Assembly: GCA_016190205.1 (NCBI GenBank) | Contig: JACPQZ010000076.1 | Coordinates: 1-64,000 of the forward strand | Reading direction: 5' to 3' | DNA from: Candidatus Omnitrophota bacterium | Lineage (GTDB): Bacteria; Omnitrophota; JACPQZ01 | Length of the DNA: 64,000 bases | Shown here: one piece after another, positions 1-64,000 of the stretch | Position numbering within the stretch: the first letter of the stretch is position 1 | Layout: the number at the start of each line of letters is the position of its first letter | Position numbers and translations under genes: made by a program | The notes under the pieces: model-generated | What the model was told of the DNA's origin: nothing | The model's input: the letters and a program-made list of their open reading frames with translations, nothing else | Database searches by the model: none

Positions 1-293
1 GCCGTCCCCTGGGCCTTGAGGGTGCCGGTGCTGAATGAGCCGGAGCCCACGAGGAGGCTGGCACCCGCATTGAAGCGGATCTCGACCCCGGGCTCGATCG
101 TGAGGGTGGCGTTGTTGTAGATGGAAATATAGGAAGTGACGATGTAGGGGCTTCCGGCAAGTGTCCATGTAGTATTCGTCGTGATGCTACCGCTTACGTT
201 GGTAGCGGCCCATGCAGGGGCCGCTGTGAGCAACAAAAAGGCGCCGCAAATCACAGGTCTTGCGGCGCTCTTAACTTTGGATTGCAAAGTCAC
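1..293 (-). CDS. Exported protein, N-terminal part (runs off the left edge)
   Basis: Only the first 97 codons are in the window. The frame opens at a GTG at 293 with GAGG a few bases upstream, 8 bases after the rhodanese stop, so the two genes are probably co-transcribed. The product starts with a basic stretch, a hydrophobic core and an AWAA cleavage site near residue 30. It continues with Thr/Ser/Asn-rich sequence containing NNATLTIEPGVEIRF, a pattern usual in secreted right-handed beta-helix proteins. That fold, and an extracellular location, are inferred. The catalytic part, if any, lies outside the window and no function can be given. Confidence 0.7.
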   Translation of the reverse strand, partial: MTLQSKVKSAARPVICGAFLLLTAAPAWAATNVSGSITTNTTWTLAGSPYIVTSYISIYNNATLTIEPGVEIRFNAGASLLVGSGSFSTGTLKAQGT

Positions 294-300
294 CGGTCCC

Positions 301-777
301 TCACGATGCCGGTTTATTTTCGCAGCGTTCTGTAACTGGAAGGATATGTGGGGCTTTGGTCATATCGCTCGCGTGGATAGTGAGCCCGCCAGCTTCCCAG
401 GCGGCGATGCCCCCTTCGAGGACATAAGCGTTGTCAACCCCAAGCCGGCGCAGGGTTTTTGCCGCCTCGGGCGCGCGATGGGCCGAATGGATGCAGTAGA
501 TAACGAGCGGTTTATCATGAGGCAGTGTGTCCGCCAGGCCCTCGACCTTATCGAACGCAATATTCATAGCTCCCGGCAGATGGCCCGCCTCGAATTCATC
601 GGACTCACGCACGTCCAGAAATGTAACGGGAGTCCCTCCCTCCTGCCATGACTTGACCTCGGAAGGGGTGGTGTACGGAGGGCGGGCAGAGTCAGATGCT
701 TCCTCCGCGCTCGCGACGGGAGTGAACGAGAGAGTGACCAGAGCGGCAGATGTCAGCAACAGTAGATGTGGTTTCAT
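301..777 (-). CDS. Exported single-domain rhodanese-like protein
   Basis: A rhodanese domain moves sulfane sulfur through an active-site cysteine. The chosen ATG at 777 begins MKPHLLLLTSAALV, a clear signal peptide ending VASAEE, so the mature protein is periplasmic. A longer frame upstream to 888 runs through a repeat element and is unlikely to be translated. The domain spans roughly residues 35-145 of the 158: FLDVRESDEFEAGHLPGAMNI, then the active-site loop VIYCIHSAHRAPEAA with the catalytic Cys in CIHSAHR, then GGIAAW. The loop fits the single-domain GlpE/PspE group. No Shine-Dalgarno is obvious. It is followed 8 bases later by the partial exported protein gene. The sulfur donor is unknown. 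Confidence 0.88.
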   Translation of the reverse strand: MKPHLLLLTSAALVTLSFTPVASAEEASDSARPPYTTPSEVKSWQEGGTPVTFLDVRESDEFEAGHLPGAMNIAFDKVEGLADTLPHDKPLVIYCIHSAHRAPEAAKTLRRLGVDNAYVLEGGIAAWEAGGLTIHASDMTKAPHILPVTERCENKPAS

Positions 778-780
778 ACT

Positions 781-866
781 AGATTGCTTCGCCCTGCTTC
801 GCCAAGGCTTCCCTCCGGGCCTTCGGCCCGCAAGGGCCGGAGGCGCAGGGGCTCGCAATGACGGGC
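781..866 (-). repeat. GTCATTGCGAGC...GAAGCAATCT palindromic repeat
   Basis: Read on the minus strand, the element opens with CGTCATTGCGAGC and closes with GCGAAGCAATCT. Its GC-rich core contains GGGCCGAAGGCCC and other self-complementary stretches. These end sequences match a dispersed intergenic repeat known from many unrelated bacterial genomes. It sits just upstream of the rhodanese start and may form a strong hairpin in the leader. Only one copy was noticed in this window. Confidence 0.65.
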
Positions 867-939
867 TTATGACACGTGTATCAGGCAAGTGTTGCTATCG
901 TACCATACGGCGGCGGCAAGTCAAGAGCCGCCAGACGCG

Positions 940-2856
940 CTAGTGTGTCTGGATAGAAGGAGTTAAGAAAAGGATGCCCAAAGGAGGAAGTGTGAGATTG
1001 AGCGAAAAGGGCCGGCCGTGATGGGGAATGGCCTCGGCCTCCGCGCCGCCCAGGTTGCCGTGGCCGCTTCCACCGTAGTGGGCGGCGTCGCTGTTTAGTA
1101 TTTCATTCCAGAGGCCGCCGCGCGGAACGCCCACCCGGTAATAATTTCGGGGAACCGGAGTCATGTTGCAGGCGATGAGTACAGTCTCGCCGCCCGCGCC
1201 TTTGCGCAGGAAAGTCAAGATGCCGCTGTCGCTGTCGTGGCAATCCACCCATTCAAATCCTCTCGGGTCGCAGTCCCGGGTGTGGAGGGCCGGCGCGTCG
1301 CGGTAAACGCGGTTTAAGTCCTGAATCCATTTCTTGACGCCCGCGTGCCGATCGTATTGAAGCAGGTGCCAGTCGAGACTCGTCTCATGGTTCCACTCCC
1401 CCCACTGCCCGATCTCGGACCCCATAAAAAGGAGCTTCTTTCCGGGCTGGGCGTACATGTAGCCTAAAAGGAGCCTTAAGCCGGCGAATTTCTGCCAGTC
1501 GTCATTGGGCATCTTTCCCAAAAGCGAGCCCTTGCCGTGCACCACCTCGTCGTGCGAAAGAGGGAGGGTAAAGTTTTCCGTAAAGGCATAGAGCATGCGG
1601 AAGGTGAGCTCGTTGTGATGGAACTTCCGGTGCACGGGGTCCTTCGATATGTACAGCAGGGTATCGTGCATCCAGCCCATGTCCCACTTGAACCCGAAAC
1701 CCAAGCCCCCCAGGTAGGTCGGGCGGGAGACCATGGGCCAGGCGGTGCTTTCCTCGGCAAACGTTATGACTCCCGGAAAAGCCTTGTAGACCTCCTCGTT
1801 GAAACGGCGCAGAAAATAGAGGGCGTCCAAGTCCTCCCTCCCCCCGTAGGAGTTAGGGATCCAGTCGCCGTTGCGGCGCGAATAATCGAGATAGAGCATG
1901 GAGGCCACGGCATCCACACGGATCCCGTCGGCGTGGTAGCGGTCGAGCCAGTTAAAGGCGCTTGAGATCAAAAAGCTCCTCACTTCATGCCGGCCATAAT
2001 TAAAGATGAGACTCCCCCAGTCCGGGTGCCAGCCGCGGCGGGGGTCGGCGTGCTCGAAAAGATGCGTCCCGTCAAAATATGCCAGGCCGTGCCCGTCGGA
2101 GGGAAAATGGGAAGGTGCCCAGTCCAAAATGACCCCGATGCCGTTCTGATGCAGCACATCCACCAGGAACATGAAATCCTGCGGTGTCCCATAGCGGCTG
2201 GTAGGCGCAAAATACCCCGTCGTCTGATATCCCCATGAGCCGTCGAAGGGGTGCTCCATGACCGGCATGAATTCCACGTGTGTAAAACCCATCTCGCGCA
2301 CATGCGCTACCAGTTTGTGGGCGAGCTCTCTATAGGTAAGCGGCCTTCCGCCTTCTTCGGGAACCCGCATCCAAGAGCCCAAGTGCACCTCGTAAATCGC
2401 GAGCGGCCGCGCGTAAGGAGTGTGCCGGGCCCTTTCGCGCATCCAGGCCCCGTCCCCCCACTGGTAACTTAAATCCCACACGATTGAGGCCGTGCGCGGG
2501 GGCTTTTCACAGTATGCGGCCAAGGGGTCTGTTTTTTCCGCCTGAAACCCCCGGTAACGCGATTCGATGTGGAATTTGTAGAGGGCCCCCGGCGCCACGC
2601 CCGGGACGAAGCCTTCCCAAATCCCCGACTGGCCCAGGGAATCGAGGGGGTGCGCACCGGCTCTCCAGCCGTTAAAGTCGCCAATGACCGATACCTTTTC
2701 CGCGGCGGGCGCCCAAACCGCAAACTCAACCCCGGCCTCGCCCCCATGCTCCACGGGGTGCGCCCCGAGTTTTTCGTACAAATGGAAATGACTCCCCTCG
2801 TTGAAGAGGTAGAGATCGTCCTGCGTCAAGCGGCTTTTATAGGTTGCGGAGCTCAT
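940..2856 (-). CDS. glgB: 1,4-alpha-glucan branching enzyme
   Basis: Cuts alpha-1,4 glucan chains and re-attaches them as alpha-1,6 branches. At 638 residues the length is normal for a GlgB lacking the extra N1 domain. An N-terminal CBM48 (about 25-125, with IGDFNGW) is followed by a GH13 barrel (about 150-500) and a C-terminal beta domain. GH13 motifs are complete: DGIRVDAV with the nucleophile Asp315, ITFAEES with the acid/base Glu near 368, and [12 protein letters not shown] with Asp436. The start overlaps the end of malQ by 20 bases. This is the last gene of the five-gene glucan operon, and in the GlgE pathway GlgB branches the polymer that GlgE extends. Confidence 0.97.
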
Positions 2857-4945
2857 GAATCCTCGCTAAGATGTCGCGTGTGGATTTTTGCCCGGAAAAC
2901 TCTTCAAACGTAAAACGCGCCCTGCGCCTCCAATTAGGGCGCTCCAGACCCGTGCCCGGCACGTTTTGGGGATGCGTTTCCATCCACAGGTCTTCCAGAT
3001 TGATCTGCATGACAGCCGCGCGGCTTGAGCCTAAATAATTGAGCACGGCATTTAAGATCTCCGCTTCATCCCCCCGCGAATTCTTAAGCCACCCGGCCTT
3101 CCTCAAAGTCCAGACCAAAATTCTGCGCAGGCCCTCGCGCTCCCTCCACTCGCGGCGGGCGCCGTCGGGCGTCAAGACCCCCGATTTCAACCGGTCTTCC
3201 ACGTCGAGCCCCCTCCAGCTGGCCGCAAAGGGGGGCATGTCGTGGGTGTTCAAACTCGCCGCCACATCCGCCGGAACGTTGCGAAGAAATCTAAACTTGT
3301 TCGTCGGGATCTCGTATTGCACCACGAACATCTTCAGGATCCCGTGACCCGCCATGGAGCGGTTGACCTCGGGGGGAACAGTGCCGAGGTTCTCCCCGAC
3401 GATGATGGAGCCCGCCCGGTGGGATTCAAGCGAAAGCACCGCATAGAGCTCCTCGTGCGGATAGCGGACATAAACCCCGCGCCGCGCGTCCATCCCCTTG
3501 GGGATCCAGAAGAGACGATGAAAGCCCATCACGTGGTCAATCCGCACGAGCCCTGCGAATCTCAAGAGCGCGCGGAACGAGGCCCGGAAATAGTCGTACC
3601 CCGCGGAGCGCTGTGCGCCGGGGTGGATGGGCGGAAAACTCCAGTCCTGCCCCTTCATGAAAACCGGATCGGGCGGAGCCCCCACGCACATATCGCCGGC
3701 AAATAGATCCTGCCGCTTCCATACATCGTAGCCCTGGGGATGCACCCCGAGGGGAAGATCGAGCGCGAGCCCCGAACGCTGCCCGTGACGGGAGCAGGCG
3801 CCGAGGGCCTCTTCCGCGAGCCACTGCACGTAACAGTGATACTGGAAATGGGCATCATGGTAATCCGCCTCCTCCGGCGCGCCGTGCTTCAGGCGCTCCG
3901 GCCACGCCGTCCAAGGCTTAAGCGTTTTTTCGCACACCGCCCGGAAGCGCGCGTACTCTTCCACTTCCGGCCGGGCGCTTAAAAATGAGCGGAAGGCCTC
4001 GAACCGCTCGCGCGGCTTGTCTTCAAAAAAGCTTTGCGCGAGCTCGCTCAAGACTCTTCTCTTTAAAGCCATGCCCCCTCTATAGTCCACCTCGCCGCTT
4101 CGGCCGAGGACACCCAGCTCATTCTGAAAGTCCTGCGAGCGCACGAGGGTCTGGGCGCGCGGCGATGTCAATAACTCCGGCACTTGCTTTACGTCGAGAT
4201 AAAACTCGTTCCAGAAAAGCCGGCTCACCGGCGAATAAGGGCTGGGTTCAAAAGGTTCATCCAAAAAGGCCGCGAAGATGGGGAGCGTTGCGGCGAAATT
4301 TCCTCCCAGCTCTCCGACCCAGCCGATCAAGCGCCTTAAATCCGAAAAGTCCCCGCTCCCCCAGCTCTCACCGGTCCTTAAGGAGTAGAGCGGGAGAAAT
4401 GCGCCCCACATCCTTTTAGAGTTCTGGGTATGCGGGGCCCATGCCCTCCGCGGCGCGCTGATCACGAGGGATGTGAAAGACGCACCGCCCAGCTCCACCC
4501 TGAGCTTATGGTAACCCAACGGGAGTTTTTCCTTGAGGCGAAGCCCCTTGACCACAAAGGCCACGCCTTCCACGACCTTACGACCCCGGGACGCGGCACC
4601 GGAGAGAGGGACCGTCCAGCGCTTAAAACCGCCCTCCTCAAAGTGGAGCTCGCAGGAGGCTTCATGTTTGAGCAAGGCCTCGGGCAGTCTCACATTAAAA
4701 TCCATATCGCCTCCGTCCCAAACAATGTGTACGGGTTCCAGGGCGCGCCGCCAGAGCGCCTCCGCGCGGGCCCTCAAGACATCCCCGGCCTGGGCGGCGC
4801 GCCCAAGCGGGGCACCGAGCGCGCATAAGACTGCCAGGAGCGCCTCTTCGTCCGCACGCTTCACCCTTCCAAACGCGTCGCGATAGGCGGTCAGGACGCC
4901 GCAGGATTCGGCCAGGCGGTCAAGATCCGACTTAAACAGGTGCAT
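2837..4945 (-). CDS. malQ: 4-alpha-glucanotransferase (GH77)
   Basis: Transfers alpha-1,4-glucan segments between chains and helps recycle short maltodextrins left by phosphorolysis and debranching. The 702 residues contain the GH77 signatures: [14 protein letters not shown] near residue 468 (nucleophile Asp), [13 protein letters not shown] near 515 (acid/base Glu), and NTHDMPPF near 565 (third acid). The N-terminal 150 residues form an additional domain, as in bacterial-type MalQ. It lies 9 bases after treS-mak and overlaps glgB by 20 bases, so translation of the two is probably coupled. Confidence 0.95.
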
Positions 4946-4954
4946 GGACCCGTC

Positions 4955-7900
4955 TCACGCCCCGTCCGACACAAGGTCCAAGATGGCCTGGAGGGGAATT
5001 CCGGCCCAGTCGGGTCTATTGTTGAGCTCATACGAAAGCTCGTAAAACGCCCGTTCGAGGAGATACGAGTCCAGGAGATTTCTGACCTCGTCCCGGGCGC
5101 GCGGGAGGAAGGCGGCCTCGCGCGCCGTTTGAATATAGGACTTTAAAAATGCGGCGCTTACCCATTCGTACCAAAGCGCGCTCCAGGGCTCCACGAGCGC
5201 GAGGTCCTGCGCGTGGGAGACCGCCCTTCCCTGCCCCCCGTTTCCGGAAAAGGTAAGATACGCCACGGAGGCCGCGTAATGAAATGACCGGATCATACCG
5301 GCGACATCCGAGAGCGGCGAGCGCTTGAGACGCCGCTCGGTCAAAGAGCGCTCGGGCTCGCCCTCGAAGTCCATGATCACAAAATCCTTGCCGCTCGTCG
5401 CGAGCACCTGACCGAGGTGGTAATCGCCGTGACAGCGGATTCTCTGGGCCGTGATCCGTGCCCCCCGCAGCCAGTTAAAGCGCTTGGCGACTTCGGGTGC
5501 GAACGTCAAGAGCCGCTGGGCCTTCTCCCCCGCCGCGCCGGTCAGGGAGGATTGGTGTTTCCGTAAAAGCTCCAGCCCCTGGCTCACGGTCCCGCTCATG
5601 GATTGGTACATGGCGCGCTGGTAGAATGGTGTAAAGGGCTCGGGATCAAACGCAGGATCCCCTTTGCTCAAGGCGAGCGCCTGGTGGAGCTCGGCCGTCC
5701 GCTTGCCCAAAAGCGACACGGAATCAAGATAGGGACCGATCATCTCGATGGCGGTCGAGCTCACGGGTTCGTCTACCAGCGCGATGAGCGGCTTTCCGGA
5801 ACGCGACGCCCCCTGCGACACCTTGACGGACGCAAGCGCGCGCTCATAAAAACGGCTCAAGGCGTCCAGGGCAAGCGACCAGGTGTCGCCCTGGTTGGCC
5901 GCATAACCCTGAAGGACTCCGAGAGTTAGGGGCTCACCGCGTTCACCGCGCTTAAACTCGAGATAACCGGCCACGGGCGGCACATTTTTAAACGCAGTGC
6001 GTTCAGTTAGAAACTTTCCGATCTCGAGGTCGGGATTCATGCCCTCCTGCACGCGGCGGAAGAGCTTAAAGATCGAGAGTTCCCCGTACACGATGGAGGT
6101 ATTGCTCTGCTCCGAGCCCAGGACGCGGGGTTCCAGGGCCGCATCCGTCAACCCGTGCAGGGCGCGCAAGGCAGGGGTGGGAATCGATGCGAGCTCCCCC
6201 GTGGAACCCTTAAAGACGCGCCGCTTCTCGATGGCCCCCAAGACAAACCGGCAAAACTCCGTATCGTAGACGGCGTCGACCAAAAGCCCCTCGGCCTTGG
6301 ATTCGCGCACGACGCTCAACACGGAACCCGGAGAGACCTCCTTCACCTTGGCCGCCCTCTCCCCCGTAATAAAGGAAAGGGGGAGGCTGTATAAATCGGG
6401 CTCGCCTTCCACAAAATGGACGCGCACGAGGGCGATGACCGATTGCGGCCTCATCACGATCACCTCCACAATCTCCGCAGAAAGGACCGTCCTGGCCTTT
6501 CCGGCAAACCACCTCCGGCCCGCGAGATAGGAGGGTAAAAGGTCTTCCAGGGCGCGCTTCGACTTGCCTCTGAAAAGGGTCTGCCAGCGTCCCGAGGTCT
6601 CGAGCACCGGGACCCCGGGCTCCCGCATTTCCGCAAGGCCCTTCCCCCCTCCCGCAGATTCCAGTGAAAACCAGTAGAAGGAATGCGGCCCCAGGGTCAC
6701 GGTGTACGGGGCGTCCGTGATCGCGGGAAATTCCGTGCGGCCGAAGAGCTCCACCGGAAGGGCGCCCTTATACGCCGATAGATCCAGCGTGGCGTACTGC
6801 ACGAAGCGCGAAAGATTCGCCACGACCAAGATAATTTCGCCCTCATGCGCGCGCACAAAGGCCAGGACCTTCGGGTTTTGCGGAATGAGGAGCTTGAACG
6901 AGCCCCTGCCGAAAACCGTATGCCTCGCCCGGATGGCGAGGATGCGCTTCATCCACCTCAAGAGCGAATGCGGATTTTTCTCCTGGGTCTCGACGTTTAC
7001 GGCCTCATAATGCGACGCGGGATCGATAATTATAGGAAGATAGAGCCTTTGGGGATTGGCGTGGGAAAAGCCTGCGTTCTGGTCGGCGCTCCACTGCATG
7101 GGGGTGCGCACCCCGTTGCGGTCTCCCAGATACACGTTGTCCCCCATGCCGATCTCATCGCCGTAGTAAATGACCGGAGTTCCCGGGAGGGATAAAAGCA
7201 GGCCGTTTAAGAGCTCAATGGTGCGGCGGTGGAAACCCAAAAGGGGCGCGAGGCGCCTGCGAATGCCTAAATTGATGCGCATCTCCTGCTCCTGGGCGAA
7301 GGCGCGGTACATGTAATCACGCTCCTCGTCGGTCACCATCTCCAAGGTGAGCTCGTCATGGTTTCTTAAAAAAATCGCCCACTGGCTGACTTTGGAAATC
7401 TCGGGCGTCTGCTCGAGGATATCCACGATGGGCTGGCGGCTCTCCTTGCGCAGGGCCATAAAGAGACGCGGCATGAGGGGAAAGTGAAACGCTATCTGAC
7501 ACTCGTCCCCCGACCCGAAATACTTGGCGGCGTCTTCCGGCCATTGGTTGGCCTCACCCAGGAACATGCGGTTTTTGAAGCGGGCGTCAACATGCCGGCG
7601 AAGCGCCTTTAAGAAATCATGGGTCTCGGGCAGGTTTTCACAATTCGTCCCCTCTTTTTCGAAAAGGTACGGCACGGCGTCCAGGCGCAGGCCGTCGACA
7701 CCCAGCCCCAGCCAGAAATCGAGCACCCTTTTCACCGCCTTGACCACCAGGGGGTTCTCGTAATTGAGATCCGGCTGGTGGGAATAAAAGCGGTGCCAGT
7801 AGTAGGCCTTGGCGATAGGGTCCCAGGCCCAGTTGGAGGTCTCGAAGTCCTTGAAGATAACGCGGGCATCGCGGTATTTCTCCGGCGATTCGCTCCAGAC

Positions 7901-8341
7901 ATAAAACTGGCGGTAGGGGCTCGAGGGCTTTTCCCGACGGGCGCGCTTAAACCACGGGTGCTCATTGGAGGTGTGATTCAAGACAAGCTCCGTGATGACC
8001 CGCAGGCCCCGCCGGTGCGCCTCCCTTAAAAAGACGTTAAAATCCCTTAAGGAGCCGTAGGCCGGATGGACGTCCGTGTAATCCGCGATGTCGTAGCCGT
8101 CGTCTTTTAACGGCGAAGGATAAAAAGGAAGGAGCCACAGGGCCGTCACCCCCAGGTCCTGGAGGTAGTCCAGCTTCCGGGTGAGGCCTACGAAATCTCC
8201 GATGCCGTCTCCGTCGCTGTCCTGAAACGCGCGCACATGGAGCTCGTAGATGATGGCGTCCTGGTACCACAGCGGGTTGTCCGCGAGAAGCGTACTGGAT
8301 GCCTTGGCACCGGCCTTGGCTTCAAGCTTGGGTTCAGTCAT
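4955..8341 (-). CDS. treS: Trehalose synthase-maltokinase fusion (TreS-Mak)
   Basis: A bifunctional protein of 1128 residues. Residues about 20-570 are TreS, a GH13 isomerase converting trehalose to maltose: WYQDAIIYELHVRAF, GLRLDAVPYLF near 217 (nucleophile), FLGEANQWP near 260, and RNHDELTLE near 326. Residues about 600-1128 are maltokinase (Pep2/Mak), which makes maltose-1-phosphate from maltose and ATP. The kinase-like motifs HGDYHLGQ (about 969) and IMDFEGEP (about 990) are intact. Such fusions are known in several phyla. The product feeds GlgE, whose gene ends 7 bases upstream. No break or frameshift is seen at the junction. Confidence 0.95.
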   Translation of the reverse strand: MTEPKLEAKAGAKASSTLLADNPLWYQDAIIYELHVRAFQDSDGDGIGDFVGLTRKLDYLQDLGVTALWLLPFYPSPLKDDGYDIADYTDVHPAYGSLRDFNVFLREAHRRGLRVITELVLNHTSNEHPWFKRARREKPSSPYRQFYVWSESPEKYRDARVIFKDFETSNWAWDPIAKAYYWHRFYSHQPDLNYENPLVVKAVKRVLDFWLGLGVDGLRLDAVPYLFEKEGTNCENLPETHDFLKALRRHVDARFKNRMFLGEANQWPEDAAKYFGSGDECQIAFHFPLMPRLFMALRKESRQPIVDILEQTPEISKVSQWAIFLRNHDELTLEMVTDEERDYMYRAFAQEQEMRINLGIRRRLAPLLGFHRRTIELLNGLLLSLPGTPVIYYGDEIGMGDNVYLGDRNGVRTPMQWSADQNAGFSHANPQRLYLPIIIDPASHYEAVNVETQEKNPHSLLRWMKRILAIRARHTVFGRGSFKLLIPQNPKVLAFVRAHEGEIILVVANLSRFVQYATLDLSAYKGALPVELFGRTEFPAITDAPYTVTLGPHSFYWFSLESAGGGKGLAEMREPGVPVLETSGRWQTLFRGKSKRALEDLLPSYLAGRRWFAGKARTVLSAEIVEVIVMRPQSVIALVRVHFVEGEPDLYSLPLSFITGERAAKVKEVSPGSVLSVVRESKAEGLLVDAVYDTEFCRFVLGAIEKRRVFKGSTGELASIPTPALRALHGLTDAALEPRVLGSEQSNTSIVYGELSIFKLFRRVQEGMNPDLEIGKFLTERTAFKNVPPVAGYLEFKRGERGEPLTLGVLQGYAANQGDTWSLALDALSRFYERALASVKVSQGASRSGKPLIALVDEPVSSTAIEMIGPYLDSVSLLGKRTAELHQALALSKGDPAFDPEPFTPFYQRAMYQSMSGTVSQGLELLRKHQSSLTGAAGEKAQRLLTFAPEVAKRFNWLRGARITAQRIRCHGDYHLGQVLATSGKDFVIMDFEGEPERSLTERRLKRSPLSDVAGMIRSFHYAASVAYLTFSGNGGQGRAVSHAQDLALVEPWSALWYEWVSAAFLKSYIQTAREAAFLPRARDEVRNLLDSYLLERAFYELSYELNNRPDWAGIPLQAILDLVSDGA

Positions 8342-8348
8342 GTTCCCT

Positions 8349-10391
8349 CTATTTTCCGGCGGGTTTTACAACGCGAAAGATGTGCGCCGGCTGGCTGTTG
8401 GGATCGAGCTTCACAAAATTACGCGCCCCCCGCCAGGTGTACACGGCGCCGCCCAAAAGGTCTTGGAGTTCATACGGCCGCGCGAGGTCAAGCCCGAGCG
8501 CCGCGAGGTCAAGCTCCACCCAGCCCGACTGCGCGTTCCGGGGATCGAGATTGACGATCACAATCACCGTCTCCCCCGAACCCGCGTCCTGTTTACTGTA
8601 GGCGATAAGCTCCTTGTTATCCGCCGGGTGAAACTTAAGGCTCAAATCCTGCCGCAAGGCCTGGCATTCCTTCCGGATCATGTTCACGCGCGTGATGAGA
8701 TCGCAGAGGCTTTCTTTCCTTTCTATATCCCAGTGCCGGAGCTCGTACTTTTCGGAGTTCAGGTACTCCTCGCCCCCCTTTTCCCGCGGACGGCTCTCGC
8801 ACAGCTCAAAGGCTGGTCCGTAAATACCGTAGTTGGCGCCCAGGGTCGCGGCAAGCACCAAGCGCGCGCGGAAGGCGGGGGGACCGCCGGACTGCAGGGT
8901 CTCGTGCAGGATATCCGGGGTATTGGGCCACAGGTTCGGCCGGAAGAACTCGCGCACGGGGCTCTGGGTGAGCTCCGTGAAATACTGCTCGAGCTCGCGC
9001 TTCGTGTTGCGCCAGGTAAAATACGTGTACGATTGCGTGAACCCCAGCTTGGCCAGGTGATACATGACCTTCGGCCGCGTGAAGGCCTCGGACAGAAAGA
9101 TCACGTCGGGATGCTCCTTCTTCACCTGCGTGATGAGCCATTCCCAGAAGCGAAAGGGTTTGGTGTGGGGATTATCGGCTCGGAATATCTTGACGCCCTG
9201 ATGAATCCAAAAGAGCACGATCCCTTTAAGCTCGAGCCAGAGCTTCTGCCAGTCTTCCGTCTCAAAATTAAAAGGATAGATATCCTCGTATTTCTTGGGG
9301 GGATTTTCCGCATACTGAATCGTCCCGTCGGGGCGTACGACAAACCAGTCCGGATGCGCCAGGCAATACGGGTGGTCGGGCGAAGTGTGAAAGGCGAGAT
9401 CCAGGGCGACCTCAAGTCCCAGGGCCTTCGCCTGCGCCACGAACTTCCGGAAGTCTTCCAGGGTCCCCAGTTCGGGATGCACCGACTTATGCCCGCCTTC
9501 GGGGGATCCGATGGCCCAGGGGCTTCCGGGTTCCCCGGGGGCCGCCGACATTTCGTTATTCTTTCCCTTCCGGTTCGTGCGCCCTACGGGGTGAATGGGG
9601 GGAAGGTACACCACGTCAAAGCCCATCCCGGCAATATAGGAAAGGCGCGCCTCACACTCCGCAAAGGTGCCGTGCCGGGCCGGCTCCCTGCCCGCCGAGC
9701 GCGGGAAAAACTCGTACCAGGATCCGAACGAGGCCCTCTCCCAGTCCACCCAGACGCCCAGCTCACGGGGATAGCTCACCGCGCCTCTTCTGTCCGGATA
9801 GCGGTTCATCAGAAATTCCAGGTCGCCGCCCAAGGCAAGCTTGATCCGGATGTGCGGGGCGATGTCGCGCTCCTCCTTAAGACACCGCGCAAAATCGCGC
9901 AGGGACTCCTGGTCAGCCCCCTCGGCCCGCTGGGCGGCGGCCTCTACAAGAACTCCCCCCAGCGCGAGATCTGACGACACATCCACATCCGCCGCCACCT
10001 TCTTTTCCAGATCGCGCCTCCAGGTCGCAAAGGGATCCACCCAGGCCTCCACGCAATAAAGATACCGCCCCAGCTCGCCCAAGCGAAACGAGCCGCGCCA
10101 CCTGTCGTTCGAGAGCTGGCCCATGGGCGAGCAGCGCCATTCCGGCTCCCGCTCATGCCGGTAAAGTATCTGGGCAGAAACCGTCCCGTCGCCGTCGGCA
10201 AAGATATCCGCCTCCACGTAAAGCTCCTCTCCAACCGTGCGCTTCACCGAAAAGCGGCCCCCGTCGATTTCCGGAGTGACCGACTCGATCACCATGCGGG
10301 AGGGACTTAAGGGCGGTACGGGGCCGGCGCCACCCGAAGACCCCTGGTTCCCCGCTCCTCTTTCCGGATCCACGCGCGAAGGGCGGTTCAT
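8349..10391 (-). CDS. glgE: Maltose-1-phosphate maltosyltransferase
   Basis: Extends alpha-1,4-glucans by two glucose units per step using maltose-1-phosphate. The 680 residues show the GH13_3 layout: an N-terminal beta domain, PPIHPVGRTNRKGKNN near residue 270, KIFRADNPHTKPF near 400 (nucleophile Asp in RADNPH), and IFLSEAFTRPKVMYHL near 430 (acid/base Glu). RADNPHTKP and EAFTRP are hallmarks of GlgE. The start ATG overlaps the glgX stop as ATGA. An internal ATG 32 codons later (MVIESVTPEIDGG) matches the usual family N-terminus, so the low-complexity first residues may not be essential. Confidence 0.96.
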   Translation of the reverse strand: MNRPSRVDPERGAGNQGSSGGAGPVPPLSPSRMVIESVTPEIDGGRFSVKRTVGEELYVEADIFADGDGTVSAQILYRHEREPEWRCSPMGQLSNDRWRGSFRLGELGRYLYCVEAWVDPFATWRRDLEKKVAADVDVSSDLALGGVLVEAAAQRAEGADQESLRDFARCLKEERDIAPHIRIKLALGGDLEFLMNRYPDRRGAVSYPRELGVWVDWERASFGSWYEFFPRSAGREPARHGTFAECEARLSYIAGMGFDVVYLPPIHPVGRTNRKGKNNEMSAAPGEPGSPWAIGSPEGGHKSVHPELGTLEDFRKFVAQAKALGLEVALDLAFHTSPDHPYCLAHPDWFVVRPDGTIQYAENPPKKYEDIYPFNFETEDWQKLWLELKGIVLFWIHQGVKIFRADNPHTKPFRFWEWLITQVKKEHPDVIFLSEAFTRPKVMYHLAKLGFTQSYTYFTWRNTKRELEQYFTELTQSPVREFFRPNLWPNTPDILHETLQSGGPPAFRARLVLAATLGANYGIYGPAFELCESRPREKGGEEYLNSEKYELRHWDIERKESLCDLITRVNMIRKECQALRQDLSLKFHPADNKELIAYSKQDAGSGETVIVIVNLDPRNAQSGWVELDLAALGLDLARPYELQDLLGGAVYTWRGARNFVKLDPNSQPAHIFRVVKPAGK

Positions 10392-12526
10392 CGCAGCCTC
10401 TCCGTCATTCGAAATACGGCCAGGGAGTGGCCCGCCAGCTCAAATTGTGAACTGTGCTCTAAAGTCATGGAATCCGCCGCCGGCCTGGCCGTGTTGAGCG
10501 CGCAGTGCCAGGAAGCCTTCCGTGCCGCGGGAGGAAGATGGAACAGAACGGCATCGTTCGCGGAATTAGCGAGTATTAAAAGCTGGTCCTGCCCGGCCAT
10601 AAGCGCCCCGAGACATCTCAACTCCTTGTCAGCCCACTCGGACTCTGTCATCTCCCTGCCCGAAGGCGCGAGCCACGTAATATCCTTTAACCCTGTGCCG
10701 GAGACAGGGACTCCTTCAAAGAAGGATGTCCGGAAGATGACCGCCTCGTCTTTGCGCAGGCGGATGACCCTGGTCACGAATTCGAGAAACTCTTTTTTTG
10801 CTTCATCCAAATCCCAATCCACCCACGTCAGAGGGCTGTCATGACAGTAGGCGTTGTTGTTGCCTTTCTGGGTGCGGCCCAGTTCGTCGCCGTGGGAAAG
10901 GAGCGGAACGCCCTGCGACAAGAGCAATGTGGCCATCAGATTACGCTTTTGCCGCTGTCTCAACGCCCGTACGTGAGGGTCCCGCGACGGACCCTCAACC
11001 CCGCCGTTTGAACTAAAATTCTCGCGATCGCCGTCGGCATTCTTTTCCTGGTTGGCCTCATTGCGCTTCTCGCTGTAACTCACCACGTCCTCCAGGGTAA
11101 ACCCGTCATGCACCGTCACGTAGTTAATACTGGCTTGAGGCGTGCGTCCGTTCCGGCCAAAAAGGTCGCTCGAACCGGCCAGCCGGGTGGCAAACTCTCC
11201 TGCTGAACCCGCATCCCCCCTCCAGAAACGCCTCACCGCGTCGCGGTACCTTCCGTTCCACTCGGACCACCCGTGCGGAAAATGGCCCAGACGGTACCCG
11301 CCTGGTCCGGTATCCCAAGGCTCGGCCATCCACTTGACCCCCGAGAGGGCCGCGTCGTCCCGGATGGAGCCGTAAAATTCAGCAAGCGCATCCTCACCGT
11401 CCAGACCGCGCGCCAGGGCCGGGGCCAGATCAAAACGGAATCCATCCACATGCATCTCCTCAACCCAATAGCGCAAGCTGTCCAGAACGAGCGCGCGCGT
11501 CCGCGGGTGCTTCATATTGAGGGTATTCCCGCATCCGGTGTAATCCACATAGGCGCGGGGATCATCCCCCCTGACCAGGTAGTAGCTTTTGTTGTCGATT
11601 CCGCGCAAAGAGAGGGTGGGTCCCAAGGGTCCTCCCTCCGCCGTGTGGTTATATACCACATCCAAAATAACCTCGATCCCCTCGCGGTGCAGGGCGCGGA
11701 CCATGGTCTTAAACTCCCGCACCGCGTCCCCCGGCCCGCCCTGCAAGCCCCCGGCCGGGGCGGGTTCGGGCCTTGCGGTTGACGAAAACCGAATGTCCGG
11801 AGCAAACCAGCCCAGGGTGTTGTAGCCCCAAAAGTTCGTCAGCCCGACCTCTGCCAAATGCCGGTCCAGGGAGTGCTGATGGACCGGCATAAGCTCAACG
11901 GCCGTAACCCCAAGCTTCTTTAAGTGCCGGATGGCCGGCTCGCTCGCCAGCCCCGCGTACGTCCCCCGCAGCTCCTTACGAACTTCCGGATGGAGCGCAG
12001 TAAATCCCTTGACATGCAGTTCGTAGATAATCGACTTTTGCCACGGAACGAGGGGGGGTCTGTCCTCCTCCCAGTCAAAGGCCGGATCAATTACGAGCCC
12101 CAGGGCCGCACACTTCGCGCTATCGCGCCGGTCAAAGGCAAGATCCAGCCTGGGATCGCCGCTCCGGTACGCGAAGAGCTCATTACCCCAACGCGTGGCG
12201 CGCCCGACACCCCGCGCGTACGGATCAAAAACCACCTTATGCGGGTTGAAACGGTGGCCCTTTCTGGGATCGTAAGGACCATGGACGCGATAGCCATAAA
12301 GCTGTCCCGGCCCCGCCGGGAGAGCGTAACCGTGCCATACCCCCTCATAAGGGCCGAAAAGCTGAAAGCGGTAAGTCTCGGAACGCGCGTCAGGGGAGTT
12401 AAAAAGGCAAAGCTCTACCTTTGTGGCATGGTCCGAAAAAAGCGCATAGTTTACCCCTGATCCGTCCCACGTGGCTCCTAAAGGATAAGGCCTTCCGGGC
12501 CGTATGCGGATCCGACGCTTGAAAAT
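10388..12526 (-). CDS. glgX: Glycogen debranching enzyme; normal start codon missing
   Basis: Hydrolyses alpha-1,6 branches of phosphorylase-limited glucan. The GH13 core shows HVDGFRFDLAPAL (nucleophile), WMAEPWDTG (acid/base) and VTVHDGFTLEDVVSY. The first ATG/GTG/TTG in frame is the GTG at 12235, which would remove the N-terminal CBM48. The frame upstream is open back to a TAA at 12550-12548 and encodes typical GlgX sequence (PGRPYPLGATWDGSGVNYAL, then GPYDPRKGHRFNPHKVVFDP), with no ATG, GTG or TTG in it. I place the start at an ATT at 12526 preceded by AAGGA, giving 712 residues, the usual length. An ATT start, a lost start codon or a sequence error are all possible. It is the first of five packed genes. 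Confidence 0.85.
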   Translation of the reverse strand: MFKRRIRIRPGRPYPLGATWDGSGVNYALFSDHATKVELCLFNSPDARSETYRFQLFGPYEGVWHGYALPAGPGQLYGYRVHGPYDPRKGHRFNPHKVVFDPYARGVGRATRWGNELFAYRSGDPRLDLAFDRRDSAKCAALGLVIDPAFDWEEDRPPLVPWQKSIIYELHVKGFTALHPEVRKELRGTYAGLASEPAIRHLKKLGVTAVELMPVHQHSLDRHLAEVGLTNFWGYNTLGWFAPDIRFSSTARPEPAPAGGLQGGPGDAVREFKTMVRALHREGIEVILDVVYNHTAEGGPLGPTLSLRGIDNKSYYLVRGDDPRAYVDYTGCGNTLNMKHPRTRALVLDSLRYWVEEMHVDGFRFDLAPALARGLDGEDALAEFYGSIRDDAALSGVKWMAEPWDTGPGGYRLGHFPHGWSEWNGRYRDAVRRFWRGDAGSAGEFATRLAGSSDLFGRNGRTPQASINYVTVHDGFTLEDVVSYSEKRNEANQEKNADGDRENFSSNGGVEGPSRDPHVRALRQRQKRNLMATLLLSQGVPLLSHGDELGRTQKGNNNAYCHDSPLTWVDWDLDEAKKEFLEFVTRVIRLRKDEAVIFRTSFFEGVPVSGTGLKDITWLAPSGREMTESEWADKELRCLGALMAGQDQLLILANSANDAVLFHLPPAARKASWHCALNTARPAADSMTLEHSSQFELAGHSLAVFRMTERLR

Positions 12527-12566
12527 AGGAATCCTTGCCGGAGGAAATTAAGTTTGAAGACCGGTT

Positions 12567-12815
12567 TCAAACAAAAGTACGGGTGGTGCTGGCCGATTCT
12601 CTCCTGATTTCCCTCTCGGCCTGCAGCCAATCTTGTTGAGCACTACCCTGCTGCCTGCCCTTCCGTTCCCAAATTGCGTACGCCCGCTCCCGAATTTTTT
12701 GTTCGAGTCTCGGTTCGCGTCTTTGCTGCGGAGCGGCCCCTTGATTCTGCGGAGCGCCCGGAGAGGCTGTCCACTCTCTTTCTCTTCTTGGCCGAGTTGC
12801 GACTTCCCTTTTCAT
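12567..12815 (-). CDS. DUF2934 family protein
   Basis: A short basic protein of 82 residues. The second half, IRERAYAIWERKGRQQGS followed by QDWLQAEREI, is the DUF2934 signature. The first half is Arg/Pro/Gln-rich and probably disordered. The ATG at 12815 is preferred over the in-frame GTG at 12824 because AAGGAGG lies 8 bases before it. DUF2934 genes are often found beside glycogen and trehalose genes, but their biochemical role is unknown to me. The gene precedes glgX by about 40 bases and may share its promoter. Confidence 0.85.
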   Translation of the reverse strand: MKREVATRPRREREWTASPGAPQNQGAAPQQRREPRLEQKIRERAYAIWERKGRQQGSAQQDWLQAEREIRRESASTTRTFV

Positions 12816-12834
12816 TTGACACACCTCCTTTTTT

Positions 12835-12873
12835 AGCTATGAGCTTTCAGCTTTCAGCCGACAGCTGATCGCT
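12835..12873. repeat. Short AGCTTTCAGC word repeat
   Basis: Two tandem AGCTTTC words followed by a partly complementary ACAGCTGATCG. The same word family is expanded at 63017-63091 and, in variant form, at 36109-36175. It lies in the 177-base gap between the divergent DUF2934 and glgP genes, where promoters for both strands must sit. I could not identify a convincing -35/-10 pair for either direction. Confidence 0.5.
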
Positions 12874-12992
12874 CCTTACCTATTAATTGTATTGTGAAAA
12901 CTGATGCTGGCACTTCATTATACCAAAGCCCGTATCTTTTTCTATGATATAGTGCTACAATAACGACTCAACCAACTATGGCATAACGAGTA

Positions 12993-14675
12993 ATGAAACC
13001 TCGAATTGCATATTTTTCAATGGAAATAGGCCTGGATAACACCCTGCCGACCTACGCGGGGGGGCTGGGCATCGTGGCAGGAGATACCATCTATTCGGCC
13101 GCAGACCAGGGGATTTCCATGGCTGCAGTCACCCTGCTTTACCGCAAGGGTCATTTCCGGCAGACCCTGGAGGCGGATGGCACCCAACGCGAAGAACCAG
13201 TGACCTGGCCCATTGAAAATTATCTCAAGGAGTGCGGCCCGCGGGCCCAGGTAGAGATCGCGGGGCGGAAGGTCACCGTGCGGGCCTGGGAATACCAGGT
13301 AAAAGGACACGGCGGATTCGTCGTCCCCGTCTATTTTTTGGATACGGATCTCCCTGAAAATAGCGATGTAGACCGCGGGCTGACCGATGTCCTTTATGGC
13401 GGGGACGAGCGCTACCGGATCTCGCAGGAGGTGATCTTGGGGATCGGAGGCGTGCGCGTCTTGCGCGCGATGGGGTATGACTCCATCGAGCGTTTTCATA
13501 TGAATGAGGGTCACGCGGCGTTTCTCGTGCTGGAACTTTTGCAGGAGCGGCTGCAGGCGACAAACCGCACTCAATTACAGGATGAAGATCTTGAAGCAGT
13601 AAGAAAGTCATGCGTCTTTACGACGCACACCCCCGTAGCTGCAGGCCACGACCAGTTCCCGCTCGCCCTGGCCCACGATGTGCTCTCCAGATGCCCCCTC
13701 CTCGGCAGAGAGGATCTCTGCAGCCATGAAGGCAAATGCAACATGACGTACCTGGCGCTGCGCTTCAGCCGGTACGTGAATGGCGTGGCCAAAAAGCACG
13801 CAGAGGTCACCCGGAATCTTTTCACTGAATACCCCATTGACTCCATCACGAACGGCGTGCACGCGGTCCGCTGGACCTCGGAACCCTTCCAGGCCGTGTA
13901 TGACCGATATATCCCGGGCTGGAGACAGGACCACAGCCTCCTGCGCTATGCGATCCGGCTCCCGAGGAGGGAGCTTATCGATGCTCATGAAAAAGCTAAA
14001 CTCGCCCTATTGGGTTACGTCGAAAAATGCACGGGGTCGGTGCTCAAACCTGACGTCTTGACGCTGGGTTTCGGACGCAGGGCCACCGCGTACAAGCGCA
14101 TGAACCTTTTGTTCCAGGACATGGAGCGTCTGCGTGCGATCGCGAAAGCGGAAACGCCGATTCAGGTTGTCTTCTCGGGTAAGGCCCATCCCATGGATGG
14201 GGAGGGAAAAGCCCTCATCAGGCAGATCCACCAGGCCAAGGCGGAACTCAATGGTGCTATTCCCATCGTGTACCTTCCCGAATACAACATGGAGCTCGGA
14301 AAGCTCCTCACGTCAGGTGTGGACATCTGGCTCAACACGCCCCAGCCCCCGCTGGAGGCCTCGGGCACGAGCGGCATGAAGGCCGCCTTAAACGGAGTTC
14401 CTTCATTGAGTATCCTGGACGGCTGGTGGGTGGAAGGCTGCATCGAGGGCGTTACGGGATGGGCCATCGGTTCGAGCTCCCGAAATTACGAGCCCACCGT
14501 CTCAAACGACTCACGGTCTTTGTATGTGAAGCTGGAGAAGAAGATCTTACCCCTGTTTTACGAGAACAAGGAGCACTTTACCGACATCATGGCGCAATGC
14601 ATCGCACTGAATGGTTCCTTTTTTCACTCACAGCGGATGATCGAACAATATGTGGTCAAGGCGTATTATAAATGA
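12993..14675 (+). CDS. glgP: Alpha-glucan (glycogen) phosphorylase, short type
   Basis: Releases glucose-1-phosphate from alpha-1,4-glucan ends using phosphate and PLP. The 560-residue length and N-terminal IAYFSMEIGLDNTLPTYAGGLG identify the short GT35 group rather than the 800-residue MalP type. Visible motifs are FHMNEGHAAFL near residue 170, ITNGVHAVRW near 285, and EASGTSGMKAALNG with the probable PLP-binding Lys463. It is transcribed divergently from the glucan operon and supplies the degradative branch alongside GlgX and MalQ. Its last four bases overlap the marC start (ATGA). Confidence 0.95.
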   Translation: MKPRIAYFSMEIGLDNTLPTYAGGLGIVAGDTIYSAADQGISMAAVTLLYRKGHFRQTLEADGTQREEPVTWPIENYLKECGPRAQVEIAGRKVTVRAWEYQVKGHGGFVVPVYFLDTDLPENSDVDRGLTDVLYGGDERYRISQEVILGIGGVRVLRAMGYDSIERFHMNEGHAAFLVLELLQERLQATNRTQLQDEDLEAVRKSCVFTTHTPVAAGHDQFPLALAHDVLSRCPLLGREDLCSHEGKCNMTYLALRFSRYVNGVAKKHAEVTRNLFTEYPIDSITNGVHAVRWTSEPFQAVYDRYIPGWRQDHSLLRYAIRLPRRELIDAHEKAKLALLGYVEKCTGSVLKPDVLTLGFGRRATAYKRMNLLFQDMERLRAIAKAETPIQVVFSGKAHPMDGEGKALIRQIHQAKAELNGAIPIVYLPEYNMELGKLLTSGVDIWLNTPQPPLEASGTSGMKAALNGVPSLSILDGWWVEGCIEGVTGWAIGSSSRNYEPTVSNDSRSLYVKLEKKILPLFYENKEHFTDIMAQCIALNGSFFHSQRMIEQYVVKAYYK

Positions 14676-15454
14676 CCGCGTTTAACCTTACGGATTTTGC
14701 GATCCTCTCCTTTACCACCCTATTTGTCATCGTCGACCCCATCGGACTCGTGCCGACCTTCCTGGCCATGACCGCGTCCAACAGCTTGAGCGAAAAGCGG
14801 CACATGGCCTTGGTCGCAACCGCAACCTGCGCCGTGCTGCTCATCGTGTTCACCCTGGCAGGTCAGGCCATCCTCCGTGCCTTAAGTCTCACGCTCTCCG
14901 CATTCGAGCTCGCGGGCGGGATGGTGCTCACCGTGATCGCCCTGGATATGCTCAAGGCCCGCCGCACGCCGATTAAGGAAACGCCCGAGGAAAAAAAAGA
15001 GGGCATCGACAAGGATGATATCGCCATCACACCCCTCGCCGTGCCCATGCTCGCGGGACCCGGCGCCCTGACCACTGTAATTCTATTAAGCAGCAGGGCG
15101 GAAAATTGGATTTATAGTTCCGTGCTCCTCCTCAATATCATACTGGTTTCGGTCTCCGCCTACCTCATCCTGCGCATTTCACTCAGCCGGGCCAACCTCT
15201 TTGGGGTGCTCCCCATGAAAATCGCGACGCGGCTCATGGGCCTATTTCTTTTGGCCATCGCGGCCCAGTTCCTCATGAACGCGCTTGCGTCCCAAATTCA
15301 ATCTTCCTTCTCGCTTTCCTCTTCTTCCTCTTCAATGCCCTCCTCCAACTCTTCCGGCTCATCCTCGCTGGGACTGGGCCTGCCGGGACCAGAGCCGGGA
15401 GAAACAGAATCGTCGCCTGACCCGATCAGCCTTCTCTCTTCCGAGAACATCTAA
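14672..15454 (+). CDS. MarC family inner-membrane protein
   Basis: Six hydrophobic segments across residues 1-210 with VDPIGLVPTFLAMT near the start and PLAVPMLAGPGALTTVILL in the middle, the two conserved re-entrant-like MarC motifs. The family (UPF0056) has no established transport substrate. The C-terminal 50 residues form an unusual Ser/Pro/Gly/Glu-rich tail beginning SSFSLSSSSSSMPSSNSSG, absent from ordinary MarC proteins. The start overlaps the glgP stop, so translation is likely coupled, though no functional link is known. Confidence 0.9.
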   Translation: MTAFNLTDFAILSFTTLFVIVDPIGLVPTFLAMTASNSLSEKRHMALVATATCAVLLIVFTLAGQAILRALSLTLSAFELAGGMVLTVIALDMLKARRTPIKETPEEKKEGIDKDDIAITPLAVPMLAGPGALTTVILLSSRAENWIYSSVLLLNIILVSVSAYLILRISLSRANLFGVLPMKIATRLMGLFLLAIAAQFLMNALASQIQSSFSLSSSSSSMPSSNSSGSSSLGLGLPGPEPGETESSPDPISLLSSENI

Positions 15455-15472
15455 CTCACCCCCTTTCATGAA

Positions 15473-15489
15473 CCGTGCCCCTCGCACGG
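15473..15489. terminator. Possible hairpin between convergent marC and rlmN
   Basis: CCGTGC and GCACGG form a 6-bp stem around a 5-base loop in the 43-base gap between two convergent genes. There is no clear T tract on either side, so termination activity is uncertain. Confidence 0.25.
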
Positions 15490-15497
15490 CGTACGAA

Positions 15498-16562
15498 TTA
15501 TAGGGCCCGCGACTCGGACTTGTCAAGCGGTTTTAAGACGCCGGTCACGAGCTGGCCGCAGGCTGCCTGGATGTCGTCCCCCATGGTCTTCCGCAGGGTG
15601 ACTTGAAGACCCCGCTCCTTAAGATGATCGGCAAAATTCCTGATCTGTGCAGGCAGTGAGGACTCAATCGCCTCGCGCGGGATGGCGTTATAGGGAATGA
15701 GATTGATGCGCACGCGGCCGATGGGAAGCGTAAAGCGGGCCAGGGCCTCCGCCTCTTCTAAAGAATCATTGATCCCCTTGAGCATGACGTATTCGAAGGT
15801 GAGGTGATGGCGGCGGTTTCCGTGCCGCCTGACGTAGCGCCGGGCCCAGTCCTGGATTTTTGGAAGAAAATTTTCGGGGCCTGTGGGAACAAGACGTGCA
15901 TGGGTGCCACGCACCGCGCTGTGGAGGGAAACCGCCATGCGCACACGCGGCCAGCCGGGATCTTTGAGGATGTGCTCAAGAGGCGTTAAGAGCCCCACGG
16001 TGGAGACTGTGATGCGCGTGGGGCCCAAGGGGGTTGAGGTAAGCCAGGTATGAAGGGCCGCCTGGACCTCGTCCATATTCGCGAGGGGCTCCCCCATTCC
16101 CATGAGGACCATGTTGGTGATCCGGCCGAGTCCGCGCCGCTCTTTAAGATAATCCTGCCAGAACCGGTATTGATCCGTAATTTCATCCCGCGTGAGATTA
16201 CGTCGGAATCCCATATGTCCGGTGGCGCAGAAAATGCATGCCATCGCGCATCCCACTTGGGTCGAGACACAAACCGTCCACCCGCTCCTTGCGTTCGCCA
16301 TGAGAACGGTCTCAACAGCCCTGCCGTCGTCCAGCTTCAGCAGTGCCTTGAAGGTGTCATGGCTTGCACTTTCAAAAACCTGCGCGTCCCGGTAGGCTGT
16401 CCAGGGGATCTGCTCCCCAACCTTTGCGCGCATCGCGGCAGGGAGCACCGTGGCCTCGTCCCAGTTATTCCACTTTCCGGCAAATAATCCCTGCTCCACC
16501 TGCCGCCAGCGGTAGGAGGGCGCATCTGGAAAAATGGTTTGAAATAACTCCTGTCTATTCAA
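15498..16562 (-). CDS. rlmN: Dual-specificity RNA methyltransferase RlmN (radical SAM)
   Basis: Methylates C2 of A2503 in 23S rRNA and of A37 in some tRNAs. The 354 residues carry the radical-SAM cluster motif CAMACIFC near residues 105-112, GMGEPLAN, and a late Cys (QAACGQL, about 336) that carries the transient methyl adduct. The open frame begins with a TTG 3 bases after the stop of the transporter gene, with no clear Shine-Dalgarno, so it probably relies on translational coupling. The N-terminal 100 residues are the usual RlmN accessory domain. Confidence 0.94.
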   Translation of the reverse strand: MNRQELFQTIFPDAPSYRWRQVEQGLFAGKWNNWDEATVLPAAMRAKVGEQIPWTAYRDAQVFESASHDTFKALLKLDDGRAVETVLMANARSGWTVCVSTQVGCAMACIFCATGHMGFRRNLTRDEITDQYRFWQDYLKERRGLGRITNMVLMGMGEPLANMDEVQAALHTWLTSTPLGPTRITVSTVGLLTPLEHILKDPGWPRVRMAVSLHSAVRGTHARLVPTGPENFLPKIQDWARRYVRRHGNRRHHLTFEYVMLKGINDSLEEAEALARFTLPIGRVRINLIPYNAIPREAIESSLPAQIRNFADHLKERGLQVTLRKTMGDDIQAACGQLVTGVLKPLDKSESRAL

Positions 16563-16565
16563 AAT

Positions 16566-18161
16566 TTAGTGCCGGGTGCTGTGATGTGGGGAATAGGATC
16601 CGCGGCGGCTGGCGAGGTAAATGAGGGCCACGACGCCGAAAAGGATCCCAAGTATGAGAAAGCGGGCAAACCAAATGTAGGGCTGGTTTTCGGCAGGGAC
16701 CCCTTCCATCGAAAGCACCCGAAGTCCTTCCTGGGAAAACCAGATGAAGAGGAGTACCACCAGAAATGCGGGCGTTACATATTTTACAACCGGGATGAAG
16801 ATGCGCGGCACGGTGAAATGCGCCCCCCTATGGATTTCTTGCCACGCCCTCCGCGAGCCGAATATCCACATGAAAAGGATCACCTCAATAGCCGCAAGCG
16901 ATACAGGCCCCAGCGTCCCGATCCAGAAATCCATCTCGTTTAAGAAACCGTATTTTAAGAAAAGGATGACGGGCTGGGCGAAGAAAAAAAGCGCAAGGCC
17001 CACCACCCACGCCGCCTGGCGGCGGGTAAATTTAAGCTCCTCCTGCAAAAATGCCATAAGGGGCTGAAGGAGGCCCACCGAAGACGTGATACCCGCCAAA
17101 AAAAGCAGCAAAAACCAAAAGGTTCCGAAGGCCTGGCCGAACGGAAGGCGTTGAAACACCATCGGCATGGCGAAAAACCCGAGGTCAAACGACCCGCCCG
17201 AGGCGATCTGGGCCGTTTGCGCAAGGCCAAAGAAGGCTACCGTCGCGGGGATCGCTATCGAACCTCCCAGTCCCACTTCGGCCACTTCGTTCATACAGGC
17301 CGTCGTAAGTCCCCCGGCCACCAAGTCGTCCTTTTTGGAGAGATAGCTCGCGTAAGTTTGAATGGCCCCGAACCCCAGGCTTAACGTAAAAAAGATCTGC
17401 CCCGTTGCCGCGAGCCAGACCTTGACATCTGAAAGCCGCGAGTAGTCCGGGCGCCACATAAAAGCAAACCCCGAAGCGGCATTCTGCTCCGGATGAAGGG
17501 GATCAGGAGCGCCCAATGTGATCACCCGGATGAGAAGGATAATCCCAAATAGATAAATGAGCGGAAGCGCGATATTCGCAAGCCTCTCTATGCCGCGCGA
17601 CACACCTCCCAGCAGAATCCAAATATTGACAGCCAGGGTGACCAGAAAGAAAAAATACGCCGGGGCGATGCTCGGGAAATAGTGATTGGACATCTTGCCC
17701 TGAAAACCGGAGAGAAAAGCACTCATCTCGCCAAACTCGCTGATCCCGAAATAGCTTCCGGACATGGAGAAGAAACTGTAGGCGAGCGTCCAAGACTCGA
17801 TGTAGAGGTAATAAACGGTCACGCAGAAAGGGATAAAGATCCCGAGCGCCCCCAAATATTTGGCGATGGGATTGGCCCACAGCCGGTGGAACATGCCAGG
17901 TGTCGTACTGTGTCCGAACTGGCCCCCGTAACGCCCCATCGCCCATTCCACCCACATGAGCGGGATCCCCATGAGGATGAGCGCCGTAAAATAAGGAATG
18001 AGAAAGACACCGCCGCCGTTTTGGGCGCATTGCACTGGAAAGCGGAGGAAATTCCCCAGCCCGATGGCATTTCCCGCCATGGCGAGGATGAGTCCCATCC
18101 GGGTGGCCCAGCGTTCCCGCTCCCTGGCTGGGGAGCCCGCCCCGTGTCCTTTGTGGGTCAT
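16566..18161 (-). CDS. Sodium:neurotransmitter symporter (NSS) family transporter
   Basis: A 531-residue inner-membrane protein with about 12 hydrophobic segments. The conserved TM1 motif GNAIGLGNFLRFP near residues 30-45, which coordinates sodium and substrate in LeuT-type carriers, is intact. TM6-like sequence FTLSLGFGAIQTYASYLSKKDD is also present. NSS carriers take up amino acids or related amines with sodium. The substrate here cannot be told from sequence. It lies 42 bases after the metal ABC permease gene and 3 bases before rlmN, so it may be read from the same transcript. Confidence 0.92.
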   Translation of the reverse strand: MTHKGHGAGSPARERERWATRMGLILAMAGNAIGLGNFLRFPVQCAQNGGGVFLIPYFTALILMGIPLMWVEWAMGRYGGQFGHSTTPGMFHRLWANPIAKYLGALGIFIPFCVTVYYLYIESWTLAYSFFSMSGSYFGISEFGEMSAFLSGFQGKMSNHYFPSIAPAYFFFLVTLAVNIWILLGGVSRGIERLANIALPLIYLFGIILLIRVITLGAPDPLHPEQNAASGFAFMWRPDYSRLSDVKVWLAATGQIFFTLSLGFGAIQTYASYLSKKDDLVAGGLTTACMNEVAEVGLGGSIAIPATVAFFGLAQTAQIASGGSFDLGFFAMPMVFQRLPFGQAFGTFWFLLLFLAGITSSVGLLQPLMAFLQEELKFTRRQAAWVVGLALFFFAQPVILFLKYGFLNEMDFWIGTLGPVSLAAIEVILFMWIFGSRRAWQEIHRGAHFTVPRIFIPVVKYVTPAFLVVLLFIWFSQEGLRVLSMEGVPAENQPYIWFARFLILGILFGVVALIYLASRRGSYSPHHSTRH

Positions 18162-18203
18162 ACGGTGAAGTATTTTAACACATTGTCGCGCATCGTGCTT
18201 CGT

Positions 18204-19028
18204 TCAGCGCGGTTCGTGAAGGCAGCTCCGTAGAAAGGCGCACAGGACCAGGCACACGCCAAAGGTGCACACGACCGCGGCGCCTGTGGGAAGATCCCAT
18301 GCGTAAGACGCGGCCATCCCCGCCATGCTGGTTATGATGCCCGTGATCCAGCCCACCGCGAGCCGGCTCCCCACAGAGCGGGCCAGAAGCACCCCGCAGA
18401 CCGCAGGGACGATGAGAAATGAAAAAACGAGGAGCACTCCGGCCATCTCGACCGAGCTCGCCACCACAAACCCAAACGTGGCGTAGAACAAAAAATCCCA
18501 CGCCCGGACTTTGAACCCCCGCGCAAAGGCGGCCTCCGGGTCGCGGGAGATGAGCAATAACTCTCGGCGAGCCATCCAGTGCACTAACCCGATGGCGCTG
18601 TAAAGAGCAAAAGTCTTAGCGATCTCGGGCCAGCCGACGAATAGAAGATGTCCTACCATGAGCGACTTAAGCTCTTCCCCGCCCTCGGGCGCGCGGCTTA
18701 AAGCGAGAATGGCCGCGGCTGCCGCGACTGCGTACACGATTCCGATCAGGGCTTCTTGGGGAACCACAGGCTTTTTAAGGCGTGTGAGCGAAAAAACCGC
18801 GGCCCCCAGCAGCGTAAACACGAGCGCAAAGGTATAGCTCTCCGCAGTATGAAGGCCAAATCCCAGGAGAAATCCCACGGTGGAGCCCAGGGCCGCTACC
18901 TGGGCCAGCGCGAGATCCACAAAGATGACCTCCCGCTCTATCACGTGAAGACCCAAATAGGCGTGTATCCCCGTAAGGATCAAACAGGCCGCGAATGGCT
19001 TTAGCATGACTTCCAGAAACTCGGTCAT
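18204..19028 (-). CDS. Zinc/manganese-type ABC transporter permease
   Basis: A 274-residue inner-membrane protein of the ABC-3 (ZnuB/MntB) family with about eight membrane segments. It includes HVIEREVIFVDLALAQVAALGSTVGFLLG near the N-terminus and the DPEAAFARGFKVRAWDFLFY region expected to contact the ATPase. AGGAG precedes the ATG by 6 bases. The gene follows the binding-protein gene by 9 bases. No gene for the ATPase partner is present in the cluster, so it must be encoded elsewhere or shared. Confidence 0.9.
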   Translation of the reverse strand: MTEFLEVMLKPFAACLILTGIHAYLGLHVIEREVIFVDLALAQVAALGSTVGFLLGFGLHTAESYTFALVFTLLGAAVFSLTRLKKPVVPQEALIGIVYAVAAAAAILALSRAPEGGEELKSLMVGHLLFVGWPEIAKTFALYSAIGLVHWMARRELLLISRDPEAAFARGFKVRAWDFLFYATFGFVVASSVEMAGVLLVFSFLIVPAVCGVLLARSVGSRLAVGWITGIITSMAGMAASYAWDLPTGAAVVCTFGVCLVLCAFLRSCLHEPR

Positions 19029-19037
19029 AACGGTCTC

Positions 19038-19949
19038 CTATCGAAAATGGCTTGTAAGCTGCGATAGATTGTAATCCATAAGCGCGAAATAATCCCCGCA
19101 CTCGGGCCTTTCCCCCACGTTCTGGCACAAAAGAACCACCTCGGCACCTGTTTTGCGCGCCAGGGAGTCGGAGGAACCCCGCGGGTAAAACGAAGCCTGG
19201 AGTATGGCCCCGATCCCGCGCTCCGCGATATAACCCTCGAGGAACTGAATCTGCCTTGGGGTCGGAGGGATACCCGGTTTCGGCTCGAGGTATTGCGCGA
19301 CGCGCAACCCTAAAAATTCCGCCAGGTAAACCAGATCGTTGTGATACGCGACGGCCTCCTTTCCTCGGATCCCCTGGGCATCCTGCCTCCATTTCTCAAC
19401 ACGCCGGTCGAGCTCATCCAAAAACGCGCGCAGACGGCCTTGATAGGCCTCGGAATGAACCGGGTCCACCTCGCTCAACTTCTCCGCGATAGCAACAGCC
19501 ATCACGCGGACATTATCCGGAATGAGCCAGTAGTGCGGGTTTCCGTATATATGAATGTCTCCGGCTGCGCGCGTGGGAACTTGCGCCGGCACCTCCAGGA
19601 GCCTCACCCCCTGTGAAAGATCGAGTTCCCTTTGACCCCCGGGTCTTAACTCGGACTTCCCGGCGGCATCCACGAGCGGATAGCGCCAGGGCTCGAGGTC
19701 AAGCCCGGCATGCACGAATAGATCCGCCCTTCTCACCTTGAGCACATCCCCGGGCCTGGGCTCGATGAAGTGTGGGTTAAAGCGCGGCGGGGCCACGAAC
19801 GATACCTCCACGTCCTCTCCCCCGATTTTTTCCACAAGATCGGCAAATGTGGAGAGCGTTGCGACCACACGGATGGTCTCCGCCTTCACCGCACCCGCAC
19901 TGAAATGAAGTGCCCAAAGGGCACCGAGTACTGCAAAAAAATGTTTCAT
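19038..19949 (-). CDS. Periplasmic zinc/manganese-binding protein of an ABC transporter
   Basis: A 303-residue cluster-9 (ZnuA-like) solute-binding protein with a signal peptide of about 23 residues ending VKAET. Three expected His ligands are visible in FNPHFIEPRPGDV, GNPHYWLIPDN and AYHNDLVYLAEFLG. The His-rich loop of classical ZnuA is absent, so zinc cannot be separated from manganese by sequence alone. AGGAG lies 8 bases before the ATG. The gene sits between the porin and the permease genes, which supports joint outer- and inner-membrane metal uptake. Confidence 0.9.
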   Translation of the reverse strand: MKHFFAVLGALWALHFSAGAVKAETIRVVATLSTFADLVEKIGGEDVEVSFVAPPRFNPHFIEPRPGDVLKVRRADLFVHAGLDLEPWRYPLVDAAGKSELRPGGQRELDLSQGVRLLEVPAQVPTRAAGDIHIYGNPHYWLIPDNVRVMAVAIAEKLSEVDPVHSEAYQGRLRAFLDELDRRVEKWRQDAQGIRGKEAVAYHNDLVYLAEFLGLRVAQYLEPKPGIPPTPRQIQFLEGYIAERGIGAILQASFYPRGSSDSLARKTGAEVVLLCQNVGERPECGDYFALMDYNLSQLTSHFR

Positions 19950-19972
19950 GTTGGGTGCTCCTATTTAGAAAT

Positions 19973-21241
19973 CTACTGAAGCTGGTGCTTGTGTACGCCG
20001 ATCGCGACAGTTCCCTGCAGGAACACCTTGTCATCGTTTCCCCCGTCGGCCTCTTCGAGGTGCTGGTACTGCGCCCGCCAGCGCGCAAATTCGCTCTGAT
20101 AAAAAGTGAGATAGCCGTTCCAGGCGACGTCCTCATCGCGGGGGTTTTCCACGGCATTGTCCACGGGCTCGACAAAATCAAAACGCCCGCCTATTCCAAA
20201 GCGCGGCGAAAGCCGGTAGTCCGCCAGGGCGTAGAGGCCCCAGGGATTATCATCAAGCCCCGCATCGGTCTCGTCCCGGTTCTGGAGATAGAGCTCGCTC
20301 TGAAGCTTGAGCTTGTTTTGAGGGGTAAAATAGTGCACAAGCGTCGCATCGAATCCGACGGCGTTCACCTCAAAATGCTCGTCCGCATCTTTGGAGCCCG
20401 TTAAGTGAGTGAAGCCAAGCTCCAGATTGGTCAAGTCGGAAAAGTCCACGAAGTTTTTAAGGTGGGTGTATAAGGACGGGCGCCTCCGCGTAGAGCCAAA
20501 GAGCGTTCCGTCTTCCCCAATGCCGCCCTCCATTACCCCGGCAGTCACCTCATGCGTAACTCTTTCCCAAGGAAGCGGCAGAAAGTACGAGAGCTCTGCG
20601 GCTGTCCGATAAAGGCCTTCCACCCCGAGATAACTCTGCACGACCAAGGGTTCATCGACAGTGTCCAATTGATCACGATGGACGGAGCTCGCTTTTCCTA
20701 TCTTGGGACGTATTCTTCCCAGTCGCCCCTTGAGATCCAATGGAAGCCCCCAGTGCGTGATATACGCCTCCTCGAGCGCCACGTCCTCAAAATCCGAGAA
20801 CGTGATGGTTGAATCAAAGCGGCTGTAGGGGTCCACATCGTGTCCAATGATAAGCTCCAGTTCCCGCACGCTCAATTTATCATTCCCTTCCGTATCCGCA
20901 CGGGACTGACTTAAATTCGCCGTGACGTCAGCCAGCATACCGATTTCAGGATTAAACGCCGAAAGTCCCGGAGCAGTCACGGGGGCGCGCTCGGGGGCCG
21001 GGGACGCAAGCACAACCTGAGGCCCGACACTTCCCTCCCGAAGAGCCCGGTTGGCCTGCTCCAGGTCTTCAAGCCTCGCCTGTTGCGATCGAACCATGGC
21101 CTCCAAATCCACCACGAGAGCCTTGAGCTCGTCCATTTGCGCCGTGAGCCCTTCCATATCTAAAGGCGGGGCACCGGCCCGTACGCTATGGGGAAATACA
21201 CAGCACAGGCATAAGACTGCCAATAATATTGACTTTTTCAT
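19973..21241 (-). CDS. Outer-membrane beta-barrel protein (porin-like) with N-terminal coiled coil
   Basis: A 422-residue exported protein. A signal peptide (MKKSILLAVLCLCCVFP, cleaved after VRA) is followed by a short coiled coil at about 30-70 (MDELKALVVDLEAMVRSQQA). The remaining 300 residues alternate polar and hydrophobic residues with many aromatics, as expected for an outer-membrane barrel. The ATG at 21241 is preferred to the in-frame GTG before it because AGAGG is spaced 6 bases away. Its place 23 bases before the metal-binding-protein gene suggests a metal-uptake channel. The exact substrate is inferred from context only. Confidence 0.8.
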   Translation of the reverse strand: MKKSILLAVLCLCCVFPHSVRAGAPPLDMEGLTAQMDELKALVVDLEAMVRSQQARLEDLEQANRALREGSVGPQVVLASPAPERAPVTAPGLSAFNPEIGMLADVTANLSQSRADTEGNDKLSVRELELIIGHDVDPYSRFDSTITFSDFEDVALEEAYITHWGLPLDLKGRLGRIRPKIGKASSVHRDQLDTVDEPLVVQSYLGVEGLYRTAAELSYFLPLPWERVTHEVTAGVMEGGIGEDGTLFGSTRRRPSLYTHLKNFVDFSDLTNLELGFTHLTGSKDADEHFEVNAVGFDATLVHYFTPQNKLKLQSELYLQNRDETDAGLDDNPWGLYALADYRLSPRFGIGGRFDFVEPVDNAVENPRDEDVAWNGYLTFYQSEFARWRAQYQHLEEADGGNDDKVFLQGTVAIGVHKHQLQ

Positions 21242-21321
21242 CACACACCTCTTATGGATGAGTTCTTAATGAAAAACTGGTGATAATTTCTTGAACAAAC
21301 GCCGAGAACTACTAGGAACTG

Positions 21322-21630
21322 CTAGGCTAAGCTGGGGGGTGAACGGGGAGATGTTGTAAAAACGTCAATCTGCTGATGGAATGCTTCTTGGAACACGGAA
21401 CTTAATAAAGGGGGAACGCCCAATGGGTACAGGGCGTAATTTGAAGGCGCCGGCAGGACGGACGAATGGCTCAACAGCCGGCAAGCTAGACAGAGATCGC
21501 CGTCGTGCGGATTGGAAAGGGCGAGATGGAGGCATGGGACTAGAAGGCAAAAAACAAGGGCAAAGGCGGCACAAGCCATCGCCGCACGTTGAACTCGTTC
21601 GGGCTTCTGGAGGTTCGTCATTACTCGCAC
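21322..21630 (-). CDS. Small membrane-anchored Cys/His protein near metal uptake genes
   Basis: A 102-residue protein starting at a GTG at 21630 with AGGAG six bases before it. It has one hydrophobic segment at about 17-38 (AACAAFALVFCLLVPCLHLAL reading roughly) followed by PHDGDLCLACRLLSH, a Cys-x-x-Cys with flanking His and Asp that could bind a metal. It ends in Ser/Pro-rich sequence. The arrangement recalls the short DUF2946-like proteins found beside metal transport genes, but I cannot assign the family firmly. It lies about 80 bases upstream of the porin gene in the same direction. Confidence 0.6.
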   Translation of the reverse strand: MRVMTNLQKPERVQRAAMACAAFALVFCLLVPCLHLALSNPHDGDLCLACRLLSHSSVLPAPSNYALYPLGVPPLLSSVFQEAFHQQIDVFTTSPRSPPSLA

Positions 21631-21655
21631 ATCGTACTCCTGACGCGTGAAGCCG

Positions 21656-21745
21656 TCAACCCTCCCTGATCTGAATTAACTTATCTCTTGCCTGCACGCT
21701 TCCGGCCCACGTCAATAGAACCAAAGACGCAATAACTTTTATCAT
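21656..21745 (-). CDS. Possible 29-residue exported micro-protein
   Basis: The frame starts at ATG 21745 with AGAGG five bases upstream and encodes MIKVIASLVLLTWAGSVQA followed by only ten more residues. The first part is a textbook signal peptide with a likely cleavage site after VQA. It ends 26 bases before the next gene in the same direction. It could be a real secreted peptide, a leader peptide for the metal operon or the remnant of a longer gene. It is too short to judge by coding statistics. Confidence 0.35.
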   Translation of the reverse strand: MIKVIASLVLLTWAGSVQARDKLIQIREG

Positions 21746-21859
21746 GTTGGCCTCTTTCATGGATAACTCAAAACATCTTCGTCAACAATTTCCCGAGGAC
21801 CCGTTCCACGGGCAGGCCCGCCACATTCGAGCGCAGCCCTCTTACAGTCTGAAGGTAGA

Positions 21860-23143
21860 TCATGAGACGAGCGCGCGCGCGGCGCCCCGGCCGGCCAGCG
21901 CCCCCGTACTCCATGCCCATTGGAAATTGAACCCGCCGATGCGGCCGTCCACATCCAAGACCTCACCCGCGAAATAAAGGCCTGCTACGAGCTTCGACTC
22001 CATGGTGGATACATCTACCTCCCGTAAATCCACTCCCCCCGCCGTCACCTCCGCCTTTTTATAGCCGTACACCCCTTCAACTTCAAGAGGATACTCGAGC
22101 AGTGCATGGACAAGCCGTCTGCGGGTTTCGTTTGAACTTGCCCCGATCGTTTGGGTTCCGTCAATGCCCAGCTTTTTAAGAAGTGTCTCTGCAAACCGGC
22201 CGGGCAGCGAGAGCTCCCTAACCAAGACGCTTTGAATATGTCTTTTCGGCATTTTCACGTGCTCGGACTCAACCGCGCGGCTCAATGTCTCTTCACGATG
22301 TCCGGGCAGAAAGCTGATCACGACCTTGGGTTTTTCCTCGGGTCGAGCCGTCGCCACGTGCCGGCTGATATCGAGCGCCGCGGGTCCGCTGAACCCAAAA
22401 TGCGTGAACAAAAATGCACCCCGGTTCTCGCACTGTTTTCTTCCGTCCTTAGAAAACGTGAGCCGCGCCTCAAGGGATAAACCGCTTAAGTTTCTCCAAT
22501 CGCGGTCATTCGTAAGAAGCGGAGTGAGCGCGGGGTGCGTGCCGACGATCGTGTGGCCGAAACCGCTTGCGAACCTGTATCCCGCGCCGTCACTTCCCGT
22601 GGTCGGATACGACAAGCCGCCTGTTGTTATGATGACTTTCCGGGCCGAAACGCAGAACGCATCGCCCTGGCCGCTGAGCCGAAACCTGTCTCCCGATCGC
22701 TTAACATCTGTAACCCGGGCGTCCGTTTTTAAAGCAGTGCCCGCACGGCCTACTTCCTTGATGAGTGCATCCAATACGGTTTGCGCGGAATGTGAAACGG
22801 GAAAGAATTTACCGGGTGGCTCCAGGACCAGCTCCACCCCGATACCATTGAAAAACCCCATAGCGTCGGCGGGCGTAAACGCCTCGAGGACATGCTTGAC
22901 AAAATGGCGGGGCCCGCCCTGGAAGTCGGACGGCTTTACTTCCTTGTGGGTCACATTGCAACGCGTCCCGCCCGACATGAGGATCTTGGCCCCGACCTTC
23001 CGGCTGGTTTCCAAGAGAAGGATCTCGAGAGGCGCGCGCTTCTCTTGAGCGGTTCTACCCGCGCAGATTGCGGCCATGAGGCCCGCCGCCCCGGCCCCGA
23101 CTATAGCGATATCTACGACAAGCGTTGGAGAGGGTCCTATCAT
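21860..23143 (-). CDS. HI0933/BaiN-type FAD-dependent oxidoreductase
   Basis: A 427-residue flavoprotein. The N-terminal IVGAGAAGLMAAI is the FAD-binding Rossmann motif, ILMSGGTRCNVTH is the family signature after the second strand, and TTGGLSYPTTGSDGAGY is also typical. The C-terminus AGLYFAGEVLDVDGRIGGFNFQWAWSTG closes the FAD site. Members of this family act on varied substrates or remain uncharacterised, so no reaction is assigned. The region from 21746 to 21859 between this stop and the micro-protein start holds no other gene and is probably the promoter region for the metal cluster. Confidence 0.9.
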   Translation of the reverse strand: MIGPSPTLVVDIAIVGAGAAGLMAAICAGRTAQEKRAPLEILLLETSRKVGAKILMSGGTRCNVTHKEVKPSDFQGGPRHFVKHVLEAFTPADAMGFFNGIGVELVLEPPGKFFPVSHSAQTVLDALIKEVGRAGTALKTDARVTDVKRSGDRFRLSGQGDAFCVSARKVIITTGGLSYPTTGSDGAGYRFASGFGHTIVGTHPALTPLLTNDRDWRNLSGLSLEARLTFSKDGRKQCENRGAFLFTHFGFSGPAALDISRHVATARPEEKPKVVISFLPGHREETLSRAVESEHVKMPKRHIQSVLVRELSLPGRFAETLLKKLGIDGTQTIGASSNETRRRLVHALLEYPLEVEGVYGYKKAEVTAGGVDLREVDVSTMESKLVAGLYFAGEVLDVDGRIGGFNFQWAWSTGALAGRGAARALVS

Positions 23144-23203
23144 AAAGGGAGATCTAGCGGGCGAAGGCCGTGAACGCCGGTAAGGATACTTCCGCTCTTG
23201 CCG

Positions 23204-23572
23204 TTATATCTTGAGCGCCCTATTCACCTTCTCGATAAGGGCCGCAGGCGAATAAGGCTTGACGATATAATCTACGGCGCCGCAGGCGTGGGCCATGGCG
23301 ACATCATCCGCCTGCGCCCGCAGCGTCAGCATGATGACCGGGATGCCGCGCGTGGCTTCATCCTTCTTCAGGGTATCGGCCGCTTGGAAGCCGTCCAGAA
23401 CCGGCATGATAAGATCCATCAGCACGAGATCCGGTCTTTCCGTCCGGGCCTTCTCCACCCCTTTTTTCCCGTTCTCCGCCGTCACCACCTCAAAGCCGCA
23501 GGCCTTCAGGCGCTCCAAAATCCCCTCGCGGATTTCCGGCTCATCGTCCACGACCAGTATTTTTTTGGCCAT
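23204..23572 (-). CDS. Single-domain response regulator (CheY-like receiver)
   Basis: A 122-residue receiver domain with no output domain. All key residues are present: acidic pair Asp9/Asp10, phosphoacceptor Asp53 in LVLMDLIMP, Thr83 and Lys105 in VKPYSP. No histidine kinase gene is adjacent, so it is an orphan receiver whose partner and target are not visible here. It stands alone between the flavoprotein and the SGNH-like gene, in the same direction as both. Confidence 0.93.
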   Translation of the reverse strand: MAKKILVVDDEPEIREGILERLKACGFEVVTAENGKKGVEKARTERPDLVLMDLIMPVLDGFQAADTLKKDEATRGIPVIMLTLRAQADDVAMAHACGAVDYIVKPYSPAALIEKVNRALKI

Positions 23573-23616
23573 TGGCTCTCTAACGGTTCATAAAATACAA
23601 ATCCAATTGCCCCATC

Positions 23617-24915
23617 TTAATTCCTCACGAGACCCCAATTTATTTCAAGCAGATTGAGAATCGAATCGCGCAGGATACTGAGCCCGGAGTCATTGAGATG
23701 AACGGCGTCCGTATAGAGCGTTTCCCGGTGATCCCTGAAAACACCCGCCAGACCATAAACCGGGATTTTCTCTTCTATCCTGAGCAACTCCATCGAGTTG
23801 GCAACAATTAAATATCCCAGCGCGCGCTCCCGCGTAATGGTGCCCACCGTCTTCATCTCCTCTTCTGACAAGTCCTTTCCTATGGCCGGGACGGGCTGAA
23901 GCGCAAAGAGAGTTTTAACATTCAGGCGGGTTCCGATGGCGTGCATCATCCGAATATATTTTTTGTACATATCGAAGTCGAGCAACACCCCTTCATCAGG
24001 TTCCATTCCCCCCGGGGGCGCAAAGAAAAGAGTTGTTTTTTTACGCAAGGATTTCGTTCCTCCCGCCTCGCCGCGCGCGTAGATACCGCGGGCCCATCGA
24101 CGCACTCCGTTGGTTACAAGGTATGAGAGCCTGGAGTGTCGGAACAGCCACACCTCCCTCTGAAAGCGCAGGAGGGCGCCGTCCAGCCGGAGCGGCCACA
24201 TGGACTTTAGCCCGCCTCCCTCCTTTTCTATGGCGGCAAAATAGTGGTCTGGCGGCTGTTCGAAACCGTAGCCCAGGGACTTCGAGATCCCATTCATATT
24301 GGTCATTTCGTTGACACCATCGAGGGTGATAACCCCGTCCAGAAGGTGGGCATAGAGCGCAAAGAGAATAAACTGCTGTGGCTGGTGCCAGGCAGGACCC
24401 CCCCCATTCAAAACGATGAATCGCTTGATTCCCTCACTCTTGTAGTGCTGGTTTAGCGCTTCTTCGAGGATGTTTTTCTCAGGGACGAGGCCGGCCAGTT
24501 GTGCAGCGACAGAACCTCCCGTGAGCAGGATGACAAATGTCCCCTCTTCCTTTCTTTCAGGCCAGTCCCGTCCGGCCATGCCCCGCTCATTGACACGCAT
24601 GCGATCACCCGTTAGCTCCGGATCATGAACGAAGGAAAGGTAGGGATGGGGCATGATCAAATCAGCATGAGTCAAACCCTTGGGGACCACGTCCTCCATA
24701 AAACTGTTTCTTTGTGCAAGCATTTTGTCTGGGACGGACACAAAAAAACCGTCTGTTTTGCGGTAATAGATTAGGCAGGCTAACTCCAACAGGATAAGCG
24801 TTGCAAGGATGGAACAAATAACTAGTTCAAGTCGGACAAGGAGCCGTTTCACAATTTCGTCAGTTCGCAACCGACTGCCCGGTCCGTTCCTTCGGTTCAT
24901 AAAATACAAACTCAA
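23617..24915 (-). CDS. Membrane-anchored SGNH/GDSL hydrolase-like protein
   Basis: A 432-residue protein with one membrane segment near residues 28-52 (LELVICSILATLILLELACLIYY), the rest predicted outside the cytoplasm. LLTGGSVAAQ near 132 resembles the SGNH nucleophile block and YTDAVHLNDSGLSIL near 398-410 the Asp-x-x-His block, so an esterase or deacetylase role is plausible but unproven. It starts at a TTG with GAGGG six bases upstream and overlaps the preceding hydrolase gene by 56 bases. Confidence 0.75.
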   Translation of the reverse strand: MSLYFMNRRNGPGSRLRTDEIVKRLLVRLELVICSILATLILLELACLIYYRKTDGFFVSVPDKMLAQRNSFMEDVVPKGLTHADLIMPHPYLSFVHDPELTGDRMRVNERGMAGRDWPERKEEGTFVILLTGGSVAAQLAGLVPEKNILEEALNQHYKSEGIKRFIVLNGGGPAWHQPQQFILFALYAHLLDGVITLDGVNEMTNMNGISKSLGYGFEQPPDHYFAAIEKEGGGLKSMWPLRLDGALLRFQREVWLFRHSRLSYLVTNGVRRWARGIYARGEAGGTKSLRKKTTLFFAPPGGMEPDEGVLLDFDMYKKYIRMMHAIGTRLNVKTLFALQPVPAIGKDLSEEEMKTVGTITRERALGYLIVANSMELLRIEEKIPVYGLAGVFRDHRETLYTDAVHLNDSGLSILRDSILNLLEINWGLVRN

Positions 24916-25879
24916 AAAACACCCTCATCTCCTGCCATGACTTTTGATCGGCATCCGCGTGATAGGCCACGCCCTTGGCTGGATCGTCCCCCGCTTCGGG
25001 CACGGTGAAGCTATGCACAGCCCCGGGGAAGATGATCAACCGGTAGTCCACATCCCCCTTTTGCATCTCCTCCTCGAAGGTCCTTCTTTCCTCGGCGGAA
25101 ATATGGGGATCATCTGCCCCTGTTAGGACAAGCACCTTTCCTTTTATGTTTTGAGCATCCTCCGGGTGCGGCGTCGAAAGCCCTCCGTGAAAGCTCACCA
25201 CCCCCTTCAAATCCTCCCCCGCCCGGGCCAATTCAAGTACCGCCATGCCTCCGAAACAATACCCGATGGCCCCCAACCGGGAGCTGTCCGTCAGAGGGTG
25301 CCCCTTCAATACGTCCAGGCCTGCCGCAGCCCGGGCCCGCATGAGATTTCGCTCCTGCCGGAAAACTCCGGAGAGCTGAGCCGCCTCTTCATGCGTCTGG
25401 GCGTAGACGCCCTTGCCATACATGTCTACCGCAAACGCGATGTACCCGAGTTCCGCAAGCTCGCGGGCACGTCTTTTTGCATACTCATTAAGCCCTTTCC
25501 ACTCATGCACCACAAGCACGCCCGGCCGTTTACCTTGCAAAGCGTCGTCATAGGCAAGATAGCCTTCCAGTTCCACATCCCCGTGCGTGTAGGGAACAGC
25601 CTCTGTGCGTATGGCCGCCTGCCCCGTCCCAGGGTAAAATAGAAAGAATGCGAAACACAAACACGCAATTTCCACGAGCTTCCTGCGCCCGCGCTCGTTT
25701 CTTAGGATTCTCACGCCGGATTTTTTCACGCCAAAATGCCCCGCCAGAAGTTCTATGACCGCCTGATTGGCCCGGCCGTCCTCGGCCGGCGCAGTCACGT
25801 ACACCTTGAGCCCTCCCTCCATGGGCACCACCCGGTTGTGCCGGGCCCTCGGCACCACCCTAATTTCTACACGCTGCAT
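24860..25879 (-). CDS. DUF167 (YggU) domain joined in frame to an exported dienelactone-hydrolase-like domain
   Basis: Residues 1-70 match DUF167 (VPRARHNRVVPMEGGLKVYVTAPAEDGRANQAV in outline, ending RRKLVEI). Directly after comes a hydrophobic stretch and GTGQAA, a signal-peptide-like segment, then an alpha/beta hydrolase with Cys208 (GYCFGG), Asp256/257 (TGADDPH) and His289 (GAVHSF), the dienelactone hydrolase triad. An internal GTG at 25675 (Val69), preceded by AGGA, would start the hydrolase with its own signal peptide. So this is either a fusion or two products from nested starts. DUF167 is cytosolic and the hydrolase looks exported, which favours separate products. Confidence 0.8.
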   Translation of the reverse strand: MQRVEIRVVPRARHNRVVPMEGGLKVYVTAPAEDGRANQAVIELLAGHFGVKKSGVRILRNERGRRKLVEIACLCFAFFLFYPGTGQAAIRTEAVPYTHGDVELEGYLAYDDALQGKRPGVLVVHEWKGLNEYAKRRARELAELGYIAFAVDMYGKGVYAQTHEEAAQLSGVFRQERNLMRARAAAGLDVLKGHPLTDSSRLGAIGYCFGGMAVLELARAGEDLKGVVSFHGGLSTPHPEDAQNIKGKVLVLTGADDPHISAEERRTFEEEMQKGDVDYRLIIFPGAVHSFTVPEAGDDPAKGVAYHADADQKSWQEMRVFFEFVFYEPKERTGQSVAN

Positions 25880-25918
25880 ATTTCGTCCACGGCTCGAAAA
25901 ACAAGTGCAGAAACGAAC

Positions 25919-27694
25919 TTATTTTAACTTAAAACGCCGGGGCCGTGAGAATTTTCGAAAGCCCTGCGTGTTGAACACTCCACGTTCGAGGGAACCGCGC
26001 GTGCGAGTTAAGCTTCGCCCGGGATAACGGAAAACTTTACGCGACCCGCTTCCAGTGATCTCCCCTGGGATAGGGTATCCCAAAGTTTCCCAGACATACC
26101 GTGTCAGCGTCTGGCCGGGAGCGGCAAAACCCCTGGCCGGGTTATTGACGACCGTGTAAGGGTTTCCCTGCCAGTCTGCGGTGGGATATTCAAATCCATC
26201 CGGTTCGGAAAAGAGGACGTGTATGCGGTCCTCATAGGGCCAGGGCCAGAGGTTTTCGCCTGTGAGGGCATCATACCCGGTTTCACCCCACAAGGTGCCC
26301 GATTCACCGTAACGTTTGAGGAGAGTCGCCCCGCGAATCCTTCCTCCCTCGCCCGTACCAGCGTCCGGACTCCGGACTATGTATCTGAAACCGGGATCGG
26401 TGACCGAAGCATTCGTTCCCTGCGCCTGCCATCCGGGAACATAGGTATTGTAGCGGACAAAATCGCCGCCCTGGTTCGCACCCGAATTATGGAAAAATAA
26501 GCTGTTCTGGATCGTTGTGAAAACGTTGGTACCCGCCGACCCCGACCACTGATCTATCCCCCGCGACGTCGTTCCCACCGTAACCTGATCAATCAGCGTG
26601 GCGCCTTGAGGGTGTCCGTCACGCATGGCAATGCCGACGTCCTCCACATCCCAGACCACGCTGTTCACCACGTCATTGCCCCGCGCCGGATAATCCTCAT
26701 TGATCAAAAATCCTACGGCGGGGATGTGAAGAGCGAGACAACCCCGATACTTAATATCCTCGGCCGCGTGTACGTTCTGCATGCCCGCCCCCAGGCCCGG
26801 GTTTGCGTTGTAGTCCACCACCACGCAATTTTGCGCGAGCGAGGCGCGCGCGGCCGCGATGGTGCCCACTGCGCCATAAAAGGCGATCCCGGATTTAGGT
26901 TCTCGCTCGGTATTTCCATCAAAACGCACGACACAACGGCGCAGGATTACGTTTTCGGATTCGAAGACGATAATGCCATAGACCATGGTGCCCACGACCC
27001 ACACATCTTCTAAAAGGACGTGGTGACTGCCTTCACTGATCGAGATGACCTCACCGTAGCGCGAATCAATCGGGACGCCATTCTTGACCCCCGTACGCAT
27101 AAGTTTAATATGATCGGAATGACGTATCCGGACACCTCCACGCCGTAAGGTAAGCCCTTCGATCTGGACATAGGACGACCCCCTGGCGGTTCCGTCGACC
27201 GGACCTCCGAGGAAGATGCCGGCATCTTCCAGGACGGCGAGGCCGTCGTGTTCAGCTTTGATCACCGTGTAGGCGTATGAGAATCCGCTGGGGGGCGAGT
27301 AGGAGTTATAGGGCTGGCCGGGAAAAAACCGGCCCATGGGCTCACGGTAAGTCCCGTCGAGAAGAATCAGCGTATCCCCGGCCGCCATGACATCTTTGAA
27401 GGCGTGGCTGAAGGTGGCCCAAGGCAGGTCACGGGTGCCAGGATTACCGTCATTTCCGGAGGGGGAAACGTAATAAGCGGCGGGGGGTTGCTGGACGAAC
27501 GGCGAAATGACTTTTCGCACCACCGCCGCCGGCGCAGTTTCCGGAACCACCAAGAGGTACATGGCAGCGGCCAAAAAAACGAACGCCGAGAGCGAATCTT
27601 CCTTCGCGGCCAGGCACAAGCGGTTCTTTCGCTCTTCGTCTTTGAATGCGCACTTTTTAAGGTGCGGGGACTTAGCGGTCTCGGCGGGCGGCAT
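25919..27694 (-). CDS. Exported right-handed beta-helix protein
   Basis: The product has a hydrophobic export segment (FVFLAAAMYLLVVPETAPAA), then YYVSPSGNDGNPGTRDLPWATFSHA, the usual opening of secreted DUF1565/pectate-lyase-like beta-helix proteins. About 350 residues of repeated short strands follow, with many NCVV/NSVV/RRCVV steps, and a basic C-terminal tail. No catalytic residues can be named. The start is uncertain: the frame opens at an ATG at 27766 inside the upstream gene, and I use the ATG at 27694. The stretch before the signal segment (AFKDEERKNRLCLAA) is nearly identical to part of the pirin gene product encoded at 31636-32334. Confidence 0.75.
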   Translation of the reverse strand: MPPAETAKSPHLKKCAFKDEERKNRLCLAAKEDSLSAFVFLAAAMYLLVVPETAPAAVVRKVISPFVQQPPAAYYVSPSGNDGNPGTRDLPWATFSHAFKDVMAAGDTLILLDGTYREPMGRFFPGQPYNSYSPPSGFSYAYTVIKAEHDGLAVLEDAGIFLGGPVDGTARGSSYVQIEGLTLRRGGVRIRHSDHIKLMRTGVKNGVPIDSRYGEVISISEGSHHVLLEDVWVVGTMVYGIIVFESENVILRRCVVRFDGNTEREPKSGIAFYGAVGTIAAARASLAQNCVVVDYNANPGLGAGMQNVHAAEDIKYRGCLALHIPAVGFLINEDYPARGNDVVNSVVWDVEDVGIAMRDGHPQGATLIDQVTVGTTSRGIDQWSGSAGTNVFTTIQNSLFFHNSGANQGGDFVRYNTYVPGWQAQGTNASVTDPGFRYIVRSPDAGTGEGGRIRGATLLKRYGESGTLWGETGYDALTGENLWPWPYEDRIHVLFSEPDGFEYPTADWQGNPYTVVNNPARGFAAPGQTLTRYVWETLGYPIPGEITGSGSRKVFRYPGRSLTRTRGSLERGVFNTQGFRKFSRPRRFKLK

Positions 27695-28004
27695 AGGTGA
27701 GATGTGAAAAGTAGCGCCGCCAGGCCTCCTCCGTGGAACCATACTCGTTGGCTCCGAGGAAGTCATCGGCCAGGGCCTCCCTCATACGGGCAAGCTCTTT
27801 AAGACGGGGGGCTTCCCAGCCGCCTTCCAGGGTCAAGTCCACGAGCTCGAGGGCCCTTTCGAGTGCCCTCAGACTGTAGGCGGCGTTTTGCTTAGCCCGC
27901 CAGTTGAGCGCCCGCTCGACCTCACTTCCGATGTTCGCCATCTGTTCGAGAAACGATAATCGGTACCAGCGCCCTGCTGCAAGGGATTTGTGCTGAACAC
28001 TCAC
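27672..28004 (-). CDS. Conserved hypothetical protein paired with DUF5674
   Basis: A 110-residue helical, charged protein with SFLEQMANIGSEVERALNW, RALERALELVDLTLE and EYGSTEEAWRRYFSHLTYAAR. I recognise this as a family that commonly follows a DUF5674 gene but have no name or function for it. It overlaps DUF5674 by four bases (ATGA), so the two are translated together in a fixed ratio, as in many toxin-antitoxin modules. A toxin-antitoxin role is only inferred from gene size and pairing. Confidence 0.75.
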   Translation of the reverse strand: MSVQHKSLAAGRWYRLSFLEQMANIGSEVERALNWRAKQNAAYSLRALERALELVDLTLEGGWEAPRLKELARMREALADDFLGANEYGSTEEAWRRYFSHLTYAARRDR

Positions 28005-28342
28005 CGGGTGATCCTCTTTCCGACGATTGCCATGATCTTTTTGCGGGTAGCCTCGCTCTCCACGCCGCGGCTCCTGTTACCCTGCGACGGGCGCATGTTG
28101 ATCATGGAATCGAACTCCACCCATTCGTCCGCCTTCGCCGCCGGATAGAAGTTGATGCCCCAGAGACCCCGCTGCTTCGAACCATTCTCCAGGAGGAGTG
28201 CTTCGAGATCCGCGTGCAGCTCGGCATCCAGCGCGATGAGCTCCCGCTCCACATCCACGACCGCCTTGACCATATCCCCGAAGCCCCGGGCGGCTATTTC
28301 GTTAACCTCGTTCAGCGTGATCGCGTCCGTAATAATCTTCAT
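28001..28342 (-). CDS. DUF5674 family protein
   Basis: A 113-residue protein with the family blocks ARGFGDMVKAVVDVE, ELHADLEALLLENGSKQ, LWGINFYP and EFDSMINMRPSQGNRSRGVE. The invariant MINxRPSQGNRSR block suggests a nucleic-acid or nucleotide contact, but no activity is established. The gene has no strong Shine-Dalgarno and is the first of the two-gene unit with 27672-28004. Confidence 0.85.
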   Translation of the reverse strand: MKIITDAITLNEVNEIAARGFGDMVKAVVDVERELIALDAELHADLEALLLENGSKQRGLWGINFYPAAKADEWVEFDSMINMRPSQGNRSRGVESEATRKKIMAIVGKRITR

Positions 28343-28423
28343 GAGAAATATTTACTGATCACCTCACGATATCCGTGTGCTCACGCCAGCGTACTTCAAT
28401 GCCTTCGCGGGCTTCGATCACGA

Positions 28424-28912
28424 TCAATTTTGGTCTTTAATCTTCTCTTGAATCCTGCGCCTGGCGCGCTTATTAAACTCGGAAAAGGCCATGTCCATCT
28501 GCCGGTCTGAGATGACCACCCAACGTACCTTCCGGCTCCCGGCATAACGTTCAAACTCGCTCAACGTTTGGGCATCGGTCGGATTGACAGTCGCAGCCGT
28601 TAATGACCACTCATCCTGAAAGAGGGGTAAGCATCTCTTTTCAACCGCCAGCGTCGGATTCACCTTCTGGACCACATCCCAGTCTATTTGATCGAAAACT
28701 AAATTGAGATACGGGAGCTCGAATTTTTCCGATAGTGCCTGGGCCAAATCGCTGTCTGAAATGATACTTCTCTTGAGGAGAATTTGACCTAAAAACTCGT
28801 GGGTTCTTTGCTGCTCCGCCAGCGCCGAAATAAGCTGGATTTCATTGATCAATCCCCGATCACGCAGAATTTCCCCGATCTGCTTTTTATTTTTCTTTTG
28901 TTCAACAGTCAT
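28424..28912 (-). CDS. Stand-alone MshEN (GspE/PilB N-terminal) domain protein
   Basis: A 162-residue protein resembling only the N-terminal part of type IV pilus/type II secretion ATPases: IGEILRDRGLINEIQLISALAEQQ, then LGQILLKRSIISDSDLAQALSEKFELPYLNL. MshEN domains bind cyclic di-GMP in some proteins. Here the ATPase part is missing and the last 30 residues are basic (RARRRIQEKIK). It may be a free-standing cyclic di-GMP sensor or a gene remnant. No pilus or secretion genes are nearby. Confidence 0.8.
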   Translation of the reverse strand: MTVEQKKNKKQIGEILRDRGLINEIQLISALAEQQRTHEFLGQILLKRSIISDSDLAQALSEKFELPYLNLVFDQIDWDVVQKVNPTLAVEKRCLPLFQDEWSLTAATVNPTDAQTLSEFERYAGSRKVRWVVISDRQMDMAFSEFNKRARRRIQEKIKDQN

Positions 28913-28974
28913 GGGGGGTCCTTTCGGGAGACTTTATTATCTATTTTATTGCTTCATCAACTTTTCATTCGGTA

Positions 28975-29040
28975 CCATCATTCGGTACCAGGTACCGGAT
29001 AGGGTTTAAACTGGGTTTCACTGTCGTGCCAGGCACCGAA
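28975..29040. repeat. Dispersed palindromes GGTACCAGGTACC and GTGCCAGGCACCG
   Basis: Two related palindromic units lie together: TTCGGTACCAGGTACCGGAT at 28981-29000 and CGTGCCAGGCACCGAA at 29025-29040. A partial TTCGGTACCA precedes them. Similar units recur at 31519, 31605, 33217, 34255, 34352, 34981 and 35085, all in the accessory zone. The pattern resembles REP sequences that are moved by Y1 transposases, but no such transposase gene is in the window. Confidence 0.65.
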
Positions 29041-29043
29041 ACT

Positions 29044-29574
29044 TCATCCAATATCCAACAGGTTCTTATAGCGCTTTAGAAATTGGCGGTCCTTGGGCCG
29101 ACCGGCAATCTCTTTTGAGCGCAAAAGTTTTTCCAACCGACCCACCTTCACAGGTATCTGGTCTACCGTAAAAGTTGCTGCATCCTTGGCTAAATCCGAG
29201 AAGGGATAGCCTGACACCTTGAGCAATAATTCAATCATGACGCCATCCGGGGTGGTTGCTACAAGAGTGCGCTGCTCTTTGACGAGCCGCGCGAGACTGG
29301 CTGCCTCTAACTTTCCCTGCGCTGTGCCAAGGGAAAAACCCAGCGCCTCAAGATTTACAACCGCCTTTTTTACATTCGCCAGAGTGGGATCCAGAAATAT
29401 ATCATAATCCATCGTTGCAAACATTTCGGAAGGATTACGGGCGTAGTAATTAATGCCGGACATTCCCACCACCACATAACGCACGCCCTTGCGATTAAAT
29501 TCATCCACCACCCTCTGGTACGGGTCTCCCCCCTCAATCTTATTTACCATACGGTCACGAACGCTTCTTGCCAT
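29044..29574 (-). CDS. Nucleotidyltransferase-fold protein of a toxin-antitoxin-like pair
   Basis: A 176-residue protein. VVVGMSGINYYARNP followed by TMDYDIFLDPT gives the G-x...D-x-D arrangement of a minimal nucleotidyltransferase (AbiEii/DUF6036-like), and MIELLLKVSGYPF could provide the third acidic strand. The C-terminal RLEKLLRSKEIAGRPKDRQFLKRY is typical of these proteins. The start overlaps the upstream HTH gene by 20 bases. Related enzymes modify tRNA or proteins in type IV systems. A toxin role here is inferred from pairing with an HTH regulator. Confidence 0.78.
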   Translation of the reverse strand: MARSVRDRMVNKIEGGDPYQRVVDEFNRKGVRYVVVGMSGINYYARNPSEMFATMDYDIFLDPTLANVKKAVVNLEALGFSLGTAQGKLEAASLARLVKEQRTLVATTPDGVMIELLLKVSGYPFSDLAKDAATFTVDQIPVKVGRLEKLLRSKEIAGRPKDRQFLKRYKNLLDIG

Positions 29575-29899
29575 AGTGACGCTGCCATGCGAGCAAGGTC
29601 CTGTGAACCCAGGTCTTCTCCGCCCCGTCCGGGCTATCCAGATCCCGTGCGCGGACCCTGCCTAACAGCTCGGGTTGCTTAGAGAGGGAGCCTGCCTCAG
29701 CGGGCACGTTCTCTAACAAGTCGGAAGGACTTACTCCCAGAAAGGCGGCGAGTTTGGCCAAGGCGTGGAGCGAAACTGACCGCTTGCCCGAGTCCATCGC
29801 TGAGACGTTCGAACGGTAGAGCCCCAGGCTCCTGGCCACCTGTGAAGCGGTCCAGCCTCTTTCCCGGGCCACCTGCGTAATACGGGTTCGGATTGGCAT
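29555..29899 (-). CDS. XRE-family HTH regulator
   Basis: A 114-residue protein starting at ATG 29899 (an upstream ATG at 29935 lies before the operator). The helix-turn-helix is at about residues 7-50 of the product: GWTASQVARSLGLYRSNVSAMDSGKRSVSLHALAKLAA in outline. The C-terminal half is charged and ends KRS. A perfect 8-bp inverted repeat lies 9 bases upstream of the start, a good candidate for its own operator. It is co-transcribed with the overlapping nucleotidyltransferase, as an antitoxin-regulator would be. Confidence 0.85.
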   Translation of the reverse strand: MPIRTRITQVARERGWTASQVARSLGLYRSNVSAMDSGKRSVSLHALAKLAAFLGVSPSDLLENVPAEAGSLSKQPELLGRVRARDLDSPDGAEKTWVHRTLLAWQRHYGKKRS

Positions 29900-29907
29900 C
29901 TCTGTAA

Positions 29908-29928
29908 TGTTATCATATACTGATAACA
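29908..29928. promoter_or_regulatory. Candidate autoregulatory operator TGTTATCA-N5-TGATAACA
   Basis: A perfect 8-bp inverted repeat with a 5-base spacer, 9 bases before the HTH gene start. The position and symmetry fit a dimeric XRE repressor binding over its own promoter. The right half and the sequence up to 29941 are repeated exactly at 31547-31573. Confidence 0.6.
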
Positions 29929-29941
29929 AAAGCAACTCATC

Positions 29942-30094
29942 TTATTTCACCTCATTCGGAGAAATGAGGACGGTCTTGCCGTTTTTCCATATCGCCAGCG
30001 GCCGGCCTGTTTTCTTATGCCGCTTAACCACCTCCCGAACCGCTTTTTTCAGAGCCGCTTCAGCTTTATCCTGCAAAGACATTCTTTTTTTCAT
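29942..30094 (-). CDS. 50-residue partner of the zeta-like kinase (putative antitoxin)
   Basis: The frame begins at ATG 30094, immediately after the TAA of the kinase gene, and ends at TAA 29944-29942. The product starts MKKRMSLQDKAEAALKKAV, is strongly basic and helical in its first 30 residues, and ends WKNGKTVLISPNEVK, resembling the short proteins that accompany zeta-like P-loop kinases. Position, direction and lack of spacing point to co-translation with the kinase. The antitoxin role is inferred. Confidence 0.75.
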   Translation of the reverse strand: MKKRMSLQDKAEAALKKAVREVVKRHKKTGRPLAIWKNGKTVLISPNEVK

Positions 30095-30673
30095 TTACCG
30101 TCTCGCACTTCTTTGAACCATCGCAAATAAATCATCGTTCATTATTTCTCTGTGACCGTTTCGTTTTTTCGCGATCAATACCGGCTTCGACTTGGAATTA
30201 TCAAACAACATCCAGGAATCGAGCAATGGCTCATACAGGTTGGAAAAATTATCGAGGCCGCGAGTGAATCTTCTGCGCACGTCTTCCGCAGGCACATGAT
30301 GGCCGCCTTCCGCCACCCGGTCTTTAATACGTGCGATCGCCAGTTCCGCGCTCGGAATCCAGAGAAAGAAAAGATGAACCGTATAGCCTTTCTTTTTTAG
30401 ATCAGTGAGTAGAGTTGCGTAGGATTTACCGGATAAAGTCGTCTCAAATGCAAAAACAACGCCGCGCCTGGCGTATTCATGGATCTCATGAAGAACGAGC
30501 TTACCGGCTTTGATCGCCGCGGCGCGAGGCCCAAAGGGGGCCAGTCCTTGAGCGATGAGGTCTGCATTTACAAAATTCGGGCAATTCACATAATCCGGTA
30601 AGAACAGCCTCGCAAAGGTCGTCTTACCCGATCCATTGGGTCCCGCAATAATGTAAACCGCTTTATGCTTCAT
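30095..30673 (-). CDS. Zeta-toxin-like P-loop kinase
   Basis: A 192-residue P-loop protein. Walker A GPNGSGKTT is at residues 11-19, followed by FVNADLIAQGLAPF (substrate Asp) and FAFETTLSGKSY, both typical of zeta-like kinases that phosphorylate UDP-N-acetylglucosamine or related sugars. HLFFLWIPSAELAIARIKDRVAEGGHHVP forms the lid region with its arginines. The C-terminus ends in VQRSARR. It precedes a 50-residue basic partner gene. A degraded duplicate of its 5' end lies at 33014-33127. Confidence 0.85.
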   Translation of the reverse strand: MKHKAVYIIAGPNGSGKTTFARLFLPDYVNCPNFVNADLIAQGLAPFGPRAAAIKAGKLVLHEIHEYARRGVVFAFETTLSGKSYATLLTDLKKKGYTVHLFFLWIPSAELAIARIKDRVAEGGHHVPAEDVRRRFTRGLDNFSNLYEPLLDSWMLFDNSKSKPVLIAKKRNGHREIMNDDLFAMVQRSARR

Positions 30674-30702
30674 AGTCGGCCTGTTCAGCCTTAGTGAACG
30701 GA

Positions 30703-30744
30703 GTCATGTCTTGCAAAATAATATGTGATATTGCAAGACCTGAC
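30703..30744. repeat. Palindrome GTCTTGCAA-N14-TTGCAAGAC
   Basis: Two perfect 9-base arms at 30708-30716 and 30731-30739, extended imperfectly to GTCATG and CCTGAC on the outside, form a long AT-looped hairpin between the zeta-like gene and the methyltransferase gene. It could act as a terminator for the methyltransferase gene or as a mobile REP-like element. There is no long T tract. Confidence 0.6.
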
Positions 30745-30747
30745 CCT

Positions 30748-31509
30748 TCACGCGAACTCACGTTTCCTGAAATGGATTCCCGTATTGTCCGTAGGCCTCA
30801 ACTCGTGTTTGATCCCCCGCCTGAGCATAAACTCATCCACCGCTTTCTTACAGCCCTTCCAATAGCAGTAATCGTCGATCACCACGTAGCCATCTGGAAC
30901 CACTTGATCGTAGAGTTCCTCCAGACAAATTTTAATTGATTCATAGTAATCGCCGTCCAAGTGGAGCAATGCAATGTCACCCATTGCTTTCTTATGCGAG
31001 GGGATAGTTTCATGAAACCAACCCTTGACGAAATGACCACGGCCCGCCGGAAACCTCAATGTTTTGTATAAAAGGCCTTTGGCGATCGTTTCCGGAGCGG
31101 ATAATGCCCCTTTAGGAAACGTTTCGCCACTGGCTGTTTCATCCAACGCAGAAGCGTCCGGTAAGCCCTGCCATGAGTCGAAAAGCCACACGTGCCTTTT
31201 CGGATGCCGGTTGGCGACGGTATGAAGGACGGCGGCGCTCCCACCCCGGCACACGCCAAACTCCGCGAAACACCCTTTGACCCGGTCCCGGTTTAATATG
31301 GTTCCCAGCTCGAACAGCGTCAACAGTCGCGGGTACGTCAACATCGTATACGGTTTGATCTTCAAAAAAAGGTTGATCTTGCCCAGTTTCCAAAGATCTT
31401 TCTTTGGAACGCCCCGGATAAAATGCCACTCTGAATTCAGACGCGTCAGGAGCAGGTTTCTCTTCACCCATGCCTTGATAGGTTTAACCATCTGGGTGCG
31501 GACATTCAT
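30748..31509 (-). CDS. TylF/MycF-family O-methyltransferase
   Basis: A 253-residue class I SAM-dependent methyltransferase. CFAEFGVCRGGSAAVLH near residue 85 is the SAM-binding loop, HVWLFDSWQGLP the acidic strand, and LLHLDGDYYES with VIDDYCYWKG the metal-binding Asp residues of the TylF family. Members methylate sugar hydroxyls in antibiotics or surface polysaccharides. No sugar biosynthesis genes are adjacent, so the acceptor is unknown. The first 50 basic residues are an extension before the catalytic domain. Confidence 0.88.
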   Translation of the reverse strand: MNVRTQMVKPIKAWVKRNLLLTRLNSEWHFIRGVPKKDLWKLGKINLFLKIKPYTMLTYPRLLTLFELGTILNRDRVKGCFAEFGVCRGGSAAVLHTVANRHPKRHVWLFDSWQGLPDASALDETASGETFPKGALSAPETIAKGLLYKTLRFPAGRGHFVKGWFHETIPSHKKAMGDIALLHLDGDYYESIKICLEELYDQVVPDGYVVIDDYCYWKGCKKAVDEFMLRRGIKHELRPTDNTGIHFRKREFA

Positions 31510-31518
31510 AACTCATCT

Positions 31519-31620
31519 TTCGGTACCAGGTACAAAAGTGCCACTTATATACTGATAACAAAAGCAACTCATCGCGATTTGGCGCCGCAGTCCGTACAAT
31601 GACATCGAACCTGGTACCTA
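31519..31620. repeat. Composite of dispersed repeats upstream of the methyltransferase gene
   Basis: TTCGGTACCAGGTAC followed by AAAAGTGCCACTT occupies 31519-31545, then a 27-base exact copy of the operator half and following sequence from 29915-29941 occupies 31547-31573, and a third unit CGAACCTGGTACC lies at 31605-31617. The whole gap between the methyltransferase and pirin genes is made of repeats. Confidence 0.6.
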
Positions 31621-31635
31621 TAGGTAAAAGTCATC

Positions 31636-32334
31636 TCAAGCCATATCAAACAATAGTAATTCCGCGTCACTAAGGGCGGCGATCGTTAAAAGCTTTTCCC
31701 CGCTGACTGCGGCGCCGTCGCTCTCCTTAAACGAGACTCCATTGACTTGAACCGAGCCGCGGGCCGCCTGTATCCAGGCGTGACGGTACATGTCTATGGC
31801 ATATTCCACCTTTTTGCCTTTTTCGAGGGATGAGATATAGAGACTGGCATCCTGATGGATTTTTAGGGCGCCTGCGGACGGCCGGCCGGCCGCGGCAAGG
31901 CACAACCGGTTTTTTCGCAGCTCGGGCTTGAAAGCACGCTGCTCATAACCAGGCTTGAGCCCATTTTTCTCCGGCAAGATCCAAATTTGCAGTAAATGCA
32001 CGGGGTTCGTCCGGGACGGGTTGAACTCACTGTGAGTCACGCCCGTTCCGGCACTCATGCGCTGTACTTCCCCGGGCCGGATGACTGCACCGCTCCCCAT
32101 ACTGTCCCTGTGTTCCAGCTCGCCTTCCAGGATATAGGTTATGATCTCCATATCTCTGTGCCCGTGCGTGCCAAAACCCTTTCCGGGCTCAATCCGATCC
32201 TCATTGATGACCCGAAGGCACCTAAAACCCATATGCTTGGGGTCATGATAATCAGCAAATGAGAAGGTGTGATAGGAATCCAGCCAACCGTGATTGGCAT
32301 GACCCCGCTCACCGGCTTTTCTGATTTGAATCAT
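31636..32334 (-). CDS. Pirin family protein (YhhW-like)
   Basis: A 232-residue bicupin. The N-terminal cupin carries the metal ligands in FGTHGHRDMEIITY (two His) and GTGVTHSEFNP (His and Glu), the pattern of YhhW, which has quercetin 2,3-dioxygenase activity in vitro. The C-terminal cupin lacks the ligands, as usual. The middle AFKPELRKNRLCLAA is nearly repeated in the N-terminus of the beta-helix protein at 25919. Its biological role in bacteria is not settled. Confidence 0.9.
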   Translation of the reverse strand: MIQIRKAGERGHANHGWLDSYHTFSFADYHDPKHMGFRCLRVINEDRIEPGKGFGTHGHRDMEIITYILEGELEHRDSMGSGAVIRPGEVQRMSAGTGVTHSEFNPSRTNPVHLLQIWILPEKNGLKPGYEQRAFKPELRKNRLCLAAAGRPSAGALKIHQDASLYISSLEKGKKVEYAIDMYRHAWIQAARGSVQVNGVSFKESDGAAVSGEKLLTIAALSDAELLLFDMA

Positions 32335-32383
32335 CGTTCATGCCTTTGAATATGCCGTTTTTACGGGCCGCTTTGCTTTCCAC

Positions 32384-32914
32384 TCATCGTAACCGCGTGA
32401 ACGAAAACACGGCATCCGTATCCTTGGCCCCCTCCTTGTAACAATTCCAGGACTGGTTCATCTGACCACCCCCATCGGCCAGTGAGATCTCGAGACCATG
32501 CATGTGCTGCTCGTGGGCTACATCGATATCCGTGTCGGCGGCCAGTTGAAATTTCCAGTTTGTACCGGACGATTCGTTCAGCACCATGCGCGGCTGGTTG
32601 CCCAACATGCAGTAATGGGTCATTTCAAGCCTGCCCGCGCGGTCGTGATAGACACTTACCATCTCGCTTGGCGTCCCTACGCAAAATCGCTCCAGAAGAA
32701 CAGAGCCTCCCGACGTAAGTTCATAGCGGACCTTTACTTTTTCCTCTTTGCCGTCCTTGACAGATGTTCCTTCCCACTCGCCCACGAGCCCCTTCAGGCG
32801 CTCAAACTCTGCTGAGGAAGGAGGACGCGGCGGCATTTCCTCTTCCGCAGCCTTCGAAATAGCGCCCGAAAGCAAGGCGCTCAGAAATGATACAAGAATG
32901 ATACGCGCAAACAC
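32384..32914 (-). CDS. Exported conserved hypothetical protein
   Basis: A 176-residue protein starting at a GTG at 32914 with AAAGGAGG five bases upstream, a better start than the in-frame ATG at 32950. A signal peptide (ARIILVSFLSALLSGA) ends before KAAEEE. The mature part has LKGLVGEWEGTSVKDGKEEKVKVRYELTSGGSVLLERF in outline and regular beta strands, suggesting a small lipocalin-like barrel related to DUF1579-type proteins. No catalytic residues are evident, and the ligand is unknown. Confidence 0.72.
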   Translation of the reverse strand: MFARIILVSFLSALLSGAISKAAEEEMPPRPPSSAEFERLKGLVGEWEGTSVKDGKEEKVKVRYELTSGGSVLLERFCVGTPSEMVSVYHDRAGRLEMTHYCMLGNQPRMVLNESSGTNWKFQLAADTDIDVAHEQHMHGLEISLADGGGQMNQSWNCYKEGAKDTDAVFSFTRLR

Positions 32915-33013
32915 GTTAACCTCCTTTACATGCAGGTAACACTGTTTCAAGCCATGTTAAACAATAAAAACTCTCTAACCTTCATACTGAGTGCCTATTG
33001 TTTCACTTTATGA

Positions 33014-33127
33014 GCTCTGCATTTACAAAATTCGGGCAATTCACATAATCCGGTAAGAACAGTCTCGCAAAGGTCGTCTTACCCGATCCATTTGTCCCGC
33101 GATGATGTAAACCGCTTTGTGCTTCAT
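33014..33127 (-). pseudogene. Truncated, frameshifted duplicate of the zeta-like kinase 5' end
   Basis: This stretch matches 30560-30673 nearly base for base, including the upstream region (33128-33155 matches 30674-30701). It encodes MKHKAVYIIAG and then loses one base inside the Walker A loop (ATTGGGTCCC became ATTTGTCCC on the plus strand), breaking the frame. Homology ends after about 38 codons. No partner gene is associated. It is a dead partial duplication and would not make a working kinase. Confidence 0.85.
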
Positions 33128-33179
33128 AGTCGGCCTGTGCAGCCCTGGCGAACGCTAGGATATAACACCGCCATGCGGG

Positions 33180-33240
33180 CGGGGTCGACGGGCGCCATAC
33201 GCGCTTTCGCGCTACTTACCAGGTGCAAAAGTGCCACTTA
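33180..33240. repeat. Left direct repeat of the yjbQ-tag cassette
   Basis: 33180-33215 starts CGGGGTCGACGGGCGCCATA and matches 34302-34337 at 34 of 36 positions. Its first 13 bases equal the 3' end of the tRNA-Asp gene at 36343-36355. It is followed by TACCAGGTGCAAAAGTGCCA, a member of the dispersed palindrome family, which ends at the yjbQ stop. Confidence 0.7.
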
Positions 33241-33651
33241 ATTTCCCATCACCTTGACCACGACGCGTTTTTTGCGCTTGCCGTCAAATTCGGCGTAAAA
33301 AATCTGCTCCCAGGGGCCTAGATCCAGCTTCCCCCCGGTAACAGGCAGGACCGCCTGATGGTGAACCAAGGTGCGTTTGAGATGGGCGTCGCCGTTGTCC
33401 TCTCCCGTGAGGTGGTGGCGGTAGTCCTCGCGGAAAGGCGCGAGCCGCTCTAAAAGCTCCCATAAATCCTCCCACAGCCCTTCCTCGTTATCGTTCACCC
33501 AAATCCCGGCAGTAATGTGCATGGCCGAGACCAGGCACATTCCTTCCTGGACGCCGCTTTTTTTGACGATCCCCTCGAGCTTGTCCGTGATATTGACCAG
33601 ATCCCTGCGCTTGGGGGTGTTAAACCAAAGGTATTCGGTGAGGGTGGTCAT
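33238..33651 (-). CDS. YjbQ/UPF0047 family protein (secondary thiamine-phosphate synthase type)
   Basis: A 137-residue protein starting at ATG 33651. [21 protein letters not shown] carries conserved His and Asn, [19 protein letters not shown] the conserved His pair, and [28 protein letters not shown] the usual C-terminus. Proteins of this family can partly replace ThiE in E. coli, but their physiological role is unclear. The gene follows tag by 2 bases and both lie between near-identical 36-bp direct repeats. Confidence 0.93.
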
Positions 33652-33653
33652 GA

Positions 33654-34229
33654 TTATGGGTGCTGCACTTCGCGGTGTCTGAAACAACTGACAAGGTGAT
33701 CGTTCACCATGCCTGTCGCCTGCATGTGGGCATAGCAGATGGTGGATCCTACGAACCGGAAGCCTTTCTCCTTAAGGGCATGGCTCAAGGCGTCGGACTC
33801 TGACGTTCGCGCGGGCAAGTCTTTTAGAGACCTGCGCTTGTTCTGGATGGGCTTGCCGTCCACAAACCGCCATATAAAGGAAGAGAAACTCCTTTCCTCT
33901 TTTTGAATCTTGAGAAAAGCCCGAGCGTTTGTGATCGCCGCTTCGATCTTGAGACGGTTACGGATGATGCCAGTATTTTGAAGCAACCGGCTCACGTCAC
34001 GCCTGCCATAGCGGGCTATTTTCTCGGCGTCGAACCCATGGAAAGCCTTGCGGTAATTTTCCCGCTTTTTAAGCACCGTGAGCCAGCTTAAACCCGCCTG
34101 TGCCCCTTCGAGCACTAAAAATTCAAACAACTTGCCGTCGTCATACAAAGGCACTCCCCATTCCCGGTCGTGGTAAGCTCGCATGAGGGGATCGGATTCA
34201 GCCCATTCACAGCGGTGGTTGGCAGACAT
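33654..34229 (-). CDS. tag: DNA-3-methyladenine glycosylase I
   Basis: Removes 3-methyladenine from alkylated DNA. The 191-residue product (start at ATG 34229) has the zinc-binding Cys and His in [21 protein letters not shown] at the start and [10 protein letters not shown] at the end, plus the Tag signature [29 protein letters not shown] in outline, with the active-site Glu and Trp. An in-frame ATG 18 bases earlier overlaps nothing and cannot be excluded. It forms a two-gene unit with yjbQ. Confidence 0.95.
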
Positions 34230-34254
34230 GTATCGAAATGAAGCCAATTATCCT

Positions 34255-34367
34255 TACCAGGTACAAGAGTGCCACGTCGAATTGACGACGGGAAATAATT
34301 ACGGGGTCGACGGGCGCCATACGCGCCTTTGCGCTACTGGCACTTCCCTGGCGTGCCAGGCACCGAA
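34255..34367. repeat. Right repeat cluster of the yjbQ-tag cassette
   Basis: Three units in order: TACCAGGTACAAGAGTGCCA at 34255-34274, the 36-base copy of 33180-33215 at 34302-34337, and CGTGCCAGGCACCGAA at 34352-34367. The left flank of the cassette has the same two unit types in the opposite order, so the cassette is bordered by mirrored composite repeats. Confidence 0.65.
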
Positions 34368-34388
34368 GGCCGAAGAGAAGAAAAGAAA

Positions 34389-34610
34389 TTAAGCTGCCTT
34401 CAACCCCTGCAACGTTCTTTTCCGAAATCCTATGATGGTCAACCCTACCACTTCTTTTTTCTTTTGGTCGTAACGGACGATGACACCCTCTCCGATATCC
34501 ACACCTACTGCGGGACGTGGTTTGCCGACGGAAATATAAAGGACATCGGCTTCCTCGTCGTATTCCCAATTCAATGAGCGTTTTCCCTCAAGAATTCTCA
34601 GCGCTTCCAT
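34389..34610 (-). CDS. DUF2283 family protein (putative antitoxin)
   Basis: A 73-residue protein with the family pattern NWEYDEEADVLYISVGKP, then VDIGEGVIVRYD and EVVGLTIIGF. DUF2283 proteins are small, commonly paired with small toxin-like genes, and have no proven biochemical function. It overlaps the upstream gene by 13 bases in the same direction. Confidence 0.85.
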   Translation of the reverse strand: MEALRILEGKRSLNWEYDEEADVLYISVGKPRPAVGVDIGEGVIVRYDQKKKEVVGLTIIGFRKRTLQGLKAA

Positions 34611-34909
34611 ATTACCTCCCTCCTCTTCGAAAAGGAGCCCGCAAAATATGCTGTTAGAACAAATCCTTCTTGTCCGCCAGCCTCTTTGTAGGCAACCACC
34701 AAGTGCTTTTGCGTAAGGGGCGTTTTTGAATAGAATCGCACGGCCAGCAACTCGCCGAAATCACCTTCCTGGATTAAATCAGGGTCTGAAATGGTTTCCA
34801 CGACCCTATCCCTCTGACCCTCCATTTCCGGATGGCGCCTCAGAATGTGCTCCCACCGCTCGCGCGTTAAGCGGATTGGGATCCCTTTCTTAGAATGAAT
34901 AATAATCAT
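34598..34909 (-). CDS. Small basic protein paired with DUF2283, possible BECR-fold RNase
   Basis: A 103-residue protein: IRLTRERWEHILRRHPEMEG, RVVETISDPDLIQEGDFGELLAVRFYSK, KHLVVAYKE and GFVLTAYFAG. A helical His/Arg-rich start followed by a four-stranded sheet is the layout of DUF4258 and related BECR-fold toxins such as RelE-like nucleases. I infer a toxin RNase role from this layout and the DUF2283 partner. No individual catalytic residue can be named with confidence. Confidence 0.7.
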   Translation of the reverse strand: MIIIHSKKGIPIRLTRERWEHILRRHPEMEGQRDRVVETISDPDLIQEGDFGELLAVRFYSKTPLTQKHLVVAYKEAGGQEGFVLTAYFAGSFSKRREVIWKR

Positions 34910-34980
34910 CTATCTAACTGAACCGGTTTATTTCATCCACTTCCCAATGCGCGTATTTCGTATGCGCTCCAAGTGTCCCT

Positions 34981-34998
34981 GGCGTACCAGGCACCGAC
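34981..34998. repeat. Dispersed palindrome unit GCGTACCAGGCACCGA
   Basis: A single copy in the 152-base gap between the DUF2283 pair and the membrane protein gene. It matches the units at 29025 and 34352 apart from one base. The rest of this gap shows nothing recognisable. Confidence 0.5.
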
Positions 34999-35061
34999 AA
35001 TTTAATTTTCAGTTTTAGTGCCAGTTAAAATGGAATTGTCGTGCGCTCCTGGCTCCAGAGT

Positions 35062-35889
35062 TTAAACTCCGGGGTTGTTATCAGTGCTTGGTACCGTGTT
35101 GCCGGGTACTGTATTTTTCCTTTCCGAAGACCGGCGGTAAGGTTTTAATTCCTCATCACTTTGGTAATCTCTAATGATTTCGCGAACCCGTTGGCTTATT
35201 GAAGAGGAATCAGTTATAACTGGACCACGAGCGATTAACTTCCGCTCTTCTGAGAATGTGTTTCCGCTTTTATCTTTATAACAAACCGAAATAATTAGAA
35301 AAGGCGGCCTCTCAGGCTCAAATATACTCCCTTTCTCGGAAATTGGAATCTCACGTTCTTCTTCAGGAGCTATTATATAGTGGAATTTTGGTTGGCGCCC
35401 TTTCTTATAAATTTGGGAAATATGCTCACCATCAACAATGTATGGGCGAGGAGCACTAAGATCAAAATATTCATGTACCCCTGTGATAGGATTAACAATC
35501 ACGACCTCGGAATCTAACGCCTCGCCGGTACCGATATTTTTTAGAGTTACTTTTCCAACGCCGTTTTCAATATCGACAATTTCATAGCGGCTTACAACTA
35601 ATCGAGGCTCATATGAATCAGCGCGCTTGGATGCAGTCACAACGAGGAGAATCGTAGAAATAAGTAAAGAGAGCAGTGCTGTTAACGTTGCTGGTTGCAC
35701 ATTTCCAAACCTGTCTCTCTCCCAGGAGAAAAAAATTATTATGCACGCAATCAGATAAATCCAGATCCAAGTTTTGATAGGAAGAGTATTCACAATAAGT
35801 GACGGTAGGAAAAAATAACCTGAAATGAAAAATGGCAATGGTAGGAGTAATGATGCAACTAAGTGCCGCAATAAGGTCATTATTCCCAT
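35062..35889 (-). CDS. Membrane protein of unknown function, AT-rich
   Basis: A 275-residue protein with three hydrophobic segments in the first 90 residues (SLLLPLPFFISGYFFLPSL, IWIYLIACIIIFF, ALLSLLISTILLVVTA), followed by a soluble beta-rich domain (LVVSRYEIVDIENGVGKVTLKNIGTGEA in outline) that resembles an immunoglobulin-like fold, then a charged tail. I do not recognise the family. Base composition is clearly more AT-rich than the neighbours, suggesting transfer. The last codons (NTVPGNTVPSTDNN) come from a copy of the dispersed GGTACC-type palindrome, so the repeat supplies the present C-terminus. Confidence 0.65.
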   Translation of the reverse strand: MGIMTLLRHLVASLLLPLPFFISGYFFLPSLIVNTLPIKTWIWIYLIACIIIFFSWERDRFGNVQPATLTALLSLLISTILLVVTASKRADSYEPRLVVSRYEIVDIENGVGKVTLKNIGTGEALDSEVVIVNPITGVHEYFDLSAPRPYIVDGEHISQIYKKGRQPKFHYIIAPEEEREIPISEKGSIFEPERPPFLIISVCYKDKSGNTFSEERKLIARGPVITDSSSISQRVREIIRDYQSDEELKPYRRSSERKNTVPGNTVPSTDNNPGV

Positions 35890-36013
35890 ACCGACATTCT
35901 TGATAGGTGCGCTATTGTTAACACAATGTTAACACAGGTCTATTTTATATAAGCAGGGAGTTATGGCTTAATCATCATTACCACTTCTGTATATTTAAAG
36001 TATGCATAACGGA

Positions 36014-36049
36014 GTCGACGGGATTTGGCGGTTTGGGCTCGCCACTTAG
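36014..36049. repeat. tRNA-Asp 3'-end fragment joined to GGCGGTTTGG
   Basis: GTCGACGGGATTTG at 36014-36027 copies the acceptor/T-arm end of the tRNA-Asp gene (36347-36360) and then switches to GCGGTTTGGGC instead of the rest of the T arm. The same GGCGGTTTGG follows a copied tRNA-Lys 3' end at 40014-40023. Confidence 0.65.
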
Positions 36050-36063
36050 TCGATTACTCCTTC

Positions 36064-36216
36064 GGTTATCGGTGTTCGGTGCTCGGTTATCGCAAGAAAA
36101 AGAAATATTATGAGCCTTCAGCCGTCGGCTATCTGCCTTGGGCTTTTGCTGATGGCTGATGGCTGATAGCCAACAGAGTTTGCGAGCACCGATAACCGAT
36201 CCACGATCACCGAATC
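36064..36216. repeat. Two-layer quasi-palindrome of short words
   Basis: An outer layer of CGGTTATCGG-type words (36064-36094) is mirrored by GCACCGATAACCGAT at 36184-36198, and an inner layer of GAGCCTTCAGCC words (36112-36137) by GCTGATGGCTGATGGCTGATAGC (split across 36150-36173). It fills the gap of about 450 bases between the AT-rich membrane gene and tRNA-Asp. No credible gene lies here. A plus-strand frame at 36159-36377 runs through this repeat and the antisense of tRNA-Asp. Confidence 0.6.
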
Positions 36217-36309
36217 AAATGCTCGCCCAAACTCGGCCACTCGCCGCGCCAAGGAAGGCGGTGCTCCCATATAGGTCGCACCGCATGTGTTGGGGGGCGC
36301 GGCTCACTT

Positions 36310-36360
36310 CAAATCCCGTCGACCTTTTGACGGAAAAGAAGACGGGGTCGACGGGATTTG
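36310..36360. repeat. Inverted repeat using the tRNA-Asp 3' end
   Basis: CAAATCCCGTCGACC at 36310-36324 is the exact reverse complement of 36346-36360, which lies inside the 3' end of the tRNA-Asp gene. The spacer is 21 bases. The transcript could form a 15-bp stem that competes with the T arm and acceptor stem of the tRNA, or act as a terminator. Confidence 0.65.
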
Positions 36361-36418
36361 AACCCGCGGTCTCCTGATCGACAGTCAGGCGCTTTAAGCC
36401 GGACTAAGCTACGACCCC
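36343..36418 (-). tRNA. tRNA-Asp (GTC)
   Basis: Cloverleaf on the minus strand: acceptor GGGGTCG pairs with CGACCCC, the D arm has GCTTAGTCCGG, the anticodon stem CCTGA/TCAGG encloses the loop CTGTCGA with anticodon GTC, and the T arm is GCGGGTTCAAATCCCGT. The CCA end is not encoded. It is the first downstream member of a loose group of four tRNA genes, all on the minus strand. Confidence 0.95.
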
Positions 36419-36424
36419 TTTAAA

Positions 36425-36536
36425 ACCGTGACTCGTCGCTCGTGAATCGTGGTTTTAGCAAGAAACACGCTTGTCGTGAGTGAAGCGTGATGTGTGGTGA
36501 AACCGTCACTTCACTCACCCCTCACCACACATGACA
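36425..36536. repeat. Quasi-palindrome between tRNA-Asp and tRNA-Val
   Basis: Words of the CGTGAATCGTG type (36425-36450) are followed by GTGAGTGAAGCGTGATGTGTGGTGA (split over 36476-36500), which is mirrored by TCACTTCACTCAC and TCACCACACATGAC at 36506-36536. It fills nearly all of the spacer between the two tRNA genes. Confidence 0.6.
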
Positions 36537-36561
36537 ATCTTTACTCGCCAAGAGTAGTCAT

Positions 36562-36635
36562 TGGGCGAAACAGGACTCGAACCTGTAACCCCTCGGATGT
36601 AAACCGAGTGCTCTGACCGATTGAGCTATTCGCCC
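36562..36635 (-). tRNA. tRNA-Val (TAC)
   Basis: Acceptor GGGCGAA pairs with TTCGCCC, the D arm has AGCTCAATCGGTCAGAGC, the anticodon stem CTCGG/CCGAG encloses TTTACAT with anticodon TAC, and the T arm is ACAGGTTCGAGTCCTGT. CCA is not encoded. Confidence 0.95.
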
Positions 36636-36654
36636 GAAAGCGTATATGATGTAG

Positions 36655-37116
36655 TCACGAATAACCTGATTTTCTTTTCTTCACGATTCGCGCCAGATCC
36701 AGTTTGTCCTGCGGGCGTCCGCTTGCCTTTTTAGACAGTATGAGCTCATCGAGGCCCATGATGTTGATGGCGATTTTCCCATACCGGCTATGTCTCCGGT
36801 GTTTCCATGCCTCAATTGCAGAGACCCCCGGCACCTTAATCAAAATGTCCACTCTTACCGGCGCAATACCTATTTGAAGTATTACGGATTGATCCTGAAA
36901 ATCACCCGGGCGCACCCCTTTCAGAGGAGCACCATAGAACTTCAGGGCCTTGTAGACGCTGCGTGGATCGTTCAGTTCTGCCGGGATCCAGATGTCCAGA
37001 TCTTTCGTAAATCGGGGCTCGGAATAAAATATAACGGCGTGAGCGCCGATAACAAGATACTTGATCTTATGCGCGTTTAAGGCGCTGAACAGATCTTCGT
37101 AATCGGAGCTCGGCAA
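36655..37116 (-). CDS. Nucleotidyltransferase-fold protein (second locus)
   Basis: A 153-residue protein with YLVIGAHAVIFYSEP and FTKDLDIWIPAE, the G-x...D-x-D core of a minimal nucleotidyltransferase, and VRVDILIKVPGV providing a third Asp. The C-terminal MGLDELILSKKASGRPQDKLDLARI matches DUF6036/AbiEii-like proteins. It follows and overlaps by 50 bases a 65-residue gene, an arrangement seen repeatedly for this type. Antitoxin, toxin or tRNA-modifying roles are possible, none shown here. Confidence 0.8.
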   Translation of the reverse strand: MPSSDYEDLFSALNAHKIKYLVIGAHAVIFYSEPRFTKDLDIWIPAELNDPRSVYKALKFYGAPLKGVRPGDFQDQSVILQIGIAPVRVDILIKVPGVSAIEAWKHRRHSRYGKIAINIMGLDELILSKKASGRPQDKLDLARIVKKRKSGYS

Positions 37117-37264
37117 CTGGCTTCCCCCGCATCTTCAGAAACGTACTGACCATAGCCCAAGCGGCTTCAAAACGCGCCGCCGCACCCGCACGCCGCCAAA
37201 ACCACCGGTCAAACGCATCGGCTTCTTTAAAAGATTTCGACTTGTGAATCCATGTCTTGCTCAT
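37067..37264 (-). CDS. Small protein preceding a nucleotidyltransferase
   Basis: A 65-residue protein: SFKEADAFDRWFWRRAGAAARFEAAWAMVSTFL, then GKPVAELRLRRSVQRLKRA, highly basic at the end. Similar short proteins precede DUF6036-type nucleotidyltransferases in other bacteria. It probably forms a complex with the product of 36655-37116. No enzymatic motif is visible. Confidence 0.75.
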   Translation of the reverse strand: MSKTWIHKSKSFKEADAFDRWFWRRAGAAARFEAAWAMVSTFLKMRGKPVAELRLRRSVQRLKRA

Positions 37265-37359
37265 CGCATTCCTACCCCCTTGCCCACCTAAACTATGCGA
37301 ACCTTAGCACATAGCCTCGAAGCCCCCCGAAGCATCATGCGAAGGGGAGCGAAGAAGTG

Positions 37360-37434
37360 CGTCCCCAACGGGATTTGAACCCGTGTTGACGGCTCGAAAG
37401 GCCGTTGTCCTAGACCGGGCTAGACGATGGGGAC
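37360..37434 (-). tRNA. tRNA-Glu (TTC)
   Basis: Acceptor GTCCCCA pairs with TGGGGAC, the D arm has CGTCTAGCCCGGTCTAGG, the anticodon stem ACGGC/GCCGT encloses CTTTCGA with anticodon TTC, and the T arm is ACGGGTTCAAATCCCGT. CCA is not encoded. It lies about 95 bases after the small gene at 37067. Confidence 0.95.
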
Positions 37435-37455
37435 AGTAATCAGAACCAAATCCGG

Positions 37456-37573
37456 CCTCGTGAAGCGTCGATCGTGAAGACTATCTCACAACCCTGTAAT
37501 AGAACCTCGCGCCGCTGCCCCTCGTAGCCGCATCTTCCTGATACGAGATACGCTTCACGAGATACGAGATACG
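37456..37573. repeat. Inverted repeat with GATACGAGATACG words
   Basis: CTCGTGAAGCG at 37457-37467 is perfectly complementary to CGCTTCACGAG at 37551-37561. Tandem GATACGAGATACG words adjoin the right arm and CGATCGTGAAG the left. It fills the gap between tRNA-Glu and the lipoprotein gene end. Similar words recur at 54440-54570. Confidence 0.6.
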
Positions 37574-37590
37574 AAAATGTGGACAGCGTG

Positions 37591-39603
37591 TTACTCGAAA
37601 ACAACGTCCGCAATCCAAATCGTCCGCGACCCAGCGGCTCCCTTGACGCCGGCCTCATCCGCAAGAAGAATATTCGAGATGCGCGACGCGTCGAGCCGGC
37701 CGTCCTGGCGTTTCTTCTCGTCCACCGAAAGGTCGTTCAAGGGGTACTCAAAACGCTTCCATTCGGCACCCACCGGCACCATGACAAAGAAAGCCTCTCC
37801 CCCGCTCTCCTCCACTTGGACGAACACCTGGCCGTCGCGGTCGCTCCGCGCCCAAAAGCCAAGGGTACGGGCATCCCGCAGCCGGTCTGACGGGAGCGGC
37901 TTGACCGCCCAGATCCACTGGCCCTGGTAATGGTAGTTCCATTGCATGGACGTCGTGCCGACCGCCGGCCCCTCTGAAACGGCTGTCACGCTGGTGCCGG
38001 GAGAGACGGTAAAAACATCAGCCGCTTTTGAAAAATCAAGCTGGAAGCTGCCAGGCCTATCCTGCCGCGTCTGGGGCACAAGGGGTGCCGGCTCATGCCG
38101 GGCACCGGAGTCAACGTCATCTTTAGGGCCGCCGGCAAGAACCGCCCTCCATTCCTCCCAGCCGAGCTTCGGACGCAGAGAGCTATCAAAGAATCCAATG
38201 TTCCGCCAGATGAGATTTGCCTCGCTTCCGGGAACCCCCGACATCTTCTCAAATAGCGCATCATAATCAACGGCTAAAAACCAGGTTACAAAGAGCCAGC
38301 CGTCACGCCGGGCGAATCGGCCGAGATCCCTTACGTAATCGGCCTGTGTCTTTTCATCTCCGTACATCTTGAGCCCGTAGGTCGGGATGGAGATATCACG
38401 GGTCGTGTAGCCTGTCTCGCAGATCGCGACGGGTTTTCGGGTGTATCCGCGCAGCCACTCGAATGGCTCGCGCCAAGCGCCCGGCGCCGCGGGAAGGGGC
38501 GGGTCACCCATGGCCTCGCCGAAAGACGACGTGTACGGATAGAAACTAAGTCCCAGGTAGTCACATTTTTCAACGAGTGGCTTCACACGCTCGGCGACGT
38601 CGGGCCTGCGCAACGACCCCAAACCGAAGGAGATACCGATCCAAAGATCCGGATACTCCTCTTTCAGACGGCTATACACATAATCAAAGAGCGCTTCAAA
38701 CTGCGGCCAGCGAGTAGGATCATTCCGAGCAAGTTCACCGGCTTCGATGCCAACGTTGAGGAACTTCGGGTGAAACTTTTCGACCGCCTGGCGGGCGTAC
38801 CTCAAATACGCCTCTTTGACTGTGGGGTTATCCAACCCTGCGCCTTGCAGTTCCTTCGGAAGCGGCGTCCCATCAAGTCCCCCTACGAGGCTCTTGCGGT
38901 CTGTGGCGAGAGGGGCCAACCCCACGTACACCACATGTCCCTTGGGGATTCTCCGTACCTCGTCATCCCACTTCTCACCCGCCTTGCCCGAAATCACCCG
39001 GTCGGCGAGGAGGTCATCCCACGGCACTCCGTCGTCGAAATGCAGGGCATAGAGCGTGGAATGGGGCACGATGATTTCGCGTGTGCGGGTCACCGCCTCG
39101 AGTGTGAAGTCATACGGAAAAGGGGTAAAACCAAAGTAGGGGGCGTCCTCCGGGTCCGGTTTTCCGGCCCAGGCAGTCCCAGTGAATGTGACTGCGTTTG
39201 AAGTATCCTTTGAAGTTACCCTTTCGCTCTCCATTGAGACCGTACCTTCTAGAAACCTGACGGCGATCCCCTCGACCCTCCGTCCCTGCTCCCAATCCAG
39301 CAAGCCGGGGGCAAAGGTCTTGTGACTATATGTTACGCGGATCACCCCATCCACCCGGCCATAGAGTTTCAACGCCTCTTTACGAAGGCGTTTATGGAGA
39401 GTGGAGTCGGAAACGGGAAACAAACCGCTGGCTGCCTCTACGCCGACCGGGCCGAGTTCTTCGTATCGCTCAGCCGGTGCGAGTTGGCTTATCAGGAAAT
39501 TATCTTTTGAGATAGAGCGTTCGGGTCCGGCAATGGGAGACACAGCACACCCCAATAAGGAGATCCCGAACATGAGACCTGCCATCCCTAATCTCATATT
39601 CAT
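37591..39603 (-). CDS. Lipoprotein with a clan GH-A-like glycoside hydrolase domain
   Basis: A 670-residue lipoprotein: lipobox ISLLGCA with Cys19. Residues about 40-115 form a small domain (YEELGPVGVEA...RVEGIAVRFL) like the YbjQ/heavy-metal-binding type. Residues about 160-480 look like a TIM barrel with candidate acid/base Glu near 287 (NVGIEAGEL) and nucleophile Glu near 396 (AICETGYTT), as in GH53 and related families. Residues about 515-670 are a jelly-roll, carbohydrate-binding-like domain. The substrate is unknown, and a beta-galactan or similar polymer would fit GH53. It overlaps the upstream lipoprotein gene by four bases. Confidence 0.75.
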   Translation of the reverse strand: MNMRLGMAGLMFGISLLGCAVSPIAGPERSISKDNFLISQLAPAERYEELGPVGVEAASGLFPVSDSTLHKRLRKEALKLYGRVDGVIRVTYSHKTFAPGLLDWEQGRRVEGIAVRFLEGTVSMESERVTSKDTSNAVTFTGTAWAGKPDPEDAPYFGFTPFPYDFTLEAVTRTREIIVPHSTLYALHFDDGVPWDDLLADRVISGKAGEKWDDEVRRIPKGHVVYVGLAPLATDRKSLVGGLDGTPLPKELQGAGLDNPTVKEAYLRYARQAVEKFHPKFLNVGIEAGELARNDPTRWPQFEALFDYVYSRLKEEYPDLWIGISFGLGSLRRPDVAERVKPLVEKCDYLGLSFYPYTSSFGEAMGDPPLPAAPGAWREPFEWLRGYTRKPVAICETGYTTRDISIPTYGLKMYGDEKTQADYVRDLGRFARRDGWLFVTWFLAVDYDALFEKMSGVPGSEANLIWRNIGFFDSSLRPKLGWEEWRAVLAGGPKDDVDSGARHEPAPLVPQTRQDRPGSFQLDFSKAADVFTVSPGTSVTAVSEGPAVGTTSMQWNYHYQGQWIWAVKPLPSDRLRDARTLGFWARSDRDGQVFVQVEESGGEAFFVMVPVGAEWKRFEYPLNDLSVDEKKRQDGRLDASRISNILLADEAGVKGAAGSRTIWIADVVFE

Positions 39604-39965
39604 TTGTACCGTGCCAGGCCCCTCTCATCCGTTACGTACTCATAGTCGACCACCACCCCGTCCCGAAACGTCACGGTGAGAGTCTGGCCGCTGCCACCCG
39701 ATCGGCTCCAGGTGATGAGAAAAGGAATGCCAAAGACCTTTTCCACGCCGTGCCGATACACAAAGACCTCAGTCCCGGAAGGTTTGTAGATGACCTGCTG
39801 AGGTCTCCCGATCAAATTGACGATATCATCCTTAGTGCTGGTGCCAATCACGATCCTTTGAACCTCATGGGGATGAATCTCGGCCAGGCGGCCGTGCGAG
39901 GCGATCGAGCAGCCCGATACCCAGACGAACCCGAATAATAGAAGGATGTAGCCCTTGATTTTCAT
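39600..39965 (-). CDS. Small BamE/SmpA-like lipoprotein
   Basis: A 121-residue lipoprotein with lipobox VWVSGCS (Cys19). IVIGTSTKDDIVNLIGRPQQVIYKPSGTEVFVY in outline is the helix-helix-sheet start of the BamE/OmlA fold, and VTFRDGVVVDYEY is the last strand. It differs from true BamE and lies with a glycoside hydrolase lipoprotein gene, overlapping it as ATGA, so it is probably an accessory to that protein rather than a BAM subunit. Confidence 0.72.
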   Translation of the reverse strand: MKIKGYILLLFGFVWVSGCSIASHGRLAEIHPHEVQRIVIGTSTKDDIVNLIGRPQQVIYKPSGTEVFVYRHGVEKVFGIPFLITWSRSGGSGQTLTVTFRDGVVVDYEYVTDERGLARYK

Positions 39966-39996
39966 GTAGTTATCACCTCTCTAAAGATGGCAATCG

Positions 39997-40041
39997 TGAG
40001 GGCAGATGGATTCGGCGGTTTGGCAGAGAATCCATCTGCCC
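39997..40041. repeat. Hairpin built from a tRNA-Lys 3'-end copy
   Basis: TGAGGGCAGATGGATTCG at 39997-40014 exactly copies the last 18 bases of tRNA-Lys (40060-40077 on the plus strand). GAATCCATCTGCCC at 40028-40041 is its perfect inverted copy, giving a 14-bp stem with a 14-base loop GGCGGTTTGGCAGA. The loop shares GGCGGTTTGG with the tRNA-Asp copy at 36027. It lies 20 bases downstream of the tRNA and could terminate its transcript. Confidence 0.75.
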
Positions 40042-40059
40042 AATACATGTAAAGAACTC

Positions 40060-40133
40060 TGAGGGCAGATGGATTCGAACCATCGACACCCGCCTTAAAA
40101 GGGCGGTGCTCTACCAGACTGAGCTATGCCCCC
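40060..40133 (-). tRNA. tRNA-Lys (TTT)
   Basis: Acceptor GGGGGCA pairs with TGCCCTC (one G-T), the D arm has AGCTCAGTCTGGTAGAGC, the anticodon stem CCGCC/GGCGG encloses CTTTTAA with anticodon TTT, and the T arm is GATGGTTCGAATCCATC. CCA is not encoded. Its first base is also the last base of the frr stop codon TAG, so it must be processed from, or start inside, the frr transcript. Confidence 0.95.
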
Positions 40134-40693
40134 TAAACCGTGTGGATTTCCTTTTCCTTGTCAGAGAGGAGGCGGTCGATGTCCTTCGCGTAACGGTCGG
40201 TGACCTTCTGCAGCTCCTCCTGCGCCCGGCGGCCCTCGTCTTCAGACAGCCGGCCCTCGTCCTCCTCCTTTTCGAGGGCCTCCTTCGCCTCACGCCGGAT
40301 ATTGCGTAAGGACACGCGGCTCTGCTCAGACATGTGCCGGACCACCTTCTCAAGCTCCTGGCGGCGCTCCGCCGTCGGCTGGGGCATGGTGAGGCGGACA
40401 TGCTTGCCGTCGTTCTGGGGCGTGATCCCCAAGCCCGACTCCTGAATGGCCTTCTCGATATTGGAAATCTGCCCGGCATCCCAAGGCTGAATCACGATGA
40501 CCCTTGCCTCGGGTATGGTCAGGGATGCCATCTGCTTGAGAGGTGTAGGCGTGCCGTAGTAATCCACACGGAGGCTGTCCAAAAGCGCTGTGTTTGCACG
40601 TCCGGTCCGAACCGTGTGGAACTCATTGACCAATGCCTCAAGTGCCTTCTTCATCTTGACTTCGCCGTGATGAATGATCTCTTTGGCGGGCAT
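40133..40693 (-). CDS. frr: Ribosome recycling factor
   Basis: Splits post-termination ribosomes together with EF-G. ATG 40693 with AAGGAGGG six bases upstream gives 186 residues, the normal length. Motifs HTVRTGRANTALLDSLRVDYYG and QPWDAGQISNIEKAI are typical, as is the long helical C-terminal part with VRHMSEQSRVSLRNIRREAKEAL in outline. It is the last gene of rpsB-tsf-pyrH-frr and its stop codon overlaps tRNA-Lys by one base. Confidence 0.97.
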   Translation of the reverse strand: MPAKEIIHHGEVKMKKALEALVNEFHTVRTGRANTALLDSLRVDYYGTPTPLKQMASLTIPEARVIVIQPWDAGQISNIEKAIQESGLGITPQNDGKHVRLTMPQPTAERRQELEKVVRHMSEQSRVSLRNIRREAKEALEKEEDEGRLSEDEGRRAQEELQKVTDRYAKDIDRLLSDKEKEIHTV

Positions 40694-40742
40694 ACCAAAC
40701 CCTCCTTGTCGCGAGCTCAAACTAAAGTTTCATTAATTTTTA

Positions 40743-41525
40743 TTACGATCCGACGCGGGTTCCTATCTTTTCGCCGCAGATGACACGCTTGATGTTTCCG
40801 GGACGCGTGGTATTGAACACGATGATGGGGAGCTTGTTCTCCATACACAGCGACACGGCTGTGGAATCCATGACCTTTAGACCCTTGTTCAAGACATCGA
40901 TGTACCGAAGCTCATTAAACTTCTTGGCCGTGCGGTCCTTGACCGGATCGCTGGTATAAACCCCGTCCACCTTGGTCGCTTTTAAAACCACATCGGCGTT
41001 GATCTCGATGCCGCGCAGCGCGGCAGTGGTATCGGTGGTAAAGTAGGGATTGCCCGTGCCGCCCGCAAGGATAACGACGCGGCCTTTTTCCAAATGGCGG
41101 ATCGCACGCCTGCGGATATAGGGCTCGGCGATCTGGGACACCTCGATGGCCGTCATGACGCGCGTATAGACACCCTGCTTTTCCAGGGCATCTTGGAGCG
41201 CCATGCCGTTAATGATGGTGGCCAGCATCCCCATGTAATCCGCCGTGGCGGGCGCGATGGTGTGCTGGGCGCGGGCCGCGCCGCGGAAGATATTCCCCCC
41301 TCCCACAACGATCGCGACGTCCACTTTGAGCGCATGGACCTCACGGATTTCCCTGGCTAGGTGGGTAAGGGCGTCGGGGTCAATGCCATGTCCCTGGCTC
41401 CCCTGGAGGGCCTCGCCGCTCAACTTGAGGATGACCCTTTTGTAGGCTGGCTTTTCCTGCGCCGGGCGGGCGCGGCCGCGCCCTGCGGCAGACGAAGCCT
41501 GCTCCGCTTGGCTAGGTTGTGACAT
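40743..41525 (-). CDS. pyrH: UMP kinase
   Basis: Phosphorylates UMP to UDP. The 260 residues include about 25 extra, Ala/Arg/Gln-rich residues before the conserved start [15 protein letters not shown]. Further motifs are [31 protein letters not shown] and [17 protein letters not shown], which form the UMP and ATP sites. It overlaps the end of tsf by 14 bases and is followed by frr, the usual order. Confidence 0.97.
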
Positions 41526-42132
41526 GCGGTCTTATGTCTTCTCCCAGTTCGTACCGGGTGAACCGCCGGATCACGATATTTTCGCCGATCCTCGCGATCG
41601 TCTCGACCAGATAGGCCTGAATGTTCACATCGGGTCTTTTGATAAAAGGCTGGTCCAGAAGGCAGGTCTCCTGATAGAACTTTTCAAGCTTGCCCGCCAC
41701 GATCTTTTCGACCACGGCAAGAGGTTTGCCGGAGATCTGGGATGCGTAAATGTTCTTCTCACTTTCCACCACGGCCGGCGGCACATCCTGACGCGTGATA
41801 TAGCGGGGGCGGGAGGCAGCGACCTGTAACGCTACGTCTTTGACAAAGGCCTGGAAATCCGAATTGCGGGCCACGAAATCGGTCTCGCACGCCACCTCGA
41901 TCAGGACGCCCACCCTGCTCCCCGGGTGAATATAGGAATAAACGAGGCCTTCCTTGACCTCGCGGCCGCTCTTTTTTTCCGCGACCTGAATCCCTTTCCT
42001 GCGCAAAATTTGAACGGCGCGGTCCACATCACCGCCCGTTTCCTGAAGGGCGTCTCTGCACTCCATGAAGCCTGCGCCGGTCTTTTCGCGCAGCTTGAGG
42101 ATGTCTTCCTTGCTCACAACGGCCGTGCTCAT
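41512..42132 (-). CDS. tsf: Elongation factor Ts
   Basis: Nucleotide exchange factor for EF-Tu. The UBA-like N-terminus [27 protein letters not shown] and the exchange motif [12 protein letters not shown] are complete. At 206 residues it is the short form, lacking the second half of the core and coiled coil of E. coli Ts, which is common outside Proteobacteria. The start overlaps the rpsB stop by four bases (ATGA). Confidence 0.97.
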
Positions 42133-43094
42133 TCTCCGTGGGATTCTGGTTTGGGTTTGCGGCGCCTCCGGTGGAGGCCCTCTTTAACATCCAGCTCCGT
42201 ACCCCGGCCCACAACGGTGTCTTCGATCTCCTCTACAGGCAATCCGGGACCCGCTTCCGGTTCTGGAACGGCAGGTTCAACTTCTGCGGCCGGTTCAGGC
42301 GCCTTTTCGCTCTCGGCGGCCGGCGCCTCCGCTTGGGGAGCCTCCTCTGGAGCCTCCGGCGGCGCCTCTGGTTTTCCCTTATTCACCTTCACGTTGAGCC
42401 CTTTTTGATAGGCCGCCCACCCTTCCGCCGCGGCATCCGCCACGCAACGGACCAAGAGGGCGATGGAACGTATCGCGTCATCGTTACCCGGAAGCGGATA
42501 ATCGATAAGGTCGGGGTTGCAATTGGTATCCGCTATGGCCACCACGGGAATCCCCAGCTTGTTGGCCTCCTTGACCGCTATGATCTCCCGGGTGGGATCG
42601 ACCACGAACACGGCCCCGGGGAGCCTTCGCATCTCGATGATTCCATTCAAATAGCGCGTCAGCCGCGCCGCCTCGCGCTCAATCTGCGCGCTCTCCTTCT
42701 TGGTCAGGAACTTGAATACGCCTTCCTCCTTCATGCGCTGGATCTCTTCATACCGAGAAACGCTCCGGCGTATGGTCTGGTAATTTGTCAGAATGCCCCC
42801 CAGCCAGCGCTCGCTGACATAAAACATATGGCAGCGCTGGGCCTCGCGCACCACAATGTCCCGCGCCTGCGGTTTGGTCCCCACAAAAAGCACCGTACCC
42901 CCCTGGGACGTCAGGTCGATTAAAAACCGCTGGGCCTCCTGAATGGCGCGGTATGTCTTCTCAAGATCAATAATATACACCCCGCTGCGCTCGCCGAATA
43001 TAAACCGCTTCATCTTGGGATTCCAACGGTGCGTCAGGTGTCCAAAATGAACGCCCGCTGCCAAAAGATCCTTCATCGTAATGTTGCTTTCCAA
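42129..43094 (-). CDS. rpsB: 30S ribosomal protein S2 with a long acidic tail
   Basis: Residues 1-240 are normal S2: LLAAGVHFGHLTHRWNPKMKRFIFGERSGVYIIDL in outline, and PGAVFVVDPTREIIAVKEANKLGIPVVAIADTNCNPD. After about residue 240 comes an 80-residue tail rich in Ala, Pro and Glu (EAPPEAPEEAPQAEAPAAE) ending in a basic patch, [14 protein letters not shown]. The start is a TTG with a near-perfect AGGAGGTGAT upstream. It leads the rpsB-tsf-pyrH-frr operon. Confidence 0.96.
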   Translation of the reverse strand: MESNITMKDLLAAGVHFGHLTHRWNPKMKRFIFGERSGVYIIDLEKTYRAIQEAQRFLIDLTSQGGTVLFVGTKPQARDIVVREAQRCHMFYVSERWLGGILTNYQTIRRSVSRYEEIQRMKEEGVFKFLTKKESAQIEREAARLTRYLNGIIEMRRLPGAVFVVDPTREIIAVKEANKLGIPVVAIADTNCNPDLIDYPLPGNDDAIRSIALLVRCVADAAAEGWAAYQKGLNVKVNKGKPEAPPEAPEEAPQAEAPAAESEKAPEPAAEVEPAVPEPEAGPGLPVEEIEDTVVGRGTELDVKEGLHRRRRKPKPESHGE

Positions 43095-43141
43095 GCCATC
43101 ACCTCCTTTTTACGCAGTGTAAGTCGCTAAACGTGCCCCAT

Positions 43142-43170
43142 AGTATATCATATATAGCTCATATCAGAAA
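43142..43170 (-). promoter_or_regulatory. Probable rpsB promoter
   Basis: On the minus strand TATACT (43147-43142) is a good -10 element, 17 bases after the weak -35 TTTCTG (43170-43165). It lies about 48 bases upstream of the rpsB start codon in an AT-rich stretch. The -35 match is poor, so the call is tentative. Confidence 0.4.
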
Positions 43171-43195
43171 CCGGCTGAAAGATTTGGGACATAGT

Positions 43196-44998
43196 TTATA
43201 CCGACATCCCTTCGACCTGCATCTGATAAGCCTTCTGATATAACCCGCCTTTTTCCATCAGTTCCTCATGCGTGCCGACCTCCTGAATGCGGCCCCTTTC
43301 CAGCACAAAAATGCGGGAAGCCCGGCGTATGGTGGACAAGCGGTGCGCCACCACGAGACAGGTACGGTTGAGCATCAAGCGCTCGATCGCCTCCTGCACC
43401 AGACGCTCGCTCTCGGTATCCAGATGGGAGGTGGCCTCATCCAGAATGAGTATGGGCGGATCTTTTACCAGGGCCCGCGCAATAGAAAGCCTCTGCCTCT
43501 CCCCGCCCGAGAGCTTGACTCCCCGCTCGCCAATGATCGTGTCGTAGCCCCGAGGAAGCGCCTCAATAAAGCTGTGGGCGTTTGCCAAGCGGGCCGCGTG
43601 CTCGATTCTTACTTGATCAATCGCCAGGGCGCGTCCATACGCGATATTATTGCGTATGCTGTCGTTGAACAATATGGTTTCCTGCGTCACGATGCCGATC
43701 TGCTCGCGCAGGGATTTCACCGTGACGGCACGAACATCCCTTCCATCGATCAGGACGCGTCCCTCGGTGGGGTCGGAAAAACGCGGGATGAGATTTAAAA
43801 GCGTGGTCTTCCCCACGCCGCTGGGTCCCACGAAGGCCGCGATCTCTCCCTTGCGGATCTCACAGCTTACCCGGTCCAGCACCTTGCGCCTCCCCCCATA
43901 CGTAAAACTCACGTCCTCGAGCCTGATGTGCGAGGAGATAGGGGCAAGGGGCGCCGCATCCGGCGCCTCCTGAATCTCTATCTCCTCGTCCAGAAGCCCA
44001 AAGATACGCTTCCCGGCCGCCACGAGCTGCTGGTTGACGGCATGGCAGCGGGCGAGTCTCTTGACCGGCTTCATGAGCGATAGGAGGTAGACCACGAACG
44101 AGCCGAATATGCCCGCCGAGAGGCTCCCGGCCAGGACTTCCCGGCCGCCGTAATAGATGATGACCGCCCCGCACATCACGCCGGAAAGCTCCGTAAGAGG
44201 AGCGATGGCCGCCATCCGCTTGACGGTCTTCATGACGATTCCGACATAGGCCCTCGTCTCCTGCTTGAATTTCTCGATCTCGTACCGCTCCATGGAAAAT
44301 GCCTGAATGATGCGCATCCCCGAGATCGTCTCAAAAAGCCGGGACTGGATGTCGGCCATCTTCGATTGTTCCTGCGTGCTCAAAGATCGGAGGCGCCGCG
44401 TCACTGCAAGCACCGGGAGCATGATGAGCGGAAGGAGGACAAATGAGATGAGGGCCAGCCGCGCGTGGATGAGAAATACCATCACAAGGAACGAAACCAG
44501 CTGCACGCTTTGGAAAATAAGATCCGACAGATTTTCACTTACCGAATTCTTGACGAGCGCGACGTCATAGGTCACCCGCGAGGCGAGCTCCCCCGTGCGC
44601 TTGCGGCCAAAAAAGGGCATGGAGAGCGCGGCGAGCTTTTCATAGATGCGGTCCTGGAGATCTTTGGCAAGCCCCTGGGCGGTCTTATTCATGAGATACG
44701 ATTGACCAAAGAGGGCAAGCCCCTTCACCAGGAACATGCAGGGCACGAAGATCACCATGGCTTGTAGAAGCCACACGCGGTCGATCCCGTTTATTGCGCG
44801 CACCCCCTCCTCTACCCATGCCGGCATCGGCTGGGCAAAACGTATCGCCTGATCGGTCAAAACGCGGTCGATCACGATGGGGATGGTCCCCAACTCCGCC
44901 ACGCTGAACAGGTTGCCTGCCAACATGCAAAGGGAGGCGCCGATAAAACATCCCAGGTGCGGCCCAAGCAATCGCAGCAGCCTAATATAAACTTGCAC
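43196..44998 (-). CDS. msbA: MsbA-type lipid A / ABC exporter
   Basis: A 600-residue half-transporter: six membrane segments in residues 10-310 and a nucleotide-binding domain from about 350. The latter has Walker A VGPSGVGKTTLLNLI, Q loop VTQETILFNDS, signature LSGGERQRLSIARAL, Walker B ILILDEATS and the switch His in VVAHRLSTI. The fold and size match MsbA, which flips lipid A-core across the inner membrane. Divergent neighbours are the Gfo/Idh-lpxB operon, which supports this role, though other lipid exporters have the same layout. Confidence 0.85.
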   Translation of the reverse strand: MQVYIRLLRLLGPHLGCFIGASLCMLAGNLFSVAELGTIPIVIDRVLTDQAIRFAQPMPAWVEEGVRAINGIDRVWLLQAMVIFVPCMFLVKGLALFGQSYLMNKTAQGLAKDLQDRIYEKLAALSMPFFGRKRTGELASRVTYDVALVKNSVSENLSDLIFQSVQLVSFLVMVFLIHARLALISFVLLPLIMLPVLAVTRRLRSLSTQEQSKMADIQSRLFETISGMRIIQAFSMERYEIEKFKQETRAYVGIVMKTVKRMAAIAPLTELSGVMCGAVIIYYGGREVLAGSLSAGIFGSFVVYLLSLMKPVKRLARCHAVNQQLVAAGKRIFGLLDEEIEIQEAPDAAPLAPISSHIRLEDVSFTYGGRRKVLDRVSCEIRKGEIAAFVGPSGVGKTTLLNLIPRFSDPTEGRVLIDGRDVRAVTVKSLREQIGIVTQETILFNDSIRNNIAYGRALAIDQVRIEHAARLANAHSFIEALPRGYDTIIGERGVKLSGGERQRLSIARALVKDPPILILDEATSHLDTESERLVQEAIERLMLNRTCLVVAHRLSTIRRASRIFVLERGRIQEVGTHEELMEKGGLYQKAYQMQVEGMSV

Positions 44999-45128
44999 CG
45001 TCTAACACCTTTCTCCGGGGTCTTTTACAGGCTAGTTCTAAGAAAAACACGGGGCGTTGGTATCAACTGCCCACCTCGGCCCCGCACAGATGCAAATAAT
45101 CGCTAAGTCTAAGAGTTTAGCACAGTTA

Positions 45129-45157
45129 TTGACATTTGCCAAGTCCCTGTGATAGGC
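45129..45157 (+). promoter_or_regulatory. Possible promoter of the Gfo/Idh-lpxB operon
   Basis: A perfect -35 TTGACA at 45129-45134 is followed, after 17 bases, by ATAGGC, preceded by TGTG like an extended -10. The distance to the start codon is about 57 bases. The -10 match is weak. Confidence 0.35.
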
Positions 45158-45213
45158 TCTTAATCACCCAAGAGGAAGCTATCTACTAACGCAGTAACCA
45201 ACGTACACATAAC

Positions 45214-46176
45214 ATGTTACCAAGAATCGAAGGCAAGGGGATACCCATCGGGGTTGTGGGTGTAGGCCATCTGGGATTTCACCATGCCCGGATCCTCAAG
45301 AAAACCCCCGGGGCAGAGCTCATCGGTATCGCAGATACCAATCCCAGCCGCCTCCAGTGGGTCTCGCGCAAGCTCGGGTGTCGCGCCTTTTCCTCGCCCG
45401 AGGAGCTCCTTGGGCGGGTCAAGGCGGTCACGATCTGTGTCCCCACCGCGAGCCACCATGCGGCCTCGCTCCCCTTTCTAAAGGCCGGAGTGCATACATT
45501 CATAGAGAAGCCCATTACGCGCGATCTCAAGGAAGCGGATGACTTAATCCGCGAGGCCCGGGCCATGAACGTACTGCTCGAGGTCGGCCATGTGGAACGC
45601 TTTAACCAGGCTGTCCAGGCGCTGGCGCAGTACCCGGGCCGCGTGTACTTCATCGAGTGCCACCGCTTGAGCCCCTTTAAAAAGCGCAGCCTGGATATCG
45701 GGGTCACCCTGGACCTCATGATACATGATATCGATATCATCCTGGGGCTCATACCGTCTCCGCTGGTCTCGATCGAAGCGGTGGGGGCGCGCGTTCTGAC
45801 CCAGCAGGAAGACATCGCGAACGCCAGACTCCGGTTTGAGAATGGTTGTATCGCAAACATCACCACGAGCCGTTTGACCCACCGCGCCATGCGGAAAATT
45901 CGCATATTTCAGGAAAACTGCTACATCTCGATTGATTATGCCCGGCAGGCGGCCGCGGTATACCATAAGGAATCAAACCGCATCGTTTCGCGCAAAATTA
46001 GGATCCGCCGGCGGGAGCCCTTACGGCTCGAACTCGCCCATTTTGTCAGCGAGGTCGCCCAACACAACGGCGTGCCCCGCGGGGCCGGGGCCGTGGATAC
46101 CAAGGCCCGTGATGCCCTGGCTACGGCCATCGAGATAACGCGGCAGATCGCACAGGCGCCGCATACCGCCGCTTAA
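45214..46176 (+). CDS. Gfo/Idh/MocA family NAD(P)-dependent oxidoreductase
   Basis: A 320-residue enzyme with Rossmann motif GVVGVGHLGFHHARI, the EKP motif (FIEKPITRDLKEAD) and the substrate-side HDIDIIL His/Asp. It precedes lpxB by 3 bases. In some diderms, GnnA, a member of this family, oxidises the 3-position of UDP-N-acetylglucosamine so that an amide-linked lipid A can be built. Such a role here is inferred only from context, since no GnnB-like aminotransferase gene is seen. Confidence 0.88.
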   Translation: MLPRIEGKGIPIGVVGVGHLGFHHARILKKTPGAELIGIADTNPSRLQWVSRKLGCRAFSSPEELLGRVKAVTICVPTASHHAASLPFLKAGVHTFIEKPITRDLKEADDLIREARAMNVLLEVGHVERFNQAVQALAQYPGRVYFIECHRLSPFKKRSLDIGVTLDLMIHDIDIILGLIPSPLVSIEAVGARVLTQQEDIANARLRFENGCIANITTSRLTHRAMRKIRIFQENCYISIDYARQAAAVYHKESNRIVSRKIRIRRREPLRLELAHFVSEVAQHNGVPRGAGAVDTKARDALATAIEITRQIAQAPHTAA

Positions 46177-46179
46177 AGT

Positions 46180-47331
46180 ATGGCTCCCCCTCCCCAAGGC
46201 AACTCCCTTTTTCTGGTCGCGGGTGAGCCCAGCGGTGATCTCATGGGGGCACTCCTGGCCCGGGAACTGAAGGAGATCGACCCCGCGGCGCGGCTCTACG
46301 GCATGGGGGGACCCAAGATGCAGGCGGAGGGTGTTGCAATCGTCCGCGATCTCACCCAGCACGCTGTCGTAGGCTTTTTAGAGGTCCTCAAACACCTCCC
46401 CCACTTTTTGAAAACGCTCAAGGCCCTGGTGCAGGAGGTCGAACGCCTGAAACCCCGTGCGGTCATCCTGATTGATTACCCCGGCTTCAATTTAAGACTC
46501 GCGCATGAGCTCAAGAAAAGGGGCATCCGAGTCATCTACTTCATCAGCCCGCAGATCTGGGCCTGGCGCCGGGACAGGGTGAAGAAGATTGCGCGCCGCG
46601 TGGATAAGATGATCTGTCTCTTTGAGTTCGAGGTCCCCCTTTACGAAAGCCAGGGGCTCCCGGTCCGCTGCGTCGGCCATCCCTTTCTCGATATCGTCCG
46701 CACCCCATGGACCCCCGCTCAAGCGAGGCGCGAGCTAGGCCTTCAGGAAGGTATCCGCACGATCGGCCTCCTTCCCGGCTCCCGCGAAAACGAAATCAGG
46801 CGCCACCTGCCCGTTCTTATCCAGTCCGCCGGCCTTTTGGTAAAGCGCATCGGACCCTGCCAGTTCGTGATTTCCCAATCTGAAGGCACCGACAGAGATC
46901 TCTTCACGCGCGTCTTAAGCGAGAAGGACTCCTCCCGCTTCCGGCTCATACAGGGACATTTCTTGGATCTGGTGAACTCGTGCGACTTCATAGTGACTGC
47001 GAGCGGCAGCGCCACGCTCATTACCGGCATCCTGGAAAAACCCATGATTGTCATTTACCGGGTGGGATTTTTGACGGCGCTGCTCGCGCGCCTATTCATA
47101 ACCATTCCCCATATAGGATTGGTGAACGTGGTGGCGGGTAAGACGATAGTCCCAGAGCTCCTCCAACAAAATGCCACACCCCAAAAGCTCGCAGGACTTG
47201 CGGCTTCCATCCTGACCGACCCATCGCGCCTCGACGAGATGAAACAGTCTTTGCGCAAGGTGCGCGAACTGCTGGGCCAGCCGGGGGCCGCGCGCCGCGC
47301 CGCCCAGGAGGTTCTTTCCAGCCTATGTTGA
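46180..47331 (+). CDS. lpxB: Lipid A disaccharide synthase
   Basis: Joins UDP-2,3-diacylglucosamine and lipid X to the disaccharide. The 383 residues show the GT19 blocks VAGEPSGDLMGALLARELKE, GMGGPKMQAEG, DYPGFNLRLAHELKKRG, YFISPQIWAWR, and in the C-terminal domain LLPGSRENEI and DFIVTASGSATL. It forms an operon with the Gfo/Idh gene and the MORN protein, which it overlaps by seven bases. Confidence 0.96.
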   Translation: MAPPPQGNSLFLVAGEPSGDLMGALLARELKEIDPAARLYGMGGPKMQAEGVAIVRDLTQHAVVGFLEVLKHLPHFLKTLKALVQEVERLKPRAVILIDYPGFNLRLAHELKKRGIRVIYFISPQIWAWRRDRVKKIARRVDKMICLFEFEVPLYESQGLPVRCVGHPFLDIVRTPWTPAQARRELGLQEGIRTIGLLPGSRENEIRRHLPVLIQSAGLLVKRIGPCQFVISQSEGTDRDLFTRVLSEKDSSRFRLIQGHFLDLVNSCDFIVTASGSATLITGILEKPMIVIYRVGFLTALLARLFITIPHIGLVNVVAGKTIVPELLQQNATPQKLAGLAASILTDPSRLDEMKQSLRKVRELLGQPGAARRAAQEVLSSLC

Positions 47332-48572
47332 AAACTGTCCTCGCGATCATGATCGCCCTCCATTTACTTAGCTCCTGGACAGAGGCCCAAGAGGATGGCG
47401 TCGCGCTTGAGCCGCCGCAGACGGAAGACACAGCAACCCCTCTCAGCGCCCAGGACATGGGCGCGGCGTCCGAGAGCCCCGAGGGCGAAGAGGCCCTCCC
47501 GGAGGCCCCACCCGAGGCCCCTCGAGAAGGCGTCATAGAAATCTTCTACGATTCCGGCGCCCTGCGCGGGAAACTCTCATACCAGGCCGGGGTCTTAAAC
47601 GGAATGAGCTTTTATTACTACATCACGGGCGAGCTTAAGGCGGAGCGCGAATTTAAAGATGGACTGCGTGAGGGGACGTCTCGGTCCTATCATCGAAACG
47701 GCCAGGTCTTTACCGAGGAGGCATTCAGCCAGGACAAACCGGCTGGTCCTTCCAAGAGATATTTCGAGGACGGCACCCTCGAAGAAGAAAAAGAATTCGA
47801 GGGCGGGGTTCCGCACGGAACGGCCAGGAGCTGGCACGCAAACGGGAACCTCAAATCAGAGGCCTCGTATAAACAAGGCCTGCTGGAGGGGACGATGAAA
47901 CGCTATTACGAAAGCGGCGCCCTCCTCGAAGAGGCGCCTTATGCGAATGACAAACTTGACGGCGTCCTGCGCAGTTTCTTCGAGACAGGCGGGCTGTACG
48001 CGGAAATGGAATACGCAGAAGGCGTGCTGAATGGTCTACACAAGATCTACGATGAGGCGGGAATCCTGCGCCGGGTGTGGCGATATGAAGATAATGTCCC
48101 CTCGGGAGTCAGCAGGGAGTACGACGCGGAAGGGAGACTGGAGGCCGAATGGCGTTACTCGGATGGAGAGCGGGACGGGATATCCAAAACCTATTACGAA
48201 GACGGAACGCCCCGGGCGGAATGGAACTACCTCAAGGGGCGCCTGAACGGTTTAAGCCGCATCTACGACAAGAAAGGTATCCTGCAGGAAGAGCGCATGT
48301 ACGCCGAAGATGTCCGGCACGGCCTCTCGCGGCAGTTTGCAATGGGCGGAAGCCTCGTGATTGAACAGGAATACGCGGACGGAAAACCTGCCAATCCTCC
48401 TCGCCTCATCCGGCCAGGTACAGAAGCGCCCGAGCCCGTAACACCTCCAGAGACAGCGCCTGCTACGGAATCCAAAGTTACGCCCGGACTCGCGACAACT
48501 CCTGAAGAACCTTCTTCCACCAAACCGGGAACAACAGCGCCGCCTTCGGAAACCGAAGCGTCTCGCCAATAA
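47325..48572 (+). CDS. Exported MORN-repeat (YwqK-like) protein
   Basis: A 415-residue exported protein with signal peptide (LAIMIALHLLSSWTEAQE). Residues about 65-345 contain about eleven repeats of the YY-x-G-x-L/EGxxKxYYExG type, the MORN_2/YwqK pattern, forming an elongated beta solenoid. The last 70 residues are Pro/Thr/Glu-rich and probably disordered. The family name (toxin-antitoxin YwqK antitoxin) reflects early annotation and says nothing about function here. It overlaps lpxB, so it may serve the envelope. Confidence 0.85.
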   Translation: MLKTVLAIMIALHLLSSWTEAQEDGVALEPPQTEDTATPLSAQDMGAASESPEGEEALPEAPPEAPREGVIEIFYDSGALRGKLSYQAGVLNGMSFYYYITGELKAEREFKDGLREGTSRSYHRNGQVFTEEAFSQDKPAGPSKRYFEDGTLEEEKEFEGGVPHGTARSWHANGNLKSEASYKQGLLEGTMKRYYESGALLEEAPYANDKLDGVLRSFFETGGLYAEMEYAEGVLNGLHKIYDEAGILRRVWRYEDNVPSGVSREYDAEGRLEAEWRYSDGERDGISKTYYEDGTPRAEWNYLKGRLNGLSRIYDKKGILQEERMYAEDVRHGLSRQFAMGGSLVIEQEYADGKPANPPRLIRPGTEAPEPVTPPETAPATESKVTPGLATTPEEPSSTKPGTTAPPSETEASRQ

Positions 48573-48578
48573 GGCGCT

Positions 48579-50624
48579 TTATGCGGAGAAGTCGGCTAAG
48601 ATTTGAGCCGCCTGTTCGACCTCTTCGCGGGTAGCAGCGTCCCGAATAACGGCAAGCCCGCCTTCCAAAACGTGCTTAATATGATCCACCGAAATGGAGA
48701 TGATGCGGCGGTATTTCGGGTCAGGGTCAGGTACATAGCCCGGATCGGAAATGACATAGTGGAGAGTCTCTCCTTTCCAGATACGGGATAGATATTCCTC
48801 GACCCTGGCCACCCTGATCCGGTTCTCAAGCGCCACGTCCTCAAGCTCAAGGATGTCACAACCCTGGCGCTTTAGTTCCTCACGCAGACCGGAGCTCGCC
48901 TTTGGCAGGGCAGCCGCCACGTGCTCAAGTTCGATGAGGCCCTGGGCCCTCAGGGCTTGAATGAGCGCAACCGACTCCACTCCCACAGCTACAACGTTAA
49001 GAGCCTTTCGTGGCTTTACATCCCCCTCACCTAGAAGAATTCCTCGCCGGGCCGCCGCTTCCCTGATGAGTTCGAGCGCCGGGACGGGGCTCCTTTGAGC
49101 ACCGCTTTCCGCGCTGACCGCCGCGACCACCTCATCCGCTGAAACCAACACATAGGGAGGCACCGGTTCCAGAAGATGGCTTGCCACCGAAATCACGCCG
49201 TCGCCGGATTGCGGGGCCGCAGGTTCGCTGCGAGCAACCATTTTCTGAAGGAAGACCAGTTCCTTATTCGCTGAACCAAGGTTCTTGCTTTGGAAATCAG
49301 GGTGTTGTTCAGCCGCGCGGGCAAGCATGCGCCAAATGTCCCCCTCCGTCGAAGCAGTAATGTTCTCGTGTTTCAAATCTTCAGGCATATTCCTCAAAAG
49401 AACAACGACTGCGTGCGGATCGACATTGTACGTGAGCCAGTAGACGTAGAGTTGTTCACATATCTTTATATCGCGTTGGCTAAGGTGTCTCATAGTTCTT
49501 TTGTATCCTACTTCTCCTTCTCCCCCGGCGCCAGAGGAGAATAACAACTTTCCATCCGCAACGGCATACGCCTTATCCTTAATTTGCGAAACTCCCCAGC
49601 TCAATATCCACGCGAGGTCATTAAAGGAATCTGCCGGCGCGCCCGCCTCCGTCATCCCATCCCCCCGGGCCACTTCCATGAGTCCATCGCCTTCTACACG
49701 ATCCACAATCTCGCGCTGCAGCTGTTCGAGTTCCGTAAGCGTCGAAATGATTTCTGGAGTCGCTGGAACAACCGGGATAGGTACTGCGAAGTGCTTAAGA
49801 TAATAGAGCGAATTATGAATAATGTAAATAACAACGTCGCTCTCCTCGATGCGCGCGCGCTGCAACAACAACCTCACAGCTTTGTTTACTTCAGCTTGGA
49901 CCCTATGCAGGTTACGGTGTTGGACGAAACCCAGGCCATAGGCAACGGCGGCCCGGACCTTGACGTCATCGTCATTCAAAAATGTGTCCAGCTCCTGCCA
50001 ATCAACAGAGTACAAGACATGGTATTGCCATAAAACAACCCGTCCCAGCGCTTGAGCGACTCGATCCCAATCCCGCTCCGCAAGAAACATTGCTAACCTA
50101 TGATTTCTTTTTAAAATCACTTCATTCTCCGGATCGCCCACTCCGTCACCCTGCGCAGCAGGCTTCCGGGCAGACGGGTCCAGGATATTTACATACACGC
50201 CGTCTCCAAAAGGGCCCTCGGTTTGGATGGAAGCAGGCTCGGGATAAGAAGAGACCAGAAAACGAACGGGGTTGGCATCCAGAGCGGCGGTGACCAGAAC
50301 ACCACCCTCTTTAATCTCGAATGAAGCGTCCTCCAAGGCAGTGCCCTTGACCAGAGGGCCTATATCGGGAAAATCCTGTGTGAGATGAACACGTCCCGGT
50401 ACAAGCGAAAACCCGGGTTCCTGTGCCAGGGCCCTCTCGTGAAGTTCAGTTAAAACCGTGAAGGTCCGTAACTCCTGCGAGAAACCCCTAAGCTTTTGAA
50501 ACGCAGATTCGGATGCGAGATAGTGGGGGGAAAAATCAGAGGCCACACCTGGTGAGACATTGCCCAGGAAGAGAGTAGTAAACAACAAACAAACGGATAT
50601 CGGTTTTTTGAGGCAGTCTTTCAT
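48579..50624 (-). CDS. Large exported protein of unknown function
   Basis: A 681-residue protein with a signal peptide (ISVCLLFTTLFLGNVSPGVAS). The central part contains a HEAT-like segment (LNDDDVKVRAAVAYGLGFVQHRN) and other amphipathic helices. The last 200 residues look like an alpha/beta domain (VVAVGVESVALIQALRAQG, LHYVISDPGYVPD, SISVDHIKHVLEGG). No known catalytic motif is found and I cannot assign a family. The 3' end almost meets the convergent MORN gene. The start codon lies in a 7-bp hairpin (CATACCG/CGGTATG, 50622-50640). Confidence 0.7.
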   Translation of the reverse strand: MKDCLKKPISVCLLFTTLFLGNVSPGVASDFSPHYLASESAFQKLRGFSQELRTFTVLTELHERALAQEPGFSLVPGRVHLTQDFPDIGPLVKGTALEDASFEIKEGGVLVTAALDANPVRFLVSSYPEPASIQTEGPFGDGVYVNILDPSARKPAAQGDGVGDPENEVILKRNHRLAMFLAERDWDRVAQALGRVVLWQYHVLYSVDWQELDTFLNDDDVKVRAAVAYGLGFVQHRNLHRVQAEVNKAVRLLLQRARIEESDVVIYIIHNSLYYLKHFAVPIPVVPATPEIISTLTELEQLQREIVDRVEGDGLMEVARGDGMTEAGAPADSFNDLAWILSWGVSQIKDKAYAVADGKLLFSSGAGGEGEVGYKRTMRHLSQRDIKICEQLYVYWLTYNVDPHAVVVLLRNMPEDLKHENITASTEGDIWRMLARAAEQHPDFQSKNLGSANKELVFLQKMVARSEPAAPQSGDGVISVASHLLEPVPPYVLVSADEVVAAVSAESGAQRSPVPALELIREAAARRGILLGEGDVKPRKALNVVAVGVESVALIQALRAQGLIELEHVAAALPKASSGLREELKRQGCDILELEDVALENRIRVARVEEYLSRIWKGETLHYVISDPGYVPDPDPKYRRIISISVDHIKHVLEGGLAVIRDAATREEVEQAAQILADFSA

Positions 50625-50768
50625 ACCGTGGGGCGGTATGAACTAAAGAAATGGAATGTTCTGAGCGTGGGGGCGGGGTTTGGCATCTCTAGTGGTTAAT
50701 TCTAAAATACAAAATTGCCTTAGTCAAGTAGAAACTTTTGTAACACACAAAAACAATATGAAAATTAC

Positions 50769-50809
50769 AACACGAAGGCCAACCGTAACTTACGGCTGGC
50801 CTAGGTGTT
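50769..50809 (-). terminator. Rho-independent terminator of glnA
   Basis: On the minus strand AGGCCAGCCGTAA and TTACGGTTGGCCT form an 11-13 bp stem extended by AACAC/GTGTT, followed by a T-rich run (GTAATTTTCATATTGTTTT). It lies 20-60 bases after the glnA stop. The rest of 50641-50828 shows no gene. Confidence 0.8.
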
Positions 50810-50828
50810 GTTGAGCCTTAAATTGAAC

Positions 50829-52385
50829 TTAAATATCGAAATACAGGTGGAACTCGTACGGGACCGGGCGGGTATTGACGGCCGCGATCTCGCGCTCCCT
50901 CTTGTACTCGAGCCACACATCAATCACATCCTGGGTGAAAACCCCTCCCTCTTTGAGGAAGTCCTGGTCTTTCTCCAGGGCGTTCAAGGACTGTTCGAGG
51001 GAACCCGGGACCTGCCGGACCTTCTTCGCCTCTGCGGGCGAAAGGTCGTAGAGGTCCTTATCAACCGGCTCTCCCGGTTCCAGTTTTCTGCGTATTCCGT
51101 CTAAGCCGGCCATGAGACAGGCCGAAAAAGCGAGATACGGGTTGCACGACGGATCAGGGCAGCGGAACTCGATGCGCTTGGCCCTGGGGTTTTTCGAATA
51201 GACTGGTATGCGGATGGCCGCGCTGCGGTTCCTCTGCGAATACATGAGGTTCACCGGGGCCTCGTAACCAGGCACCAGCCTCTTGTACGAATTCGTGGTC
51301 GGGGCGCAGAAGGCCATCAGGGCATCGGCGTGCTTCAAGAGCCCGCCGATGTACCAGCGGGCCGTCTGGCTCAAAAGACCGTAACCTTTCGGATCATAAA
51401 AGAGGTTACGGCCTTCCTTCCACAAGCTCTGGTGCACGTGCATGCCGCTTCCGTTGTCGCCAAAAATGGGCTTCGGCATGAACGTCGCCACCTTGTTGTA
51501 CTTGCGGCACACGTTCTTCACCACGTACTTGTACATCATGAGGTTATCCGCCATGCGCACGAGCGTCGTGAATCTCATGTCGATCTCGGCCTGGCCGGGG
51601 CTTCCGACCTCATGATGCTGGACCTCGATGGGCACCCCGGTCTTGATGAGCGTGAGTATTATCTCGCTCCTTAAATCCTGCTGTGAATCATGCGGGGGCA
51701 CGGGGAAGTAGCCTTCTTTGTAACGGCACTTGTAGCCTAAGTTCGGATTTTCCACCCTGCCGGTGTTCCACTGGCCTTCAATACTGTCGACGAAATAGGA
51801 GGCCGTGTTCTCTTTCTGCTCGAAGCGCACATCGTCAAAGATGTAGAACTCCGCCTCGGGGCCCCAATAGCTGGTTGTGGCAATGCCCGTTTTAATGAGA
51901 TACTGCTCCGCCTTTTCGGCGATAAAACGGGGGTCCCGCGAATACGCCTGACGGGTAACGGGATCGTAGATGTCGCAGATGATGCTCACGGTGGGAACGG
52001 TGCACACCGGATCGACCACCGCGGTCGAGGGATCCGGGATCAGGATCATGTCGCTTTCCTGGATCTTTTGAAAGCCCCGGATGCTGGACCCGTCAAACCC
52101 TATGCCGTCCACCCAGATGCTCGTCTCGATGTCTTCAAAATGGGTGAGCTCCGACACGGGGATAGAAAAGTGCTGCCAAATCCCGGGCAGGTCATTAAAT
52201 TTAAAATCCACGATCTGAATGTTGTTGTCCCGGATGAGTTTGGCCACCCGCTGGGCTTCCTGGGGGCTTGTGCCCTGCCGGACTCGGGATTTGCCCACTT
52301 GAATCACATCATTCAGCGGGGTCTCCGCGCGCCGGGACCGATTTCGTTTTTCTACGTCTAATACAGCACTCACACGTTTAGCCAT
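50829..52385 (-). CDS. glnA: Glutamine synthetase type I
   Basis: Makes glutamine from glutamate, ammonia and ATP. The 518 residues start with a 45-residue basic extension not found in ordinary GlnA. AAGGAAG four bases before the ATG supports this start. Core motifs: VDGIGFDGSSIRGF, HHEVGSPGQAEIDMRF, MPKPIFGDNGSGMHVHQSLWK, RLVPGYEAPVNLMYS and NRSAAIRIP. DLYDLSPAEAKK contains the Tyr that is adenylylated in GSI-beta enzymes. A separate gene with its own promoter and terminator, next to a NifA-like activator gene. Confidence 0.97.
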   Translation of the reverse strand: MAKRVSAVLDVEKRNRSRRAETPLNDVIQVGKSRVRQGTSPQEAQRVAKLIRDNNIQIVDFKFNDLPGIWQHFSIPVSELTHFEDIETSIWVDGIGFDGSSIRGFQKIQESDMILIPDPSTAVVDPVCTVPTVSIICDIYDPVTRQAYSRDPRFIAEKAEQYLIKTGIATTSYWGPEAEFYIFDDVRFEQKENTASYFVDSIEGQWNTGRVENPNLGYKCRYKEGYFPVPPHDSQQDLRSEIILTLIKTGVPIEVQHHEVGSPGQAEIDMRFTTLVRMADNLMMYKYVVKNVCRKYNKVATFMPKPIFGDNGSGMHVHQSLWKEGRNLFYDPKGYGLLSQTARWYIGGLLKHADALMAFCAPTTNSYKRLVPGYEAPVNLMYSQRNRSAAIRIPVYSKNPRAKRIEFRCPDPSCNPYLAFSACLMAGLDGIRRKLEPGEPVDKDLYDLSPAEAKKVRQVPGSLEQSLNALEKDQDFLKEGGVFTQDVIDVWLEYKREREIAAVNTRPVPYEFHLYFDI

Positions 52386-52511
52386 GCTACTTCCTTTCCT
52401 TTTTTATTGCCTTGCGAAGCCGCCACCGCGAACCTTAACCCTGTGGATCACCTTGGAGAAACTCACATCCGGGGCAAAACGGAGGAATTTCCAGAATTTC
52501 TGCAACACGTA

Positions 52512-52541
52512 ATGTTAACACAGGTTACGGCAACAAGTCAA
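52512..52541 (-). promoter_or_regulatory. Probable sigma-70-type promoter of glnA
   Basis: TTGACT (52541-52536) and TAACAT (52517-52512), 18 bases apart, lie about 130 bases upstream of glnA within a 350-base gap. The gap also has three TGTGTAAC words (52507-52522 region and 52590-52612) but no gene. No sigma-54 -24/-12 element (GG-N10-GC) was found. Confidence 0.45.
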
Positions 52542-52734
52542 CTTAAAAATTCCTGACACAAGTGGCGCGAAGGTTGCCTATGAACCTGTTACACAATAAG
52601 TTACACAAACGAACCGCCCGCATGTGAAGGTCCCCCTCTCGCGGGGCGCTCTTGAGTCCCAGATAAGGCAATCACCATGCCAACCGGTACAAGGCGTGGG
52701 CATGACGCGGGTCACGGTTCACAGAACAAAAGTG

Positions 52735-54306
52735 TCAGATGGAACTGACAATTTTGTATTTTTTGGCCTTGTAACCTAAAATGCGTTCCGTGATGCCCAG
52801 CATCTTCGCCGCGCGGCTTTGATTTCCCCGGCTCGTGTTTAAGGCTTCCTGGATGAGCCGGGCCTCCAAAGCCTTTACAGAATCCGTCAGACTCAACCGG
52901 CCCGCGTTCCCCTCATGAAACCGTTCCTCGGCATAGTGCGGCACAACCTTATGCCTTATGTTGGAGGGTAAATCCCTCCTGCGGACGACGTGACCCTCCG
53001 CCATCACCACCGCCCGCTCCATGCAGTTTTCGAGCTCTCTGACGTTTCCAGGCCAGGGGTAGGTGATGAGGACATCCATTGCGTCCTGGGCCGGGCGCTC
53101 TACCGCCTTCCCATGTTCCTTCCCGGAGCGGCTGATAAAGTAATCGACGAGCTCCGGGATATCCTCCCTGCGCTCCCTTAAAGGCGGAAGGTAGATGGTG
53201 ATGACGTTCAGGCGGTAGTAGAGATCCTCTCGGAACCGTTTCTCCCGCACCTCCTGATCGAGGGGACGGTTGGTGGCCGCTATGATGCGCACGTCCACCT
53301 TGATGGTCTCGGTCCCTCCCACCCGCTCAAATTCGCGCTCCTGCAGCACCCGCAGCATCTTCACTTGGGCGGCCAGCGTGAGATCCCCTACCTCGTCCAG
53401 AAAAAGGGTCCCCCCATGGGCGAGTTCGAAACGACCGGGTTTTCTGGCGAGGGCCCCCGTGAACGCCCCCTTTTCGTAACCGAAGAGTTCGCTCTCGAGG
53501 AGGGTCTCGGGGATCGACGCTGCGCTTATTCTGACAAAGGGTCCGTCCGAGCGCGGGCTCATGTAATGGAGGGCGCGTGCAATAAGCTCCTTTCCCGTTC
53601 CGCTCTCTCCTAAAAGCAGCACGGTAGCCTTGGAGCGGGCGCATTGATGGACGACGCGAAAGACGTCCTGCATGGCGCGGCTGGACCCTATGATGTTCTC
53701 GACATGGTAGCGGGTCTTGAGCTGCCGGCGGAGATCTGTATTTTCTTCTTCCAACCTGACGTGCTCCGTACGGACCTGCTGCCTCAAACGGACCGCCTGG
53801 GCGATCATAGAGGCGATGGTCGCAAGGAGGCGAACGTCCTCCTGCAGAGACACGGGCTGCTCAAAGAGCCTGTCCACGCTTAGGGCCCCAATCGTCTTAC
53901 CGGCATATTTGATCGGAACACAGATGAAGGCGATGGTCTGCCGGGAGAGATCTCCGCGGGACCGCGTCCGGTTTAGGAAAAGGGGTTCCTTCCCGATGTT
54001 GGGGATTGCGATCGGTTCGCCCGCCTCCACCACCTTGCCCGTGATCCCCTCGCCCAGCTTATACCGGCCCCGCCGCATTTGCCGCCGGTCCATGCCCTTG
54101 GCCGCCTCGATCATGATCTTCTGGGTCTGGGGGTCCAAGAGCGTGAGTGTTCCGCGCTCCATGCCCATTTCCCGGGCGAGGATATCCAGCACCGAGCGCA
54201 GGACATCGAGCTCAAGCGAGGAGGCCAGGGCCTGGCTGATTGAATGCAGGACATTGAGCTCTTTAAGCCCCTGGCGTAACTCGCCGTTCTTAAGATGATC
54301 GGTCAT
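52735..54306 (-). CDS. NifA-like sigma-54-dependent transcriptional activator
   Basis: A 523-residue activator, starting at ATG 54306 with AAGG five bases upstream (longer frames reach into repeats). GAF domain at about 20-170 (GERGTL..., then [19 protein letters not shown]), AAA+ domain at about 200-430 with Walker [14 protein letters not shown], the sigma-54 contact loop GAFTGA, Walker [11 protein letters not shown], and a C-terminal Fis-type helix-turn-helix ([20 protein letters not shown]). This architecture is that of NifA and similar GAF activators. The neighbouring glnA suggests nitrogen control, yet no nif genes or sigma-54 promoter are visible here. Confidence 0.92.
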
Positions 54307-54328
54307 TTTAACCTTAAATAACTCTGTC

Positions 54329-54640
54329 CGTGATTCGTGTTTCGTGATTCGTGAAACGTAGTTGACGACTTGAGTAACCAGAAACCAGCAACCAGATACC
54401 AGAAGATTCCAGAGACCAGATACCAGAGTGATACGATAAAATTCGAAATACGAAACTCGAAGCACGAAGCAAATTCGAATGACCGAAATTCAAAACTCGA
54501 AAACGGTTGTTTTGAATTTCTGATTTCGAATTTCTAACTTGCTTCTAATTTCGATCTTCGAATTTCGTATTTTTTCTGGTTACTGGTATCTGGTATCTGG
54601 TTTCTTTTTTTCACGATTCACGATCAACGATCCACGAACC
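54329..54640. repeat. Three-layer mirrored array of degenerate short words
   Basis: From outside in: CGTGATTCGTG words (54329-54358) mirrored by CACGATTCACGATC words (54610-54640); ACCAGATACCAG words (54376-54426) mirrored by CTGGTTACTGGTATCTGG (54576-54603); and ATTCGAAATACGAAACTCG words (54440-54480) mirrored by TCTTCGAATTTCGTAT (54554-54572). The centre is at about 54505. Each word differs slightly from its copies. It occupies nearly the whole gap between the activator and lpxI genes. Confidence 0.75.
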
Positions 54641-55455
54641 TACACTGCGACAATGCACACTCCCCGGGTGTCGGCTTCACAAAGCACCCGCTCACGTTCC
54701 AGGATGAGGGTCTCACCCGCCTCAATGGCGAGGACGCCTGTTTGGGCGTCGGCGAGCGCCTGAACTGTCTTTAGACCGATACAGGGAACATCAAATCGCA
54801 CATCCTGTTTCGCCTTGCTTACCTTGACGATAACGATCCCCGGGCCCGCCACCTGAAAGGCGCGGCGGATCATGTCATCCGTTCCCTCCATGGCCTCCAC
54901 CGCGACCACGGCCTTGGCCTTTACAGCCACTGCCTGTCCGACATCCAGGGCAGAGACCTTTTTGGCCAACTCGAACCCAAAGCGGATGTCCGCTTCCTGC
55001 TCCGGTGATGGGTTTCTCCGCGTCAAAACCCCCCTCGATGGGATGAGATCGCTCAAGTACGTCTTTGAGCTCAAGAGGGTAAGGCCCTTCCTGGCCAGAT
55101 ATTTGGCGACAGCCTTGAGCAGGGTGTCCGCCCGCTTATCCGGCGCCGTAGCCAAGATGAAGGCGAGGGCCGGATCGGGTTTAAAACCTGAAAAGAGTTT
55201 TTTATGTTTTATCTGCCCGGCCATCACAACATCCGTGACCCCCTCGGACTTCAAATATTCTGTCAGGCGTTCGAGATCCGTGACCTCGATCCAGTGTACC
55301 TTGTCTGCGAGCTCCTCGATGCCGCTCTCGGTCTCACCCCGCACAGCGACCGCCACCACCCGATGGCCGCGCTCCCGCGCCTTGCCCGCAAAAATCAGCG
55401 GGTATTGGCCGTTTCCGGCGATCAAACCGATCGTTTTAGGAGCTACTTTTTGCAT
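54640..55455 (-). CDS. lpxI: UDP-2,3-diacylglucosamine diphosphatase LpxI
   Basis: Hydrolyses UDP-2,3-diacylglucosamine to lipid X, replacing LpxH. The 271 residues match the LpxI (DUF1009) family: IAGNGQYPLIFAGKARERGH, VMAGQIKHKKLFSGFKPD, AGPGIVIVKVSKAKQD, RFDVPCIGLKTVQAL and TGVLAIEAGETLILER. Upstream is lpxA, so the genes of the pathway follow each other, separated here by a quasi-palindrome. Confidence 0.93.
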   Translation of the reverse strand: MQKVAPKTIGLIAGNGQYPLIFAGKARERGHRVVAVAVRGETESGIEELADKVHWIEVTDLERLTEYLKSEGVTDVVMAGQIKHKKLFSGFKPDPALAFILATAPDKRADTLLKAVAKYLARKGLTLLSSKTYLSDLIPSRGVLTRRNPSPEQEADIRFGFELAKKVSALDVGQAVAVKAKAVVAVEAMEGTDDMIRRAFQVAGPGIVIVKVSKAKQDVRFDVPCIGLKTVQALADAQTGVLAIEAGETLILERERVLCEADTRGVCIVAV

Positions 55456-55462
55456 GCGTGTG

Positions 55463-55534
55463 TGATTCGGGATCCGGGAAGCGGGAACAGGGAACCGCCA
55501 CCGCTTCCCGCTTCCCGTTTCCCGGTTCCCGAAC
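55463..55534. repeat. Quasi-palindrome of GGGAAGCGGGAAC words
   Basis: GATTCGGGATCCGGGAAGCGG and GAACAGGGAACC (55463-55496) are mirrored by GCTTCCCGCTTCCCGTTTCCC and GGTTCCCGAAC (55503-55534). It lies in the 86-base gap between lpxA and lpxI. The words differ from those of the other arrays but the architecture is the same. Confidence 0.6.
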
Positions 55535-55541
55535 CGTCGTT

Positions 55542-56330
55542 TTACTTTGTTATTCCCCGCTCGGACTCTCGGATGAAGCGGACGAGGTGGGTCAATTCGG
55601 GGTACGAAGCGAGCTCTTTTTCGATGCGGGCAAGCGCTTGCGTGACCGCTAAATCAGAACGGTACAGGAGCCGGTGAGCCTTTTTGAGTTCATCTCGACA
55701 ACGGGGCTCCAAACCAGCGCGCTCGAGACCCAGCCGGTTGATGCCAAAGACCTTCACCGGGTGGCCATCGGCCATCATAAAGGGGGGGATATCCTTGACC
55801 AGTTTGGAAAAGCCCCCGATGATGGAAAGGCGCCCCACGCGCACGAACTGATGGATTCCGACCATTCCGCCCACGATGGCCTGGGATTCTATCGTGACAT
55901 GCCCCCCCATGGTAACCGCATTGGCAATAATAACGCCGTCTTCGATCCTGCAATCATGGGCGATATGGGCGTAGGCCATGATGAGATTCCGGTCCCCGAT
56001 AAACGTCTCGCTTTCTTCGCCCGTGGCCGTATGCACGGTGACATATTCCCGGACCGTGTTTTGGTCTCCGATTCTTACGCGCGTGACCCCGCCCCTGTAT
56101 TTGAGGTCCTGGGAGCGGGTCCCGATGACCGCACCCGGGTAGATCTCACAGCGCTCGCCGATTTCCGTATAGCCGTCCAGGACCACGTGCGACATCAGGC
56201 GGGTCCCCGGCCCTATCGTGACGTGTTCCCCAACCACGCAGTAGGGACCTACGTCGACACCTTCGCCTATCTGGGCCTTGGGATGGACACACGCGGTGGG
56301 GTGAATCTGGACCGTATAATTCGTTGCCAT
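55542..56330 (-). CDS. lpxA: UDP-N-acetylglucosamine acyltransferase
   Basis: Transfers a hydroxyacyl chain from ACP to the 3-position of UDP-GlcNAc, the first step of lipid A synthesis. The 262 residues have a left-handed hexapeptide helix and helical C-terminus. His125 in AYAHIAHDCRIE is the catalytic base, and GIHQFVRVG and GVAKDVPPFMMADG-like KDIPPFMMADG are typical. It follows lpxC-fabZ by 12 bases. The acyl chain or an amide-type variant cannot be predicted. Confidence 0.95.
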   Translation of the reverse strand: MATNYTVQIHPTACVHPKAQIGEGVDVGPYCVVGEHVTIGPGTRLMSHVVLDGYTEIGERCEIYPGAVIGTRSQDLKYRGGVTRVRIGDQNTVREYVTVHTATGEESETFIGDRNLIMAYAHIAHDCRIEDGVIIANAVTMGGHVTIESQAIVGGMVGIHQFVRVGRLSIIGGFSKLVKDIPPFMMADGHPVKVFGINRLGLERAGLEPRCRDELKKAHRLLYRSDLAVTQALARIEKELASYPELTHLVRFIRESERGITK

Positions 56331-56342
56331 GGACTTGGGTTT

Positions 56343-57659
56343 TTAGGCATCCACCAGGCTGAACATGAGTCTCGCCTCCGCCACCACCTTATTCCCGACC
56401 TTGGCCACACCCTCGGTCAGCGTGGTGCGAGACTTAATCTTCAAGACGTTCACTTCCAGGATAAGCTCATCCCCCGGGAGTACCGTCCTCCTGAACTTCG
56501 CCCGCTCGATGCTCATGAAATACGCAATCTTCTTTAAGTTCTCCTGGCGCGAGAGCATGAGGATCCCGCTCACCTGCGCCAAGGCCTCTACGATCAAGAC
56601 GCCCGGCATGACCGGATGGCCCGGAAAATGGCCGCCGAAATAGGCTTCGTCCGCTAGCACATGCTTGACCCCAACTGCCCGCTTGTTGGGAATAAACTCA
56701 ACCACCTCGTCGACAAAGAGAAAAGGTTGGCGATGAGGAATAATGCGCTCGATCTCTGTCTGTCCCATCACTGTTCCTTCAGAGAGAGGTTCCTGTACCA
56801 CACTGGCGACCCCGGCGGCGCCGTCGCGCACGGCCTGCCGTTTGATTCGCTGGATGAGCGCAATATTGAGAGAGTGTCCGCTCCTCACGGCGATGACATG
56901 ACCCTTTAGATGCATCCCCAGGAGATACAAATCCCCGATGAGATCCAGGATTTTATGCCGCACAAATTCATCCTGAAAGCGCAGCTCGTTGCGGATCACC
57001 CCCTCCGGGCCCACCACCAGGGTATTGTCGAAATCAGCCCCCTTCCCTAGGCCCTTTTCCCTTAAAAGCTGTCCTTCCGACTCCGTGCAGAACGTGCGGG
57101 CGGGCGCGATCTGGTTCACGAAGACGTCGTCCTTCAAGGTAAAGCTCGCGAATTGCGATTTCATTTCGGGGTGATCGAACATATAGCTCACCTTGAACGC
57201 ATCATGCGGCAGAACGACAATGCTGGCATCTTGTTCCTGGATGTAAATCGGCTCTCGAACGGCGTAGACCTTGCGAGGCGCCTCCTGCTCCTGGTAACCG
57301 GCCTTGGCAAGCACCTGGGTAAATCCGAGCGCGCTTCCGTCCAGCCCGGGGAGTTCCTCCCCGTCTATCTCAATGATGATATTGTCAATCCGCAGTCCCA
57401 CCAGGCACGCCATGAGATGCTCGATGGTGTGCACCTCATAGGAGTTCACGCCCACGGAAGAGCGGCGCGGCCTCTTATTGAGGTCGATCACATGGTAGAT
57501 TTCGGCGGGGATGGAAGGTTTTTCAGGAAGGTCAGACCGGACGAAACGAACGCCCGACTGCGGGGGGGCTGGCTTGAAAACGCAGTTGACCGTCTTGCCT
57601 GTGTGCAGGCCGACCCCGGAGAGCCTAGCCGGCTTTTTTATTGTCCGCTGAGACTCCAC
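56343..57659 (-). CDS. lpxC-fabZ: Fused LpxC deacetylase-FabZ dehydratase
   Basis: A bifunctional protein: the first 280 or so residues are LpxC (zinc deacetylase of UDP-3-acyl-GlcNAc) with [12 protein letters not shown] and [14 protein letters not shown], which supply the zinc His and Asp residues. The last 150 residues are FabZ (3-hydroxyacyl-ACP dehydratase) with [13 protein letters not shown] and [24 protein letters not shown] containing the catalytic His and Glu. Start is the GTG 57659, overlapping lpxD by 35 bases. The frame opens further upstream, but that part is lpxD antisense-like. Such fusions are typical of Bacteroidota and some PVC-like phyla. Confidence 0.95.
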
Positions 57660-58689
57660 CGAGCTTTCTCTCCAGACGTGCCACCTTGTCTTCCAAGGTG
57701 GAAAAAGACTTGAACATCTCGGGAAGCTTGGCCATGCAGGCGAAGATCCTCTTGGCCCGGTTAAAGGGCTTGGCCGGCTGGCCAAGGACACAGGCATTGT
57801 CGGGAACGGATTTGGTCACCCCGCTCTGTGCTGCGATGGTGACATTATCTCCGATGGTGATATGCCCCACGATGCCCGCCTGACCCGCCATCACCACGCC
57901 GTTTCCGACCGTAGTGCTCCCGCTGATACCGCACTGCGCGACGATGATGGAGTGCTCTCCAATCGTCACGTTATGCGCGATTTGAACCAGATTGTCAATC
58001 TTCGTCCCCCTCCCGATAAAGGTGGTGCCGAAACGGGCGCGATCAATCGTCACGTTGGAACCGATCTCCACGTCGTCGGAGAGAACCACGTTGCCGATTT
58101 GGGGGATCTTGTGATGCACGCCCTTGACCGTAGCAAAACCGAATCCGTCGCTCCCGATCACAGAGCCGGAATGAATGATGACGCGCGCCCCGATCTCGAC
58201 ATATTCCCGGATCGAGACGTTCGGATAAATCACCGTTGCCTTACCGATCTTGGTGTGGTGGCCCACGTACACCCCCGCATACAGGATGACGTCATCGGCA
58301 ATCTCGGCATAGTCATCCACTACCACGTAGGGCTGCATGGCTACGTTCTTCCCCAGCTTGACATGCTGGCCCAGAACTGCCGTCGAATGAATGCCCTTAG
58401 GCGTCACGGTCTCATTGGGAGCCAAGAGCGTGACGATGCGCGCAAAGGCAAGTGATGGATTTTCCGCGCGGATCAGGGAATGGTTGGGGATCGGCTCGAG
58501 ATCTTCAGAAACAATGATGGCGGAGGCCTGCGTCGTATCGGCCAGGGGGACGTATTTGGGATTGGCCAGGAACGTGATATCCCCTTCCGAGGCTTCTTTA
58601 ATACCGCTCACGCCCGTAATCACCGTATTGGGATCGCCGTCCACGCGGCCCCCGACGATTCGGGCGAGCTCCGAGAGGGTCTTTTTCAC
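57625..58689 (-). CDS. lpxD: UDP-3-O-acylglucosamine N-acyltransferase
   Basis: Adds the second acyl chain at the 2-amino group. The 354-residue protein has an N-terminal uridine-binding domain ([14 protein letters not shown]) and a hexapeptide helix with [16 protein letters not shown] and [23 protein letters not shown], followed by [11 protein letters not shown] with the catalytic-type His. Overlaps skp by four bases and lpxC-fabZ by 35. Confidence 0.95.
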
Positions 58690-59213
58690 TGGACCCTCCT
58701 CTGGTACTGGTCATTCAAGATCGTAAGAATCTCATTCGTGACATCTACCTCGCCGCTGGAATACACGAGGGCCCGGCCATGGAAGATAATATCATACCCC
58801 TTGCTCTTGCCGTACGAATCGATGACCGCTTGAATCTCGGTCAGGATATCCTTGACCAGATTGTCGCGGCGCGACCGCAATTCCTCGCGCGCCTTGCGGT
58901 CAAACTCCTGGAGTTCCTTGATCTTGGCATCGATATCCTGCTGCTTGCCTTGGCGGTTGTCTTGGGCCAGGAGCTCCAGCTCGTCCTTCAAGCGGCGCAC
59001 CTCTTGAACCACCTTATCGCGCTCCTTCTGCTTGGCCTGGCCTTCCTGCTCCAGATCGGCGTCGGCCTCCTGGGTCCTCTTATAATCGTCAAAGAGCTTG
59101 GCAATATCCACGTATCCCATCTTGAGCCCGTCCTCGCGGGCATCGGCATGAGAGGGCGGCGCCAGGGTCCCGCAGGCCGTAAGGAGAATGACTGTCATCA
59201 TTTTGAAACGCAT
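58686..59213 (-). CDS. skp: OmpH/Skp-like periplasmic chaperone
   Basis: A 175-residue exported protein with a signal peptide and Ala-rich start ([15 protein letters not shown], which also looks like a lipobox Cys), then [24 protein letters not shown] and long coiled-coil arms ([24 protein letters not shown]) characteristic of Skp, ending [21 protein letters not shown]. Skp carries unfolded outer-membrane proteins to the BAM complex. It lies between bamA and lpxD, the standard arrangement. Confidence 0.93.
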
Positions 59214-59227
59214 CTCACACCTCCGTG

Positions 59228-61525
59228 CTAAAATCCGCGCTCGATATCAAAGTAAAACCGGCCCTTGTCGTTTTCCTCGCCTTCCGGCAGATCCAGCGGA
59301 AAACCATAATCGATCCGCACAGGACCAATAGGCGTCTTAATCCGAATGCCCGCACCTACACCTTCGCGCAGATCCGTGATGTTAAAGTCGTAACTTTCGC
59401 GAAAAACGTTTCCGGTGTCAAAAAAGACCGCCCCTTTGATCAAATCCTCCACCAGGGGAATGGTGTATTCGGCATTGGCGATGATCAGGGTGTTTCCGCC
59501 GATGGGGTCACCCCCGTCGATGGGACCTAAGCGCCGGTAGTTATACCCGCGAACGGTACTGGAGCCCCCCGCGAAGAAACGCTCATACACGGGGACCCGG
59601 TCGCTCGCGCCGAATTCCTCGGCGATGCCGAGCCTGAAGCGCAGATCCAGGACATGGTCCGTGAAAAAGGGGAAATACTTTCGCGCATCCAGCTGGAGCT
59701 TGTAGAAATCCTTGTCTCCACCCAGAAAACTGCCGAAGAGGCCCCCCTCCAGGGATACAACGTTTCCCGTGCTGGGCACAAAACGGTTATCCGTCGTATT
59801 GTGTGTAAGATCCAGGCTTAAGGCGCTTACCTGGGCCTTACCCTCTTCCGCCCGGATGTCCGCGGAGGCGTCCTCCGAAAGATCGGTCACGTCGATCTCC
59901 TGAAATGTGTAGTTCAAGCGGGCCGTATCGTACTCCGTAAACTCTTTTCCGAGGCGGAGCGTCCCCCCCAGCCGTTCCTCATCATAGTCTTCGCGCACAT
60001 ACGTCCGGCTGAAGAGATCGACCCCGAAAGAGAAGGGATAACCCAGCATCCACGGCTCCGTAAAATTGAACTCGAAATCCTGGAAAACGGACCCCGCCTC
60101 GGCCCGCAGGCGGACTCTTTGACCCCCTCCCACGAAATGGGGCCAGTCGGTCAAATCAAAATTGCGCTGGATCACGTCTACGAACCCGACAAACCGCTGC
60201 GAGGTGCTGAAACCCGCCCCAAACGTAAACTCGCCTGTCTTGCGCTCCTTTACGTTGATGACTAGATCGTTCGTGTCGGGGGCCCGGCCGGGTTCGGTAT
60301 CATACGTGACCTCTTCAAAATAGCCGAGATTGACGAGCCTCTGCTGGCTCCGTTTGAGTTTCTCACCGTCAAAGCGGTCGCCCGGTTTCAGCCGCATTTC
60401 CCGCCGGATGACATGGTCTTTCGTACGGTCATTGCCCGTGATCCGTATTTGATCAACAAAGGCCAGATTGTTTTCGGTGATCCGGTACGAGACGGCGACC
60501 ACCTGCCCGGTCTCGTCCAGACGCGTATCGGCGGCCACGCCGGCGTTCACATAACCCCTCTCAAAATAGTAGGCCTGGATCTTGTTCAGGTCATCGCGCA
60601 GGTGAAAGCGGCTGAAAGGAGCCCCCTGCGACATGGACGTGTGGGACAGGATGTCGGAGGACGGGAAAAGGACATTCCCCTTGACCTCCACCGGCCCGGT
60701 CAGATACTGGCTGCCCTCGTCCACGGCAATAACGATATACATGTGCGACTTGCGCTCACCCAAGTCATAGTGAAAAGAAGGGGTCACTTCTACATCCGCG
60801 TACCCCTTCTGCCAATACTTATATTTTATTCTTTCGAGGTCCACCTCAAACGCATCTTCGTCCAGGATGCCGGACGTGAACAAGGTGTCCCGCCGCGTCT
60901 GGATGGCCTTAAGGAGCTCTTTATCCGAAAAGACGGAATTGCCTGTCACAAATATCTTCCGGATCTTAAGCTTGCCTCCTTCTTGAATGGTCACATACAC
61001 CGTGGAGCGGTTGCGGTCTGGGTCGGTGTCGATCTCATACTCTACGGTAGCCAGCTGGTACCCTTTCTCGGCGTACAAAGAACGAACGGCCTTGATGCCC
61101 GACTTAAGCCCGCGCTCATCCAGCGGCTCGCCCACCACTGATTTAAACTGATCGCGAATCTGGCGCGTGCCCAACGCCTTATTGCCCTCTATCACGATTT
61201 CCTCAAGACGGCTTTTTTCTTCAACCGTAAAGAGGACATGCACGCCCTCGTCATCCTGTTCCGTCTCCACCCGGACATCGGAGAAAAAACCGCTGGCGTA
61301 CAGGCGTTTGATGTCCTCATTCAGGACATCTTGATCAAAGATCAGGCCCGGACGGGTCTTGACCTTGGCGAGCACCGTAACGCTGCTGACTTCACGGTTG
61401 CCCCGCACCTCTACCGATTTGACCGCTGCGCCCGCTTCATCAGCAAAGGTCTCCAAGACGCCGTAACCACCCGCAAGCCATAGAAATGCACAGATGCCGA
61501 ACGCGATTCTCTTGGGTATGGTCAC
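59228..61525 (-). CDS. bamA: BamA outer-membrane assembly protein
   Basis: Inserts outer-membrane barrels. Start is set at the GTG 61525 (VTIPKRIAFGICAFLWLAGGYG, a signal peptide), with GGGAGG just ahead, though an earlier frame to 61615 exists and the spacing is short. Five POTRA domains occupy about residues 25-400 of the mature protein, followed by a 16-strand Omp85 barrel. VRGYNYRRLGP holds the conserved lid-lock motif, and the C-terminus YFDIERGF ends in Phe as needed for BAM recognition. It is followed by skp. Confidence 0.95.
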   Translation of the reverse strand: MTIPKRIAFGICAFLWLAGGYGVLETFADEAGAAVKSVEVRGNREVSSVTVLAKVKTRPGLIFDQDVLNEDIKRLYASGFFSDVRVETEQDDEGVHVLFTVEEKSRLEEIVIEGNKALGTRQIRDQFKSVVGEPLDERGLKSGIKAVRSLYAEKGYQLATVEYEIDTDPDRNRSTVYVTIQEGGKLKIRKIFVTGNSVFSDKELLKAIQTRRDTLFTSGILDEDAFEVDLERIKYKYWQKGYADVEVTPSFHYDLGERKSHMYIVIAVDEGSQYLTGPVEVKGNVLFPSSDILSHTSMSQGAPFSRFHLRDDLNKIQAYYFERGYVNAGVAADTRLDETGQVVAVSYRITENNLAFVDQIRITGNDRTKDHVIRREMRLKPGDRFDGEKLKRSQQRLVNLGYFEEVTYDTEPGRAPDTNDLVINVKERKTGEFTFGAGFSTSQRFVGFVDVIQRNFDLTDWPHFVGGGQRVRLRAEAGSVFQDFEFNFTEPWMLGYPFSFGVDLFSRTYVREDYDEERLGGTLRLGKEFTEYDTARLNYTFQEIDVTDLSEDASADIRAEEGKAQVSALSLDLTHNTTDNRFVPSTGNVVSLEGGLFGSFLGGDKDFYKLQLDARKYFPFFTDHVLDLRFRLGIAEEFGASDRVPVYERFFAGGSSTVRGYNYRRLGPIDGGDPIGGNTLIIANAEYTIPLVEDLIKGAVFFDTGNVFRESYDFNITDLREGVGAGIRIKTPIGPVRIDYGFPLDLPEGEENDKGRFYFDIERGF

Positions 61526-61634
61526 ACCCTCCCGACAAGGAGGTAAGTAAAATAATTGGGTCAGTTTAACACAAGACCCTTGGGTTTGTAAACTCCGAGC
61601 TACAACATATTGCAAATATTGTATGTTTCTTCCC

Positions 61635-63008
61635 TCATACCGGCTGACTTGCCGTTGGGGGCCCCTCTCTTAAAGACACGTTTTCAAAACGCGTATATTC
61701 CTTCACAAATGACAGGGTCAGCGACCCCACAGGACCATTCCGCTGCTTGCCGATGATGACCTCGGCCAGCCCCTTGTTCTCTTCAGTCGGACTGTAATAT
61801 TCCTCGCGCAATAGAAGTATGACGACATCGGCGTCCTGTTCTATCGCCCCTGATTCCCGCAGGTCGGAAAGCTGCGGCCGGCGATCCGACCGGGATTCCA
61901 CGGCCCGGGAAAGCTGACTCACTGCAATGAGAGGCACGGAGAGCTCCCGGGCCAGAGACTTCAAGCCGCGGGAAATATCGGATATCTCCTGCTGGCGGTT
62001 CTCCACGTTCCCCGTTCCTCTCATAAGCTGAAGGTAGTCCACAACGATGAGCTCGATCTTCTCCTGCACCTTGAGCCTGCGGGCCTTCGCCTTCAGTTCG
62101 AGGGCGGAGATGCCGGGCGTGTCGTCAATAAAAATCGGGGCCTCGCTTAACCTGCCCGCAGCTCCGGTAAGACGCGTCCAGTCGGTCTGCGACAGCCACC
62201 CGGTGCGAACCTTATGGGCGTCTACCCGGGCATGCGAGCAGAGCATGCGCTGGACCAGCTGTTCCTTGCTCATCTCCAGGCTGAAGATGGCGACGGGCCG
62301 GCGTTCAATAACGCCCACATGCTCGGCCAGGCACGCAATAAACGCGCTCTTTCCCATGGAGGGCCTGCCCGCCACCACGATAAGATCGGAAGGATGAAAA
62401 CCGGACGTCATGGCATCCAGATCGATGTAGCCCGTGGCCAGCCCCGTCACGGCCTCCTGCTTTTGATAAACCCGCTCGATCATCTCGATGCTTTCCTTGA
62501 CCACTTCCTTGAAAGGCACGAAGCGGCCTTCGATACGCTTCTCGGAAATGGCCAGGATGGTCTGCTCCGCCTGATCCAGCACGCCGTCCACCTCGCGCGT
62601 AGGGTCAAACGAGTCTGTCACGATGCCCGTCGCCGCCTGAATCAGGCTGCGCAGGAGATATTTTTCCTTGACGATGCGAATGTAATGGCCGACATTCGCG
62701 GCGGTGGGGACGGCGGTCGAGAGTTCGGCCAGGAAGCTCGCTCCGCCGACCTCTTCTAAAGACCCCTCCTTGCGAAGCTGGTCCGTCAGGGTGACGAGAT
62801 CGACCGCCCGTTCGCTGTCGAACAGCCTGACGACAGCTTGAAATATCTTGGCGTGCTCTTTCCGGTAGAAACTGGAGGGGGAGAGAAGCTCGATGGCCCG
62901 GCGAATCGCCTCCTCATCGATGAGCATCGAGCCCAAGACACTCGTCTCGGCCTCGACATCCTGTGGGGGGAGCCGCTCGGTGCGTAACTCGGTGTCGACC
63001 TGCTGCAA
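61635..63008 (-). CDS. dnaB: Replicative DNA helicase
   Basis: A 457-residue hexameric helicase of the replication fork. The N-terminal domain (LPPQDVEAETSVLGSMLIDEEAI) is followed by a RecA-like core: Walker A AGRPSMGKSAF, IFSLEMSKEQLVQRM, Walker B LIVVDYLQLM, arginine finger region SQLSRAVESRSDRRPQLSDLRESGAIEQDADVV in outline. No intein is present. The start is a TTG at 63008 with GAGG five bases upstream. It lies downstream of rplI, as in many bacteria. Confidence 0.97.
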   Translation of the reverse strand: MQQVDTELRTERLPPQDVEAETSVLGSMLIDEEAIRRAIELLSPSSFYRKEHAKIFQAVVRLFDSERAVDLVTLTDQLRKEGSLEEVGGASFLAELSTAVPTAANVGHYIRIVKEKYLLRSLIQAATGIVTDSFDPTREVDGVLDQAEQTILAISEKRIEGRFVPFKEVVKESIEMIERVYQKQEAVTGLATGYIDLDAMTSGFHPSDLIVVAGRPSMGKSAFIACLAEHVGVIERRPVAIFSLEMSKEQLVQRMLCSHARVDAHKVRTGWLSQTDWTRLTGAAGRLSEAPIFIDDTPGISALELKAKARRLKVQEKIELIVVDYLQLMRGTGNVENRQQEISDISRGLKSLARELSVPLIAVSQLSRAVESRSDRRPQLSDLRESGAIEQDADVVILLLREEYYSPTEENKGLAEVIIGKQRNGPVGSLTLSFVKEYTRFENVSLREGPPTASQPV

Positions 63009-63016
63009 AGTAACCT

Positions 63017-63091
63017 CTATCAGCTTTCAGCTTTCAGCTATCAGCTATTAGCTATCAGCTTTCAGCTAACGGCTGAAGGCTGAAGGCTGAC
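63017..63091. repeat. Array of CTATCAGCTTTCAG words between rplI and dnaB
   Basis: About six tandem, slightly varied TATCAGCTTTCAGC words (63017-63066) followed by three mirrored CGGCTGAAGGCTGAAGGCTGAC words (63071-63091). It fills the gap between rplI and dnaB and ends 10 bases before the dnaB Shine-Dalgarno. Confidence 0.65.
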
Positions 63092-63095
63092 TTCG

Positions 63096-63539
63096 CTATT
63101 GCTTCACGACCCAAACTTTAAGTTTGCCTGCGGCGTCCGGGTGGAGTTTGACTTCCACTGTGTAGACACCCAGCTTTTTGATGGGTTCGGGGATCAGGAT
63201 GTCTTTTCGGTCGATCGAAAGACCTTCCTGCTGAAGCGCCTGAGCAATATCAGCCGTCGTGAGCGACCCGAACAGCTTATCGTCCGGTCCGGCCTTTTGA
63301 GCCACGGTGACCGACATGGAACTCAACCGCCGGGCGAGTTTCTGGGCCTCTTCCAGCGCCCTCTTTTGCCTCGCCTCTCCCGCCAGGCGCTTGCGCTCCA
63401 GCATCTTGACCTGTCCGGGCGTCACTTCCACAGCCAGCCGCTGAGCCATGAGATAATTCCGCGCAAAACCGTCGCTCGCCTGGACCCGCTCTCCGGCCTT
63501 ACCTACCTTTTCTACGTCTTTCAGTAATAATATTTCCAT
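63096..63539 (-). CDS. rplI: 50S ribosomal protein L9
   Basis: A 147-residue two-domain protein: N-terminal MEILLLKDVEKVGKAGE with NYLMAQRLAVEVT, a long connecting helix, and the C-terminal domain GSLTTADIAQALQQEGLSIDRKDI and VKLHPDAAGKLKVWVV. AGAGG precedes the ATG. It follows rpsR and precedes dnaB, the normal rpsF-ssb-rpsR-rplI-dnaB order. Confidence 0.97.
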   Translation of the reverse strand: MEILLLKDVEKVGKAGERVQASDGFARNYLMAQRLAVEVTPGQVKMLERKRLAGEARQKRALEEAQKLARRLSSMSVTVAQKAGPDDKLFGSLTTADIAQALQQEGLSIDRKDILIPEPIKKLGVYTVEVKLHPDAAGKLKVWVVKQ

Positions 63540-63551
63540 AACAAACCTCTA

Positions 63552-63675
63552 CGATCGTTCTTCGTTCATCGTTCTTCGTTCTTCGTTCTTCGTTCGACAA
63601 CCCGGGTATTTGACATGGATTTCATTTTTTTGCTGTTACGAAGCACGATGCACGATGAACGAAGCACGTCGTGCC
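63552..63675. repeat. Mirrored TTCGTTCTTCGTTC words between rpsR and rplI
   Basis: Four to five CGTTCTTCGTTC words (63552-63596) are mirrored by ACGAAGCACGATGCACGATGAACGAAGCACG (split over 63638-63668), with an AT-rich centre. It fills almost the whole gap of 138 bases between the two ribosomal protein genes. Confidence 0.6.
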
Positions 63676-63677
63676 AT

Positions 63678-63986
63678 CTATTCCCCTGTGAATGGCGTCA
63701 GCGCCACCATACGCGCGCGCTTGATGGCCCGCGCGAGCTCACGCTGATGCCAGGCACAGTTTCCGCTGATCCGGCGCGGGACGATCTTGCCCTTTTCCGT
63801 CACGAACTTCACGAGCCGCAAGACATCCTTGTAATCCACCCGTTCCACTTTTTCAGAACAAAACTTGCACACCTTCTTCCTAAAGAATTTGCGCGCCTGG
63901 GCCTGCGCCTTCCCCTTCTTCCCTGCCAGCGCCTTTTTTCCTCTGGGGGGACGTTCACTTTCATACTTTGATCCGAAATCTCTCAT
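63678..63986 (-). CDS. rpsR: 30S ribosomal protein S18
   Basis: A 102-residue S18 with an additional 30-residue basic N-terminus ([21 protein letters not shown]). CKFC followed by [24 protein letters not shown] gives the Cys/His residues of the zinc-binding (C+) type of S18, with the last Cys/His in NCAWH. It is complete at the right edge, with 14 bases remaining. The next gene outside is probably ssb or rpsF. Confidence 0.95.
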
Positions 63987-64000
63987 CTAAAAGGGTACCT

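Follow-up and report, generated by a model that had tools for sequence, protein, structure and literature searches.

The closest known relatives of the DNA analysed here are the intervening sequences (IVSs) of 23S rRNA genes that carry an open reading frame (ORF) for the intervening-sequence protein (IVP, or S23p). In Coxiella, Leptospira and Brucella these display a terminal inverted-repeat stem, tandem heptads and an IVP ORF in the loop; they sit in helix 45, a hairpin of the rRNA, and have been described as rRNA-specific (PMC4990558). The Coxiella IVS has a 28-bp terminal stem with tandem GACAGAT heptads ahead of the ORF, and the IVP-family protein of X. campestris is a four-helix-bundle pentamer with no assigned activity (PMC4990558).

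Bacterial heptad repeats have been noted repeatedly, with no accepted cause so far. Heptad arrays of cyanobacteria, Xanthomonas and Beggiatoaceae (GGGNATC, PMC4692102; TAACTGA, PMC4679880) resemble those reported below in their 7-bp period, intergenic location and multiple copies and, for GGGNATC, in a preference for about four units (PMC4692102). They differ in being mainly direct repeats, explained by slippage, G-quadruplex formation or regulation, and neither report links them to IVP or to nesting. In Geobacter metallireducens, dozens of sites with ~3-5 repeats on opposite strands at variable spacing were read as protein-binding sites, with neither nesting nor IVP reported in the part of PMC2700814 available to us. 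The P6b stem-loop of the Nostoc trnL intron likewise has a length-variable degenerate-heptad stem (TDNGATT or NNTGAGT) that has repeatedly been replaced blockwise, although it lies inside a group I intron and holds no ORF (PMC4476775). Miniature inverted-repeat elements (MITEs) and the Drosophila foldback elements (Galileo) share non-autonomy and long, internally repetitive terminal inverted repeats; as far as the accessible portion of PMC3573991 goes, they are instead driven by known DNA transposases and have no heptads or IVP. The Geobacter sites, the TAACTGA and GGGNATC arrays and the Nostoc P6b stems have so far been described separately (PMC2700814, PMC4679880, PMC4692102, PMC4476775). 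Searches of open-access literature gave no publication that appears to join these repeat families or to report nesting, a subscription or preprint description being possible.

In the window, the whole 64,000-nucleotide stretch of DNA analysed, one intergenic spacer contains, at 54329-54640, three nested heptad palindromes, of the CGTGATT, ACCAGAT and CGAAATT types. The spacer and its two flanking genes are organised as follows:

52735 to 54306, minus strand: flanking gene for a sigma-54 activator with GAF, AAA+ and Fis-type HTH domains
54329 to 54363: outer palindrome, left arm, word CGTGATT
54373 to 54427: middle palindrome, left arm, word ACCAGAT, four heptads, a 3-nt phase break (AAG) and three heptads
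54439 to 54506: inner palindrome, left arm, word CGAAATT
54507 to 54572: inner palindrome, right arm, word AATTTCG, the centre lying near 54506
54573 to 54610: middle palindrome, right arm, word ATCTGGT, shorter than in sister copies
54611 to 54640: outer palindrome, right arm, word AATCACG
54640 to 55455, minus strand: flanking gene lpxI

The words run from CGTGATT, outermost, through ACCAGAT to CGAAATT, innermost, and are followed by their reverse complements in reversed order. The three mirrored layers of the original prediction were thus found, and the coordinates of each were confirmed, while its unit of 9-12 bases proved wrong, the words being degenerate 7-mers with 4-5 fixed and 2-3 variable positions. 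Folding, which had been proposed as a check, was run on both strands and surpassed every one of 100 dinucleotide-preserving shuffles, with z of -10.7 for the DNA fold and -11.9 for the RNA fold. The array is internal to a 116-kb contig, not at its end, and similar nested arrays, 86-91% identical across about 220-330 bp, lie elsewhere in the genome; an assembly artefact, raised at the outset as a possible refutation, is unlikely for these two reasons, and the homologous arrays that had been sought genome-wide exist. The longer ORF of the sigma-54 activator, to 54465, is a spurious read-through of the array, and a coding function was rejected, the ORFs that span the array being spurious extensions. 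An Rfam search gave sub-threshold chance matches to microRNA hairpins and nothing else.

Terminal inverted repeats and the potential to form a long stem are features that the array shares with the IVS/IVP class. Unlike 23S rRNA IVSs, the window elements are intergenic, contain no IVP ORF (PF05635) in the loop and are nested in one another; the array lies between lpxI and the sigma-54 regulator rather than in an rRNA hairpin, and a search for the home-genome 23S gene with RF02541 gave no match. Relatives that do carry the gene occur in the same genome. In the loops of two ACCAGAT palindromes the DNA reads as the start of an IVP, and a family search revealed five PF05635 genes in the home genome, four of which lie within heptad palindromes of four different words. 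At one locus, L150, a complete IVP-bearing element is found about 1.2 kb away from an internally deleted copy that retains its two arms together with the ORF ends (L150:1414-1886 and L150:169-399, respectively), so the ACCAGAT family displays the relation between internal-deletion derivative and autonomous copy that is expected of a MITE. The left arm of the middle layer in the window can be aligned gap-free with an arm of the L150 IVP-bearing element (about 45 of 55 positions identical, counted by eye) and both share the same 3-nt phase break. Since the window copy lacks an IVP that its same-family relative at L150 carries, it is classed among the non-autonomous relatives and is not regarded as an IVS itself. 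No IVP-bearing member of the CGAAATT family was found in the home genome.

The layers of the window array recur in other settings. The window itself contains a second nested composite and three solo palindromes:

36062 to 36213: CGGTTAT palindrome whose loop contains an AGCTATC/GGCTGAT palindrome
55464 to 55533: solo palindrome between lpxI and lpxA, word CGGGAAC/GTTCCCG
63017 to 63090: solo palindrome, word AGCTATC, the family nested in CGGTTAT elsewhere
63554 to 63668: solo palindrome, word ACGAAGC/GCTTCGT

Elsewhere, ACCAGAT palindromes are solo or enclose CGAAATT, a CGAAGGT-type word or non-heptad DNA, while AGCTATC palindromes are solo, inside CGGTTAT or inside CGAAATT. Because families are found both solo and in other combinations, the layers are separate modules. 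In a 420-kb sample, 98 complete palindromes with unmixed arm order and 3 more of mixed order were identified, and polarity is fixed in every word family (98/98 unmixed palindromes). When two complete palindromes lie in one cluster, they are nested in 24 cases, side by side in one and crossing in none, a mirrored order beyond that expected by chance, as had been anticipated for the window array. Counted by distinct family pair, the figures are 7, 1 and 0, respectively; some composites are copies of one another (86-91% identity) and have spread as units, so that the number of independent nesting events is below 24 and nearer 7.

Seven is the preferred period throughout the genome. In 420,565 bp of the home genome, comprising the window and 20 further stretches (about a quarter of the genome), 233 period-7 arrays were detected, compared with 0-12 at any other period from 4 to 20 except 14 and about 2 in Markov shuffles; many of these stretches were picked for matches to the window elements, which biases the array density upward and leaves the period-7 specificity unaffected. 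Arrays were labelled with 17 word families, at clustering thresholds set by eye, and each word has 4-5 nearly invariant positions, the other 2-3 being variable. Approximate gene calls place ~86% of the heptad bases outside genes, mostly in intergenic DNA between co-directional neighbours. Array length peaks at 30-33 bp, about four heptads. A G-quadruplex origin of this four-unit preference, as put forward for GGGNATC (PMC4692102), was rejected: words without G-tracts also peak at 30-33 bp here. Neither are these simple slippage-only repeats, in which direct tandem copies have no inverted partner; the 98 palindromes have one, and some heptad clusters are without a detected inverted partner. The order of word variants along the arms is mirrored in some families (mean percentile 0.94 for CGAAATT) and only weakly so in several others, in which some arms may have expanded independently. 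The home genome is a fragmented metagenome-assembled genome (MAG), in which contigs C71, C60, C37, C74 and C12 start in or near nested heptad composites, so the elements probably interrupt the assembly and are undercounted.

The association of IVP genes with inverted heptad arms extends well beyond this genome. The IVP loci retrieved for these comparisons were selected by highest score, not sampled at random. In the home phylum, heptad arrays lie on both flanks of 21 of the 27 IVP loci, against 0/27 lpxI control loci, and the mean inverted-repeat score is 21 and 11, respectively. A set of 36 IVP loci, drawn from the home phylum, other Omnitrophota, CPR and KSB1, has arrays of period 7 on both flanks at 29/36 and arrays of period 5, 6 or 8-13 on both flanks at none. 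IVP genes between heptad arms were found in KSB1, CPR, Bacteroidota (both flanks at only 11/28 loci) and cyanobacteria, the last accounting for most plasmid-borne IVP genes (heptad arms at 9 of the 12 loci inspected). In a comparison of 84 loci, left arms resemble the reverse-complemented right arm of their own locus (0.80) but not those of other loci (0.53). Arms and IVP are inherited together, in that IVP relatedness predicts similarity of the heptad word (Mantel r 0.23, p 0.0005); the relation holds across phyla (Mantel r 0.14, p 0.019) on the assumption that the home phylum and the Omnitrophota MAGs form one group. Densities of IVP and of heptads are correlated over 34 genomes (rho 0.54, p 0.0009). 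Both this association and the nesting are well supported. In cyanobacterial plasmids of different genera, IVP elements were also observed between CRISPR genes (cas6/cas4; cas10/cmr3; loci L226, L229 and L232).

Presence and absence of elements at the same position was observed in replicons other than that of the window. Three plasmid sites, on Nostoc, Calothrix and Picosynechococcus plasmids, contain an element in one record and lack it in another. In Nostoc plasmids, a TraM-domain gene and a hypothetical gene are separated by an empty spacer of 51-52 bp in three replicons. Two others have an IVP with GGGAACA arms at this place, one has a heptad palindrome lacking the gene, and one more has an AATTCAA-type palindrome. 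The nrdB/nrdA and cas10/cmr3 spacers likewise hold an insert in one record but not in a relative. Insert boundaries differ among these sites, and those inspected display no consistent target-site duplication. On plasmid p057_H of Nostoc sp. C057 (L242), compared with L240, a nested AATTCAA-type insert is flanked by TTAATAGTCA and TTAAATGGTCA, which may represent an imperfect target duplication. The heptad-armed type does occur in rRNA: on plasmid AZO_p2 of Azospirillum lipoferum 4B, a 23S rRNA gene (RF02541) contains an IVP with GAGGACG heptad arms (L227), and the AZO_p1 copy of the same strain, with identical flanks, presents the 19-nt hairpin GTGTGATCTTCGATCACGC at the exact position of the element. 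In this pair the hairpin was replaced, rather than interrupted by a clean insertion.

These data are best explained if the three nested palindromes at 54329-54640 are MITE-like and non-autonomous, and belong to a class of IVS/IVP elements that accumulate in hairpin loops, those of their own kind included, a reading we regard as probable. The class would have inverted arrays of a degenerate heptad as its ends and, in the complete form, a gene for the IVP/S23 four-helix bundle in the loop, which is the plan of the 23S rRNA IVSs. Elements would preferentially enter the loops of hairpins or palindromes, where DNA may be single-stranded or extruded, as at the rRNA hairpin; a newcomer landing in the loop of an older element would generate the order A-B-C-C'-B'-A'. 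IVP may bind its cognate arm and take part in mobility, acting in trans on copies that lack the gene, and slippage could change the heptad copy number while the arms remain able to pair. No nuclease, recombinase or reverse transcriptase (RT) domain is evident in IVP, whose relatives of known structure, 2gsc and 2rld, are four-helix-bundle pentamers without an assigned activity, and no reverse transcriptase (RVT_1, PF00078) was found in the home genome. The part proposed here for IVP is inferred, and the protein may simply be carried along by the hairpins rather than mobilise them. Insertion at a palindrome centre, one of the two routes offered by the original prediction, is supported by the reuse of families solo and in combinations, by nesting at the centre, by the enclosed IVP genes and by the filled and empty sites, of which one is at a 23S rRNA hairpin.

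Under the second route offered there, template switching at a hairpin, or under foldback replication, the palindrome would have been built and extended in place, with slippage producing the heptads and with no mobile element. This reading finds some support in the mirrored arm order of families such as CGAAATT, in templated inverted insertions reported to arise by foldback at breaks (PMC11724301), and in earlier proposals of heptad slippage (PMC4679880, PMC4692102). In-place growth does not predict that the same palindromes recur at unrelated loci, solo and in other combinations, that they enclose IVP genes or that a site may hold an element in one record and lack it in the next, and we consider it unlikely as the origin of the array. 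Modular reuse of the layers is left unexplained by template switching, which may nevertheless contribute to growth or upkeep of the arms.

An improbable alternative is that the arrays are selected regulatory or RNA-processing sites, either protein-binding heptads or hairpins cleaved by RNase III, in which nesting reflects the need to pair. Words that hold 4-5 positions and vary at 2-3, the strong RNA fold of the window array and the prevalence of intergenic locations between co-directional genes are all consistent with such a function, as are the paired opposite-strand heptad/octad arrays of G. metallireducens, read as global-regulator sites (PMC2700814). Against this reading stand the lack of relation among the flanking genes, the many unrelated words in one genome, the presence of a gene of the element's own and the polymorphism of the cyanobacterial sites. 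In addition, purging of unpaired insertions would permit side-by-side palindromes as well as nested ones, and a single one was seen.

A REP/REPIN-like nature of the palindromes, with Y1 (RAYT) transposases moving them, is very improbable: they are short, dispersed and intergenic and the genome has four Y1_Tnp genes, but none of the four Y1 loci is flanked by inverted heptad arms and the heptads track IVP instead, so these transposases were rejected as movers. Among the four Y1 (RAYT/IS200-like) genes, L103-L106, at least L104 and L105 have non-heptad flanking palindromes of their own, e.g. GACACACATGTGTGTC and GGGGGTCAGGTCTTGCATTATCACAT.

The reading as nested members of the IVS/IVP class can be widened. 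Elements composed of IVP and heptad arrays would then be widespread mobile elements without a recognised transposase, in which IVP reads its cognate arm and which enter DNA at hairpin loops; rRNA IVSs would simply be those that happened to insert into rRNA, and many unexplained heptad repeats of bacteria, including LSSRs, TAACTGA, GGGNATC and the STRRs, which belong with the heptad arrays of cyanobacteria, Xanthomonas and Beggiatoaceae, would be element remnants. Taken jointly, these propositions are plausible but fall somewhat short of probable. The link between IVP and heptads offers one testable explanation for the heptad repeats, for the origin and spread of rRNA IVSs and for the role of the very common 'four helix bundle protein', and nested mirrored DNA would be the trace left by one insertion after another into the loops of hairpins.

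Palindromes of other kinds were also observed within, around or next to heptad arrays. A GC-rich palindrome, with a GGCGGATCCGCC core or of CCGCC type, interrupts CGAAATT-type arms off-centre, whereas the heptad elements sit at centres, at three places:

L093:15289-15582: off-centre GC-rich palindrome in a CGAAATT arm
L092:6373-6660: off-centre GC-rich palindrome in a CGAAATT arm
L090:19563-19825: off-centre GC-rich palindrome in a CGAAATT arm

In another genome of the phylum, L042:1364-1560 provides a third nested example, in which a CACAGATT-type layer encloses a CGAAATT-type palindrome with a non-heptad core, the palindrome GGTTCAAAGGATGGTGAGCCTGTCGAACC. In an Omnitrophota MAG (L099:1740-2010), a GTGTCGCAATT palindrome encloses a CGTCATTGCGAGGAG palindrome and adjoins an ACCAG heptad palindrome. 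The arrangement of palindrome within palindrome may be common to other kinds of repeat as well.
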